Shown here one piece after another: positions 1-46,387 of a stretch of 46,387 nucleotides of DNA. How positions within the stretch are numbered: position 1 is the stretch's first letter; every line of letters starts with the position of its first letter. The DNA comes from Verrucomicrobiota bacterium (GTDB lineage: Bacteria > Verrucomicrobiota > Verrucomicrobiia > Limisphaerales > JACQFS01): NCBI GenBank assembly GCA_016199935.1, contig JACQFS010000018.1, positions 82,785 through 129,171 on the forward strand, in the 5' to 3' direction. The notes beneath the pieces are model-generated. The model had not been told where the DNA came from. It was given only the letters and a program-made list of their open reading frames with translations, and searched no databases. A program made the position numbers and the translations under genes.

Positions 1-2
1 TG

Positions 3-383
3 GACGTGGTGAACCTCAACGGTCAGGTGGTCGAGCCACTCATCGCTGCGACGATCGTGTTCGTGGGCGTTGAAAATCTCACGCGCCGCGACGCGGTGAA
101 GCAGCGCTGGCTCGTCACGCTGATCTTCGGGCTGATCCACGGCCTCGGTTTCGCCACCGACCTGAAAGCCAAACTCGCGGCCGCCACCGGCATCGCCGTG
201 CCGCTGATTTCCTTCAACCTCGGCGTCGAGCTCGGGCAAATGGGCGTCGCGGCGGTGGTGCTGCCGGCGCTGTGGTGGCTGCGGGAGAAACCGCTGTTCG
301 TGCGCTGGGGCGTGCCGGCGGTCTCGGTGGTGGTCGTGCTACTCGGCGCGTGGTGGCTGGTGCAGCGGACGATTTTGAGTTGA
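3..383 (+). CDS. HupE/UreJ-family membrane protein, C-terminal part
   Basis: The gene runs in from the left edge, so its true start is outside the window. The visible 127 residues are strongly hydrophobic with about four membrane segments and contain the motif FGLIHGLGFA, typical of the HupE/UreJ_2 family. Members are inner-membrane proteins, some linked to nickel or cobalt uptake; for many the substrate is unknown. It converges on the CusF-SCO1 gene, and a hairpin of short repeats (401-457) lies between them. The next gene is copper-related, so a metal-linked role is possible, but that is inference. The family call is fairly safe; the substrate is not. Confidence 0.7.
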   Translation, partial: DVVNLNGQVVEPLIAATIVFVGVENLTRRDAVKQRWLVTLIFGLIHGLGFATDLKAKLAAATGIAVPLISFNLGVELGQMGVAAVVLPALWWLREKPLFVRWGVPAVSVVVVLLGAWWLVQRTILS

Positions 384-400
384 GGGTGATGAGCGACGAG

Positions 401-457
401 TAAGGAGTAATCCGTAATCCGCGAAGGACGCGCTTCGGAATTACGGATTACTCCTTA
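401..457. repeat. Heptad-based inverted repeat (TTACTCC family)
   Basis: Perfect 18-bp arms at 401-418 and 440-457 with a 21-base loop. The right arm reads as 7-mers TTACGGA, TTACTCC, TTACTCC, TTACGCT. It lies between two convergent genes, where it could end transcription from both sides. The same sequence family recurs near 30.98, 32.1 and 45.2 kb. Confidence 0.85.
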
Positions 458-467
458 CTCCTTACGC

Positions 468-1373
468 TTACTTGTTACGCGCCGCCGCCTTCACCATTTC
501 CGTCACGAGCAGATCCGTCGTATCGCCGCCGATGGGCCACACGGCGCGCACGCCGCCGGCGGCGTCAATGACCACGGTGCGGAAGTCGTGGTTGATCGTG
601 CCGCCGTCGCGCTCGTAGTTCAGGCCGAAGAGTCGCGCGAAGGTCGCGATGTCCCCGGGCGCGGCCGTGAGGAAACTCCAGCGGTTAGAGTCCGCGCCGT
701 AAAATTGCGCGTAGCTACGGAGCACGGCGGGCGTGTCGAACTGCGGATCGAAAGTAACGGAGAGCAGGTGCCAGTTCGTCGGCGTGTTGGGCATCGCGGT
801 GAGCTTCGCGCTCGCGCCCGCGAGGTTTTTCGAGAGGCGCGGGCAATACTCGGGCAGTGGACAGCGCGTGAAGAAGAACGTGAGGCCGATGGCCTGCCCC
901 TCGAACTCGCGCCAGCGCACGACGCGGCCTTGCTCGTTTGTAAAGGTGATGCCGGAGAGATATTCGGCGAGCGTCGTGGGCGCATTCGTCGAGGGTGAAA
1001 TCGGCTCGTCAGCCGAAGGCGCCCCCGAAGATTTTGCCGCCGGATCAGCGCGGCCGGTCTTCACGAGGCCATCGATCCAGCTCTCGCCCGCGGCGACGTG
1101 CAGTTGAAAACGGATGGCGTCGCCCGGCGCGAGGCCGCGCAGCTCGTTCGTGTCGCGCAAACGGAACGGCATGGTCATCGCGGCCATGTAGTTGGTGATC
1201 TCCTCGTGTGCGATGACGGCGTGTCCGTCGGGTTTCAGTTCGCGGATCACGCCGCGCACGGCGAAGGTGTTGGTCGCCGCGGGATCGTCCTTCCGCACCT
1301 CGCCGCACGCGGCGAGCAGCAGCACCAGCAGTGCGCCAGAGAGAAAGGGGAGAGGGTCTTTGAAAATCACCAC
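468..1373 (-). CDS. CusF-SCO1 fusion lipoprotein (copper handling)
   Basis: 301 residues with a GTG start preceded by AGGAAAG at good spacing. It has a lipoprotein signal (LAAC, Cys23), then a CusF-like copper-binding domain at about 35-105 with His56 and the MTMPF motif (Met66, Met68), a linker, and a SCO1/SenC thioredoxin fold at about 135-300. SCO proteins deliver copper to the CuA site of cytochrome c oxidase or act as thiol reductases. The usual CX3C is replaced by CPLPEYC (Cys171-X5-Cys177), a variant I recall from several environmental phyla; the ligand His262 (NHDF) is present. It lies 31 bp downstream of the hydroxylase gene on the same strand. The product should sit on the outer face of a membrane. 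Confidence 0.85.
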   Translation of the reverse strand: MVIFKDPLPFLSGALLVLLLAACGEVRKDDPAATNTFAVRGVIRELKPDGHAVIAHEEITNYMAAMTMPFRLRDTNELRGLAPGDAIRFQLHVAAGESWIDGLVKTGRADPAAKSSGAPSADEPISPSTNAPTTLAEYLSGITFTNEQGRVVRWREFEGQAIGLTFFFTRCPLPEYCPRLSKNLAGASAKLTAMPNTPTNWHLLSVTFDPQFDTPAVLRSYAQFYGADSNRWSFLTAAPGDIATFARLFGLNYERDGGTINHDFRTVVIDAAGGVRAVWPIGGDTTDLLVTEMVKAAARNK

Positions 1374-1404
1374 GCCGCTTTCCTAGCCCGGCCCGGCGTG
1401 AAGC

Positions 1405-2421
1405 TCAATTGCTTTGTCCCCCCGACGCGCGTCTGAAATGTTCCAGCCGCCGGTTCGCGACGGCAAACCACAACGGGGGAATCATCACCACCGCAAACAG
1501 CCCGATCGCACCGGCCGGCAGCTCCGGGGCCCGCGGGCAATGCTGAAGCTCGGCACATGACCGGGCGACGTGACAGTGATGGTCCGCGTGCCGGAAGTTT
1601 TCCACCAACATCGCGCGGCTGATGACACTGTTGCTCTCCCAGGAATGCGGCTCGTCAATCCGCTCGTCGGGCCGGCGCGTCAGCCCGTAGTGCTGGGTGT
1701 AGGCACCGGCCTGATAGAAGACGCGGGCGACACCGGCTTGCGCGAGCATCGCGACCAACGGCACCACACCGAGCGCCACGCCGAGGCCGGCGTAGAACAG
1801 GATTTCAAGCCCGGTCACCGCGATCACGAAGTTGCCCGGCCCCCAGGGGGACTTGGCCGCGGCCCGAAGGCGATCAGCCTCCAGTTGCAACGCCATGCGA
1901 AACTGGCCCGTGATCTGCCGCGGCAGGTGCCGATAATAACTCACGCCGCGGGGCGCCGTGTCCACATCCTCGCCGGTTGCCACGTTGCGATGATGGCCAT
2001 GCAGATGTTCGATCACGAAGTGTCCAAAAAAGTTGACCGTGTAAACGGCGAGGCCGGCCAGATGAAAAATCCGCTCGCGCCGGTGCACCAACTCGTGGCC
2101 GACCGTCAACCCGACGCCGGACGACATGCCGGTTGAGATGATCGCCTGCCCTAGCGCCAGTCCGGCCAGCTTTCCGTTGGCGGCACCGGCAAGCAGCGTG
2201 CCCCACGCGAGGATTTGCAGCGGGAGCTGCCCCAGCACGACGACCTCCGGCACCGCCGGCCACGCATCGGGCGCGTTGCGCTTCCGCCACAACCAGTCCG
2301 CGGCCGCGAGCAGGGTCATGAAAATGCCAAGGCTGCCGGCCCATCCGCCGCCCAGGAAATTTCCTCCCGCGGCAATCAAGGGCGGGAGCCAGCTCAGAAA
2401 ATAGGCGAAGCCCTTGAGCAT
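1405..2421 (-). CDS. AlkB-like membrane diiron hydroxylase
   Basis: 338 residues with several membrane segments and the full histidine signature of the alkane monooxygenase branch of the fatty-acid desaturase superfamily: HELVH (109-113), EHLHGHH (138-144), YTQHYGL (241-247) and HADHHCH (278-284). AlkB enzymes hydroxylate a terminal methyl group using O2, rubredoxin and two irons. The start has a strong Shine-Dalgarno (GGGGAGG). It begins 19 bp after the PKS stop on the same strand, so the two are probably co-transcribed. I infer that it oxidises the PKS product rather than free alkanes. No rubredoxin gene is in the window. Confidence 0.85.
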   Translation of the reverse strand: MLKGFAYFLSWLPPLIAAGGNFLGGGWAGSLGIFMTLLAAADWLWRKRNAPDAWPAVPEVVVLGQLPLQILAWGTLLAGAANGKLAGLALGQAIISTGMSSGVGLTVGHELVHRRERIFHLAGLAVYTVNFFGHFVIEHLHGHHRNVATGEDVDTAPRGVSYYRHLPRQITGQFRMALQLEADRLRAAAKSPWGPGNFVIAVTGLEILFYAGLGVALGVVPLVAMLAQAGVARVFYQAGAYTQHYGLTRRPDERIDEPHSWESNSVISRAMLVENFRHADHHCHVARSCAELQHCPRAPELPAGAIGLFAVVMIPPLWFAVANRRLEHFRRASGGQSN

Positions 2422-2440
2422 GGTGCCTCCCCGCCGGAGT

Positions 2441-5400
2441 TCAGGCGTGCGCCACCGGCGGAGCCGATTTTTGCCCCTTGGCCGCGGCGGCAGAAGGTTC
2501 CTTCAACTCACCGAGCCGGACCAGTTCTTGCAGCCACGCGCGGACGCGCTCCGCGTTCACCGGCGCGCAGGTGAAGCCGGCACCCGCGATGGCCGCCTGC
2601 GTTTGGGTTGAATCCACGCGGCCGATTTCCTCCTGACTGCGCAAGGTTTCCGAGCCGACGTCCGGGATGAACATCAGATAGGGAAGCAACAGCCGGCTGG
2701 CCTGGTGGTCCGGGTTTTGGGCGATCGCCTTTTCCCATTCCTCACCGCTGACGAGGCGCACCGGATAGCCGGCGTCCGCCGCCATTTTCAAAATCTCCTG
2801 CAACGTCACGGGCTGCGGATTGACCAGATGGAACGCGCGTCCGGCGGCGTCGGGCCGGCGCGCGATGTGGACCATCGCCTGACTCGCGAAGTCCACCGGC
2901 GTGAGCATCAAGTCATGCCGCCCCTCGGGGCCGCATTTCAGTTCGAGACAGGTGTTCACCAAACGCCACACTCCGTCGTCGGGGCCGGACACGGTGTGGC
3001 CGCTGTCGCCGGGCATCAGGCCCGGGCGGAAAATGGTGACGGGCACGCCGCGCTGGCCGGCGAGTTGGAGGATTTTTTCGGCGACCCACCGGCTCTGCGC
3101 GTAACCGCCGAACAACCGCGCGCTGGCCGGCAACGGGTCCGTTTCAAGTGCCGAGCGTGCCCCGGCCGCGCTCACCGCGCTGAAGACCGCCAGCCCCGAG
3201 AGGTAATGCACCGGCTTGGTGCGGCCGGTCGACGCGAGGCGGATGACTTCGACCGTCGCACCCACGTTGGCCGCCTTGAGATCGGAGTAGCCCGCGATGT
3301 GGTTGACCTTTGCGCCGGTGTGGTAGATGGCGTCCACGGATTCCGCGAGCGCGGCGAATTCCTTTTCCTTGAGGCCGAACCGCGGCCGGCTCAGTTCGCC
3401 GAGCACCGGCGTGACGCGGCGTTCGAGGCCGGCGGTTTCCAGCCCGCGCTGCTTCAACGCGGCGCGCAATTGCGCCAGCGCCCGCTCGGCGCCGGCTTCG
3501 TTGATGAGGCAGAAAATTTTCGCCGACGTGTGGTCGAGCAGCGCGCGCAACAGATGCAGGTCGATATACTCGGCAGTGCCCGTCAGCAGCACGGCGCGCG
3601 GGTCCGTCACCTGCCAGCGCTCGACCGGCCGGCCGTCGAACTTGAGGTCGGCGGGCAGTTGCACCTCGGCCTCGATGGCCGGGTCGCGGTCGTCGGTGAG
3701 CACGAGCTTCTTGGCGTCGCCCGGCTTGCCGGCGTCGCCCGCCGCGCCGCCGCTGAGGCCGAGGGTTTCGAGCAGGCCGTGGGAAATCTTGGTGATGGTG
3801 GGCGTGCCCATCAGCTTGCCGGTGGGGATGCTCACGCCGAGCTGGCTCTCCAGCCGGTGCATCAGCTCCACGGCCATGAGCGAATCCATGCCCTGCTCGT
3901 TGAGCGGGCGGTCCAGGTCGAGCTTGGCGGGGGCGATGCGCAGCACGGCGGCGATCTGGGTGCGGAGAAAATCCTGCACGATGGCGAGCCGCTCGCCGGG
4001 CGGGACGGCGGCGAGGTTGGCGCGCAGGCGCTGGCCCTCGTCGCGCTGATTCATCTGCAACGCCTCGGTCGAGGTGAGCAGCGAGAAGCGCGGCGACTTG
4101 GCGAAGCGTCCCGGCATCTGCGCCCAGCGGCTCCAGTCCACGTTCCACACCGTCGTCTGCGTCGCCCCGGACATGAGCAGCAGGCCGAGCGCGTTGTGCG
4201 CGGCGCGGGTGGTCAGGCCCTCGAGGCCCATGCGGCGGAAATGCTGCGCCAGGCGCGCCTCGCGCGCGACGATGCCGACCTCGGCGAGCAGGCCCCAGTT
4301 GACGGCGAGCGCGGGCAGGCCGAGCCGGCGGCGCTCGTGGGCGAGCGCATCGAGGAACGCGTTGGCCGCGCAGTAATTCGCCTGGCCCGGATTGCCGAAG
4401 GTCGAGCTGGACGAGGAGAACAGCACGAAAAACTGGAGCGGAATTTTTTGCGTGAGCCGGTGGAGATTCCACGCGCCCTCGACCTTGGGTGCCATCACCT
4501 TGTGGAAACGCTCGGGAGTGAGCTGCGGGATCAGCGCATCATCGAGCACCATGGCGGAGTGGATCACGCCCCGGAGCGGCGGCATTTTCGCCGCGATGCG
4601 GGCGAGGAGTTTGGCGACATCGGCTTCGTTCGCGGCGTCGCATTTCGCGAGCACGATCTCCGCGCCGGCGGCGGCCATTTTTTCCAGCGACGCGCGCGTG
4701 CCCTCGGAGGGTTCGGCGCGGCGGCTGGCGAGCACGAGGTGCTTCGCGCCGTTGGCCACCATCCACTCGGCGGTCGCGAGGCCGAAGCCGCCCAAGCCGC
4801 CGGTGATGAGATACGTGGCGTCGGCGGCGAAGCTGGTCGGGACGCTCTTCGGCGGTTCCTCCAACGGCACGGCGTCGGCGTGCATCGAGAGGACGATCTT
4901 GCCGATCTGCCGCGCCTGCGTCATGTAGCGGAACGCGTTGACGGCGTCGCTGAGCAGGAACACGCGGTGGGGCAGCGGCGGCAGTTCGCTGTTGGCGAAC
5001 TGGCGCTTGAGGCCGGCGAGGAAACCGCCGATCGAGCCCGGCTCCATCGCCTTGCTCAGGTCAATGGCGAAGTAGGAGAGGTTGTTCTTGAACGGCCGCA
5101 GGCCGATGCGGGTGTTGCTGTAAATGTCGCGCTTGCCGATCTCGAGGAAACGCCCGTGCGGCCCGAGCACGGCGAGGCTCTTGGCGATGGCCTCGCCGGC
5201 GAGCGAGTTCAACACGAGATCCACGCCGCTGCCGCCGGTCACGTCGAGGATTTCGTCGGCGAACGCCAGCGTGCGCGAGTCGAACACGTGCCGCACACCG
5301 AGCGTGCGCAGGAACGCCCGCTTCTCCGGGCTGCCCGCCGTGGCGAACACCTCCGCCCCCGCCGCGAGCGCGAGCCGCACCGCCGCGAGGCCCACGCCGC

Positions 5401-8400
5401 CGGTCGCCGCGTGGATCAAAACTTTTTCCCCCGCCCGCATCCCGCCCAGGTGCTTGAGCGCGTAGTGCGCGGTCATGTAGGCCACGAGCATCGTCGCGGC
5501 CTCCTCGTAGGAAAGGTGCGCGGGCTTGGCCAGCACGAATTCCGCGGGCATCGTCAGGTGCGAGGCGAAACAGCCCGCGCCCAGCGTCATCACGCCGTCG
5601 CCGGGCTTGAACTCGGTCACGCCCTCGCCCACGCGCACGACGCGGCCGGCGCATTCATCACCCAGCAGCATCGCGTCGCCGGCCTCGGAGGGATAGATGC
5701 CCAGCGCCTTCATCACGTCGCGGAAATTCAGGCCGGCCGCGTGGACCTCGATCTCCACCTCGCCGGGACCGGGCGCGAGACGTTCGAGCGGGCGGAACAC
5801 GACGTTGTCGAGCGCGCCGGGCCGGGGCACCTCGAGCCGGCAGGCCGTCTGGGTCAGCGGGACGCGTGGTTTCAGCGCGTGCCGCAAACGCTCGGGCCGG
5901 TGTTCGAGCCGTTGCACATAGCGCGCCTCGCCGCGCAGCGCGATTTCCTCCTCGGCATCGCCGGCGAGCACTTCGGCCGCGAGCGCGTCGAGCTCCACCG
6001 CGGCGGGCGCCGGGCTGAGGTCCACGAGCCGCACGCGCACGTGCGGCAGCTCGTTGATGAGCGTGCGGCCCAAACCGATGAGCGGGGCCTGCGTCACCGA
6101 AATGGATTTGATCGCGAGCCCGACCGGCTGCGCGGACTGCGTCACGAGCCAGAGCGCGGGCGGTTCATCCGTGAGTTCGGCGAGCGCCTGGGCGAGATGG
6201 AGCGTGCTGTGGCAGACGAGTGCCTCGGCCCCGGGCAGTTGGGCGGTGGTGACGGAATTGCCGGGCGCATCGAGACTCCACGCATGCACGACGCCGCGGC
6301 ATTTCGGCCGGCCCGCGAGCGCGGCGAACAACTGCTGGAGATCACCGGGCTGCGTGGTGCCGACGGTGAACTCGTCGTCGCGCACCCGCCGGAAGCCGTC
6401 GCCGGGCTGGACGAACACGCACGACTGCCCGTGCGCGGCGAGCCGCCGGCCGAGTTCGCGCGCGACGCCGCCGTGGTCCTCGAACAGCACCCATGTGCCG
6501 GCCGCGGCCGGTTCGGTGGAGTGGCCGTTCTTGCCGTTGCGCTTGCCGGGGTCGGCCGTGGCGCGCGCGAGCACGAGGATTTGCTGCTCCTCGCCCGCTT
6601 CCGATTCGGCGATGACGGCCGTGTTTTGAAATCCGGTCTCCTTCAGGATCGCCTGCCAGCGCTGGCGATCGATGAGCGGGTAGTCCGGTCGCAGATCGTG
6701 GTCGCGGAACTTCCACCAGCCGTCGGTCAGGCCGAAGGTCAGGTCGGCGCCGCGCGGCGCGGTCTCGAACTCGATGAACAGCAGCAGGCCGCCGGGCGCG
6801 AGCAGCTCGTGCGAACGGCGCAGCGACTCGCGCAGATCGGCGGTCGCGTGAAACACGTCGCTCGCCACCACCACGTCGAAGCTGTGCGGGGAAAAATTCT
6901 GCTCCGCCAGCCCGCGCTCGAGGTCGAGCGTCTCGTATTTCACGAACGGAAACTCGCGGAACCGCTGCTCGGCGCGGTTGAAGAACGCCTTCGAGAGATC
7001 CGTGAACACATACTCCGTCTGCGTGGGCGGGAGCACGGACAGGAGGTTGGCGGTCAGGCCGCCGGTGCCGGCGCCGAGTTCGAGGATGCGCAACGGCCGG
7101 CCTTCCGGCAGCCGCGCGGCGATGGTCGCGAGCGCGAGGCAGGCGAGCAGGTTCGGCCCGCGGAAGAACCGCGAGTTGGAATAAAAATGATCCAGCGTGT
7201 TGAACGAACCCTCCGGCACCAGGAGATGCAACGGGTCGCGCTCGCCGCGCAGTACCGCGGCCAGCTCGCGCCCGCAGCGGTCAATCAGCGAGAGATCCGG
7301 CAGGGACCCCGGCGAGCGGCTCAGGATTTCCCGCCAGCGCCGGTCCATCTCGGCGTCATCCGCCGGCGGCGCGGGCGGCGCGGGCGTGGCCGCCGCGCGG
7401 GACCGGGCGCCGGGCAGCGCGAAGCCGCGCTCCTTGAGCCGCGCGCGCAGGATCGCCTCCGTGTCCTCCGTCACGGGCGGAGCCGGCGCGGGCGCGGAAA
7501 TTTTTTCTTCAAACCACGGCGCGCGTCGCACCTCCCACTGGTTGGCGGTGCGGCGCTTGAGCCAGCCGTCCTCGGCGAGCATGGCCAGCAGGCGCGGGAA
7601 CAGGCGCGCGTGTTTCTCCGCGATGCGGAGGCGCGTGAGGAGTTGCGCGGTGGTGGCGCGTTCGCCCACGGCGGGATGCCAGCCGAGGCGGCCGAACGCG
7701 CGGCGGATGTAGGTGGCGTTGAGCGCGTTGGTGGCCGGCAGCAGCTCGAGGTAACGCGCCCGCCCGTTGAATTCCTTTTCCCCCTCGTCGAGGGCGTGGC
7801 GCAGTTGCGCGGCCAGCGTGCGGAGGTCCGGCAGAAACGTCGCCGGCCCGCTCGCGAGCGCGCGGCCGGGCAGACGTTGAAGGCGCCAGTCCGGTTCGTA
7901 GAGCAAATCCTCGGTCGCGCTGCGCGTCGAGGTGCCCGTGCCTTCGACGGCCTGGCTGCGCATCCCGCGGAGCTCGGCCACCAGCCGCCCGGCGTCGTCC
8001 GTGATGAACAGGTCGAACACGACGGCGTGCGGCCCGCGTTCCACGAGCCGGGTGTGCGTCCACAGATGGCCGGTGACCGGCGCGAACAGCCGGAGCCGTT
8101 CGAGGTGCACGGGCAGGAACAGCCGGCCTTCGGTGGCGGCGACCTGTTGCAGCAGCGCGGCGGCCGTGACCTGGAGGCAGGAGTCCAGGAGGGCGGGATG
8201 AAAGGCGCAACGGGACAGCTCGCGGTCCAGTTTCTCCGGCAGCGCAATTTCACCGACGGATTCGTCGTTGCCCAGCCACACGCGCTGCACGCCCTGGAAC
8301 AGCGGCCCGAAGAACAGGCCGAAGGCCTGCATCCGCTCGTAAAATTCCGCGCCCGTGAGCTGGGCCGGGCAGCGCGCCATCACGGCCTCGCGCGCTTCGA

Positions 8401-11400
8401 TCGCCGACGGCGGGCGGTGGCCCAGCGGCCGGTGCTTGCCGGCCGCGTTGAGGCTCCACGCGCTCGTGTTGCCGCCGATGCGGCTGTGGATGCGGAAGGA
8501 ATTGTCCGCGTCGTCGTGCGTGGTCTGGATGATCGGTGATTCCTCGCCGGCCGGAATGAACAGCGGCTTGCTGAACTCCACATCCTCGAGTTGCAGCGGC
8601 ACGTCGCCGTGCAATTCGCGCGCGGTGCTCAGGCCCAGGTCGAGATAACCCGCCGCCGGGAAAACCATGTGGCCCTGCACGCGATGGTCGTTCAGCCAAC
8701 TGGTGAGCCGCCGGTCCAGTTCCGACAGCCACGCCATTTCCGGCAGCCGCATGCGCCGCGCCATCAGCGGATGCAGCGACGGAGTCAGGCGCATGTCGCG
8801 CGCGGCCTCCGGCTCGTGCCAGTAACGCTCGCGCTGCCACGCGTAGCCGGGCACGGGGACAAATTTTGCCGCCGCCGGAAACACCGCGCGCCACTCCGGC
8901 TCGAAGCCGAGCGTGTGCAGCGCGCCCAGCGAGCCGAGCATGGTCACGCGCTCGGGCGTCTGCCGGCGCAGCGACGGCAGCACCGTGCCCGGGCGCGCCT
9001 TGGCCGCGAGACATTCGCCGACGGAAGGGGAGAGCACCGGGTGCGCGGCGAGTTCGAGGAACTGCCCGTGCCCCGCCTCGATGAGGCGCGCGGTCGCGGC
9101 GGCGAAGCGCACGGTCTGGCGGACGTTCTGCCACCAGTAATCCGGCCCGAGCTCGGTGCCGGTCGCGAGGTTGCCGGTGATCGTCGAGTAGAAAGGCAGC
9201 TTCGACTTTTGCGCGCGCAACCCCTTGAGCGCCGCGAGCAACTCGCCACGCACCGGGTCCATGTGCGCGCTGTGGAACGCGTAGTTCACCGGCACCATGC
9301 GCACGAACACCTCGGCGGCCTCCAATTTTTTGAAAAGCTCGCCGACCGCGTCCGCATCGCCGGAAATGGAAACGGAGCCGGGGCTGTTGACCGCCGCGAG
9401 CGAGAGCCGCTCGCCGTAGGGGGCAATGCGCTGGCGCGCGTCGTCCTCGCTGAGATTCGCCGCGAGCATCGTGCCGCGCAACGGCGCGTGCTCCATGCAG
9501 CGGCCGCGGTGGTAGATGACGCGCATCGCGTCGCGCAAACTGAAAATCCCCGCCACGTGCGCCGCCGCGACCTCGCCGACGCTGTGACCCACGACGGCCG
9601 CGGGCCGGATGCCCCACGACTCCCACAGTGCGGCCAGCGCGATCTGAAACGCGCAGATCGCCGGCTGCGCGATCTCGGTCTCGTTCATCCGCGATTTTTT
9701 TTCCTTCGCGAGCAATTCCTCCACGAGCGACCAGCTCCCGAGGCTGCGCACCACCGCGTCGCACTCCTCGAGCTTCGCGCGGAAGACCGGCTCGTGATTC
9801 CAAAGTTCGCGGCCCATCGCCCACCACTGCGGGCCCTGGCCGCTGAAGACAAACGCCAGCTTGCGGTCCTCGGCGTGCTGGCCGGTGACGAGTGTCGGGG
9901 AGGGCTCGCCCTTCGCGAACGCGCCGAGTTGCTCGGCCAGCTCCGCCGGTGTCGCGCCTACGACGGCGAGCCGGTGCTCCAAGGGCGTGCGGCGGGTCGC
10001 GGCGGTGAAGCAAACGTCGGTCAACGCGTCCGGGGCGCTTGGCAGATGGTCGCGCCACTTTTCCGCCGCGGCCTTGAGCGCGGCCTCGCTCTTGGCGGAG
10101 AGCACGAGCAGTTGCGGCGCGGGCGTCGCGCCATTGGCGGGGGCGGAAATTTTTTTGCCGTGACCGTTGCCATTGAAGCTGGCGGGAATGTTCACCGGCT
10201 TGCCCTCGCGCGGACGGGCGCGGCCGAGCGTGTCGTTCACGTCCTCGAGCACGGCGTGCGCGTTGGTGCCGCCGAAGCCGAAGGAGTTCACGCCCGCGAG
10301 CCGGCGGCCCGGCCCGTAAGGCTCGGCCTGCGTCGGCACGCGCAGCCGCAGCGCCTCGAAATCAATGTTCGGATTCGGCGTGAGGAAATGGAGGTTCGGC
10401 GGAATCACGCCGCGATGCAGCGTGAGCGCGGCCTTGATGATGCCCGCGATGCCCGCGCCGGCCTCGAGATGGCCGATGTTTGTCTTCACCGAGCCGAGCC
10501 GGCAGAAATTTCCGCGCGCGCGGCCCGCGCCGAGCACGGTGCCCAGCGCCGCGGCCTCGATCGGATCGCCCACGGACGTGCCGGTGCCGTGCGCCTCCAT
10601 GAACTGGATCGCCGCCGGGCTCAGGCCGGCCTCGGCGCAGGCGCGGCGCACGAGCGCCTCTTGCGAACTCTGGCTCGGCACGGTCATGCCGGAGGTGCGG
10701 CCGTCCTGGTTCACGGCGGTGCCGCGGATGACGGCATAGACGCGGTCGCCGGCCGCGAGCGCGGCGGAGAGCGGCTTGATTAAAATTGCCCCGACGCCCT
10801 CGCCGCGGACGAAGCCATTCGCGCGCGCGTCGAAGGCCTGGCAGCGGCCGGTGGGCGAGAGCATGTTCATCGCGCAGAACGCCAGGTAGGGCATCGGCGT
10901 GAGGATGGCGTTGACGCCGGCGGCGAGCGCGCGGTCGCACTCGCCGTTCCACAACGCGCGGCAGGCGTTGTGCACGGCCACGAGCGCGGAGGAGCAGGCC
11001 GTGTCCACGATGAAGCTCGGGCCCGTGAAATTGAAACAGTAGGAGATGCGGTTGGCCGCAATGCTCATCGTCGTCCCGGTCGCGGTGTAGGGACTCAGGT
11101 CGTTGCGGTCCGCGCCGGCGGTCTGGATTTGGGAATAGTCGGTGGTGGAGATGCCGACGAACACACCGGTGGCCGAGGGGCGGGCGGGGAGGATTTTTTC
11201 ACCGGCGTCTTCGAGCGCCTCCCAGGCGGCCTCGAGCAGGAGGCGCTGTTGCGGGTCCACCCGCGGAGCCTCGTGCGGCGACATGCCGAAGGGTTGGATG
11301 TCGAAATGATCGACGCGTTCGATGAACGCACCCCAGCGGGCGTAGGTCTTGCCGGACTTGCCCGGTTCCGGATCAAAATACGCCTCGACGTTCCAGCGGT

Positions 11401-11545
11401 CGGCGGGCACGTCCGTCACGGCGTCCACCCCCTGGACCATCATCTTCCAGTAATTGTCCGGCCCGTGCGAGCCGCCGGGCAGGCGGCAGCCGATGCCGAC
11501 AATCGCGAGCGGTTCGAGTGACTTGTTGTTCGACTTCTTAATCAT
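2441..11545 (-). CDS. Highly reducing type I polyketide synthase with C-methyltransferase and terminal reductase domain
   Basis: 3034 residues from the ATG at 11545 (MIKKSNN), chosen because the ketosynthase begins directly after it; the open frame runs 41 codons further without family-like sequence. Domains: KS 11-436 (Cys184, His319, His359 present); AT about 562-850 (GHSVGE 653-658, YAFH 755-758, malonyl-like); DH about 923-1200 (His954, Asp1121); C-methyltransferase about 1440-1650 (LELGAGTGG 1488-1496); structural KR 1683-1880; ER about 1908-2222 (NADPH loop near 2045-2055); KR 2243-2470 (LDD 2334-2336, Tyr2391); ACP with Ser2555; reductase-like domain 2650-3010. All chain-building domains look active, so repeated use should give a saturated methyl-branched chain. 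The reductase has altered motifs (TGTAEYID at 2655-2662, YAQSR at 2815-2819). The product would reach the AlkB-like enzyme encoded next. No phosphopantetheinyl transferase is nearby. Confidence 0.95.
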   Translation of the reverse strand: MIKKSNNKSLEPLAIVGIGCRLPGGSHGPDNYWKMMVQGVDAVTDVPADRWNVEAYFDPEPGKSGKTYARWGAFIERVDHFDIQPFGMSPHEAPRVDPQQRLLLEAAWEALEDAGEKILPARPSATGVFVGISTTDYSQIQTAGADRNDLSPYTATGTTMSIAANRISYCFNFTGPSFIVDTACSSALVAVHNACRALWNGECDRALAAGVNAILTPMPYLAFCAMNMLSPTGRCQAFDARANGFVRGEGVGAILIKPLSAALAAGDRVYAVIRGTAVNQDGRTSGMTVPSQSSQEALVRRACAEAGLSPAAIQFMEAHGTGTSVGDPIEAAALGTVLGAGRARGNFCRLGSVKTNIGHLEAGAGIAGIIKAALTLHRGVIPPNLHFLTPNPNIDFEALRLRVPTQAEPYGPGRRLAGVNSFGFGGTNAHAVLEDVNDTLGRARPREGKPVNIPASFNGNGHGKKISAPANGATPAPQLLVLSAKSEAALKAAAEKWRDHLPSAPDALTDVCFTAATRRTPLEHRLAVVGATPAELAEQLGAFAKGEPSPTLVTGQHAEDRKLAFVFSGQGPQWWAMGRELWNHEPVFRAKLEECDAVVRSLGSWSLVEELLAKEKKSRMNETEIAQPAICAFQIALAALWESWGIRPAAVVGHSVGEVAAAHVAGIFSLRDAMRVIYHRGRCMEHAPLRGTMLAANLSEDDARQRIAPYGERLSLAAVNSPGSVSISGDADAVGELFKKLEAAEVFVRMVPVNYAFHSAHMDPVRGELLAALKGLRAQKSKLPFYSTITGNLATGTELGPDYWWQNVRQTVRFAAATARLIEAGHGQFLELAAHPVLSPSVGECLAAKARPGTVLPSLRRQTPERVTMLGSLGALHTLGFEPEWRAVFPAAAKFVPVPGYAWQRERYWHEPEAARDMRLTPSLHPLMARRMRLPEMAWLSELDRRLTSWLNDHRVQGHMVFPAAGYLDLGLSTARELHGDVPLQLEDVEFSKPLFIPAGEESPIIQTTHDDADNSFRIHSRIGGNTSAWSLNAAGKHRPLGHRPPSAIEAREAVMARCPAQLTGAEFYERMQAFGLFFGPLFQGVQRVWLGNDESVGEIALPEKLDRELSRCAFHPALLDSCLQVTAAALLQQVAATEGRLFLPVHLERLRLFAPVTGHLWTHTRLVERGPHAVVFDLFITDDAGRLVAELRGMRSQAVEGTGTSTRSATEDLLYEPDWRLQRLPGRALASGPATFLPDLRTLAAQLRHALDEGEKEFNGRARYLELLPATNALNATYIRRAFGRLGWHPAVGERATTAQLLTRLRIAEKHARLFPRLLAMLAEDGWLKRRTANQWEVRRAPWFEEKISAPAPAPPVTEDTEAILRARLKERGFALPGARSRAAATPAPPAPPADDAEMDRRWREILSRSPGSLPDLSLIDRCGRELAAVLRGERDPLHLLVPEGSFNTLDHFYSNSRFFRGPNLLACLALATIAARLPEGRPLRILELGAGTGGLTANLLSVLPPTQTEYVFTDLSKAFFNRAEQRFREFPFVKYETLDLERGLAEQNFSPHSFDVVVASDVFHATADLRESLRRSHELLAPGGLLLFIEFETAPRGADLTFGLTDGWWKFRDHDLRPDYPLIDRQRWQAILKETGFQNTAVIAESEAGEEQQILVLARATADPGKRNGKNGHSTEPAAAGTWVLFEDHGGVARELGRRLAAHGQSCVFVQPGDGFRRVRDDEFTVGTTQPGDLQQLFAALAGRPKCRGVVHAWSLDAPGNSVTTAQLPGAEALVCHSTLHLAQALAELTDEPPALWLVTQSAQPVGLAIKSISVTQAPLIGLGRTLINELPHVRVRLVDLSPAPAAVELDALAAEVLAGDAEEEIALRGEARYVQRLEHRPERLRHALKPRVPLTQTACRLEVPRPGALDNVVFRPLERLAPGPGEVEIEVHAAGLNFRDVMKALGIYPSEAGDAMLLGDECAGRVVRVGEGVTEFKPGDGVMTLGAGCFASHLTMPAEFVLAKPAHLSYEEAATMLVAYMTAHYALKHLGGMRAGEKVLIHAATGGVGLAAVRLALAAGAEVFATAGSPEKRAFLRTLGVRHVFDSRTLAFADEILDVTGGSGVDLVLNSLAGEAIAKSLAVLGPHGRFLEIGKRDIYSNTRIGLRPFKNNLSYFAIDLSKAMEPGSIGGFLAGLKRQFANSELPPLPHRVFLLSDAVNAFRYMTQARQIGKIVLSMHADAVPLEEPPKSVPTSFAADATYLITGGLGGFGLATAEWMVANGAKHLVLASRRAEPSEGTRASLEKMAAAGAEIVLAKCDAANEADVAKLLARIAAKMPPLRGVIHSAMVLDDALIPQLTPERFHKVMAPKVEGAWNLHRLTQKIPLQFFVLFSSSSSTFGNPGQANYCAANAFLDALAHERRRLGLPALAVNWGLLAEVGIVAREARLAQHFRRMGLEGLTTRAAHNALGLLLMSGATQTTVWNVDWSRWAQMPGRFAKSPRFSLLTSTEALQMNQRDEGQRLRANLAAVPPGERLAIVQDFLRTQIAAVLRIAPAKLDLDRPLNEQGMDSLMAVELMHRLESQLGVSIPTGKLMGTPTITKISHGLLETLGLSGGAAGDAGKPGDAKKLVLTDDRDPAIEAEVQLPADLKFDGRPVERWQVTDPRAVLLTGTAEYIDLHLLRALLDHTSAKIFCLINEAGAERALAQLRAALKQRGLETAGLERRVTPVLGELSRPRFGLKEKEFAALAESVDAIYHTGAKVNHIAGYSDLKAANVGATVEVIRLASTGRTKPVHYLSGLAVFSAVSAAGARSALETDPLPASARLFGGYAQSRWVAEKILQLAGQRGVPVTIFRPGLMPGDSGHTVSGPDDGVWRLVNTCLELKCGPEGRHDLMLTPVDFASQAMVHIARRPDAAGRAFHLVNPQPVTLQEILKMAADAGYPVRLVSGEEWEKAIAQNPDHQASRLLLPYLMFIPDVGSETLRSQEEIGRVDSTQTQAAIAGAGFTCAPVNAERVRAWLQELVRLGELKEPSAAAAKGQKSAPPVAHA

Positions 11546-11755
11546 GCATCCAACTTCACCGGCCGCGGCCGATGGCCGCATTACGATGCGGTGACGAACG
11601 ATTTCACGCCGCGCCAGCTTGCAGCAAGCAAACTTTGCAGCCGGCGGGGCGCAGTTTTGCGAAGCCATCGGTTCGGTTCGGGGTGCGGTGCTTGACGATG
11701 CGGGAGGCGGTGGCTACTTTGCGCCGCCAATTTACAAAAAACACCGCACCACCTT
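11546..11755. promoter_or_regulatory. Divergent PKS/clpP intergenic region
   Basis: 210 bp separating the minus-strand PKS gene from plus-strand clpP. A good clpP promoter is visible (separate entry). On the PKS side I see no convincing promoter and no clear Shine-Dalgarno before the ATG. No small gene is supported here. Confidence 0.5.
11692..11720 (+). promoter_or_regulatory. Sigma-70-type promoter for clpP-clpX
   Basis: TTGACG at 11692-11697 and TACTTT at 11715-11720, separated by exactly 17 bp. This predicts a transcription start near 11727 and a leader of roughly 28 bases before the clpP ATG. No Shine-Dalgarno is evident. Confidence 0.65.
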
Positions 11756-12385
11756 ATGCAAAATTTCCTCATCCCCATGGTCGTCGAGCAAACCGGCCGC
11801 GGCGAGCGCAGCTACGACATCTACTCGCGCCTGCTCGTGGACCGCATCGTGTTCCTCGGCACGCCCGTGGACGACATGGTGGCCAACATCATCATCGCCC
11901 AGCTCCTGTTCCTCCAGATGCAGGACCCGAAGAAGGACATCCACTTTTACATCAACTCCCCCGGCGGCAGCGTCAGCGCCGGGCTGGCGATCTATGACAC
12001 GATGCAGTTCCTCACTTCCGACGTGAACACCTACTGCATCGGCATGGCCGCGAGCATGGGCGCGGTGCTGCTGGCCGCGGGCACCAAGGGCAAGCGCTTC
12101 GCGCTCCCCAATGCCGACATCATGATCCATCAGGTCTCCGGCGGCGCGCAGGGCACGGCCAGCGATGTCGAGCGTTCGGTCGAGCACATGTTCAAGCTCA
12201 AGAAGCGCCTGAACAAGATTCTCGCCAAGCACACCGGCAAGGCCGACACCGACGTCGAACGCGATGCCGACCGCGACTACTGGATGAGCGCCGACGAGGC
12301 GAAAAACTACGGCCTCGTGGACCAGGTCGTCGTCTCCCGCAAGGACATCCCCACGCTGCCGGAAAAGAGTTCCGTGGTGGCGTAA
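11756..12385 (+). CDS. clpP: ATP-dependent Clp protease proteolytic subunit
   Basis: 209 residues, the normal ClpP length. The serine-protease triad is intact: Ser100 in GMAASMG, His125 in MIHQ and Asp174 in DRDYW. ClpP forms a 14-subunit barrel in the cytoplasm and degrades proteins unfolded by ClpX or ClpA. clpX follows 37 bp downstream on the same strand, giving the classic clpP-clpX pair. Trigger factor (tig), often upstream in other bacteria, is absent; the PKS gene lies there instead, facing away. Confidence 0.97.
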
Positions 12386-12422
12386 CGGCCGGATTTCTGC
12401 TACCTATCCCGCCGAACGACAC

Positions 12423-13715
<1,293 letters not shown>

Positions 13716-13717
13716 CC

Positions 13718-13744
13718 GGCGTTCTCCGTTTCGTGGAGAACGCC
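13718..13744 (+). terminator. Hairpin after clpX
   Basis: Perfect 10-bp stem, GGCGTTCTCC (13718-13727) with its complement at 13735-13744 and a 7-base loop, starting 3 bases after the clpX stop. No T-run follows directly, so it may be a weak terminator or an mRNA-stabilising hairpin. Confidence 0.5.
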
Positions 13745-13799
13745 TGACCGGAGGAAATTTTCCTTTCCGTCACACCCTTTTTTCATCATCAAACGACTT

Positions 13800-14975
13800 A
13801 TGGCTCCGCCATTTCAACCGAATCACTTCGTCGCCACCCACGTCGCGGGCATCCCGCGCTCGGGCATCCGGGAATTTTTTGACCTCGTGCAGGGGCAGCC
13901 CGATTGCATTTCGCTCGGCGTGGGCGAGCCGGATTTCGCCACGCCGTGGCACATCCGCGAGGCGGCCATCTACGCGCTGGAACGCGGGCGCACCCAATAC
14001 ACCTCCAACCTCGGCCTGCTCAAATTGCGCGAGGAGGTCAGCGGCTACGTCGAGCGGCGCTTCGGCATCCGCTACGATCCCGCGACGCAGGTGCTCATCG
14101 CGGTCGGCGTGAGCGAGGCGCTCGATCTCGCGTTGCGCGCCGTCGTGAATCCGGGCGACGAGGTGATCTATCACGAGCCGTGTTACGTGAGTTACTCGCC
14201 GAGCGTCGCGCTTGCGCATGGCGTGCCGGTGGCGGTGTCATGCAAGGCGGAGCATGGCTTCGCCGTCACGGCCGAGGCGCTCGAAGCCGCCGTCACGCCG
14301 CGCAGCAAGGTGCTGATGCTGAATTTTCCGACGAACCCGACGGGCGGCACGATGACGCGCACGGAGCTGTTGAAAATCGCCGAGGTGGTGCTGCGCCACA
14401 ACCTGCTCGTGATCACGGACGAAATTTATTCGGAGCTGACCTTCGAGGGTGAGCACACGAGCATCGCCGCGCTGCCGGGCATGAAGGAGCGCACCATTTT
14501 TCTCCACGGCTTCTCGAAGGCGTATGCGATGACCGGTTTCCGCATCGGCTACGCGTGCGGCCCGGCGGAACTCATCGAGGCGATGATGAAGATCCACCAA
14601 TACTCGATGCTCTGCGCGAGCATCATCGCGCAGGAGGCGGCCATCGAGGCGTTGCGCCACGGCGACCCGGACACCGCCGAGATGTGCGGCCAATACAAGC
14701 TCCGCCGCAACGTCATCGTGAAGGCGCTGAATGAAATGGGTCTCAAGTGTCATCTGCCGCGCGGGTCGTTCTACGCGTTCCCGTCCGTCGCGGCGACGGG
14801 CCTCAGCTCGAAGGAATTCGCCGTGCGCCTGCTGCAACAGCACAAGGTCGCGGCCGTGCCCGGCGGCGCGTTCGGCGCGAGCGGCGAGGGCTACCTGCGC
14901 TGCTGTTTCGCCGCGTCGCTCGAACGCATCGAGGAGGCGATGGCGCGGATGCAGAAGTTCGTGAAGTCCATCTGA
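13800..14975 (+). CDS. PLP-dependent class I/II aminotransferase
   Basis: 391 residues, fold type I aminotransferase. The PLP lysine is Lys240 in GFSKAYAMTGFRIGY; the substrate-carboxylate and cofactor motifs NPTG (179-182) and DEIY (207-210) are present. It resembles the aspartate/aromatic aminotransferase branch (PatA or AspC-like), transferring an amino group to 2-oxoglutarate in the cytoplasm. The exact substrate cannot be read from sequence. It follows clpX after a hairpin and an 84-bp gap, so it may have its own promoter. Confidence 0.9.
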   Translation: MAPPFQPNHFVATHVAGIPRSGIREFFDLVQGQPDCISLGVGEPDFATPWHIREAAIYALERGRTQYTSNLGLLKLREEVSGYVERRFGIRYDPATQVLIAVGVSEALDLALRAVVNPGDEVIYHEPCYVSYSPSVALAHGVPVAVSCKAEHGFAVTAEALEAAVTPRSKVLMLNFPTNPTGGTMTRTELLKIAEVVLRHNLLVITDEIYSELTFEGEHTSIAALPGMKERTIFLHGFSKAYAMTGFRIGYACGPAELIEAMMKIHQYSMLCASIIAQEAAIEALRHGDPDTAEMCGQYKLRRNVIVKALNEMGLKCHLPRGSFYAFPSVAATGLSSKEFAVRLLQQHKVAAVPGGAFGASGEGYLRCCFAASLERIEEAMARMQKFVKSI

Positions 14976-15063
14976 GCGCGGCGGGCGTGGGGATTCTCAC
15001 TTCCGTTTCCGCTGCGGTCGCGTGGCCGGCGCATTCTCATTTCTTAAAAATGCGTCCCGTTCC

Positions 15064-15079
15064 CGGACAGAAATGTCCG
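15064..15079 (+). terminator. Small hairpin after the aminotransferase gene
   Basis: CGGACA-gaaa-TGTCCG, a perfect 6-bp stem with a tetraloop followed by CTTTCT. It lies in the 177-bp gap before the TPR gene. Possible weak terminator; otherwise nothing notable in the gap. Confidence 0.35.
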
Positions 15080-15152
15080 CTTTCTGGTTCATTCATCTTG
15101 TGATGCGCCGTCGAATCGCCAAAACTTTTCGCACGTAAAAGACGAACCCGAG

Positions 15153-15722
15153 ATGAATCCTGAAACCAACAGCAACCTTCCCTACCCGGACGGTTTCCAT
15201 TTGAGCGGCGCCGAGGGCTGGCTTGAACTCGGCAGCGCCACCGAGGCGCTCGCCGATCTCGAACGCATGACCTTCCACTCGCTCGCGCAGCCGGAGTCGC
15301 TCGTCGTGCGCTGGAAAGTTTTCGCCGAACTCCGCCGCTGGGATCGCGCGCTGGAAATCGCCCGCACGCTCGTGCGCGCCGGGGCCGAGCGGCCGACCGG
15401 CTGGATTTGCCTCGCCTTCAGTCTCATCAACACGCACGGCGCCGAGCACGCGCGCGCGCAGTTGCTCGAGGCCTCCTACACTTTTCCCGAGGCGAGCCGG
15501 TCCGTCCCCGGCTTCCTCGCGCGCCAGGCCGACCGCCTCGCCGCGTCCGCGGATCCGAACCGCTGGCTCCGCAAATGGGAGCGCATGGAGCAGCAGCTCC
15601 TCAACGTGCAGAAAAAGGACGCCGCCACCAAGGCCGACGCCGAGGCGAAGGAAGCCGTGCCCGCGGGCGAACCGGCCGGGGACTCGCTGGACGAGGCCGG
15701 TGGCGGGCGCGTGGGCTTCTGA
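15153..15722 (+). CDS. TPR-like helical repeat protein
   Basis: 189 residues without a signal peptide, so probably cytoplasmic. Roughly residues 15-130 form helix-turn-helix pairs with the spacing of tetratricopeptide repeats (for example GWLELGSATEALADLERM and VFAELRRWDRALEIARTL). The tail from about 145 is Ala/Glu/Lys-rich, then disordered. Such proteins are protein-interaction scaffolds; no partner is indicated. A strong intrinsic terminator follows and the next gene faces the other way, so this is probably a single-gene unit. Confidence 0.7.
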   Translation: MNPETNSNLPYPDGFHLSGAEGWLELGSATEALADLERMTFHSLAQPESLVVRWKVFAELRRWDRALEIARTLVRAGAERPTGWICLAFSLINTHGAEHARAQLLEASYTFPEASRSVPGFLARQADRLAASADPNRWLRKWERMEQQLLNVQKKDAATKADAEAKEAVPAGEPAGDSLDEAGGGRVGF

Positions 15723-15758
15723 ATTTCCGGCCGGCTCGTCCGGCCTCCGTGAGGGCAG

Positions 15759-15793
15759 GCGCCACAACGTGTTCGTTGCGGCGCTTGTTTTTT
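15759..15793 (+). terminator. Rho-independent terminator of the TPR gene
   Basis: 11-bp stem with one mismatch (15759-15769 paired with 15774-15784, loop TGTT) followed by TTGTTTTTT. The T-run overlaps the stop codon of the convergent ABC ATPase gene. Confidence 0.8.
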
Positions 15794-16769
15794 ACCGCGC
15801 GAAAATTTTCCGGATCACTTCCTCGATGGGCACTTCCTGGATGTCCACGTCGCGCACCGGCAGTTCGTCGAGCAGCGCCTTGCACGCGGCGATCACCTCG
15901 GCGCGGCGGACCTTGAGCGTGACGCTGGCCGCATCGCAGCGGACGATCTCGCCGTAGCGGCGCAGCTTCTCCTCCGGCCACGGTGCGGTGCCGTCAGTCT
16001 GGAGCGTGAGCAGTTTGAAATCGGCGAAGCGGTCGAGGATTTCGTGCAGCGCGCCGTCGAAGAAGATCTTCCCGTGATCAATGATGATCACGCGCCGGCA
16101 CAGCTCCTGGATGTCCGCCATGTAATGGCTCGTGAGCACGATGGTCGTCTTGCGCTCGGCGTTGTGCTGGCGGAGAAAGTCGCGCACCGTTTTCTGCGAC
16201 ACCACGTCCAGCCCGATCGTCGGCTCATCGAGGAACAGCACGCGCGGCTGGTGCAGCAGCGCGGCGATCAGTTCCATCTTCATCCGCTCGCCGAGTGAAA
16301 GCTCGCGCACCATCACGTCGAGCTTGTCCTTCACCGCGAGCAACTCGGTCAGGTCGCCCACGGTGCGCGCGAACTGCGCCTCGGGGATGCCGTAGATTTT
16401 CGCGTTGAGCGCGAGCGACTCGCGCGCGGGCAGGTCCCACCAGAGCTGGTTCTTCTGGCCAAGCAGCAGCGCGAACTGCCGCCGGTAGCCGTCGGCGCGC
16501 TCCCACGGCGTGAAGCCCAGCACCTGCGCGCTACCGCCGGTCGGGAACAGCAGGCCCGCGAGCATCTTGAGCGTCGTGGTCTTGCCCGCGCCGTTGGGGC
16601 CGAGGAAGCCGACCAGCTCGCCCTCCTCGATTTGGAAGCTCACCTCCTGCACCGCGTGCGTCAGTTTCGTCTCGCGATGGAACAGCCCGCGCAACGCGCC
16701 GCCGAGGCCCGGCTGCTTTTTCGTCGTGCGGAAGGTTTTGGAAAGTTGGCGGACTTCAATGACGGCCAT
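15792..16769 (-). CDS. ABC-2-type transporter ATP-binding protein
   Basis: 325 residues from the ATG at 16769; an upstream TTG would add ten residues but reads poorly. Walker A GPNGAGKT (57-64), signature LSLGE (157-161) and Walker B VLFLDEP (177-183) are intact. A C-terminal extension of about 90 residues resembles that of drug- or polysaccharide-export ATPases. It powers an inner-membrane exporter, but no permease gene is adjacent inside the window; the neighbours are a convergent TPR gene and the divergent ppk. The partner must be encoded elsewhere. Substrate unknown. Confidence 0.88.
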
Positions 16770-16828
16770 CGCGCGAGATTGGAAGGGCGCGCGCGGCAAA
16801 TGCCAATGGAAAAGCGCGCCAGCGCGGC

Positions 16829-16872
16829 GTCACCATTTTGTGACTTCCCCGTCACGCCGGTTCCGGTATGCT
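16829..16872 (+). promoter_or_regulatory. Possible Pho-box-like operator and -10 upstream of ppk
   Basis: Three pentamers GTCAC (16829), GTGAC (16840) and GTCAC (16851) occur at exact 11-bp intervals, followed by a -10-like TATGCT (16867-16872), 15 bp before the ppk ATG. An 11-bp direct period is the geometry of PhoB sites, and ppk is a Pho-regulon gene in several bacteria. The middle copy is inverted at its centre, so the match is weak. Confidence 0.25.
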
Positions 16873-16886
16873 GCGCGCCCGTTCAC

Positions 16887-18925
16887 ATGGGCGACGCCGA
16901 AGCCACTTTTAATCCGCACCATTTCCTCAACCGCGAGTTGAGCTGGCTGGAATTCAACCAGCGCGTCCTCGACGAGGCGCGCGACCCGGCCAATCCCGTC
17001 CTCGAACGCCTCAAGTTCTTCACCATCGTCAGCTCGAACCTCGGCGCCAGCTCGTCGAGGAGCAGTTCGCCTCGTGGCGCGACGAACTCGTTCCGGCACT
17101 CGCCGAGCGCGGCATCCATTTTCCGCGCTTCGAGGAACTCTCCACCGACGACCGCCGGTGGCTGGAAAATTATTTCCGCGCCAACGTCGGCCCCGTCCTC
17201 ACGCCGCTCGCGGTGGACCCGGCGCATCCGTTTCCGCAACTGTTCAACAAATCGCTCAACCTCATCGTGCGCCTGCGCGTCACGGCGGGGCCGCGGCGGC
17301 TCGGCCCCGCGGGCGAACGCCTCGCCGTCGTGCAGGCGCCCGCCATCCTGCCGCGCCTCATCCGCCTGCCGCACGGCGCGCGCCGGCACGACTACCTCCT
17401 GCTCGGCCGGCTCATCAAGCACTACGTCCCCGACCTTTTTCCCGGCGCGGAAATTCTCGGCTCGTGGTTCTTCCGCGTCACGCGCAACAGCGAGCTTTAC
17501 TTCGACGAGGTGGACATCAGCAATCTGCTCAAGGCCGTCGAGCACGAGGTCCACAACCGCCGCAAGGGCCACGCCGTCCGCCTCGAGATCGAGGCCGATT
17601 GCCCGCAGGCGTTCAGCAAAAAACTCCTCGGCGAACTCGGCCTCGACGAGGACGACCTCTACGTCATTGACGGCCCGCTCAACCCCGCGCGCCTCGCCGC
17701 GCTCTGCGACGAGATTCACGAGCCGGAGCTGCGCGACCCGCCGTTCGTCGCGCCCGTCGCGCCCGCGCTGCGCGAGGGCGAGGATATTTTTGCCGTCGTG
17801 CGCGCGGGCGACGTGCTGCTGCACCATCCCTACGACAGCTTCGGGAGCGTGGTGGATTTCCTCCAGCAGGCCGCCGCCGACCCGCAGGTGCTCGCGATCA
17901 AGCAGACCCTCTACCGCACCGGCGGCGATCCGCGCATCGTCGGCGCGCTCATGGAGGCCGTGCGCCGCGGCAAACAGGTCACCGCCGTCGTCGAGCTGAA
18001 AGCGCGCTTCGACGAGGCGAACAACATCGTCTGGGCGCGCAAGCTCGAGGAGGCCGGCGTCCACGTCGTCTATGGCCTCGTCGGCTACAAGATTCATTGC
18101 AAGATGACGCTCGTGGTGCGGCACGAGGCCGGCGCCATCCGCCGCTACCTCCACCTCGGCACCGGCAACTACAATCCCTCCACGGCGAAAATTTACACCG
18201 ACCTCAGCCTGCTCACCGCGCGCGCGGATTTGTGCGAGGACGCCGCGAACCTCTTCAACGTCCTCACCGGCATCTGCCAGTTCCAGGACTCGCGGAAATT
18301 CCTCGTCGCGCCGTTCACGCTGCACGAGCGCATGATGGCCCTCATCGCGCGCGAGGCGGACAACGCCCGGCGCGGCCTGCCCGCGCGCATCATCGCCAAG
18401 ATGAACTCGCTGGTGGACCCGCAGATCATCGGGGCGCTCTACGCGGCGTCGAAGGCGGGGGTGAAGATTGACCTCATCGTGCGCGGCGTGTGCTGCCTGC
18501 GGCCGCGCGTGAAGGGCCTGAGCGAAAACATTTCCGTGCGCAGCATCGTGGGGCGCTTCCTGGAGCACAGCCGCATCTTTTATTTCGAGAACGCCTGCAA
18601 CCCGGAGGTCTTCATCGGCAGCGCGGACTGGATGCCGCGCAATTTCTTCCGGCGCATCGAGGTGGTGTTCCCGGTGGAGGACGGCCGGCTGCGCGAGCGG
18701 ATCATCGCCGAGGTGCTGGCGCTGAACCTGGGGGACAACGTGAAGGCGCGCGTGCTCCAGAGCGACGGCTCGCACGTGCGGCTGGGCGCACCGCGCGACG
18801 GGGCGGCGGTGAACAGCCAGGGTGAGTTCATGCGCCGCGCGCTGGCGCGGGCGGCCGAGGCGGGCGCACCCAAGCCCAAGGGCAAAAGATTTCCCAAGGT
18901 GAAGGTCAGGGCGCGGCCGGGGTGA
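16887..18925 (+). pseudogene. ppk: Polyphosphate kinase 1, disrupted by an internal deletion and frameshift
   Basis: PPK1 makes polyphosphate from ATP. The ATG at 16887 opens a normal N-terminus ([16 protein letters not shown], then SSNL at about residues 49-52). Near 17043-17048 the reading frame changes by two: downstream the PPK sequence continues in the frame that includes [10 protein letters not shown] and runs to 18925. The conserved DEFF segment and roughly 40 residues expected after SSNL are missing, so this looks like an out-of-frame deletion of about 120-130 bp rather than a one-base error. The rest, about 625 codons with the catalytic phospholipase-D-like halves, looks intact. The downstream part could start at GTG 17213 but would lack the N-domain. 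The final 142 bp are duplicated at 19493-19633. Confidence 0.85.
18779..18920 (+). repeat. Direct repeat copy A: 3' end of ppk
   Basis: These 142 bp encode the ppk C-terminus and recur at 19493-19633 with about 95% identity, including a one-base length difference. The 572 bp between the copies carry the toxin-antitoxin pair. Confidence 0.9.
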
Positions 18926-18949
18926 AGTATCTGGCTCAGCGCGCTTCGT

Positions 18950-19267
18950 TCATCGGCTCTTGACGCCGAGCCATCGAAGCAGACCGTTCTCGACGCTTTG
19001 AAGCTGTGCCGGAGTGAGAACCCCAAGGCGGCGGAGAAAATATCTGGAGGGGAACGCTTGAATGCCCTGAACGAGAAACGCGCCCGCGTCCAGAAATCGT
19101 GCGTCCACCACCACCTCGAACTGCGAGCCGCGCGTGGCCGTGGTATGCGGGATGACTCCGATGAGCGCCCGGTCCGCATCGGCGTAGGGCACGCTGATGA
19201 CGAGCGCGGGACGAACCTTGGCGGTGGCGCCAAAGTCCACCTGCCACACTTCGCCTCGCTCAGGCAC
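18950..19267 (-). CDS. MazF/PemK-family toxin
   Basis: 105 residues from the GTG at 19267 (VPERGEVWQVDFG). This start is chosen because it overlaps the antitoxin stop by 8 bases (GTGCCTGA) and because the PemK fold begins right there. The motif RGEVWQVDF followed by VRPALVIS is the MazF/PemK signature; these toxins are ribosome-independent mRNA endonucleases. The overlap implies translational coupling to the antitoxin encoded just upstream on the same strand. The pair sits between duplicated ppk ends, suggesting acquisition. The cleavage site cannot be predicted. Confidence 0.85.
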   Translation of the reverse strand: MPERGEVWQVDFGATAKVRPALVISVPYADADRALIGVIPHTTATRGSQFEVVVDARFLDAGAFLVQGIQAFPSRYFLRRLGVLTPAQLQSVENGLLRWLGVKSR

Positions 19268-19448
19268 GCGGCACCTTCTCCTCCTCGTCCAACGCGCGGA
19301 AGGCGGCGGCTCCGAGGACCGCAAAATCGTCATCCGTCAGGTCGGCGGACATCGGAATGCGCTCGACGATCTGGCGGCGCAACTCGATGCGCTCGGCTGC
19401 GGAGAGATGTTCGACCTCGTCAATGATGTGGGCGACGGCGGCGGTCAT
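19260..19448 (-). CDS. Antitoxin partner of the MazF-like toxin
   Basis: 62 residues, small and acidic, directly upstream of and overlapping the toxin gene. The N-terminal half is predicted helical (VEHLSAAERIELRRQIVERI) and the tail is rich in Asp/Glu, the usual layout of antitoxins that wrap a MazF dimer. It has no clear classical MazE fold, so the family is uncertain. By analogy it would neutralise the toxin and repress the operon. No distinct operator is seen upstream. Confidence 0.7.
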   Translation of the reverse strand: MTAAVAHIIDEVEHLSAAERIELRRQIVERIPMSADLTDDDFAVLGAAAFRALDEEEKVPRA

Positions 19449-19492
19449 GCGGGAACAGTATCGAAAAACGGGAATGCGACAAGTGTGGATTC

Positions 19493-19633
19493 CGGCTGGG
19501 CGCGCCGCGCGACGGGGCGGCGGTGAACAGCCAGGGCGAGTTCATGCGCCGCGCGCTGGCGCGGGCGGCCGAGGCGGGCGCCCCCAAGCCCAAGGGCAAA
19601 CGCTTCCCAAGGTGAAGGTCAGGGCGCGGCCGG
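19493..19633 (+). repeat. Direct repeat copy B: partial ppk 3' end
   Basis: 141-bp near-copy of 18779-18920, lying upstream of the antitoxin gene. Sequence identity starts and stops sharply. The remainder of the 299-bp gap between the antitoxin and lipoprotein genes (19449-19747) holds nothing else I recognise. Confidence 0.9.
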
Positions 19634-19747
19634 CATAGCGACCCAAGCTCAGGGACCCGGTCCGCGAGGGGGCACGCTTGCAACCGGAGCGCGAAGGAGG
19701 ACTCCTCTGTCCACTGACGGCGTCAACGAGCGGGATCAGTCCCTGCC

Positions 19748-20368
19748 TCACTTCTTTTCTTCCGGGTAGAGTTCCTTCTCAAGGTAAGGTGTGCCCCAAA
19801 TCGCGTCTTTATTCGTGACCCCCTTCTCTTTCACTTCACGCATGATGTCCGATATCTCATCCCGCTTCACGGTAATAATAAAACCATCCGTAACGCTGTG
19901 AACAAAATGGAATTCGACCAAATTCCCATCAAGTTTGGGATACACAATACTCGATACTTTCAACAGTTCTGTAAAATCTTCTCCCGCCTGCTTCGACCAT
20001 CTCCACAAAACCTCGTTCGTGATGTCCAGTGGAAGTTCGGGGCCCTTCGCCACAAAAAGACGTGCTTCACTGAACAAGTCGCCATCTCGGTTCCTTTTTC
20101 CAGAAGCCGTATTCGCAACAAAAATGACCTTGTCTTCTATTATGAGCGTCTTCATGCCATACAACGACGGCCAAATCTGCGTCGGCTTTTCTCCTGCCTT
20201 ATGATGCTGCAGAGCGGTTCGCAGGGTCATTGGTGCGCCGATGGAAGTGCGAGTATAATTCAACTCTTCAAAGCCAGCGCCTAAGGGCACAACATCTCTA
20301 CTGCCGCATCCCGCCGCAAAGCAGCAGAACACAATTGCACCCGTTGTCCGCAGCAGATGTTCAGTCAT
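19748..20368 (-). CDS. Putative lipoprotein of unknown function, AT-richer than its neighbours
   Basis: 206 residues from the ATG at 20368, chosen because a lipoprotein signal follows at once (hydrophobic stretch ending in FAAGC). The mature part is mixed alpha/beta without a domain I recognise. Base composition and codon use are visibly less GC-rich than the flanking genes (many AAA, ATT and TTT codons), which suggests recent acquisition. It lies between the ppk duplication and a palindromic element, inside an accessory patch. Function unknown. Confidence 0.65.
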   Translation of the reverse strand: MTEHLLRTTGAIVFCCFAAGCGSRDVVPLGAGFEELNYTRTSIGAPMTLRTALQHHKAGEKPTQIWPSLYGMKTLIIEDKVIFVANTASGKRNRDGDLFSEARLFVAKGPELPLDITNEVLWRWSKQAGEDFTELLKVSSIVYPKLDGNLVEFHFVHSVTDGFIITVKRDEISDIMREVKEKGVTNKDAIWGTPYLEKELYPEEKK

Positions 20369-20458
20369 TTTCAACGCCTGAGTAAAGCAGCGTATCCCGC
20401 TGTTTGAAAGCGTCGAATCCACCGCTTTCCGGTTCCATAAACGCAAACGGGGTCCTTG

Positions 20459-20580
20459 GGCGCGCTGTCCTCAGCGCGCCGCGAAAAGACCGGGCGCCTT
20501 CGGTTCGCCCGCGGTGGGGCGAGACTCCGTCGAGCCGAGTCCCGGCACAGGAACGCGGCTCGACGGAGTCTCGCCCCACC
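20459..20580. repeat. Composite palindromic element (three hairpins)
   Basis: Three adjacent hairpins: GGCGCGCTG-tcct-CAGCGCGCC (20459-20480), CGGGCG-N9-CGCCCG (20491-20511), and a perfect 25-bp inverted repeat (20513-20537 with 20556-20580, 18-base loop, arm beginning GGTGGGGCGAGACTCC). No coding capacity. The compact dense palindromes resemble a REP/MITE-type element; I believe similar sequences occur in related genomes but cannot verify this here. Confidence 0.75.
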
Positions 20581-20671
20581 TCCGGCAACCGTTAAAGTAA
20601 GCCGGCGGCATTCGCTCCTTAAACCTCTGATTTCCAATGCCTTAATGTATGCTCTGGCTCCCGTTTTGAGC

Positions 20672-20944
20672 TTTAGGAAATCAATTCCTTGCGCAAGGAA
20701 GCCGGCTCCGTAGGCAAGGAATCCCGTTCCGTAGGCAAGGAAGTCCATTCCGTGTGCAAGGAAATCCCTTCCGTGTGCAAGGACGCGCGTTCCGTGCGCA
20801 AGGAATTCGCCGTCGTGAGCACGGAAGCCCGCACCTTGCGCGCGCCGGATGGAATCGTGCGCAGGCCGGACCATTCCGTGTGCAAGGAACGCGCGGGCGT
20901 GCGCTGGGTTTTGGCCGTCGTGCGCAAGGAAGCGGCGAACGTGC
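20672..20944. repeat. 21-bp periodic array 1 (13 imperfect units)
   Basis: Thirteen units of exactly 21 bp without indels. The core is GCAAGGAA, five variable bases, TTCCGTG. Units at 20693-20797 are well conserved; those from about 20798 are more diverged but keep the phase. There are no spacers, so it is not CRISPR. Frames stay open through it on both strands because 21 is a multiple of three. It lies in the 722-bp gene-free stretch 20369-21091. Confidence 0.9.
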
Positions 20945-21005
20945 GCTCCCCTTCGCGTAGCGGAAGCCGGTTGCCGGTATCGCAGGCTGAACCGCCACGA
21001 AATTA

Positions 21006-21041
21006 AAAACGGCATCCCGAGGTCGGGACGCCGTTTTGTTT
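21006..21041. terminator. Strong, probably bidirectional intrinsic terminator
   Basis: 14-bp stem with one mismatch (21006-21019 with 21024-21037, loop AGGT). TTTTGTTT follows on the plus strand and TTTTTAATT on the minus strand. On the minus strand it serves the HNH gene ending at 21092. On the plus strand the only thing before it is the 21-bp array. Confidence 0.85.
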
Positions 21042-21091
21042 GGCGGAGAGCGAGCGGTGCGCCGCCCCAGTCGAAGGCGTGGCCGGCGCGT

Positions 21092-21490
21092 TTAGAAAAG
21101 TCCGAGCTTCCGCAAGCCTTGCCGGAGCTTGAGCCGCTCCTCGGAATTAAACTCAAGGAGCCACGCGGTGGCGCGGCCGGTCGCGGTAGCGCCGCGAATT
21201 CGCAATCCATCCATCGCAAAGTGTCGGCCCCAGGCGTCGCGTCGCGGATTGAAGATGCGCACGACGCGATTCGTGTCGGGGTCCACGCCGGAGAGGTTGG
21301 TGCCCTTGCGCTCGTTGCAGCGGGCACACGCCCACGCGAGATTGTTCAGCGAGTTTGAACCTTGGTGGCGGCGGGCGCGGATGTGTTCCAAGTGAAAGCG
21401 CATCAGGTGCGGCACCAGGTCCGGCAACCGGCAATACTCGCACCGGGCACCGGCCCGCTCGCGAACCGTCAGGCGCAGGGTTGCGCTCAT
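21092..21490 (-). CDS. HNH endonuclease
   Basis: 132 residues. Zinc-ribbon cysteines Cys17/Cys20 and Cys55/Cys58 frame the HNH core (HLEHI with His36, then Asn50 in NSLNNLA and CNERKGTNLSG). HNH enzymes cut DNA or RNA using a histidine-metal centre. The gene starts 4 bp after the small gene upstream on the same strand, forming a tight bicistron, and ends at a strong terminator. I recall similar small-gene plus HNH pairs being widely scattered in bacterial genomes, but their function is not established. Confidence 0.88.
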   Translation of the reverse strand: MSATLRLTVRERAGARCEYCRLPDLVPHLMRFHLEHIRARRHQGSNSLNNLAWACARCNERKGTNLSGVDPDTNRVVRIFNPRRDAWGRHFAMDGLRIRGATATGRATAWLLEFNSEERLKLRQGLRKLGLF

Positions 21491-21494
21491 GCGC

Positions 21495-21770
21495 TTACCC
21501 GGTGGAAACCGGCAGCCCCAGCTTCAGGCGGGCGCGGAGTTGGATGAGGGCGAGCATCTCGGAGGTGCGGATGTAAGCCTGATACTCCTCGCGCTCGCGC
21601 GGAGAGAGTTCGCCTTCGTTGGCCCGCCCGGCGAGCCGGTCCACGCGCGCGGTCAGCTTGGGGTTGAGCCGCAGCCGGGCCAGCGCGTTCAACGTCGGCG
21701 CATCGAAGCAGTCCGCCGCGAGGTCGAGCATCTTGTCCGCGAGCGAGGGGGTCGGGGCCGTGCGTTTCAT
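21495..21770 (-). CDS. Small helical protein paired with the HNH endonuclease
   Basis: 91 residues, all-helical in appearance, with the segment LSPREREEYQAYIRTSEMLALIQLRARL near the C-terminus. No enzyme motif. Its tight coupling to the HNH gene suggests a regulator or inhibitor of that protein, an antitoxin-like role, but this is inference from gene order only. Confidence 0.65.
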   Translation of the reverse strand: MKRTAPTPSLADKMLDLAADCFDAPTLNALARLRLNPKLTARVDRLAGRANEGELSPREREEYQAYIRTSEMLALIQLRARLKLGLPVSTG

Positions 21771-21845
21771 GCGGGCAGGCTAGCGTGTCTCCCGGTTCTC
21801 CGCCACCGCAAATGTCGGCCGCTCGACAATGTGCGGTGCGCCGCC

Positions 21846-22811
21846 TCAGTCGAAGGCGTGACCGGCGCAGCAGAGGACGTTCTTGAGTTTGTGGCGCACG
21901 AGTTCCTTGGTGGCCTTGCGGGCGGGGCCGAGATACTTGCGCGGGTCGAACTCCTTGGGGTTTTCAAAAAAGACTTTGCGGATGGCGGCGGTCATGGCCA
22001 GGCGCAGGTCGGTGTCAATGTTCACCTTGGTGCAGCCGGTGCGGCGCGCGATCTCGATGTCGGCCTCGGGCACGCCGGCGGTGTCCTCGCCCATTTTGCC
22101 GCCATACTTGTTGATCTCGGCCACGATGTCCTTGGGCACGCTGGACGCGCCGTGGAGGACGAGCGGGTAGTCGCCGAGGCCGGCGTCCACGAGGGCCTTC
22201 TTGATGGCCTTGAGGCGCTCGATGTCGAGGTGCTGCTCGCCCTTGAATTTGTAGGCGCCGTGGCTGTTGCCGATGGCGACGGCGAGGGAGTCCACGCCGG
22301 AGGCCTTGACGAAATCCACGGCTTCCTGCGGATGGGTGTAGCAGCCGCCCTTGGAGTAGCCGCCGCCTTCCTCGCCGTCGTCGTGCTGCGCGCCGACGAG
22401 CATGCCGAGTTCGCCCTCGACGACGCAGTTGTGCTTGTGGGCGTATTCCACGACCTTTTTGCAAATCTCGATGTTCTTCTCGAAGGTCTCGTGGGAGGCG
22501 TCAATCATCACGGAGGTGAAGCCCTCGTCAATGCACTCCTTGCACAGCTCGAAGGTGTCGCCGTGGTCGAGGTGGACGGCGATGGGGATGTTGGAGAGGG
22601 AGACGGCGGCCTCGATGAGCTTCTTGAGATAGACGGGGTTGGCGTATTGGCGCGCGCCCTTGGAAATCTGGAGCATGAGGGGAGCCTTCTCCTCCTCGGC
22701 GGCCTCGACGATGGCCTGGATGAACTCCATGTTGTTGACGTTGAAAGCGCCGAGGGCGTATTTGCCCTTGAGGGCTTTGGCGAAGAGTTCGCGGGTGTGG
22801 CTGAGGGGCAT
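21846..22811 (-). CDS. fba: Fructose-bisphosphate aldolase, class II
   Basis: 321 residues. The zinc-binding signature HLDHGD (His80, Asp82, His83) is present, with the later metal/substrate motifs GNSHGAYK and LHGASS, so the enzyme looks active. It cleaves fructose 1,6-bisphosphate to dihydroxyacetone phosphate and glyceraldehyde 3-phosphate in glycolysis, and runs in reverse in gluconeogenesis. AGGA lies at usable spacing before the ATG. A single-gene unit separated from the response-regulator operon by a repeat-rich gap. Confidence 0.95.
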   Translation of the reverse strand: MPLSHTRELFAKALKGKYALGAFNVNNMEFIQAIVEAAEEEKAPLMLQISKGARQYANPVYLKKLIEAAVSLSNIPIAVHLDHGDTFELCKECIDEGFTSVMIDASHETFEKNIEICKKVVEYAHKHNCVVEGELGMLVGAQHDDGEEGGGYSKGGCYTHPQEAVDFVKASGVDSLAVAIGNSHGAYKFKGEQHLDIERLKAIKKALVDAGLGDYPLVLHGASSVPKDIVAEINKYGGKMGEDTAGVPEADIEIARRTGCTKVNIDTDLRLAMTAAIRKVFFENPKEFDPRKYLGPARKATKELVRHKLKNVLCCAGHAFD

Positions 22812-22825
22812 AAAGTTAGTTCCTA

Positions 22826-22854
22826 GGGTTCAGGTTTCAGGTGTCGGGTTTCGG
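22826..22854. repeat. Short heptad run upstream of fba
   Basis: A run of about four 7-mers (GGTTCA, GGTTTCA, GGTGTCG, GGTTTCG) just upstream of the fba start. No partner arm is seen, unlike the other microrepeat loci. Confidence 0.55.
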
Positions 22855-22928
22855 CGGCCACGAAGGGCTGCCATCTCAAACGCGGGCGGAGAATAAAGCG
22901 GCGGGGGGGAAAGGGAAGCGGGATTTTC

Positions 22929-23021
22929 AAAGCTCCAAATTCCAAGCTCCAAGCCCCAGAGAAGCACCGGATTCCAATACCCAATGACAGGTCGCGCGTT
23001 GGAGCTTGAGCCTTGGAGCTT
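22929..23021. repeat. Heptad-based inverted repeat (AGCTCCA family)
   Basis: Arms at 22930-22952 and 22999-23021: two 9-bp perfect blocks (AAGCTCCAA) separated by 5 mostly mismatched bases. The left arm reads as 7-mers AGCTCCA, AATTCCA, AGCTCCA, AGCCCCA. It sits between two genes on the same strand. Confidence 0.75.
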
Positions 23022-23034
23022 CGAACTTCCGCCG

Positions 23035-24528
<1,494 letters not shown>

Positions 24529-24555
24529 ACGTTGCTTGCGGTAAAGGTGAGCGGT

Positions 24556-25767
24556 TTATTTCTTGGCGGACACGATCTCGCTCATCTTGAAAATCGGGAG
24601 GAACATGCAGATCACGATGCCGCCGACGACCACGCCGAGGAACACGATGAGCAGCGGCTCGATCAATGAGGTGAGGCCGGAGAGGGTCGTCTCGATTTCC
24701 TCGTCGAGGAAGTCGGCGACGCGCTCGAGCATGTTGTCAATTTTGCCCGTCTGCTCGCCGGCGGTCATCATGCGGATGATCATGGCGGGGAAGATCGGGT
24801 GCTTGCCGAGTGCGGCGGAGATGCCGTCGCCCTTCTCGATGTCGGTGGCGGCGGCCTTGATCGCGCGCTCCATGACGGTGTTGCCGGCGGTGTTGGAGAC
24901 GATGCTGAGCACTTCGAGGATCGGCACGCCGCTGCGGACCAGCGAGGCGAGCGTGCGGGTGAAGCGCGCGAGGCAGATCTTGTGGGCGATGGTGCCGAAG
25001 ATCGGCAGGCGGATGCGCGTGCGATCCCAGAAATCGCGGCCCTGCTTGGTCTTCACGAACATGAACACCCCGTAAACCGCGCCGCCCATGCCCGCGAGAA
25101 TGGGCAGGATGTATTTCTGCATCGTGAGGCTGATGTCGATCAGCACCTGCGTGGGCCCGGGCAGCTTGGCGCCGAAGCCGGAGTAAATCTCGCCGAAGAC
25201 CGGCACCACTTTGACCATCAGGAAGATGGTGATGCCGATGGCCACGACGGTGACGGCGGTCGGATACATCATGGCGGACTTCACTTTCTTGCGGAGGCGC
25301 GCCGTGTTTTCGAGGTAGGTGGCGAGGCGGCCGAGAATTTCGGCGAGCAGGCCGCCCTTTTCGCCGGCCTCGACCATGCAGGTGTAGAGGCGGTTGAAGA
25401 CCTTCGGATGTTTCGTCAACGCCTGGGAAAAACTGTCGCCGCCCTCGACGCGCACGCACACGTCGCGGATGACCTCCTTCATCGCCTTGTTGGTCGTCTG
25501 TTCGCTGAGCCCCTGAAGGCACTGCACCATGGCCAGGCCGGCGTCGATCATCGTCGCGAGTTGGCGGGTGAAAATGACGAGGTCCGCGAGCGCGACGCGC
25601 CCGGCGGAGCCGCGGTTCTTGCGGGAGACGCGCTCCTGGATCGAGAGCACCAGGAGATTGCGGTTGAGCAGCGCCGCGATCGCGGCCTGTTCGGACGACG
25701 CCTCGACCATGCTGCGGATCTCGCGTCCGGTGGCAGTGTCGCGCGCCTGATAAACGTAGGATGGCAT
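24556..25767 (-). CDS. Type II secretion/type IV pilus inner-membrane platform protein (GspF/PilC)
   Basis: 403 residues from the ATG at 25767 (MPSYVYQARD), a textbook start for this family; the longer open frame upstream is not family-like. Two T2SSF domains (about 65-190 and 270-392) each end in membrane segments; the tail is LIEPLLIVFLGVVVGG then a short polar end. GspF/PilC is the inner-membrane platform on which the assembly ATPase polymerises pseudopilins. Other pilus genes are absent nearby, so this is a split locus. Operon with the response regulator; a sigma-54-like site lies about 115 bp upstream. Confidence 0.93.
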   Translation of the reverse strand: MPSYVYQARDTATGREIRSMVEASSEQAAIAALLNRNLLVLSIQERVSRKNRGSAGRVALADLVIFTRQLATMIDAGLAMVQCLQGLSEQTTNKAMKEVIRDVCVRVEGGDSFSQALTKHPKVFNRLYTCMVEAGEKGGLLAEILGRLATYLENTARLRKKVKSAMMYPTAVTVVAIGITIFLMVKVVPVFGEIYSGFGAKLPGPTQVLIDISLTMQKYILPILAGMGGAVYGVFMFVKTKQGRDFWDRTRIRLPIFGTIAHKICLARFTRTLASLVRSGVPILEVLSIVSNTAGNTVMERAIKAAATDIEKGDGISAALGKHPIFPAMIIRMMTAGEQTGKIDNMLERVADFLDEEIETTLSGLTSLIEPLLIVFLGVVVGGIVICMFLPIFKMSEIVSAKK

Positions 25768-25882
25768 AAAATTATTCCGGCTCAGCGGTCGCCGGTCGCG
25801 CTTCGCGCCGCGTCCCTGGCTGACCGATCGGCGGGTGCTCGCGACTTCGCGAAGCGACCCGACTGCAATTTCTCCTTTCTCA

Positions 25883-25896
25883 GCAAGGGATGTGCC
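25883..25896 (-). promoter_or_regulatory. Sigma-54-type promoter upstream of pilC/gspF-like gene
   Basis: On the minus strand: CGGCAC, ATCCC, TTGCT. GG and GC are separated by exactly 10 bp, matching the -24/-12 consensus TGGCAC-N5-TTGCT at all but the first base. The start would be near 25871, leaving a leader of about 100 bases. The operon it serves encodes a sigma-54 activator. Confidence 0.6.
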
Positions 25897-26029
25897 GTGG
25901 CCTTTCTCAGCCCTCATAACCGCGTTTGCACTTCTGCTTGCCCCAACACGGGACAAACTGTCCTGCCCCAACCGCGCCGGGAAATGGCTCGACACCCCGC
26001 GCGCCCGCTTCGATTCTCCGCCCGCCCCG

Positions 26030-27397
26030 ATGTCAGCGCCTGCCAGTCCAACGACCACGGCCGCGGAAAAATTTCCGGCCGGCCTGCCCAACGCCTTCGC
26101 CTTCGCCGTCTTCAACGCCCTCTCCTTCCAGATCGTCCTGAGCAGCCCGATGCTGCTTTACGCCCGGACCCTCGGCGCGACTTCCACGGTGCTCGGCCTC
26201 ATCACCGGCATGATGCCCTTCCTCGTCATTCTCCAGATTCCGGCCGCCGGCCAGATCGGGCGCTTCGGCTACCGGCGCTTCGTGCTCGGCGGCTGGACCT
26301 CGCGCGTGCTCTGCATCGGCGGCCTCGCGCTCGTGCCGCTGACCACCTCGTTGCTCGACGCGACGAGCCGGCTCGCGCTCGTGCTGCTGCTGCTCTTCGC
26401 TTTCAACGTCTCGCGCGGCATTTCCAGCGCGGGCTGGCTGCCGTGGATCACGCAGCTCGTGCCCGCGACCGTCCGCGGCCGCTACCTCGCCACCGACGCG
26501 GCGTGGGTGAACCTCGCGAGCTTCGTCACCTTCGTCCTTGCGGCGTTCTGCCTCGGGCGCGAGCCGGCGGCGTGGCAGTTCACGCTCACGTTTGCGTTTA
26601 GCGCGGCGATGGGCGCCGTGAGCCTCACTTTTCTCAAGCGCATCCCGGACGTTTCCGTGCCGGGAAAAGAGAGCGCCTCCGACACGCGGGTGCCGTGGCG
26701 CGAGATCGCGAACTTCCCGCCCTTCCGGCGGCTGCTGTGGTTCAACGTCGGCTGGGCACTCGCGTTCGGCGGGATGAACACCTTCGTGCTCGCCTACCTC
26801 AAGATCGCCACGCATTTCCCCGAGCGCGACATCCTGCTCGCCAACGCGACCTATTTCCTCGGCGGCCTCGCGAGCCTGTGGGTGCTGGGCCTGCGGCTCG
26901 ACCGCTTCGGCAGCAAGCCGGTCATCGGCTTCGCGCTCGGCGGCTGGCTGTTCATCGTGCTGGGTTGGGCGGCGCTGGCCGGGCGCGTGGCCGAGCCGCG
27001 TTACGCGCTCGTGATCGCGCTGCAAATGGCGATGGGCTTGTGCGGTGCGCTCACCGGCATGGCGAACACGCGGCTGGCGATGCAGGTGGCGCCCGCGCAG
27101 GGCCGGTCGCATTTCTTCGCGCTCTTCTCCGTCGTCGGCAGTCTCACGATGGGCCTTGCGCCGGTGATCTGGGGCGTGTTCATCGACGTGCTGGGCGGCT
27201 GGCGCGCGGAGTGGCGCGGGTTCGAGTTCAACCAGTTCAGCCTCTTCTTCGGCGCGGTGGCGGTGGCGTTTGTCGCGACGCTCGCGTTGAGCCGGCGGCT
27301 GGTCGAGCCGAGCGCGGCGAGCCTGGAGGAACTGCTGAAGGAAGTGCTGCTCGCTCCCCCGCAGCGCATGTGGCTGCGGCTGTGGTCGAGGGAGTGA
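26030..27397 (+). CDS. Major facilitator superfamily transporter
   Basis: 455 residues from the ATG at 26030 (MSAPASPTT); the frame is open upstream but not protein-like. About 12 hydrophobic segments, with MFS-type loop motifs such as GQIGRFGYRR between helices 2 and 3. It is an inner-membrane secondary transporter; the substrate is not predictable. It diverges from the pilC operon and precedes proC by 63 bp on the same strand, but a functional link to proline synthesis is not evident. Confidence 0.85.
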   Translation: MSAPASPTTTAAEKFPAGLPNAFAFAVFNALSFQIVLSSPMLLYARTLGATSTVLGLITGMMPFLVILQIPAAGQIGRFGYRRFVLGGWTSRVLCIGGLALVPLTTSLLDATSRLALVLLLLFAFNVSRGISSAGWLPWITQLVPATVRGRYLATDAAWVNLASFVTFVLAAFCLGREPAAWQFTLTFAFSAAMGAVSLTFLKRIPDVSVPGKESASDTRVPWREIANFPPFRRLLWFNVGWALAFGGMNTFVLAYLKIATHFPERDILLANATYFLGGLASLWVLGLRLDRFGSKPVIGFALGGWLFIVLGWAALAGRVAEPRYALVIALQMAMGLCGALTGMANTRLAMQVAPAQGRSHFFALFSVVGSLTMGLAPVIWGVFIDVLGGWRAEWRGFEFNQFSLFFGAVAVAFVATLALSRRLVEPSAASLEELLKEVLLAPPQRMWLRLWSRE

Positions 27398-27460
27398 CGA
27401 TCCGACCGGCGCCGACGTTTTGCCTTCCGCCCGCCGTCCCCGGCTGTTACAACCCCGCGC

Positions 27461-28276
27461 ATGGCAGCCAAGCTCACCATCGGCTTTCTCGGCGCGGGGA
27501 AAATGGCCACGGCCCTCGCCCGGGGTTTCATCCGCGCGGAACTCGTCGCCGCCAGAAATGTTTTTGCGAGCGACCCGGTGGAGAAGGCGCGCGCGGATTT
27601 CGCGAAGGAGACCGGTGCCCACATCGCCTCGCGCAACCTCGATGTCGTCAAGAAGGCGCGCGTCCTCTTCGTGGCGGTGAAGCCCGATCAGGTGGTGGCC
27701 GTGCTCACCGAGGCGCGCGCCGAACTCACCGCCGAGCACCTCGTCATCTCCATCGCTGCGGGCGTTTCGCTGGCGAAACTCGAGGCCGCGCTCGGGCCGG
27801 GCGCGCGCGTCATCCGCGTGATGCCGAACACGCCCGCGCTCGTCGGTGCGTCCGCCACGGCGTTCACGCTCGGCAAAGGGACGAGCAACGGCGACGCCGA
27901 GCTGGCGCAAAAACTTTTCTCCGCCGTCGGCCTCGCGCTCCAGGTCAAGGAGTCGCTGCTCGACGCGGTGACGGGCCTGAGCGGCAGTGGACCGGCCTAC
28001 GCGTATCTGATGATCGAGGCGTTGAGCGACGGTGGCGTGGCGGCGGGCCTGCCGCGCGACGTGGCGACGAAGCTCGCCGCGCAGACGCTGCTCGGCGCGG
28101 CGAAGATGGTGCTCGAAACGGGCCAGCATCCGGGTGCGCTCAAGGACGCAGTCACGAGTCCCGGTGGCACGACCATCGAGGGTTTGCACGAACTGGAGAA
28201 AGGCGGCGTGCGCGGCGCCTTGGTCAACGCGGTGCGCGCCGCCGCCGAGAAGTCGCGGAAGCTCGGGCAAAGCTGA
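27461..28276 (+). CDS. proC: Pyrroline-5-carboxylate reductase
   Basis: 271 residues with an N-terminal Rossmann motif GFLGAGKM (8-15) and the family signature SGSGPAYAYLMIEAL plus SPGGTTIEGLHELE near the C-terminus. It catalyses the last step of proline synthesis, reducing pyrroline-5-carboxylate with NADPH in the cytoplasm. Normal length, no anomalies. Followed by the GAATGAC hairpin (28281-28376). Confidence 0.95.
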   Translation: MAAKLTIGFLGAGKMATALARGFIRAELVAARNVFASDPVEKARADFAKETGAHIASRNLDVVKKARVLFVAVKPDQVVAVLTEARAELTAEHLVISIAAGVSLAKLEAALGPGARVIRVMPNTPALVGASATAFTLGKGTSNGDAELAQKLFSAVGLALQVKESLLDAVTGLSGSGPAYAYLMIEALSDGGVAAGLPRDVATKLAAQTLLGAAKMVLETGQHPGALKDAVTSPGGTTIEGLHELEKGGVRGALVNAVRAAAEKSRKLGQS

Positions 28277-28280
28277 AAGG

Positions 28281-28376
28281 GAATGACGAATGACGAATGA
28301 CGAATTGAAAACCTCATCGTCCCTGCCGGCGCGGTGCAACTGGCGAATTCCATTCGTCATTCGTCATTCGTCATTC
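28281..28376. repeat. Heptad-based inverted repeat (ATTCGTC family)
   Basis: Perfect 25-bp arms, 28281-28305 and 28352-28376, each built of three and a half copies of a 7-mer (GAATGAC / ATTCGTC). It starts 5 bp after the proC stop and ends 12 bp before the next start codon on the same strand. Confidence 0.9.
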
Positions 28377-28387
28377 GCCATTTGAAC

Positions 28388-29689
28388 ATGAGCCTCCCCC
28401 CCCCCACCGAAAAGCAGGCGCGCATCATTTGGAACGCGGCGACCGGCTTCGCCCTCGCCGTCATCGCCGCGTTGGTGGCGGTCCTCATCTGGGCGCTGGG
28501 CAAGGGGGTTCACCTGCTCGCGCCGGTGCTGTGGCCCATTGCGATTGCGGCGATTGTTTCCTACCTGCTCGATCCAGTGGTGGACTTCATGGCGGCGCGC
28601 CGCGTGCCGCGCCAGCGCGCCATCGTGCTGGTGTTCGCGCTGGCGGTGACGATCGTCCTCGGCATTGCCGGCGGGATCATTCCGCAACTCGTGCGCGAGT
28701 CCCAGGAACTGCTCGGCCGCATTCCCGGCTACGCGGAGAACGCGGAGCGAAAAATTGACAACTGGATCAATCACCCGCCCGAGTGGGTGAAGCCCTTCCT
28801 CGAACGCAGCCGCACGGGCAAGACCTCGCCGTTCAATCCGAACGCCCCGGCCGCGCTCGGCCCCGTCACCAACGCCCCCGCGCCCGTCGCCACGCTCACC
28901 ACCGCCGAGCGGTTCTGGTCCAACCTCGCCTCCAATGAAAACATCAAGACCGCGACCGACTGGGGCGTGGCCGCCGCCAAGCACATCGTCACCTGGATCA
29001 CGTCGCGCATCAGCCTCGTCAGCGCCTTCTTCGGCCTGCTTGCGGGCGTCGCGCTCGTGCCGGTGTATGTGTTTTATTTCCTCCAGGAGAAGGAAGGCAT
29101 CCGGGGGCACTGGACCGATTACCTGCCAATGAAGGACTCGCCGTTCAAGCATGAGGTCGTCTATGTGCTCAACTCGGTGAACGACTACCTCATCACCTTC
29201 TTCCGCGGGCAGGTGCTCGTGGCCCTGTGCAATGGGCTGCTCTACACCATCGGCTTTTTCATCATCGGGCTGCCGTATGCGCTGCTGCTCGGCGTGCTCG
29301 TGGTGCCGCTGACGATGATCCCGTTTCTCGGCGCGGTCATCACGTGTCTGCTCGCGCTCACGGTGTCCTTCGCGAGCTACGGCGATATGTCGCACCCGAT
29401 GCTGGTGCTCGTGGTGGTGTGCGTGGTGCAGACCATCGAGAGCTTCATGGTGCAGCCGAAAATCATCGGCGACCGCGTGGGCCTGCACCCGCTCTCGATC
29501 ATCATCGCCGTGATGGCGGGGACGACGCTGCTGGGCGGGGTGCTGGGCGGCCTGCTGGCGATCCCGCTGACGGCGGCGCTGCGCGTGCTGATGTTCCACT
29601 ACGTGTGGAAAAAGCCGGAGGGCTACGACACGATGATGCTCATGCGGCCGAAGTCGAAAAAGAAACCGGGCGTGGAGCAGATGGGATAG
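28388..29689 (+). CDS. AI-2E family transporter (PerM/TqsA-like)
   Basis: 433 residues from the ATG at 28388; earlier starts lie inside the hairpin arm. About eight membrane segments with a large soluble insertion (about 120-205), and family blocks VPVYVFYFLQEKE and MIPFLGAVITC. Members export small molecules or ions; only some affect AI-2, so the name does not prove quorum signalling. Convergent with the ArsR-like gene, with a hairpin between. Confidence 0.88.
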   Translation: MSLPPPTEKQARIIWNAATGFALAVIAALVAVLIWALGKGVHLLAPVLWPIAIAAIVSYLLDPVVDFMAARRVPRQRAIVLVFALAVTIVLGIAGGIIPQLVRESQELLGRIPGYAENAERKIDNWINHPPEWVKPFLERSRTGKTSPFNPNAPAALGPVTNAPAPVATLTTAERFWSNLASNENIKTATDWGVAAAKHIVTWITSRISLVSAFFGLLAGVALVPVYVFYFLQEKEGIRGHWTDYLPMKDSPFKHEVVYVLNSVNDYLITFFRGQVLVALCNGLLYTIGFFIIGLPYALLLGVLVVPLTMIPFLGAVITCLLALTVSFASYGDMSHPMLVLVVVCVVQTIESFMVQPKIIGDRVGLHPLSIIIAVMAGTTLLGGVLGGLLAIPLTAALRVLMFHYVWKKPEGYDTMMLMRPKSKKKPGVEQMG

Positions 29690-29696
29690 CCGGGCC

Positions 29697-29713
29697 GGCG
29701 GGAACGTCCCGCC
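29697..29713. terminator. Hairpin between convergent genes
   Basis: GGCGGGA-acg-TCCCGCC, a perfect 7-bp stem 8 bp after the transporter stop and 10 bp from the end of the ArsR-like gene. There is no T-run on either side. Position suggests a shared terminator. Confidence 0.4.
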
Positions 29714-29722
29714 GCGCCGACC

Positions 29723-30097
29723 TCACCGCTTCGTCCGGAAATCCAGCCGCGCGAAACCGTAATCCACCACCCCGGGCTCCGGCCGGAACGCCTCCGGGAT
29801 GTAATAGCACGTGAACCGCGTGTCCGGTTCCCAGTCGCGCGCGGCCACCGCGCCCGTGGCGAGGAGGAGGCGCAGGTGTTTGGCCACCGTGTCGAAATGC
29901 GCGTCCATCTGCCGCGCCAGCTTCTGCGGATAGACCACCTCGCCCTCGGCCATCAACTGCAACGCGCGCCACCGCACCGGCTGGCCGAGCGCGGCAAACA
30001 CCGACACGGGGTCCAACGTCGGCTTGGCGGGAACCGGCGCGGCGGCGGCAATGACCGCCGGGCCGGGCTGGGAGGAGGAAGCATCGGTGGGATTCAT
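29723..30097 (-). CDS. ArsR-type winged-helix transcriptional regulator
   Basis: 124 residues from the ATG at 30097; a TTG 12 codons upstream is possible. After a disordered Ala/Pro-rich start (1-30), the winged helix-turn-helix begins at LGQPVRWRALQLM, with recognition helix around MDAHFDTVAKHLRLLL. No obvious metal-binding cysteine motif, so the inducer is unknown. Upstream lies the second 21-bp array, which would include its promoter. Confidence 0.75.
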   Translation of the reverse strand: MNPTDASSSQPGPAVIAAAAPVPAKPTLDPVSVFAALGQPVRWRALQLMAEGEVVYPQKLARQMDAHFDTVAKHLRLLLATGAVAARDWEPDTRFTCYYIPEAFRPEPGVVDYGFARLDFRTKR

Positions 30098-30137
30098 TGG
30101 GCCAACTTTTCGCTCCGACAAACTGCCTGACAAGTCA

Positions 30138-30480
30138 AATGTAATAGCTTTTAGTCCGGCATCATCTACTTTTTAAGTCAGTGCGGCAGCTTTTTGACTA
30201 GATGTAATAGCTTTTGGTCTGACAACTGCCGTTGCAGTGGCATAAAAAGGTGTTTCAGTCAGGAAAAAAGCCATTGCAGCGACCGAAGAAGCCGTTGCAG
30301 TCATGGAAAAAGCCGGTTCGGTGTGACAAGGAGCCGTTACAGTATGGCAAGAAGCCGATGCAGCAGGTGGCAAAGGCATTTCAACCATCAAAGGAGTCGT
30401 TTCAGCGGCCAAAGAAGTTGTTTCAAATCATTGGACAGACGTTGCCGTATTGTCTCCGGGGATTTCATTGGCACCGGAGG
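30138..30480. repeat. 21-bp periodic array 2 (about 16 imperfect units)
   Basis: Best units lie between 30232 and 30430: GTTGCAG, about 8 variable bases, then AAGCC, repeating every 21 bp without indels. Left of this (30138-30225) a related phase carries GTAATAGCTTTT at 30140 and 30203. The region is more AT-rich than its surroundings and fills the gap 30098-30519 between the ArsR-like and HAD genes. Its sequence is unrelated to array 1. Confidence 0.8.
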
Positions 30481-30519
30481 ATGCGGCAGGGGCGCTTCCG
30501 GGCCTTGCGGCCGTCGCGT

Positions 30520-30945
30520 TCAGCGTTGGTTCGCCAGCCCGAGCCGGACATCCACCGCTTCCATCCCCGCCGCGCGGATCGCCTGCATTCCCAAATCGGC
30601 ATCCTCGTAAGCACGGCAGCAGCGCGGCTCGACCCCGAGCAGCCGGGCGGCTTCGAGGAAAATATCGGGCGCGGGTTTTTGATTTTTCACCATCTCACTC
30701 GTGACCACGGCGGCGAAGAGGTGGCGGATGCCGAGGTGTTCAAGCAGCGAGCAGATGACCTTCTGCGTGCCGCCGCTGGCGACCGCCATCGGGAGCTTGC
30801 CGTGGTTCGCGCGGGCGATTTCGACGACGGCGTGGACGGGCTCGATGTCGCCGAGGGTTTTCAGAAAGGCTTCCTCCTTCTCGTGCAGCGGCATGGTGTC
30901 GGCCAGCGTGCCGTCGCAGTCGAAGATGAGGGCGTGGGGTTGCAT
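30520..30945 (-). CDS. HAD-superfamily phosphatase lacking its cap domain
   Basis: 141 residues from the ATG at 30945. It has HAD motif I FDCDGTLADT, motif II ASGG and motif III KPAP with EDADLG, closest to the beta-phosphoglucomutase/YqaB-type HADs. Those are about 190-220 residues with a helical cap after motif I. Here the sequence jumps from TMPLH straight to EKEEAFL, so about 45-55 residues of cap are missing although the frame is kept. It may be a real deletion, an assembly collapse, or a functional capless form. Without the cap, substrate choice would change. Confidence 0.75.
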   Translation of the reverse strand: MQPHALIFDCDGTLADTMPLHEKEEAFLKTLGDIEPVHAVVEIARANHGKLPMAVASGGTQKVICSLLEHLGIRHLFAAVVTSEMVKNQKPAPDIFLEAARLLGVEPRCCRAYEDADLGMQAIRAAGMEAVDVRLGLANQR

Positions 30946-30957
30946 AAGGAGCAAGAA

Positions 30958-31005
30958 GTGATGCGTAAGGGGGAATTGGATTACGGATTACTCCTTACTC
31001 ATCAC
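30958..31005. repeat. Inverted repeat, TTACTCC heptad family
   Basis: Imperfect arms near 30958-30970 and 30991-31005. The internal block ATTACGGATTACTCC (30980-30994) is identical to that at 440-454. It lies between HAD and prfA on the same strand and touches the prfA stop codon. Confidence 0.7.
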
Positions 31006-32085
31006 TCACAGTTTCAGTTTCGCGAGTCGGTCCTGCAAATCGTGGCTCATCAGTGGTTCGATGATCTCGTCCAGCTCGCCCTCCATCACGTTGGCGAGGT
31101 TGTAAACGGTGAGGTCAATGCGGTGGTCGGTCACGCGGTTCTGCGGGAAATTGTAGGTGCGGATTTTTTCGCTGCGCTCGCCGGTGCCGACCTGCGAGCT
31201 GCGCTGCGCGTCGTATTTGGATTTCTCGTCGGCGAGGCGGCGTTCGAGCAGGCGCGAGCGGAGGACTTTCAAGGCCTTCGTTTTGTTCTTCAGTTGCGAA
31301 CGCTCGTCCTGGCAGCGGACCTCGGTGCCCGTGGGCTTGTGGACGATGCGCACGGCGGAGTCGGTGGTGTTCACGCCCTGCCCGCCGTGGCCGCCGGCGC
31401 GGCAGACCTGGATGTCGAGGTCCTCGGGGCGAATCTCGATGTCCACTTCCTCCGCCTCGGGGAGCACGGCGACGGTCGCGGTGCTGGTGTGGATGCGCCC
31501 CTGCGCCTCGGTCGCGGGCACGCGTTGGACGCGGTGGACGCCGGACTCGTATTTGAGGCGCTTGTAAACATCCTGCCCGTTCACGCCGAAGGTGACGTCC
31601 TTGAAGCCGCCGAGTTCGCTCACGCTGGAATCCATCGGCTCAATTTTCCAGCCGTGCGTCTCGGCGTAGCGCGTGAACATGCGGTAGAGATCGGCGGCGA
31701 AGAGTGCGGACTCGGAGCCGCCGGCGCCGGCGCGGATCTCGATGATGGTGTTGCGCGAATCAGTCGGGTCGGGCGGGACGAGGCCGAACTGCACGTCGCG
31801 CGCGAGCTTCTGCTCGGCGACCTCCAGCCGCGCGACCTCGTCCTTTGCCATTTGCGCCAGCTCGGACTCGGGCGGCTCGGCGGCGAGGAGCGCGCGATTC
31901 CCGGCCAGGTCGGCGGCGCACCTGAGGTAGGCGTTCCCGGTGCCGACGAGTTCTTTGAGGCGGGAGTATTCGCGCGTGAGCTCCTGCCCCTTCTGCTGGT
32001 TGGCAAAGGCGTCGGGACTCGCCAGCGCGGCCTCGACCTCGGCGAGGCGGCGGGCGAATTTTTCGATATAGGGGCGGAGGTTCAT
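31006..32085 (-). CDS. prfA: Peptide chain release factor 1
   Basis: 359 residues. The stop-codon-reading motif PAT (190-192, in HRVQRVPATE) marks RF1, which reads UAA and UAG. The GGQ motif (234-236) that triggers peptide release is intact. prmC, whose product methylates the GGQ glutamine, is 3.3 kb away. It lies downstream of rpmE on the same strand, as in many bacteria, but a rpmE terminator and a hairpin separate them. Confidence 0.97.
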   Translation of the reverse strand: MNLRPYIEKFARRLAEVEAALASPDAFANQQKGQELTREYSRLKELVGTGNAYLRCAADLAGNRALLAAEPPESELAQMAKDEVARLEVAEQKLARDVQFGLVPPDPTDSRNTIIEIRAGAGGSESALFAADLYRMFTRYAETHGWKIEPMDSSVSELGGFKDVTFGVNGQDVYKRLKYESGVHRVQRVPATEAQGRIHTSTATVAVLPEAEEVDIEIRPEDLDIQVCRAGGHGGQGVNTTDSAVRIVHKPTGTEVRCQDERSQLKNKTKALKVLRSRLLERRLADEKSKYDAQRSSQVGTGERSEKIRTYNFPQNRVTDHRIDLTVYNLANVMEGELDEIIEPLMSHDLQDRLAKLKL

Positions 32086-32099
32086 GCGAGCGCAGTAAC

Positions 32100-32160
32100 G
32101 AGTAAGGAGTAATCCGTAATCAGGAAGGAGCCGTGCGTTTTTTTGGATTACTCGTTACTC
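32100..32160. repeat. Inverted repeat, TTACTCC heptad family
   Basis: 16-bp arms with one mismatch (32100-32115 with 32145-32160). The left arm continues as AGTAATCCGTAATC, the same sequence as at 406-419. It lies upstream of prfA, next to the rpmE terminator. Confidence 0.8.
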
Positions 32161-32167
32161 CTCGCAT

Positions 32168-32213
32168 CAAAAAACAATCCGCCCGCGGGCCGTTGCCAGC
32201 CTGCGGGCGGATT
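32168..32213 (-). terminator. Rho-independent terminator of rpmE
   Basis: On the minus strand: 11-bp perfect stem AATCCGCCCGC with its complement (32203-32213 with 32176-32186), 16-base loop, then GTTTTTTG. It begins 13 bases after the rpmE stop. Confidence 0.88.
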
Positions 32214-32225
32214 TCGGAAAGTTTG

Positions 32226-32477
32226 CTACTTCTTTTTCTTCTTCGCGGCGGCGTCGGCCACGGCGGCCTGCGCGGCCTGCGTCTTGACCATGCGCTGCTG
32301 GAACTTGTCCACGCGCCCGGCGGTGTCCACGAACTTCTGCGTGCCCGTGTAGAACGGGTGGCAGGCGTTGCAGATGCCCAGCAGCATGCTCGGCCGGGTG
32401 GACTTGGTCTGGATCACGTTGCCGCACGCGCAGCGGATTTCCGCGTCCATATACTTCGGATGAATGTCAGCTCTCAT
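32226..32477 (-). CDS. rpmE: Ribosomal protein bL31, zinc-binding form
   Basis: 83 residues. The zinc cysteines are present (CACG, then CNACHPFYTG), so this is the C+ form rather than the zinc-independent paralogue. The C-terminal tail after about residue 65 is Ala/Lys-rich, longer than in the short forms. L31 bridges the ribosomal subunits. Its own promoter and terminator are both visible, so it can be a single-gene unit. Confidence 0.95.
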   Translation of the reverse strand: MRADIHPKYMDAEIRCACGNVIQTKSTRPSMLLGICNACHPFYTGTQKFVDTAGRVDKFQQRMVKTQAAQAAVADAAAKKKKK

Positions 32478-32489
32478 AAAAGGGCGGGC

Positions 32490-32517
32490 AACTTACCAGC
32501 GGGCCGGGGCGTGACAA
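32490..32517 (-). promoter_or_regulatory. Probable rpmE promoter
   Basis: On the minus strand TTGTCA (32512-32517) and TAAGTT (32490-32495) with a 16-bp spacer, ending 13 bp before the start codon, so the leader would be very short. Confidence 0.45.
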
Positions 32518-32577
32518 GCGCGAATTTTGATTGTCTTTCCCCGCGCGCTGCGCTCAATACCGCCAACCCAAACACCC

Positions 32578-33285
32578 ATGCAGCCGACTTACACCATCGT
32601 GGGCGGCGACGGCCAGCAATACGGCCCGCGCTCGCTCGCCGAAGTGCAGGACTGGATCAACGACGGCCGCGTCGTGTCCGAATCGCAGATCCACCGCAGC
32701 GACCTGACCGAATGGCGGCCCGCCGCGGACTATCCGGAATTCAAATGGGACGCGGTGGCCGAGGAAGCACCGGCGGCGCCGACGACGGAACAAATCACGC
32801 CGGCTCCCGCTCCAGCCGCCCCGACCGCGGCGGCCCCGGCGGAGCCGGCGATGTTGCCGCCGGCGGTGAGCGCGTCATTGCTCAAAAGCACGCGCGGCGG
32901 CGCGGACTGGTTCTTCTGGGTCGCCGGGCTGACGATCATCAACAGCGCCGTCACCCTCAGCGGGAGTGACTGGGGCTTCGCGCTCGGTCTGGGCCTGGGC
33001 CAGGTGTTCGACGCCTTCGCGCGGCAGGGGGGTGACACCGGCTTCATCATCGGCATTGTGCTCAACGTCATCCTTGTCGGCGTCTTCATCCTCTTCGGAG
33101 CGTTTGCCCGGCGGCGGCACCAGTGGGCCTTCATCGTGGGCATGATCGCGTATGCGCTCGACGCCGCGCTCGTGGGCCTGGCCCAGGCGTGGGTGGGCTT
33201 GGGGATTCACGTCTTCGCGCTCTGGTGCATGTTCCAGGGCTTCCGCGCCAGCCGCGAACTCGCGCGCCTCGAACGCGGTGACTGA
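32578..33285 (+). CDS. GYF_2-domain membrane protein
   Basis: 235 residues from the ATG at 32578. Residues 4-55 form a GYF_2 domain (YTIVGGDGQQYGP, then WINDGRV and WRPAADYPE). A Pro/Ala linker (60-95) leads to a membrane part with about four hydrophobic segments from residue 110. GYF_2 domains are small protein-binding modules, very common in Verrucomicrobiota and Planctomycetota membrane proteins; their roles are largely unknown. The next gene encodes a paralogous N-terminal domain. Confidence 0.75.
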   Translation: MQPTYTIVGGDGQQYGPRSLAEVQDWINDGRVVSESQIHRSDLTEWRPAADYPEFKWDAVAEEAPAAPTTEQITPAPAPAAPTAAAPAEPAMLPPAVSASLLKSTRGGADWFFWVAGLTIINSAVTLSGSDWGFALGLGLGQVFDAFARQGGDTGFIIGIVLNVILVGVFILFGAFARRRHQWAFIVGMIAYALDAALVGLAQAWVGLGIHVFALWCMFQGFRASRELARLERGD

Positions 33286-33345
33286 ACCGCGGCCCGCCCT
33301 TTTTGCTTCTCATCGTCCGGTCGGCGCGGCATCAATGCCGCTTCG

Positions 33346-33981
33346 ATGAACGACTCCTTCAAAATCATCGGCGCCGACGGCCGCGAATACGGTCCCGTCA
33401 CGCTGGATGAGTTGCGTGCGTGGGTCGGCGACAGCCGCGTCGCGCGCCAGACGCTCGTCCGCCGGCTCAGTGAGGACCAGTGGAGCCGGGCGGACGCGCT
33501 CCCCGAACTCGCCGATTTGCTCACGACCATGCCCGAGCTGCCGGGCGACGGAGAGGCGGATGAATTGCGCCCCGCGGGATTTTGGATCCGGTTCGCGGCG
33601 CACTGGCCCGACCAGTTTCTGATCGCCGCGGCCGTCATCGCCTGCATCGGTCTGCCGGGGACTCCGGGCACCGAGCCGAAATTCGCCGAGCTCGTCGCGT
33701 GGACCCAGAAGGCGTAGCCGTGGATACTGCTGTTCAGCGGGGTCTACTACACGCTGACGACTTGGATCTGGGGCGCGACGCTCGGCAAGTTCATCTTCGG
33801 TCTGCGCGTCGTGCGCACGGATGACTCGGCGGTGGGCTTCACGAAATCAGCGCTCCGTTTTCTGGGCTCGGTCGTGAGCACGATCTTTGGTCTCGGCTAC
33901 CTCTTCATCGTCTTCCGTGCGGACAAGCGCGCGCTGCACGACCTGATCGCCGGCACGCGCGTGGTGTTCAAGCCGCGGTGA
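33346..33981 (+). pseudogene. GYF_2-RDD membrane protein interrupted by an in-frame TAG
   Basis: Codons 1-123 encode a GYF_2 domain (FKIIGADGREYGP) and the first RDD helix (AGFWIRFAAHWPDQFLIAA). TAG at 33715-33717 follows, but the same frame continues to 33981 with clear RDD sequence: a membrane helix, GATLGKFIFGLRVVRTD and KRALHDLIAGTRVV. A single nonsense change explains everything. RDD proteins are membrane proteins, some of them sodium/proton transporters. Elsewhere in the window TAG is used as an ordinary stop (for example at 29687), so stop-codon recoding is unlikely. Confidence 0.85.
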
Positions 33982-33987
33982 ACTTCC

Positions 33988-34368
33988 TCAGCCGCGGTTC
34001 CCGAGCCAAAGAAATAAAATCGGGATCGCCAGCCCCGCCGCGAGCGACACCCACACCGGCCACTGCGTGCGCAGCGTCTTGAACGCCAGCCACACGCCGA
34101 GCAGCACGGTCACCGTGATCGCCGCCGTCATCACCCAGAGCAGCGCGTTGAACATTTTCGGCGACGACGGATGCTTCACCTCGTGCGCGCCGGGATAAAT
34201 CTGGTCCGTGTGCACCACGCGGAATTTTTGCGTGAGTGATTCGGCCTCGCTCGGCGACTTGAGCCGGTCGCGGTTCACCGTCTGATACCAGCCGGTGATG
34301 ACGAAAAAGAGCAGCAGCGGCGCGAAGAACACGCCGAGGTAAAGGTGGAGGCGGCGGAGGAGTTTCAT
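33988..34368 (-). CDS. PepSY-associated membrane protein
   Basis: 126 residues with an N-terminal segment RRLHLYLGVFFAPLLLFFVITGWY typical of PepSY-TM proteins, a soluble loop (about 35-70) and two further membrane helices near the C-terminus. It is much shorter than multi-domain PepSY_TM reductase-like proteins. Relatives often sit with TonB receptors or iron and copper uptake genes, but none is nearby. It converges on the RDD gene. Confidence 0.65.
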   Translation of the reverse strand: MKLLRRLHLYLGVFFAPLLLFFVITGWYQTVNRDRLKSPSEAESLTQKFRVVHTDQIYPGAHEVKHPSSPKMFNALLWVMTAAITVTVLLGVWLAFKTLRTQWPVWVSLAAGLAIPILFLWLGNRG

Positions 34369-34424
34369 CGGCGGGGACCATGAACGGAACGCCCGGCGAT
34401 GTCAAAAACCCGAAGTTCGAAATC

Positions 34425-34530
34425 CGAAATCCGAAACAAATCCCACTTTCAAAATCCGAATGCTCCAAACGGCGCGGCCCGCGGATTCAGTCCCTGCCCG
34501 TTCCGTCATTTGAATTTGTTTCGGATTTCG
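34425..34530. repeat. Heptad-based inverted repeat (TCCGAAA family)
   Basis: Perfect 17-bp arms, 34425-34441 and 34514-34530. The left side reads TTCGAAA, TCCGAAA, TCCGAAA, CAAATCC, with further half-copies outside the perfect stem. It lies in the 187-bp gap between the PepSY-type and LysM genes. Confidence 0.85.
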
Positions 34531-34555
34531 AGCTTTGGATTTCGGATTTAATTCT

Positions 34556-35203
34556 TCACTCCCGGCTCGCCGTCTTCGCCGGGCCGGGGATGTTGATCGG
34601 TTTCCCGATCATCAGCTTCTCCGCCTTCAGGCCGGGGTTGGCCTGCTCGATCATCTTCACCGTCACCTTCAAATGGTGCTCCTTGTTGATGCCCTGCGCG
34701 ATGGTCGAGAGCGTGTCGCCCGGCTGGATGACATATTCGAACGAACCCGGGGGCGGGCCTGCGGCGGGCGGCGCGGGCGGAATCGTCGTCGTGGAATCAT
34801 CGGCCTTGGGCGCCGGCTTCTTCCCCTTCTGGCGCGGAGCCTCGGTTCCGGTGGCCAGCAACTTTTCCATCTTCTTGATTTCGCCGAGCACAAGTTCGCG
34901 GTCATTCTGGCGCTGCTTGTCCAGTTCCTTGAGCTTGGCGGCGAGCGTGTCGAAGTCCTCCTTCGTGGCGAACTTGTCGAGCTTGTCGGTTCGCGCCGCC
35001 TCGTCGCGGAGTTTGTCCACCTCGGCGGTGAGCTTCTCGATTTTTTTCTGGAGCGTGGCCTGCGTGGCCGTGAGCTCCTCGACGGTGGAGTTGAAACGCT
35101 TGAGCTCATCCTGCCGGGCGGCGGCATCGGTGGCGTCCTGCGCACGCATGGGCAGCACCAGTGCGGCGAGTGAAACGTAGAAAATCAGCAGCAACTTTTT
35201 CAT
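34556..35203 (-). CDS. Secreted coiled-coil LysM protein
   Basis: 215 residues from the ATG at 35203. A signal peptide (about 1-21, ending PMRAQ) is followed by a long charged coiled coil (about 25-115), a Pro-rich linker, and a C-terminal LysM domain (FEYVIQPGDTLSTIAQGIN, then INIPG). LysM binds peptidoglycan, so the protein is probably periplasmic and cell-wall attached. The upstream gap contains the GATTTAC hairpin. Confidence 0.85.
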   Translation of the reverse strand: MKKLLLIFYVSLAALVLPMRAQDATDAAARQDELKRFNSTVEELTATQATLQKKIEKLTAEVDKLRDEAARTDKLDKFATKEDFDTLAAKLKELDKQRQNDRELVLGEIKKMEKLLATGTEAPRQKGKKPAPKADDSTTTIPPAPPAAGPPPGSFEYVIQPGDTLSTIAQGINKEHHLKVTVKMIEQANPGLKAEKLMIGKPINIPGPAKTASRE

Positions 35204-35288
35204 GCGCGGAAAATAGAAGCGGGCCGCCGCGCGCGCAAGTGGCAAGGCGGGGCGAGTTGTGCACCGGTTGTTCACCGGCGCGGGGCCG

Positions 35289-35390
35289 GCATTTATGATT
35301 TACGATTTACGATTCTTGATTTGAGCCGCCGCTGAAGCGATGGCGCTTCCCTCCGCCAATCGTAAATCATCAATCGTAAATCATAAATGC
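35289..35390. repeat. Heptad-based inverted repeat (ATTTACG family)
   Basis: Perfect 19-bp arms, 35289-35307 and 35372-35390; 7-mers ATTTATG, ATTTACG, ATTTACG, ATTCTTG. It lies between two divergent genes, so it cannot be a terminator for either. Confidence 0.85.
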
Positions 35391-35409
35391 CCCCACTATC
35401 TTCGCCGCT

Positions 35410-36267
35410 GTGACGATTCAGGAAGCGATTCAGAAGAGCGCGGAGTTCCTGGAAAAGCGCGGCGTGGATTCGCCGCGGCTCCAGTCGGAACTGCTCCTCG
35501 CGCACGTCCTCAAGCTGCCGCGCCTGAAGCTCTACCTCCAGTTCGACCGCGCGCTCGCCGAGGCCGAGGTGAATCCGCTGCGCGAACTGGTGAAGCGCCG
35601 CGGCGCGCGCGAGCCGTTGCAGCACCTCGTCGGCACCGCGGCGTTCTGCGGACTCGAACTGAAGGTCAACCGCCACGTGCTCGTGCCGCGTCCCGAGACC
35701 GAGCTGCTCGCCGAGCGCGCCGCCGCCTTTCTCGCAACCCTCAACTCCCGACCTCCAGCCGTCCTCGACCTCGGCACGGGCAGCGGCTGCCTCGCCCTCC
35801 AGCTCGCGGCGCAGCACCCGGCCGCGCGCGTGGTGGCGGTGGACGTTTCGCCGGACGCGCTCGGTGTCGCGCGGGAAAATGCCGCGGCGTGCAAGCTGGC
35901 GGGGCGCGTGGAGTTTCTCGAAGGCGATCTGTTCGCGCCGCTGCCCCCGGACGCGCGCTTCGATCTCATCGTCTCGAACCCGCCCTACATTCCCTCGGCG
36001 GAAATTGCGACGCTCCAGCCGGAGGTGCGCGACTTCGATCCGCGCGCGGCGCTCGACGGCGGCGCGGACGGGCTGGATTTTTACCGCCGGCTCGCGACCG
36101 GGGCTGCGACGTGGCTGCGCGCCGGCGGGAAGCTGATGGTGGAGTTCGGCGACGGCCAGGCGGCGGCGTTGGGAAAAATTTTTACGGAGCACAAGTGGGT
36201 TGTCGAGGCGGTGGTGCCTGACTACAGTCGCCGCCAACGAATCCTGGTCGCGCGCGCGGCGAATTGA
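35410..36267 (+). CDS. prmC: Release factor glutamine methyltransferase
   Basis: 285 residues with a GTG start. N-terminal helical domain 1-75, then a SAM-dependent methyltransferase fold with PRPETE (93-98), DLGTGSG (120-126) and the catalytic NPPY (190-193). PrmC methylates the glutamine of the GGQ motif in release factors; prfA is 3.3 kb upstream on the other strand. It starts only 20 bp after the hairpin described above. Confidence 0.95.
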   Translation: MTIQEAIQKSAEFLEKRGVDSPRLQSELLLAHVLKLPRLKLYLQFDRALAEAEVNPLRELVKRRGAREPLQHLVGTAAFCGLELKVNRHVLVPRPETELLAERAAAFLATLNSRPPAVLDLGTGSGCLALQLAAQHPAARVVAVDVSPDALGVARENAAACKLAGRVEFLEGDLFAPLPPDARFDLIVSNPPYIPSAEIATLQPEVRDFDPRAALDGGADGLDFYRRLATGAATWLRAGGKLMVEFGDGQAAALGKIFTEHKWVVEAVVPDYSRRQRILVARAAN

Positions 36268-36313
36268 TTTTGCCGTCTTGCGGCGCGCGGGCCTTCCGCC
36301 TACTTTATGGCCG

Positions 36314-36933
36314 ATGAAACTCCGAACCGATCTGCTGGAAAAGCTGACGCCGGAAATGTTGCTGGAGGAGGCGGGGACGAACACGCACCGCTACAAACCC
36401 GAGCCGCGTTTCTCAAAAACTGGGGTTGGGAGCTTGTCGTCAGCTACAACCGAGGAGCGTGCGAAAGAGGAAGCGCGCAGCACGGACGTAATAGCGAGGC
36501 TTTCGAAAAAGTCGGCTGCCGGTGGGAAGAAACCCGGGTCACGGAGCTGACCCTCCTCGAAACGCTGGACTTCCTGCGCTGGTGCCATCGCGCCGCGCCG
36601 TTCCTTTTTTACAACGGCAACACCTTCGCTGAAATCGCCCGCCGGCTGCTCGACGTTTTGTTCGCCGATCTGCCGATGACTCGGCGGCGCGAGGCCGCTT
36701 CACTCGGTGCCCATTACATCGCCGGCGTGCTTGATCGCGAGGCGATGACGGGCGGGATGACGGCGCTGTGCGAAGCCGCCGACTTCCAGCCCGGCGACCG
36801 CGTGCGGACGTTGCGCGGTTCGGCGCGCGGCGTGGTGGTGCGCGTGATGGACGACGGTCGCATCGTCTGGCGGGCGGACACCGGCGGGGAATTGCTGGCG
36901 TTGCCGGAAAGTTTGTTGCGCGACGGGAGTTGA
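36314..36933 (+). pseudogene. Conserved-looking hypothetical protein with a one-base frameshift
   Basis: The ATG at 36314 opens a natural-looking start (MKLRTDLLEKLTPEMLLEEA, then HRYKPEPRF). At the T-run 36409-36411 that frame degenerates, while the frame one base back continues naturally (LKNWGWELVVSYNRGACERG) to 36933. Adding one T restores a single protein of about 207 residues, so this is probably a one-base deletion or sequencing error. The alternative start at 36307 gives an unnatural Gly/Ala-rich N-terminus. The C-terminal part (QPGDRVRTLRGSARGVVVRV) looks like a small SH3/KOW-type barrel. Function unknown. Confidence 0.65.
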
Positions 36934-36938
36934 GTGGT

Positions 36939-37005
36939 TCGTCGTCGTCGTTCTCGTGCTCGTGCTCGTCCTCGGATTTTCAACTTCGACGACGAGGACG
37001 ACGAT
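36939..37005. repeat. Hexamer/trinucleotide-based inverted repeat
   Basis: A left run of CTCGTG/CTCGTC-type 6-mers (36939-36976) faces a right run GACGAGGACGACGA (36990-37003). Pairing is imperfect. It fills much of the 177-bp gap before murA and has the same style as the heptad hairpins, with period six. Confidence 0.6.
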
Positions 37006-37110
37006 GAATGAAGGTGGGGTGAAATTTTTTCGCCGCCACTTCAATTCCAAGTTGCGCGGCGCGCGACGGCGGGCACACACTGGCCGCGCAGTTCAACACC
37101 CAAAAATTTC

Positions 37111-38373
37111 ATGGACAGTCTGCTCATCAAAGGCGGCGTGCCGCTGCACGGCGAAGTGACCATCAGCGGCGCGAAGAACGCCGTGCTCCCCATCCTCGCC
37201 GCCACGCTGCTCACGCCGGAGGAGTGCGTCATCCGCAATGTGCCCGACCTGAGCGACGTGAAGTTCATGGGAAAAATTCTCGAGTCGCTCGGCGCGGAGG
37301 TCGCGCTCGACGGCGACACGATGACGGTGAAGTCCGGCCGGCTCAAGGGCGTGGGGGATTACGAACTCATCCGCAAGATGCGCGGCTCGATCTGCATTCT
37401 CGGCCCGCTGCTGGCGCGGTTGCACAAGGCAAAGGTCTCGCTGCCCGGCGGCTGCGTCATCGGCGCGCGCCCCGTGGACCTGCATCTCAAGGGGCTCAAG
37501 GCGCTCGGCGCGAAAATCAAAATCGAATCCGGCTACGTCACCGCCACCGCGCCGAAACTCATCGGCGGCGATATTTTTCTCGGCGGCCGCGTCGGCCCGA
37601 CGGTGCTGGGCACGGCGAACATCATGATGGCCGCGACGCTCGCGGAGGGCATCACCATCATCGAGAGCGCGGCGTGCGAGCCGGAGGTGGTGGACCTCGC
37701 GGAATTTCTCAACGCGATGGGCGCGCGCATCCACGGCGCGGGCGGGCCGACGATCACGATCACCGGCGTGAAGGAATTGCACGGCGCGCAGCACGCGGTG
37801 ATTCCCGACCGCATCGAGGCGGCGACGTTCGCGATCGTGGCGGCGGTGACGAAGGGCGAGGTGACGTTGAACAACGTGCGCGCCGAACATCTCCAGGCCG
37901 TGCTCGACAAGCTGCGCGACGCCGGCGTGAAGTGGGAGCGGCGCGGCACAAGCCTGCTCGTCAAGGGCGCGCGCCGGCTGAAGCCGGTGGACGTGACGAC
38001 GCTGCCGTATCCCGGCTTCCCGACGGATGTGCAGGCGCAGATGATGGTGCTCATGGCGCTCGCGCCGGGAATCAGCATCATCACGGAAAGAATTTTTGAG
38101 GCGCGCTTCATGCACGTGCCGGAACTGGGGCGGCTCGGCGCGGAAATTTCCGTCGAGGGCCCGAGCGCGATCGTGAAGGGCGGCGCACCGTTGAGCGGCG
38201 CGCCGGTGATGGCGAGCGATCTGCGCGCAAGCGCGGCGCTGGTCATCGCGGGGCTCGTCGCGAAGGGCACGACGCAGGTGCACCGCATTTACCATCTCGA
38301 CCGCGGCTACGAGAAAATTGACGAGAAACTGCGCGCGCTCGGCGCCCGGGTGGAACGCGTGCCCGGCGAGTGA
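37111..38373 (+). CDS. murA: UDP-N-acetylglucosamine 1-carboxyvinyltransferase
   Basis: 420 residues, normal MurA length. Lys22 in GAKNAVLP and the catalytic Cys115 in GGCVIGARPVDLH are present; having Cys rather than Asp there implies fosfomycin sensitivity, all else equal. It transfers enolpyruvate from PEP to UDP-GlcNAc, the first committed step of peptidoglycan synthesis in the cytoplasm. The next gene starts 23 bp downstream on the same strand. Confidence 0.97.
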   Translation: MDSLLIKGGVPLHGEVTISGAKNAVLPILAATLLTPEECVIRNVPDLSDVKFMGKILESLGAEVALDGDTMTVKSGRLKGVGDYELIRKMRGSICILGPLLARLHKAKVSLPGGCVIGARPVDLHLKGLKALGAKIKIESGYVTATAPKLIGGDIFLGGRVGPTVLGTANIMMAATLAEGITIIESAACEPEVVDLAEFLNAMGARIHGAGGPTITITGVKELHGAQHAVIPDRIEAATFAIVAAVTKGEVTLNNVRAEHLQAVLDKLRDAGVKWERRGTSLLVKGARRLKPVDVTTLPYPGFPTDVQAQMMVLMALAPGISIITERIFEARFMHVPELGRLGAEISVEGPSAIVKGGAPLSGAPVMASDLRASAALVIAGLVAKGTTQVHRIYHLDRGYEKIDEKLRALGARVERVPGE

Positions 38374-38396
38374 TGCTCTAAAAATCGATACCAGCC

Positions 38397-38843
38397 ATGT
38401 CCCGAAAACTGATCGCCGTGTTCGTCGTGCTCGCCGCCATTTATGGCGTCGTGCTCCTGTTCAACTACTGGAAACAGGTCGAGGTAAATACCGCCGCCAC
38501 CGAGCGGAGCAACATCGTGGCGCGCGCGTCGGGCGCCGTGCCCGCGCCGCCGCCGGTCGCCGAGGTGCCGCAGGAGGCCCTGGCGGGATTGCGGCCGGAG
38601 TATGAGGCCGCGCTCAAGGCGGCCTACGCGCAGGGGCCGGCGGCGCTCGGCGCGTGGCTCAAGCGCTTCGGCCCTTACACCGGCGACCCGCGCAAGGCGG
38701 CGATCGAGCTGGACTACGCGTCGTTCCTCACGCGCACCGATCCGGCGGAGGCGAAGAAAATTTTCGCCCGGGTGAAGAGCCGCACGCCGGCGGACTCGCC
38801 GCTCTATCCGCGGGTGAAACGGCTGGAGAACGCGTATCAGTGA
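38397..38843 (+). CDS. Membrane-anchored hypothetical protein
   Basis: 148 residues. One N-terminal membrane helix (about 5-23), a Pro/Ala linker (about 45-62), then a helical domain whose segments (LDYASFLTRTDPAEAKKIFARV) have TPR-like spacing. It is probably anchored in the inner membrane facing the periplasm. It follows murA closely and may share its transcript. No specific family recognised. Confidence 0.6.
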   Translation: MSRKLIAVFVVLAAIYGVVLLFNYWKQVEVNTAATERSNIVARASGAVPAPPPVAEVPQEALAGLRPEYEAALKAAYAQGPAALGAWLKRFGPYTGDPRKAAIELDYASFLTRTDPAEAKKIFARVKSRTPADSPLYPRVKRLENAYQ

Positions 38844-38952
38844 GGGCGGGCGAATTTTTTATTTTGCCCTTCCCGGTTCCGTCCGGGCTTTACTTGCCCC
38901 GCGCGGGCACGCACTCTCCGCGCAGCAAACGAACCCAACCTGAAGTGATTTT

Positions 38953-39429
38953 ATGGACATCGTCTTCACCTGCCCCGCGTGCCGCCAGGAACTCGAAGTG
39001 GACGAGACCGGCTCCGGCACGGAAATCGAGTGCCCGGAGTGTGGCGCGTCCGTCCTGATTCCCGAGCCCAGCCCCGTGAACATCCGCGTGCAGCCGCCGG
39101 GCGGACCGGTGGCCGCCGCGGCGACCAAGGAAAAACATTTCAAGCTCCCCACGGGCGGGGCCAAATCCAAGATCAGCATCGAGCGCCCGCGCGCCTCGCT
39201 CGAATCGGAGGTCAAGGGCGTCGGAAAAAAGCTGAAGATCAAATGTTTCCGGCGCGCGGACTTCATCGGCCAGGGGCCGGACTCGTTCGACCAGGCGGTG
39301 TCGCATTTCCTCCAGGCGACCGACGAGGTGAACATCCACAGCCTTACGCCGATTCATTACTCCTACGTGGACGCGAAGTCGGGCCAGGTGCTCACTGACT
39401 ACGGCGTGATGGTTTTTTACAAAGGGTGA
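38953..39429 (+). CDS. Zinc-ribbon protein of unknown function
   Basis: 158 residues. N-terminal zinc ribbon with Cys7, Cys10, Cys27 and Cys30 (CPAC and CPEC), a disordered middle, then an alpha/beta C-terminal part (GPDSFDQAVSHFLQ, then YSYVDAKSGQVLTDYGVMVFY). No signal peptide, so probably cytoplasmic. The ribbon may bind nucleic acid or protein; the C-terminal fold is not recognised. Confidence 0.6.
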   Translation: MDIVFTCPACRQELEVDETGSGTEIECPECGASVLIPEPSPVNIRVQPPGGPVAAAATKEKHFKLPTGGAKSKISIERPRASLESEVKGVGKKLKIKCFRRADFIGQGPDSFDQAVSHFLQATDEVNIHSLTPIHYSYVDAKSGQVLTDYGVMVFYKG

Positions 39430-39462
39430 CGGGAGCTTGAACTGAAACTTCGTCCGCGTTCC

Positions 39463-39491
39463 TTGACGCTCCCCCACCGCTTCGCTAGCGT
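39463..39491 (+). promoter_or_regulatory. Promoter of the BamD-like gene, predicting a leaderless mRNA
   Basis: TTGACG (39463-39468), 17-bp spacer, TAGCGT (39486-39491). The expected transcription start, about 7 bases after the -10, coincides with the ATG at 39499. No Shine-Dalgarno fits in between. Confidence 0.55.
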
Positions 39492-39498
39492 CGCCTTC

Positions 39499-40584
39499 AT
39501 GCTGCGTAGGATTTCACTTGGTCTGCTGGTGCTGCTGGGAATCGTGCTGTTCCCGAGCCCCAGTCCCGCCCCGTTCATTTACCGTCCGGGCGAGGGTTGG
39601 GTTTACGAACCCGTCGGTCAGGACGGGAGCTGGATGCGCACGCGGGCGAAGGATCAGTTGCAGGTCGCCCGCGACGCGCTGGAGAAAAAAAAATACAGCC
39701 TCGCCAGCCGCGCCGCGCTCCGCGTGACCGTCAACTGGCCGCTCTCCGACTACGCGCCCGAGGCCAAATACATTCTCGGCCGCTCCTACGAGGCGCGCAA
39801 ACAGGACGAGCGCGCGTTCAAGACGTATCAGGAGCTGCTCCAGAAATATCCCAAGTTCGCCAAATACGACGAGGTGCTCCAGCGCCAGTATGAGATCGCC
39901 GGGCGCTTCCTCGGCGGGCAGTGGTTCCGGCTGTGGAACTACATCCCGATTCCGCCCTCGATGGAAAAGACCGCGTCGCTTTACGGCAGCATCGTCACCA
40001 ACGGCCCCTTCAGCGCCGTCGGCCCGCTCGCGCAGATGAACATCGGTCTCGCGCAGGAAAAAAACGGCGACTACCCGCTCGCGGTGAAGGCCTACAACAC
40101 CGCCGCCGACCGCTACCACGACCAGCCGCAGATCGCCGGCGACGCGCTCTTCAGGGCCGGCCTCGCCTACAACAAGCAGGCGCGCACCGCCGAATACGAC
40201 CAGAGCGTGGCCGGCGACGCCATCTCCACTTTCACCGATTTCATCGCGCTTTATCCGAACGACAAGCGCGTGCCCGAGGCGCAGAAGATCATTGATTCGC
40301 TGAAGGCCGAGCAGGCGCGCGGCAATTTCCAGATCGCGAAATTTTACGACAAGAAAAAGCGCAAGGACGCCGCGCTCATCTATTACAACGAGGTCATCGT
40401 CAAGGACCCGAACTCGCCGGTCGCGCAGGAAGCCAAGACGCGCATCGCGCAGTTGAAAAATGTTCCGCCGCCCGACCTCGCCCCCCGCCCCGGGCCCAAC
40501 GCGGCGCCGCCCGGTGCGTCCACGCCGGCACCGCCGCTCAAGTTTCCCATCCGCGAAGTGCCGGGCGAGCCGCCGCCCAAGTGA
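39499..40584 (+). CDS. BamD-like outer-membrane assembly protein (TPR)
   Basis: 361 residues from the ATG at 39499. The N-terminal signal (LLVLLGIVLF) lacks a lipobox cysteine, unlike classical BamD. Then come several TPR units with the BamD/YfiO look (YILGRSYEARKQDERAFKTYQELLQKYP) and a Pro-rich tail. BamD supports beta-barrel insertion in the outer membrane. The family fit is good, but length (361 against about 245) and the missing lipid anchor leave room for a general TPR protein. lptE starts 7 bp downstream, supporting an outer-membrane role. Confidence 0.7.
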   Translation: MLRRISLGLLVLLGIVLFPSPSPAPFIYRPGEGWVYEPVGQDGSWMRTRAKDQLQVARDALEKKKYSLASRAALRVTVNWPLSDYAPEAKYILGRSYEARKQDERAFKTYQELLQKYPKFAKYDEVLQRQYEIAGRFLGGQWFRLWNYIPIPPSMEKTASLYGSIVTNGPFSAVGPLAQMNIGLAQEKNGDYPLAVKAYNTAADRYHDQPQIAGDALFRAGLAYNKQARTAEYDQSVAGDAISTFTDFIALYPNDKRVPEAQKIIDSLKAEQARGNFQIAKFYDKKKRKDAALIYYNEVIVKDPNSPVAQEAKTRIAQLKNVPPPDLAPRPGPNAAPPGASTPAPPLKFPIREVPGEPPPK

Positions 40585-40591
40585 GCCGACC

Positions 40592-41104
40592 ATGCGCGCA
40601 CCCTTCTGCTCCGGTCTGAGTTTCGGCCTGCTGCTGCTCGCCGGTTGCGCCGGCTACCAACTCGGCCCGACGGGCGGCCAGGTGGCCGGACGCCGCTCGG
40701 TGCAGGTGGATTATTTTCAAAACAAAACCGCCGAGCCGCGCCTTGCGGACACCGTGAACAACGCGTTGCGCCGCGCGCTGCAACAGGACGGCACGCTGCG
40801 GTTGGAGACGCAGGAACCGGGCGACATCATCGTCACCGGCACCATCATTGCCTTCGAGCGGCCCGCGGCGAGCTTCCAGCCGGTGGATGTCATCACCGTG
40901 CGGGATTATTACGTGCGGCTCACCGCGCGCGTGCGCGCCGTCGAGCGCAGCACCGGCAAGGTGCTCGTCGAGCGCGACGTGATGGGCCGCACGCTGGTGC
41001 GCGCGGGCACCGATCAGAGCAGCGTGGAGCGCCAGGCCTTGCCGCTGGCGGCTGAGGATTTCGCGCGCAAGGCCGCGAGCCTCGTGGTGGATGGGAAGTG
41101 GTGA
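40592..41104 (+). CDS. lptE: LPS-assembly lipoprotein LptE
   Basis: 170 residues from the ATG at 40592. Lipobox LLAGC followed by AGYQLGP, the usual LptE opening, then VDYFQNKTAEPRLADTVNNALRRAL and an alpha/beta fold. LptE plugs the LptD barrel that inserts lipopolysaccharide into the outer leaflet. It overlaps nothing but is 7 bp after the BamD-like gene, so the two are probably co-transcribed. It ends at the octamer hairpin shared with the convergent gene. Confidence 0.85.
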   Translation: MRAPFCSGLSFGLLLLAGCAGYQLGPTGGQVAGRRSVQVDYFQNKTAEPRLADTVNNALRRALQQDGTLRLETQEPGDIIVTGTIIAFERPAASFQPVDVITVRDYYVRLTARVRAVERSTGKVLVERDVMGRTLVRAGTDQSSVERQALPLAAEDFARKAASLVVDGKW

Positions 41105-41120
41105 GGAGAAAGAGGGTGGA

Positions 41121-41242
41121 AGGTTATCAGGTTATCAGGTTATCAGGTTATCAGGTTATCAGGTTGCAGGTGGCTGCGACGTTCCCTGATGTCATTCGGC
41201 ACCTGAAAACTTGAAAACTTGATAACCTGAAAATCTGCAACT
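41121..41242. repeat. Octamer-based inverted repeat (AGGTTATC family)
   Basis: Five exact tandem copies of AGGTTATC (41121-41160) plus a variant, facing TGAAAACT-type 8-mers and TGATAACCT (41203-41241) on the right. Perfect pairing is limited to 9-bp blocks. Between two convergent genes. Confidence 0.8.
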
Positions 41243-41256
41243 CACCGCCGCCCCCC

Positions 41257-41721
41257 TCACCACAAAAAAGACTTCTGCTCCGCGACCATCGTGTCGCCAG
41301 CCCACAACGTCGCGCGCCACGCGGCCACGTCGCCGGCCTTCTTGAACGCCTCGCCGCCGAGGGTGAGCGAGGTCCAGCGGGAGAAAAATTTCGGCGGCTT
41401 CACTTCCTCCTCGAGCACGAGCGGTTCGCCGCCGGCGGACTGGCCCGCGCGCAACTCGAGGCGCAGCTTGAGCGGCGCGCCGCCGGTCTTGCCCGCCTTC
41501 CACTCGATGTCGTAGCGCAGCGCGGAGCAGAGGTCGCGGTGCTTGCGCAGGTGGGACTGGTAGGCGTCGCGTTCGTAGAGGCTGGGCGCGAGCGTGTGCC
41601 GGCCCTTCTCGTCGAGATAATGCGGGAGCACCTTGACGATTTTTCCCTCGGCGGCGCGCAGCGCGGCCGGCGCGAACGCGAGCGCGGCGAGCAACGGGAG
41701 CCAAAGGAAAAACCGTTTCAT
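41257..41721 (-). CDS. Secreted hypothetical protein
   Basis: 154 residues from the ATG at 41721. Signal peptide about 1-24 (LWLPLLAALAFAPAALRAAEG). The mature part is beta-rich with the segment LHYDIEW-like YDIEWKAGKTGG, and no known domain. Probably periplasmic. It diverges from the exosortase gene across a palindromic element. Function unknown. Confidence 0.6.
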   Translation of the reverse strand: MKRFFLWLPLLAALAFAPAALRAAEGKIVKVLPHYLDEKGRHTLAPSLYERDAYQSHLRKHRDLCSALRYDIEWKAGKTGGAPLKLRLELRAGQSAGGEPLVLEEEVKPPKFFSRWTSLTLGGEAFKKAGDVAAWRATLWAGDTMVAEQKSFLW

Positions 41722-41814
41722 GCGCGCGAGAGTAACGACGACGGCGGCGAACTCAACCGCTTTCACAGCGGGGCGCATTTTTCATCGTGGGTCAACGCGG
41801 TCGCCCCGGGGAAA

Positions 41815-41928
41815 ACGGAGCGCGAGCCGTCCCGGCTCGCAGCGGCCACGCCGGCCGGCCGGGGTTCGGCAAATCCGCAAGCCATCGAACTACTCACGCG
41901 CTGCGGGCCGGGCCGGCCCGCGCTCCGT
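41815..41928. repeat. 114-bp MITE/REP-like element with 30-bp inverted ends
   Basis: Ends 41815-41844 and 41899-41928 are inverted copies matching at 27 of 30 positions; all three differences lie inside. Each arm is itself a hairpin (GCGAGCC-gtccc-GGCTCGC on the left). No coding capacity. It occupies most of the 263-bp gap before the exosortase gene. Confidence 0.75.
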
Positions 41929-41984
41929 CACCGGATTTTTTCTCGGCAAGCGCGTCGCTTTGCTGTCTATTCGGGAAGTTGCTC

Positions 41985-42947
41985 ATGTCCACTGAGTCGC
42001 CAAACAAAATCAGCTTCCCCGAAGAACTCGCGGGGGTGTGGGCGCAACTGCCGCACAAGGGCCTGTTCTTCGGTCTCCTCGCGGCGTGGTTCGCGCTGTT
42101 TCATTTCCTCGGCAACTCCACCTTCGGCTACTACGACACGGCGTCGCTCCCCGGCTGGCTCTACCGCGTTTACACGGAGAAAAATTCCGAGGACGGCCAC
42201 GGCCTGCTAATCCCGGTGGTGGTGCTGGTGCTGCTCTGGACGAAGCGCGCGGAGTTGCTCGCGCTGCCAGCGCGCGCGTGGTGGCCGGCGCTCGCGCTGC
42301 TGGCGTTCGCGCTGGTGTTGCATCTCTTCGGCTACCTCGTGCAGCAGACGCGGCTCTCCGTGATCGCGTTCTTTCTCGGCCTCTACTCGCTCGTCGGCTT
42401 GACGTGGGGCGCGGCGTGGATGCGCGCGACGTTTTTTCCGATGGTGCTCTTCGCGTTCTGCCTGCCGGTCGGCAGCATCAGCGAGCCGGTCACGTTTCCG
42501 ATGCGGATGCTGGTGACGAAAATTTCCGTCGGCATCGGCCACAGCGTGCTCGGCATTGACGTGGTGCGCGACGGCTCGCGCATCTTCAACTCGGCCAAAA
42601 CTTTTCAATACGACGTCGCGCCCGCGTGCAGCGGCATCCGCAGCCTGATCTCGCTGCTCGCGCTGACGACGATCTACGGCTTCGTGTCGTTCGGCACGAC
42701 GTGGAAGCGGCTGCTGATCGTGGCGCTCGCGGTGCCGCTGGCGGTCGCGGGCAACGTGCTGCGCATCACCGGCGTGATCATCGCGGCGCAGGCGTTCGGC
42801 CACGACGCGGGGACGTTCGTCGAGCAGAAGCTGGGCTTCGTCACCTTCCTCTTCGCCATCGGTTCGCTGATGGCGCTGGGCCATTTGCTACGCGAAAAAA
42901 AATCCCCGGCTGCGGACGCGCTGCCGTCCGCGCCGGCCCCCGCATGA
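41985..42947 (+). CDS. Exosortase (membrane protein-sorting transpeptidase)
   Basis: 320 residues from the ATG at 41985; the longer open frame runs into the palindromic element. About eight membrane helices. The catalytic trio of the exosortase/archaeosortase family is present: Cys215 in APACSGIRS, Arg260 in GNVLRI and His273 in GHDAG. These enzymes cleave a C-terminal PEP-CTERM-like tag and attach or release the protein at the cell surface. The stop overlaps the start of the EpsI gene (ATGA). No target protein is encoded in the window. Confidence 0.92.
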   Translation: MSTESPNKISFPEELAGVWAQLPHKGLFFGLLAAWFALFHFLGNSTFGYYDTASLPGWLYRVYTEKNSEDGHGLLIPVVVLVLLWTKRAELLALPARAWWPALALLAFALVLHLFGYLVQQTRLSVIAFFLGLYSLVGLTWGAAWMRATFFPMVLFAFCLPVGSISEPVTFPMRMLVTKISVGIGHSVLGIDVVRDGSRIFNSAKTFQYDVAPACSGIRSLISLLALTTIYGFVSFGTTWKRLLIVALAVPLAVAGNVLRITGVIIAAQAFGHDAGTFVEQKLGFVTFLFAIGSLMALGHLLREKKSPAADALPSAPAPA

Positions 42948-43690
42948 AATCCCGCACATTAATTCCGGTCGTGGTCGCGGTGCTGCTGATGGCGGCGTGC
43001 GCGGGTGCGCTCGTGCGGATGAAGGCCAGCCAGCGCCTCGGCGCGCCGGGCGTAAAGGTGGCGGCCCTGCCCGGCACGAATGTCGTGAAGGTGCTGCTGC
43101 CCGAGCGCGTGCTGAACTACGAGTCGCGCGAGCTGGAAGTTTCCGACGGCGAGCGCAACGTGCTCCCCGCCGACACGTCCTACGGCAAGCGCGTGTATTC
43201 CACGGCGGACGGTTTCCAAGTCCAGGTGAGCGTGGTGCTGATGGGCACGGACCGCACGAGCATCCACAAGCCGGAGTTCTGCCTCGCGGGCAACGGACTG
43301 ACCATCGACACGCGCGAGACGACCGTCGTGCCCCTGACGCGGCCGCACGCGTATGACCTGCCGGTGCGCAAGTTCACCTGCACGCGGATCGGACGATCGG
43401 CGGATGGCCGCGAGGTGAAAATGCGCGCGCTTTATGTGTATTGGTTCGTGGCCGGCGACGCGCTGAGCGCGAACGACTGGGAACGCATGCCGCTCTCGGC
43501 GTGGGAGCTGTTGCGCACCGGCACGCTGCAACGCTGGGCCTACGTGTCGTTCTTCGCGTGGACGCCGCCGGGCCGCGAGGATGAGGCGTTCGCGCGCATC
43601 CAGCAGCTCATCGCCGCGAGCGTGCCCGAGTTTCAAACCACCGCCGGCCCGGCCCGGCCCGCCGCGGGTCCGGTGACGGCGGGAAAATAA
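42944..43690 (+). CDS. Exosortase-associated EpsI-family protein
   Basis: 248 residues starting in the ATGA overlap with the exosortase gene. One N-terminal membrane segment, then a DUF3485/EpsI domain with its signature around HKPEFCLAGNGL (about residues 108-119). EpsI proteins accompany exosortases in exopolysaccharide loci; their precise role is unclear. In some bacteria the two are fused, which supports a shared job here. Confidence 0.85.
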   Translation: MKSRTLIPVVVAVLLMAACAGALVRMKASQRLGAPGVKVAALPGTNVVKVLLPERVLNYESRELEVSDGERNVLPADTSYGKRVYSTADGFQVQVSVVLMGTDRTSIHKPEFCLAGNGLTIDTRETTVVPLTRPHAYDLPVRKFTCTRIGRSADGREVKMRALYVYWFVAGDALSANDWERMPLSAWELLRTGTLQRWAYVSFFAWTPPGREDEAFARIQQLIAASVPEFQTTAGPARPAAGPVTAGK

Positions 43691-43798
43691 AAAACATTGA
43701 AGCCTGCAATCCGGTTTCATTTTAATAGAGTCCAACTCAGCCCGGATCACAGCCCGGACCAAACCGCCCGCGCGCCGTTGCGCCCGGGAGCCTGAACC

Positions 43799-45208
43799 AT
43801 GCTCCGCCGCCAGCGCCAGATCCGCACCACGGTGCACCAGATTGCCGACACGGCCATCTTCGGCCTGTCGCTCTGGCTCGCGCACGCGGTGCGGGTGGCC
43901 TCGGGCGACTGGGGCTTTTGGAACTGGCTGGGGGCCACGGCGGACATCGAGCCGTTCACCGATTTCGTGAAGCTCTACTTCGTGATCCTGCCGTTCGTGC
44001 CGTTCCTGCTCGACTGGCAGGGCTTCTACAACCGCCCGCTCGTCCCCTCGCGCCGGCAGACGGCGTGGCAGTTGCTCGGTGCCTGCACGCTCGCGACCGT
44101 CGGCATCATCCTCATGATGTTCTTTTTCAAAATCACGCTGGCCCGCTCGGTGGTGATCTTCTTCGGCGTGATCAGTTTTGTGCTGGTGATGCTCAAGGAG
44201 CTGCTCGTGCGCGCGTGGGTCCTCTCCAAGCTGGGCATCGAGCAGTTGCGCCACCGCATCATCCTCGTCGGCACGCGCGAGGACAACGACCGCCTCCGCG
44301 CCGAACTTTCCGCGCGCGCCGCGCACGATCTGGAAATCCTCGGCGAGCTGGACATCAACGACGCCTCCGGCGACCAGCTCACGGCGCTGCTGCACCAGCA
44401 CTCGGTCAACGGCGTGATCCTCTCCGCCAAGCACACGCTCTTCGGGCAGATCGAGCGCGCCATCGAGGTGTGCGAACGCGAGGGCGTCGAGGTGTGGCTG
44501 CTCGCGGATTTTTTCAAGACGCAGATTTCGCGCACGTCGCTCGACGAATTTTTCGGCCGGCCGATGCTCGTCTTCCGCAGCGTGCCGGATGTGTCGTGGC
44601 AGCATTTTGCCAAGGGCGTGCTCGACCGGCTGGGCGCGCTGGTGTTGCTGCTGCTGCTGACGGTCATCCCGGTGCTGCCGCTGGCCGCGCTGTTCACCTG
44701 GCTGACCTCGCGCGGGCCGGTGCTGTTCCGCCAGCAGCGCAGCGGGATCAACGGCCGGCCGTTCACGATGCTCAAGTTCCGCACCATGGTCACCAACGCC
44801 GAGCAGTTGAAACTCGAACTCGAACAGCTCAACGAGATGAGCGGCCCCGTCTTCAAGATCACCAACGACCCGCGCATCACGGCCGTCGGCCGGTGGCTGC
44901 GGCGCTACAGCATTGATGAGCTGCCCCAGCTTTGGAATGTCCTGCGCGGCGAGATGAGCCTCGTCGGCCCGCGCCCGCTGCCGGTGGACGAGGTCGCGCG
45001 CTTCGATGATCCGTCCGACCGCCGGCGCCTCAGCGTCAAGCCCGGCCTCACCTGCCTCTGGCAGATCAGCGGGCGCAACGAGGTCACCAGTTTCAAGGAA
45101 TGGGTCCGGCTCGACCTCGAATACATTGACCACTGGTCTTTGTGGCTCGACATCAAGATTCTCCTGCGCACCATTCCGGCGGTGTTCATGGGGACGGGGG
45201 CGAAGTGA
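43799..45208 (+). CDS. Polyprenyl glycosylphosphotransferase (initiating sugar transferase)
   Basis: 469 residues. An N-terminal part with about four to five membrane helices and a CoA-binding-like segment (RIILVGTRED), then from about 273 a bacterial sugar transferase domain (WcaJ/PssY type): one hydrophobic helix, KFRTMV, DELPQLWNVLRGEMSLVGPRP and SVKPGLTCLWQISGRN. It loads the first sugar phosphate on undecaprenyl phosphate to begin exopolysaccharide repeat synthesis at the inner membrane. Situated 108 bp after EpsI, it completes a typical exosortase/EPS arrangement. Confidence 0.93.
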   Translation: MLRRQRQIRTTVHQIADTAIFGLSLWLAHAVRVASGDWGFWNWLGATADIEPFTDFVKLYFVILPFVPFLLDWQGFYNRPLVPSRRQTAWQLLGACTLATVGIILMMFFFKITLARSVVIFFGVISFVLVMLKELLVRAWVLSKLGIEQLRHRIILVGTREDNDRLRAELSARAAHDLEILGELDINDASGDQLTALLHQHSVNGVILSAKHTLFGQIERAIEVCEREGVEVWLLADFFKTQISRTSLDEFFGRPMLVFRSVPDVSWQHFAKGVLDRLGALVLLLLLTVIPVLPLAALFTWLTSRGPVLFRQQRSGINGRPFTMLKFRTMVTNAEQLKLELEQLNEMSGPVFKITNDPRITAVGRWLRRYSIDELPQLWNVLRGEMSLVGPRPLPVDEVARFDDPSDRRRLSVKPGLTCLWQISGRNEVTSFKEWVRLDLEYIDHWSLWLDIKILLRTIPAVFMGTGAK

Positions 45209-45218
45209 GCCGTCCCGC

Positions 45219-45271
45219 TTACGCATTACTCCTTGCTCGTTATGAATAATGAGTGAGGAGTAATCCGTAAT
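45219..45271. repeat. Inverted repeat, TTACTCC heptad family
   Basis: 25-bp arms (45219-45243 with 45247-45271) with four mismatches and a 3-base loop, containing ATTACTCCTTGCTC and GAGGAGTAATCCGTAA. Fourth member of the family seen at 0.4, 30.98 and 32.1 kb. Confidence 0.8.
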
Positions 45272-45319
45272 TGATGTCCGCCCGGCATCCCGTTTGCTCC
45301 CTCGCACGCCTTGTTAAAA

Positions 45320-46309
<990 letters not shown>

Positions 46310-46324
46310 GCGAGCATCCCTACC

Positions 46325-46387
46325 GGCCCCGGAACCGTTCCCCACGTCGCCGGAACCGTTCCCCACGTCGCCGGAACCGTTCCCCAC
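46325..46387. repeat. 21-bp periodic array 3 (cut by window end)
   Basis: Nearly three units of exactly 21 bp in perfect repeat: CGGAACCGTTCCCC followed by ACGTCGC. It begins about 15 bases after the UDP-glucuronate decarboxylase stop and continues past the window edge. Each unit contains the palindrome GGAACCGTTCC. Confidence 0.9.

Follow-up and report, generated by a model that had tools for sequence, protein, structure and literature searches.

The window analyzed here is a stretch of 46,387 nucleotides (contig C256, positions 82,785-129,171) from a Verrucomicrobiota genome of 5.03 Mb in 260 contigs. Its features of interest, numbered from the first letter of the window, are as follows:

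19748-20446, minus strand: uncharacterized ORF that flanks array 1 on the side away from the operon, with no Pfam match and a coding score that is positive but low
20675-20946, no strand: array 1, 13 tandem 21-bp units with the palindromic consensus CAaGGAag-n-Cc-n-ttcCGTGcG (indel-permitting profile parse, palindromicity p = 0.003, lag identities)
About 21008-21036, minus strand: bidirectional intrinsic terminator of the aldolase/HNH operon, between the operon and array 1 (-24.2 kcal/mol, z -5.9)
21092-21490, minus strand: flanking HNH endonuclease gene (PF01844, E 2.2e-10)
21846-22811, minus strand: class II fructose-bisphosphate aldolase gene of the flanking operon (PF01116, E 4e-99)
30228-30425, no strand: array B, 21-bp units of sequence AAGCCGTTnCAGTnnnnnAAn, unrelated to array 1, with 0 indels
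46327-46387, no strand: array C, perfect 21-bp copies of CCGGAACCGTTCCCCACGTCG
28281-28382, 34406-34549 and 41121-41233: inverted-pair microsatellites

Array 1 and its neighbors

The units of array 1 align when written in steps of 21 bp from position 20,672, and the core that a first-pass annotation had described, GCAAGGAA-N5-TTCCGTG in 13 units of 21 bp, is correct. A cyclic-profile parse in which indels were permitted gave 13.0 units with 76 substitutions (28% from consensus) and 0 indels. The array is identical to itself at a fraction of 0.63, 0.62, 0.59 and 0.61 of positions at lags of 21, 42, 63 and 84, and at 0.25, 0.27 and 0.24 off register, at lags of 20, 22 and 31. Its lag-21 score is 0.72; when the whole 129-kb contig was shuffled 60 times in dinucleotide blocks, the highest score was 0.45. 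About five bases inside the palindrome are conserved, weakly, and the symmetry of conservation about the dyad reaches p = 0.09 in this array. In the whole genome, the core at 0-1 mismatch is essentially confined to array 1.

The terminator hairpin (about 21,008-21,035) is followed on the minus strand by TTTTTAAT and is located immediately beyond the 3' end of the aldolase/HNH operon, which it serves; the claim that it had no other gene to serve was mistaken. Three arrays, namely array 1 and those on contigs C121 and C245, lie directly past the intrinsic terminator of the minus-strand gene to their right. Because the terminators beside arrays belong to these right-hand genes, the main argument for reading array 1 as a transcribed RNA is removed.

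The gene neighborhood of array 1 is not conserved among relatives. The aldolase, with relatives up to 93% identical, places the genome among Limisphaerales/Pedosphaerales-like Verrucomicrobiota MAGs. In the 80 relatives searched there was neither an orthologous array downstream of the aldolase nor a homologue of the flanking HNH gene and ORFs. The window has two copies of the 3' end of the aldolase gene, at 21054-21090 and 21837-21872 (~37 bp, 94% match), and they bracket a cassette composed of a 91-aa ORF and the HNH endonuclease gene, an arrangement that resembles an insertion that regenerated the end of the gene. A partial gene duplication is also present: about 19,560-19,640 (within 19420-19683) repeats the C-terminal end (...PKPKGKRFPKVKVRARP) of the ORF at 17213-18925.

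A genome-wide class with a common pitch

An autocorrelation search for 21-bp arrays, of the kind proposed by the first-pass annotation, found further arrays across the genome, 18 non-coding arrays of this class in all in the 1.75 Mb that were read in stretches. Extrapolation suggests about 50 such arrays in the 5.03-Mb genome; the stretches are not strictly random draws, as a pattern search supplied some of the contig numbers. Each array is composed of 9-20 tandem copies of a short and usually palindromic unit and is 200-420 bp long. The profile parse took in 17 of them; array C, at a contig end, is additional.

The range of periods was narrow. By autocorrelation (lags 5-200, genome stretches), intergenic arrays of period 9-98 bp had a period of 21 or 42 exclusively. 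Tandem Repeats Finder at permissive indel costs gave 21 intergenic arrays with periods of 9-100; the period was 21, 42, 63 or 84 in 17 of them and 43 in one more, a near-42 reading of an array that was parsed at 21 bp. Intergenic matches numbered 15 at lag 21 and 1, 0, 1, 0, 0 and 2 at lags 18, 19, 20, 22, 23 and 24. In three arrays the period is 42 bp and identity at lag 21 is no better, or hardly better, than chance, and the two-turn multiple has therefore been reached independently. A 7-bp sub-period is absent from the 21-bp arrays.

Within the window, array B is extended upstream from about 30,142 by in-phase AGCTTTT units. At array C, one perfect 21-bp repeat contains both the end of contig C256 and the start of contig C257, the assembly having broken there because the array is so regular. 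Homogenization is local: an array at L206:15,464-15,790 has a perfect core and edges that have diverged yet remain in phase. We also observed an array (L190:19589-19915) in which the orientation of the units flips halfway while the 21-bp phase is kept.

Substitutions far outnumber indels. In a scan that is biased to in-phase arrays, and that heavily broken ones would escape, the 17 parsed arrays contained 1,471 substitutions versus 16 indels over 5,154 bp, and 12 of the 17 were free of indels despite unit divergence of 20-40%. The absence of indels reported for array 1 thus holds for that array and for 11 others, whereas five of the 17 carry indels. Ascertainment accounts neither for the excess of unbroken over lightly broken arrays nor for the near absence of hits at lags 19-20 and 22-23. 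The consensus units of most arrays have no detectable relation to one another, apart from a few families (C121 with C112; C140a with C245 and L239; and C133 with C252). Pitch, not sequence, is the property common to these arrays, and the earlier proposal that the period itself is conserved is borne out by its recurrence across the genome in unrelated arrays. That length is constant at 21 (or 42) bp, two (or four) helical turns, while sequence varies by locus suggests that spacing itself matters, most probably to a putative protein that would coat the DNA.

The units are also symmetric. Of the 18 arrays, 13 have a consensus that is palindromic (p ≤ 0.021; combined z 10.3); in the other five, palindromicity at 21 bp was not significant. 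Column conservation mirrors about the dyad as well (combined z 2.8, relative to a null in which the axis is chosen anew each time), most strongly in C252, C151a, L181, L078 and C121. The arrays thus have a period locked to helix turns together with dyad-symmetric sites, as would be characteristic of a helically phased protein array.

Finally, the arrays lie at the 3' ends of genes: seven are in convergent, about nine in tandem and at most one in divergent contexts, as compared with 23 convergent, 74 tandem and 40 divergent among background gaps of 300-1,500 bp, with genes from a home-made caller (p about 0.02-0.04 for the difference). If a protein does occupy the arrays, this placement suggests that the resulting nucleoprotein patch might act as a boundary or organizer between transcription units, or might merely be tolerated there.

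Known repeat systems and related genomes

Like the REP/BIME extragenic palindromes (e.g., the GTAG families, PMC3733652), the arrays are intergenic, short, palindromic, often at 3' ends and tandem, as those elements sometimes are, but no common genome-wide consensus and no GTAG/CGTC tag were seen in them. Their consensus sequences are mostly unrelated, rather than variants of one palindrome with a terminal tag, and they have a strict head-to-tail period of 21/42 bp with 9-20 contiguous units. REP/BIME elements go with RAYT (Y1) transposases, and the source genome has four PF01797 (Y1) matches, whose connection with the arrays would be conjectural. Nor do they resemble CRISPR loci, with their conserved repeats and unique spacers of similar size, as the units of array 1 are contiguous, with those few weakly conserved bases in the palindrome.

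Plasmid replication iterons and partition-site arrays are direct repeats of about two helical turns that are bound on one face of the helix. The present arrays share the two-turn direct repeats, with binding that is putative, but number about 50 per genome and have unrelated sequences. An iteron occupies a single locus beside a rep gene, whereas we found 18 loci in 1.75 Mb; array 1 is flanked by genes for an aldolase and an HNH endonuclease and by an ORF with no Pfam match, and no replication or partition genes were found among the Pfam-annotated neighbors of arrays 1, B and C. Cyanobacterial heptanucleotide STRRs and bacterial VNTRs are likewise intergenic tandem arrays, and 7-bp arrays occur in the source genome and its relatives too, but the 21-bp arrays lack that sub-period and tolerate heavy base change with the period unchanged. 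Eukaryotic satellite DNA of the alphoid type has homogeneous cores and diverged edges, and chromatin geometry, not sequence, seems to determine its period. The present arrays share these traits but are bacterial, have two helix turns per unit and are 200-420 bp long.

Stretches of 80 related species (1.21 Mb) and of five other genomes (0.49 Mb) contained a true 21-bp non-coding array at one locus only, L078. The genome with that locus has at least two more arrays of its family, of which one is perfect and at a contig end. Other lag-21 signals in relatives were mostly coding heptads or 7-bp repeats. The TTGTCCGnnnCGGACAAGG family is also present in genomes G089 (two loci), G044 and G244 and marginally in G086, all from other families of the order, with the arrays in G044, G089 and G244 known by match coordinates alone. 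Viral contigs searched for the TTGTCCG family gave no match. Across 320 genomes of the order there was no strong counterpart of array 1, and matches elsewhere were single and short (~27-54 bp). Our literature search found no account of 21-bp arrays in Verrucomicrobia or of two-turn tandem repeats in this sense.

Shorter repeats are present as well. Arrays of 7 bp are common throughout the order, and 7- and 8-bp microsatellites occur in intergenic gaps as inverted pairs, for example GAATGAC arrays followed ~50-70 bp away by CATTCGT arrays (the three in the window listed above and C151:23152, C27:44027 and L222:5367). One 8-bp array, (GGTTGCGC)n preceded by GCACTATTGCGC, occurs at both C151:20038-20152 (in L190/L209) and C121:19803-19870 (L044), in each case ~100-130 bp or less after a 21-bp array, the two 21-bp arrays being unrelated to each other.

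What might hold the arrays in register

We tentatively favor, at somewhat less than even odds, the view that the arrays are satellite-like and that their dyad-symmetric sites are kept in helical register to suit a candidate dimeric DNA-binding protein. This would join the conserved pitch, the dyad symmetry, the 3'-side location and the local homogenization that we observe. Judging by perfect blocks that have diverged but in-phase units on either side, an array would originate when a palindrome is amplified locally in tandem. Its register would then be maintained because the putative dimer occupies every dyad, one per two turns, on one face of the helix, along which the bound protein may polymerize cooperatively. 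The one-face protein array that the first-pass annotation envisaged for array 1 is to this extent plausible and strengthened: the period fits helix turns and the units are dyad symmetric, as dimeric sites would be, while the binding protein itself stays putative. The main weakness of the protein model is that a single sequence-specific protein cannot account for all of the arrays, as their consensus sequences mostly differ; recognition would therefore have to be largely structural or entail different proteins at different arrays.

A selfish or neutral satellite with no function for the cell is a serious contender, if a somewhat less probable one, and with a mechanistic two-turn ruler it is nearly as good as the protein-array model. 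The arrays would originate and be replaced through slippage, or through hairpin-primed or enzyme-driven amplification, with the ruler built in, and phase would be kept because the arrays are young or are homogenized by exchange between units. Sequences private to each array, freshly homogenized blocks, the avoidance of promoter-side gaps, the scatter of the TTGTCCGnnnCGGACAAGG family across other families of the order and the presence of Y1 transposases (four PF01797 matches in the genome) are all in keeping with this. It is harder to reconcile with 12 arrays that combine 20-40% unit divergence with zero indels and with conservation that is mirror symmetric, and ordinary slippage does not settle on 21/42 time after time in unrelated sequences.

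Much less probable is an RNA of tandem hairpins for 3'-end protection, bidirectional termination or use as a sponge, even though the arrays are at 3' ends and several, on either strand, have more stable folds than their shuffles (z -6 to -11, with -3.7 and -2.7 for the two strands of array 1). Several others fold no better than shuffles, ordinary terminators adjoin arrays 1, C121 and C245, and RNA hairpins have no need of an exact 21-bp pitch. Moreover, compensatory pairs at the palindrome axis revealed no general covariation among the 18 arrays (Stouffer 0.98; array 1, z -1.0), two of which covary (C112, z 2.5; L078, z 2.3), and Rfam gave no match in the window. The transcribed-RNA reading of the first-pass annotation thus finds no support, and dyad-mirrored conservation without compensatory pairs would suit degenerate dimer-binding sites better than hairpins of RNA or DNA. 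The other alternative raised there, a frame of seven residues, fares worse, and decayed or cryptic coding heptads are very improbable. Indeed, 21 bp is seven codons, several frames are open through array 1, and genuine coding heptads produce lag 21 in the source genome and relatives alike. But no array among the 18 had a significant codon-phase difference in conservation, as third-position variability would produce, the frames of array 1 had weak coding scores (≤4.8), its 105-aa frame had no Pfam match, and the units are palindromic. It is the lack of a codon-phase signal and of general base-pair covariation that disfavors the coding and RNA-hairpin readings.

A bolder form of the protein-array model, which we consider unlikely though worth stating, is that the genome has dozens of chromatin-like chromosomal elements that would be recognized by their geometry, with a dyad every two turns of the helix, and not by their sequence, and would be bound between transcription units by a putative polymerizing protein. 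Bacterial intergenic repeats are usually defined by a common sequence; here the definition is by pitch, and sequences that are unrelated converge on 21/42 bp and resist indels. A protein that enforced the pitch would be a sequence-indifferent, phase-reading organizer of the chromosome; if amplification enforces it, the arrays would reveal an enzyme of replication or recombination that has a two-turn ruler.

Follow-up and report, generated by a model that had tools for sequence, protein, structure and literature searches.

Phase-constant 21-bp arrays of mostly unrelated sequence between the genes of a verrucomicrobial draft genome

Introduction

Tandem sites at regular spacing are found in the centromere of the F plasmid, which comprises twelve 43-bp repeats with ten 16-bp inverted repeats to which ParB binds (PMC6238139). 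A different case is that of the Borgs, extrachromosomal elements of Methanoperedens, in which many independent tandem repeat arrays, each with its own unit of ~20 bp, are found in intergenic positions or at gene ends (PMC9879509). The arrays reported here share with those of Borgs their number and independence within one genome, the private unit of ~20 bp and the intergenic position, and they may resemble the F centromere in principle, if dimers bind them side by side as proposed below.

The array from which this study departs (hereafter the focal array) lies between an ArsR-like and a HAD gene in a stretch of 46,387 bp, here called the window, from a Verrucomicrobiota bacterium. The initial annotation of this DNA described about 16 units of a 21-bp period in that gap and suggested an element class defined by period and not by sequence. 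In a literature search we found no earlier description of such arrays.

Data and Analysis

The window forms the terminal part of contig C256, in a draft genome of 5.03 Mb and 260 contigs with an estimated contamination of 4.3%. Judged by the prfA gene adjacent to the focal locus, the collected genomes nearest to it are Verrucomicrobiota MAGs, including Limisphaerales and Pedosphaera-like ones, with at most 74-76% protein identity. Arrays were surveyed in 1.04 Mb (21%) of this one draft genome with a scanner, run at many periods, in which all units within a six-unit window are compared with one another, and genes were called with a simple codon model built for the analysis. At 21 bp, 34 places passed a score of 0.47, and all 15 that exceeded 0.55 are arrays located in gaps. 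The weaker places that we inspected (L024, L173, L185 and the first of L124) resemble coding sequence, which lifts every multiple of three.

Results

The focal array is made up of two head-to-head arms

The focal array occupies most of a 422-bp gap. The start of the ArsR-like gene is just outside the left arm, ~30 bp away, and the stop of the HAD gene lies ~60 bp past the right arm. The features of the window to which we refer are the following.

20683..20955, no strand assigned: array 1, 13 units of the near-palindrome TTCCGTGCGCAAGGAA, period 21, in sequence unlike the focal array
29723..30097, minus strand: winged-helix (ArsR-like) regulator gene, matched weakly by Pfam HTH_29 / HTH_20, under the curated cut-off
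30125..30229, minus strand: left arm, about five diverged 21-bp units such as ATTACATCTAGTCAAAAAGCT, from rows of 21 and profile match
30230, no strand: junction, one base between the head-to-head arms, from unit coordinates on both strands
30231..30461, plus strand: right arm, 11 units with the consensus GTTGCAG-N6-AAAAAGCC, from rows of 21
30520..30945, minus strand: HAD-like hydrolase gene (Pfam PF00702/PF13419, E ~2e-18)
46329..46387, no strand assigned: young 21-bp array of 2.8 identical units CCGGAACCGTTCCCCACGTCG (100% matches), cut by the assembly at the end of contig C256

Between positions 30100 and 30480, the proportion of matches was 0.464 at lag 21, 0.472 at lag 42, 0.462 at lag 63 and 0.428 at lag 84, for an expectation of ~0.25. 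None of 2000 dinucleotide-preserving shuffles of the same segment was as high (z = 9.2 for lag 21 and 17.6 for lags 21-105 averaged), so that the 21-bp autocorrelation, on whose significance the initial annotation had made its reading depend, is indeed significant. The count of about 16 units was also correct, being the sum of five weaker units on the minus strand and 11 on the plus strand; the outer units of the left arm and the final two of the right arm are weak.

The left part had been read as a second consensus (GTAATAGCTTTT) grading into the main one, a reading that we have to replace, since GTAATAGCTTTT is the main consensus on the opposite strand (reverse-complement comparison of the left and right arm profiles, z = 5.8; 0/200 column permutations as high). 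There is therefore no grading: the array inverts at 30230. The arms are not mirror copies of one another, as a comparison of left with right units gives no diagonal. No internal indels were found. The units are 52% alike and leave at most 6 bp of free sequence each, unlike a CRISPR array with its near-identical repeats and unique ~30-bp spacers. No strong dyad is present within the unit (0.34-0.38), and the symmetry resides in the array as a whole, that is, in its two arms. As had been noted, the focal array is fairly described as unrelated to array 1 (profile similarity z = 1.8, p = 0.065).

Two further observations were made in the window. A 626-codon open frame on the plus strand (30232-32112) runs from the right arm antisense across the HAD and prfA genes and is spurious, because the GC content is high. 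At 41121-41233, a perfect 8-bp repeat, AGGTTATC, is present in 5.6 copies and is followed by TGAAAACT repeats.

A sister locus shares unit and layout with the focal array

Searching the whole genome for a pattern of two adjacent focal units retrieved the window and a place on contig C175 at ~17.2-17.5 kb (L022 10193-10508), and the pattern was present as an array at no third locus. This sister locus, which had escaped the initial annotation, consists of six or seven minus-strand units, one base, and seven or eight plus-strand units, with a junction at L022 10340 of the same head-to-head geometry as the focal one. The profiles of the two loci match with z = 7.7-8.3. The genes flanking the sister array are different from those in the window, and Pfam gave no match for them. 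The genome's sole ParB gene (C175:2492-2770) is found ~14 kb from this array.

A single period, many sequences

Fifteen arrays were found in the 1.04 Mb, every one with period 21 and every one intergenic, which extrapolates to ~70 arrays in the whole genome. The same scan revealed no arrays at periods 17, 19, 20, 22, 23, 25, 26, 29, 31, 32, 34 and 40, and a single one at period 41 (L037). Array length is typically ~230-420 bp and alike between loci. The consensus, by contrast, is mostly unrelated from array to array (median pairwise profile z = 0.15), as in TTTGTCACGTGACAAAATAAT (L183), TTTCCACCGGTGGAAATCGGT (L163) and CCACCATGGTCGAACGCCAAC (L189), and a single consensus common to all arrays was rejected, only the focal array and L022 clearly matching.

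Near-palindromic units are found at 11 of 14 loci, a symmetry that was absent from the initial annotation, with Watson-Crick proportions of 0.41-0.68 on the best axis against ~0.25 expected. The exceptions are the focal array and L022, symmetric at the level of the array, and L132, in which the dyad is weak. The symmetry extends to positions only 2 or 3 bases apart (0.43 and 0.60), which are unable to pair in a hairpin, so that a symmetry of the duplex is favoured. Strict covariation between the unit halves was not supported, as the signal is weak and its combined z of 3.4 comes from units related to each other.

The proposed class defined by period, not sequence, is thus borne out, well past the two arrays first noticed, as to the 21 bp common to all 15 arrays and their mostly unrelated consensus; two of its loci do, however, share sequence. 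Period, symmetry and a length of ~300 bp together describe it better than period alone.

The arrays lie between genes of unrelated kinds

All 15 arrays lie in gaps; the two overlaps involve only gene models that are very weak. The gene model gives a coding share of 89% for the sampled sequence, and only 3% of random 300-bp segments are equally gene-free. With 15 arrays for 91 gaps of 300 bp or more, the arrays are not rare in the sampled sequence. Where genes were called on both sides (13 arrays), ten pairs are co-directional, two convergent and one divergent. The neighbours are of unrelated kinds (HNH nuclease, HAD, MnmG, UvrC, BipA, NamZ, beta-propellers, epimerase), and no cognate DNA-binding gene recurs beside each array among the flanking genes. 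Y1 transposase, HU and ParB were considered as lineage-specific partners and discarded, occurring equally in all tested relatives without detected arrays.

The array beside mnmG (L032 1252-1637, contig C2) is situated ~2 kb from two parS-like sites, TGTTCCACGTGGAACA (C2:3687-3702 and 3810-3825), and its units include TGTTCCGGAACA, the half-sites of TGTTCCACGTGGAACA minus the central ACGT.

Units drift by substitution almost without indels

Pairwise unit identity across the arrays is 44-73%. In 14 arrays, we counted ~957 off-consensus cells (substitutions) at consensus columns and 3 internal register shifts, and 12 of the 14 have no shift at all. In non-coding DNA of bacteria, indels usually amount to several per cent or more of substitutions. 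Our scan favours arrays poor in indels, a filter through which the simulated decay also passes; with the same detection, about half of the simulated arrays were free of shifts at 1 indel per 100 substitutions and none at 5 per 100. Drifted copies here therefore do not carry indels at the ratio of a neutral minisatellite, and the drift without indels that the initial annotation pointed out is real, exceeding what the neutral simulation yields. Mutagenic copying aimed at one base was rejected, the substitution spectrum being mixed, with transitions about as frequent as transversions.

Some arrays are young, with identical or nearly identical units that already have period 21 (window 46329-46387, L186 1-100 and L181 12489-12698), and arrays terminate contigs at three contig ends of the draft assembly. 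In the array of L181, variants of the 21-bp unit recur in multi-unit blocks, a higher-order pattern expected from recent block duplication.

Distribution among relatives

No comparable 21-bp array turned up in 40 stretches of the order totalling 478 kb, nor in prfA loci from across the phylum totalling 1.18 Mb. Relatives were sampled lightly, and absence from one 20-kb stretch says little of any one genome; taken together, the stretches are nevertheless informative, since the density of this genome predicts ~7 arrays for 478 kb. The lone 21-bp match among relatives (L118) is a 7-bp repeat. In 320 genomes of the order, the focal consensus at one mismatch was found in 19, about the level of a reversed-pattern control, as single matches and not as arrays.

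Two genomes of one other family (G060 and G061) contain arrays of 41 or 42 bp, so that the pattern occurs, patchily, in at least two families. L244 and L037 have two dyads 20.5-21 bp apart, and in L244, with its palindromes 21 bp apart, both halves of one palindrome change jointly (ACGACAGGCTGTCGA / ACGTCAGGCTGACGT). In G061, two palindromic modules alternate at L230 13901-14343 with slippage between 41 and 42 bp, suggesting that the spacing is slightly looser in that family.

Short drifted 7-bp arrays also occur between genes, in the present genome and in those of several further Verrucomicrobiota, with units such as GAATGAC, CATTCGT, AATCATA and GGGGACA, among others (window 28281-28305, 28351-28382, 34406-34436 and 35291-35388; L080 15704-15912; L118 9597-9835; L261 5056-5210); 21 is three times 7.

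Discussion

The constancy of a spacing of two helix turns suggests that it is preserved for some role at the DNA level. Our preferred reading, to which we give a probability of roughly 0.4, is that the arrays are binding scaffolds with a site every two helical turns, on which one or more dimeric proteins may form a patch that organises the chromosome or insulates transcription units. Constant two-turn spacing, duplex symmetry, length and intergenic position point to DNA as the acting form and to dimers arranged side by side on one helix face. Repeated, usually dyad-symmetric sites would then face the same side of the helix, and a dimeric DNA-binding protein, or several related ones, would bind them over ~300 bp, perhaps cooperatively; the resulting nucleoprotein patch between genes could serve local chromosome organisation or the insulation of neighbouring transcription units. 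As the array sequences differ, one sequence-specific protein could not read them all. Counting for a scaffold are the period of 21 only, the placement in gaps, the few indels, the dyads in 11 of 14 loci, the similar lengths, the 41/42-bp arrays of another family and the two dyads 20.5-21 bp apart in L244 and L037. Counting against it, the focal unit is without a strong dyad, the flanking genes are unrelated in kind, the period of the G061 arrays is not fixed but slips (41 or 42 bp), and HU, ParB and Y1 transposases are not distinguishing.

A bolder and doubtful form of this proposal is that spacing and symmetry, and not sequence, set a chromosome-architecture element of ~70 intergenic arrays, each of ~300 bp with sites every two turns, whose sequence would be free to diverge while phase and symmetry are kept, and which would be read by a protein or filament sensing periodic dyads. 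If the spacing is selected, the arrays would exemplify, in nature, a DNA element whose geometry is conserved while its sequence is not. Elements of such kind are invisible to similarity searches.

The main rival to the scaffold, and a strong one, is that these are functionless minisatellites produced by a 21-bp copying step: lineage-specific slippage or copying, often starting from a local palindrome, would make tandem copies that then decay, and the period would reflect the machinery. This explanation is possible, if short of probable, and it keeps its strength because contig ends also carry young arrays whose units are identical, which break the assembly with period 21 already in place. It also accords with a sequence that differs at nearly every locus and with the tolerance of gaps between genes for insertions. 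On the other hand, strongly drifted arrays are almost free of indels, against the usual bacterial ratio, and free decay would not predict similar lengths and persistent dyads.

Less likely is a transcribed chain of small hairpins acting in mRNA stability, in termination or as structured RNA, the focal locus being a long imperfect hairpin of two arms. Relative to shuffles, folding is somewhat better for the focal plus strand (z = -2.1) and also better for the two strands of the sister locus (z = -4.4 and -4.7); the weak covariation within units (combined z = 3.4) and the ten of 13 two-sided arrays between co-directional genes agree with an RNA as well. Nevertheless, the focal minus strand, the would-be transcribed sense from HAD to the ArsR-like gene, folds no better than shuffles (z = +0.2), the symmetry includes positions too close for hairpin pairing, and hairpins need no fixed two-turn spacing. 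Neither a terminator-like site nor an Rfam match was found, the best hit being at chance level (RAGATH-8, 13.6 bits for a gathering score of 86.7).

For the focal locus only, a multi-site operator of the adjacent ArsR-like regulator could be imagined, given that the array comes within ~30 bp of the winged-helix gene start and probably includes its promoter region. We consider this improbable, as no such gene adjoins the sister locus, which shares unit and layout (its flanking genes lack Pfam matches), other arrays have no consistent regulator alongside, and a sigma-70-like promoter was not found. That the array is part or remnant of a gene coding for 7-aa heptad repeats is hardly credible. In its favour, 21 is divisible by 3 and one plus-strand frame, with heptads like KKPLQxx, stays open through the right arm. 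Against it, the whole focal array, like L022 and L135, has stops in all six frames, which refutes coding for the focal array as a whole, variation is not concentrated at any codon position, the open frame continues antisense to HAD and prfA, and the period of 41 in L037 and its relatives is not divisible by 3.

Several known systems share part of these features. Ordinary minisatellites or VNTRs are likewise tandem, intergenic and partly young and identical, whereas here one period is found genome-wide, strong drift is nearly indel-free, and units or arms are symmetric. REP/BIME sequences, with their REP-associated transposases, are also intergenic palindromes repeated within one genome; they represent, however, one sequence family at many loci, while here one period goes with many sequences, unrelated in consensus except for the focal-sister pair, and the number of Y1 transposases does not exceed that of relatives in which no arrays were detected. 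Phased A-tracts and other helical-period signals of curvature (the topic of PMC3940949) similarly tie spacing to the helical repeat. The focal and sister arrays have one A-tract per 21 bp, but curvature of this kind cannot be a feature of the class because many arrays are GC-rich and without A-tracts. The units of Borgs are error-free, of many lengths, A-rich and about half in genes; those described here are dyadic, intergenic and uniform in length, and they drift (44-73% identity).

With the parS sites of ParB systems the arrays share inverted-repeat motifs at a fixed spacing, in the unit at 11 of 14 loci and at the focal locus only at the level of the array. A parS array as such was rejected: the parS-like TGTTCCACGTGGAACA sites at C2:3687 and 3810 are outside the arrays, the L183 units have only a TCACGTGA core in common with parS, and the genome has one ParB gene, as its relatives do. 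A likeness in principle to the side-by-side binding of dimers that we propose is offered by parS-F (sopC) of plasmid F with ParB/SopB (PMC6238139). In contrast to parS-F and to chromosomal parS, the arrays described here, ~70 by extrapolation, are dispersed on the chromosome and carry a different palindrome at nearly each locus.

Follow-up and report, generated by a model that had tools for sequence, protein, structure and literature searches.

Quasi-palindromic 21-bp tandem arrays in intergenic DNA of a Verrucomicrobiota genome and before one gene family in its relatives: candidate DNA-level control elements

The stretch of 46,387 nucleotides analysed here (the window), from a Pedosphaera-like Verrucomicrobiota genome, ends in a tandem array of 21-bp units, array 3, which belongs to a class of intergenic arrays. 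The arrays have a 21-bp step and a palindromic form in common but no sequence. The class combines an unusually tight period and a symmetric unit with a near-fixed place before one undescribed gene family, here called P234, and this architecture is kept across the order while the repeat sequence is not. Because arrays stand before P234 in dozens of relatives, they look more like a DNA element with a role in control than like random junk, and they are tentatively explained as DNA-level, helically phased arrays of putative dyad sites that would control the adjacent gene.

Results

Array 3 and the contig junction

Tandem Repeats Finder returned for array 3 (Table 1) a period of 21, 2.8 copies, 100% match and 0% indel, and 38 of 38 comparisons at lag 21 inside the array were identical. 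Every unit carries the 11-bp palindrome GGAACCGTTCC. The right edge of the window is also the end of contig C256, at which the array is cut. When all 260 contigs of the genome (5.0 Mb) were searched for the doubled unit, it was found only at the end of C256 and at the start of C257, where unrelated sequence (AACGACAGAACGATGCTCGG) sets in after 2.5 units. Therefore, the assembly broke inside the array, and since the units run in the same direction on both ends, C257 was read as the continuation of C256; we infer from the shared units that the two contigs would join through array 3. Their ends have a 32-bp suffix and prefix in common, and the array has about 3.8 units if this overlap is true and more otherwise, the break in the assembly suggesting the latter. 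The initial annotation had proposed to extend the contig to the right and to count the units; followed in this way, the array goes on at C257:1-52 and ends there, with at least about 3.8 units. The complementarity of its outer flanks was noticed post hoc and is a weak observation.

Table 1. Coordinates of the arrays of the window and of their neighbours
Feature	Coordinates	Strand	Description
Array 3	46329..46387	.	2.8 perfect units CCGGAACCGTTCCCCACGTCG, 59 bases, up to the contig end; continued on C257:1-52
Outer flanks of array 3	46311..46318 and C257:63-70	.	8-bp inverted repeat, CGAGCATC and GATGCTCG
NAD-dependent epimerase/dehydratase gene	45311..46309	+	Array 3 begins 19 bp past the stop codon
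Bacterial sugar transferase gene	43799..45208	+	5' of the epimerase gene
Array 1	20675-20805	.	Diverged 21-bp array, consensus GcGCAAGGAAgcCcgtTCCGT, with a tail of degenerate units that reaches about 20933; unit dyad p = 0.002
Lipoprotein-like ORF	19748-20446	-	Array 1 on its 5' side
Array 2	30228..30425	.	Diverged 21-bp array, consensus GTTgCAGtgagggAAgAAGcC, 5' of the winged-helix gene
Winged-helix (HTH_20/HTH_29-like) gene	29723..30133	-	Array 2 on its 5' side

The best named relatives of the epimerase come from Pedosphaera and Verrucomicrobia subdivision 3 metagenome-assembled genomes (MAGs), the closest of them with protein identities of 76-81%. At the start of C257 lies a secreted alpha/beta-hydrolase gene, about 185 bp past the array if the contigs are joined, and array 3 probably lies between the epimerase and hydrolase genes. 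Neither a P234 gene nor a collagen-like locus stands beside it, adjacency to P234 or collagen-like loci being the mark of a subset and not of the whole class. In the MAG RYN_621, a period-42 array (L066:7847-8210) lies between homologues of the sugar transferase and the epimerase that precede array 3.

A collection of 84,980 species, which may lack near-identical genomes, gave no match to the exact unit of array 3, and this unit is private to its own locus within the genome and the order searched. Diverged 21-bp arrays with its GGAACCGTTCC core are present in G248, a genome from another family of the order; besides these and the own genome, a search for this core in 320 genomes of the order returned about as many matches as a reversed-pattern control. 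The dyad of array 3 scored p = 0.40 against column-permuted units, a test to which identical units give no power, and by chance a palindrome with 5-bp arms is expected somewhere in a few per cent of 21-bp units.

Arrays with a 21-bp step across the genome

The period was scanned in 1.0 Mb of the genome, where a place was a 42-bp stretch matching itself at a given lag and a simple codon-usage gene call separated intergenic from genic places. Between genes, 23 places were detected at lag 21, 16 at lag 42 and 12 at lag 63, with none at lags 19, 20, 22 and 23 and one each at 18, 24 and 27, so that the 21-bp period is far above chance. Inside genes, similar counts at lags 18, 21 and 24 (10, 9 and 11), as expected from coding repeats, were obtained. 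The sole other intergenic peak was that of heptamers (21 places at lag 7 and 8 at lag 14).

The arrays reach about 20 units, which are 20-40% different and yet mostly remain in register. Nearly every array has its own unit, and among the arrays found in the genome there are only two clear unit-family pairs, C54 with C84/C31 and the array at 58 kb of C256 with C58. The arrays of C84 and C31, each at a contig end and turned towards the other, are perhaps a single array; within the order, their unit family was found in the own genome only. One sequence common to all arrays was rejected on an all-against-all comparison of profiles, by which only C54 and C84 were clearly related. Fresh arrays of identical units are array 3, the end of C84 and C328 of genome G071, and 3 of the 96 contig ends inspected lie inside fresh 21-bp arrays, which indicates that array growth is occasional. 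Some arrays, as in C83 and L075, are convergent.

Array 3 agrees with this class in its 21-bp step, its place between genes, its palindromic core and its freshness, and it is a young member whose units are still identical. The initial annotation had described three intergenic arrays with the same period within 46 kb, and arrays 1, 2 and 3 were confirmed as 21-bp arrays; fresh arrays (array 3 and C84) do coexist with diverged ones, and the GGAA...TTCC motif reported for arrays 1 and 3 is present in both. Its view of the three as one element at different ages was not supported, as the units of arrays 1 and 3 are unrelated and their best match is not significant. The unit dyad of array 2 was not significant against column-permuted units. 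The same annotation had taken the lack of anything similar elsewhere in the genome as an argument against its proposal and had called for a genome-wide search: the 21-bp class does recur throughout the genome, and the exact unit of array 3 does not.

The P234 family and the position of the arrays

P234 was reached through the genes that flank arrays, with a 239-residue protein as reference (L024:402-1118, minus strand). It matched no model in Pfam, PHROGs or NCBIfam, and none was present in phage records. The AlphaFold2 model (mean pLDDT 91.9, pTM 0.62) consists of helices followed by a beta sandwich. No fold match reached E<=0.001, but most of the best ones were to FnIII-type domains, so that the predicted protein combines helices with a fibronectin-III-like domain. 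The own genome contains 8 matches to the family, and 39 of the 313 genomes searched in the order have at least one.

Linkage was defined as a 21-, 42- or 63-bp array at <=700 bp from the end of the P234 gene and was counted only at loci with enough sequence. An array was found in the 5' flank at 39 of 43 loci and in the 3' flank at 0 of 45. For random genes, the corresponding 5' counts were 5 of 596 in the own genome and, in stretches taken at random from relatives, 0 of 445. The Fisher p for the 5' linkage was ~3e-52 against the own genome and ~5e-47 against the relatives, with loci that are related and not independent. Inheritance of one copy fails to explain the linkage, because the arrays differ in sequence. 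Among random genes of the own genome, arrays at <=700 bp were more frequent on the 3' side (15/626) than on the 5' side (5/596), in gene calls that miss small genes.

At the 43 loci, lag 21 was detected in 35 and lag 42 in 34, and other lags that are not multiples of 21 in at most 3. Identity within the 39 linked arrays was 0.61 at lag 21, 0.65 at lag 42 and 0.60 at lag 63, compared to off-period values of 0.29-0.31 at lags 20, 22 and 24 and 0.24 at lag 7. Lag 42 was above both lag 21 (p=3e-4) and lag 63 (p=0.002); therefore, the units tend to alternate. A self-complementary unit was present at p<=0.05 in 28 of 38 P234-linked arrays (combined p ~3e-29) and at p<=0.014 in 7 of 15 arrays of a separate first set, both against column-permuted units, and most units of the class are quasi-palindromic. 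By eye, the low coordinate was below 700 in 14 of about 52 plus-strand and 4 of about 45 minus-strand P234 matches in relatives; there, contigs break frequently 5' of P234, as if fresh arrays interrupted the assembly.

Other genes were also found beside arrays. Collagen-like matches adjoin the P234 genes of C188 and C177, a related collagen end adjoins that of C2, and the collagen-like loci on C12, C185, C168, C149, C212 and C238 have 21- or 42-bp arrays on the 5' side. The winged-helix gene has a single other match in the genome, at C255:2971-3294, and a 21-bp array lies 5' of this one too; 12 of the 20 genomes with this gene also have P234, compared to about 2.5 expected without regard to phylogeny. 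Array-adjacent genes at L053:1-450 (minus), L024, L278, L279 and L280 show a tryptophan-rich start (PWDLGAWDSGATWDG, LWNQANWNSGSLWGP, NWDTGTWDSGFWDS) before a helical part; this start may be a tag for sorting or binding. The genes whose 5' ends face the C54 array and that at 58 kb of C256, L150:4160-4744 and L007:17548-17964, are of the SUFU and SMI1/KNR4 (SUKH) families, which are common among immunity proteins of polymorphic toxins.

Discussion

A proposed control element acting as DNA and its rivals

A DNA-level explanation is favoured, with less than even confidence, by the absence of both a sense-strand RNA signature and a codon-position signature. The array would act as double-stranded DNA in which dyads every 21 bp, that is, every two helical turns, come to lie on the same face of the helix, so that a putative dimeric or cruciform-recognising DNA-binding protein could assemble along it and control the neighbouring gene. 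Slippage or unequal exchange would shift the number of units in whole turns, by which the phasing would be kept and expression tuned. Provided that the contigs are joined, array 3 would control the secreted hydrolase gene with which C257 begins. Against this explanation stand the 3' excess among random genes of the own genome, the convergent arrays and the location of array 3 away from P234; nor does it account for the stop-free frames of the P234 arrays described below.

The main rival, somewhat unlikely in our judgement, is that the arrays are neutral minisatellites. Hairpins of short palindromes on the lagging strand would make the polymerase slip, and any palindrome that happens to be present could give rise to a new array, with no need of a function. 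Units that differ between loci, the existence of fresh identical arrays and an only occasional growth, as judged from contig ends, all agree with such an origin, and the two-unit superperiod is typical of unequal exchange. Neutral growth leaves unexplained the dominance of the 21-bp step, with 18, 20, 22 and 24 bp nearly absent outside genes. On the matter of position it would have the arrays mark loose, recombination-prone intergenic DNA, a proposal that we consider similarly doubtful and that does not explain why they lie 5' of P234 at 39 of 43 loci and 3' at 0 of 45 across many families of the order.

As nearly every array has a different unit, a single regulator that reads all of them is unlikely, which also weighs against the favoured explanation. 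The private palindromic arrays might instead be locus-specific addresses, one for each paralogous surface-type gene, with matching DNA-binding partners or a recombination or copying machinery as the readers; such a machinery would keep generating new palindromic arrays of the same step. This possibility is rated as rather unlikely.

Translation of the repeats, in which 21 bp would be seven codons and the arrays small genes or gene parts encoding heptapeptide repeats, is improbable. A step that is a multiple of 3 and the kept register agree with it, as does a stop-free sense frame in 39 of 39 P234 arrays compared to 31+-2.3 in column-permuted versions; on the antisense strand, the 29 stop-free arrays match the 28 of the null. 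However, the differences between units of P234-linked arrays showed no 3-base phase and hence no third-position excess (0.184 compared to 0.180+-0.013 when permuted), and in a first test of 11 arrays only one had a synonymous excess (p=0.01, the others 0.13-0.99). The open frame of the array has no fixed relation to that of P234 (23, 24 and 27 cases in frames 0, 1 and 2), no common start or end of the open frames was seen in the P234-linked arrays, and most arrays of the own genome fail codon-usage gene calling.

There is also little chance of a transcribed structural RNA, be it consecutive hairpins in the leader of the gene that follows or a small RNA from one strand. Compared to dinucleotide shuffles, most arrays do show much stronger folding (z often -3 to -8), and single arrays (C2 and C252) contain some compensatory changes. 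However, folding is equally strong on both strands (z -4.1 and -4.4, p=0.21), which any palindromic array has to show, the dyads of the sense strand have no more G:T mismatches (274) than A:C (345) and so leave no signature of an RNA hairpin, the window has no Rfam match at the gathering score, and the 59-base part of array 3 folds no better than shuffles (z -0.75).

Comparison with known repeats

Promoter VNTRs of adhesin genes, such as the 7-bp repeats upstream of the Haemophilus hmw genes, resemble the 21-bp arrays as tandem arrays 5' of surface-type genes whose unit number could tune expression, whereas the units of the 21-bp arrays are longer, palindromic, different at each locus and strongly diverged yet in register. 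In plasmid iterons and parS-like clusters, direct repeats lie about two helical turns apart, a spacing suited to protein binding on one face. Iterons and phased operators are thus alike in spacing to the 21-bp arrays, but the latter are many and different in one genome, do not share units and had no linked replication or partition gene that could be seen.

REP/BIME elements (GTAG- or CGTC-tagged; PMC3733652) are likewise small palindromes in intergenic DNA. In contrast to a REP family, with one sequence at many loci, nearly every 21-bp array has a private unit repeated head-to-tail up to about 20 times, and array 3 is not one palindrome dispersed at many loci. TIGR-Tas systems (PMC12045711) also place a tandem array beside one gene family, but P234 has no Pfam match and no Nop-type protein among the best 50 fold matches listed, and the 21-bp step shows no evident spacer/repeat organisation.

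Heptamers were the most abundant intergenic tandem repeats of bacteria in the SPADE survey, which called their function unclear (PMC6344855). Such repeats, e.g. the cyanobacterial STRR, share with the 21-bp arrays an intergenic place, an array-specific sequence and a fixed odd period, whereas the 21-bp arrays carry no 7-bp trace, as judged from the lag-7 identity of the P234-linked ones, and are quasi-palindromic and linked to a gene family. No description of intergenic 21-bp arrays in bacteria or Verrucomicrobia was found in titles or abstracts, a coverage outside which most subscription papers fall.

Heptamer-type direct repeats, many of them intergenic, are also present in the window, at 45225-45262, 448-480, 22825-22958, 28281-28382, 34406-34549 and 35291-35388, and one of them has a long inverted symmetry, ATTACTCCT...AGGAGTAAT. 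The window further contains a perfect octamer array of 5.6 copies (AGGTTATC, 41121-41165) and an ORF of 3075 codons at 2441-11668 (minus). Intergenic arrays of period 41 were observed at L047:12936-13258 and L159:9319-9515, one of them with the unit CCATCCGGACGACCGGATG...
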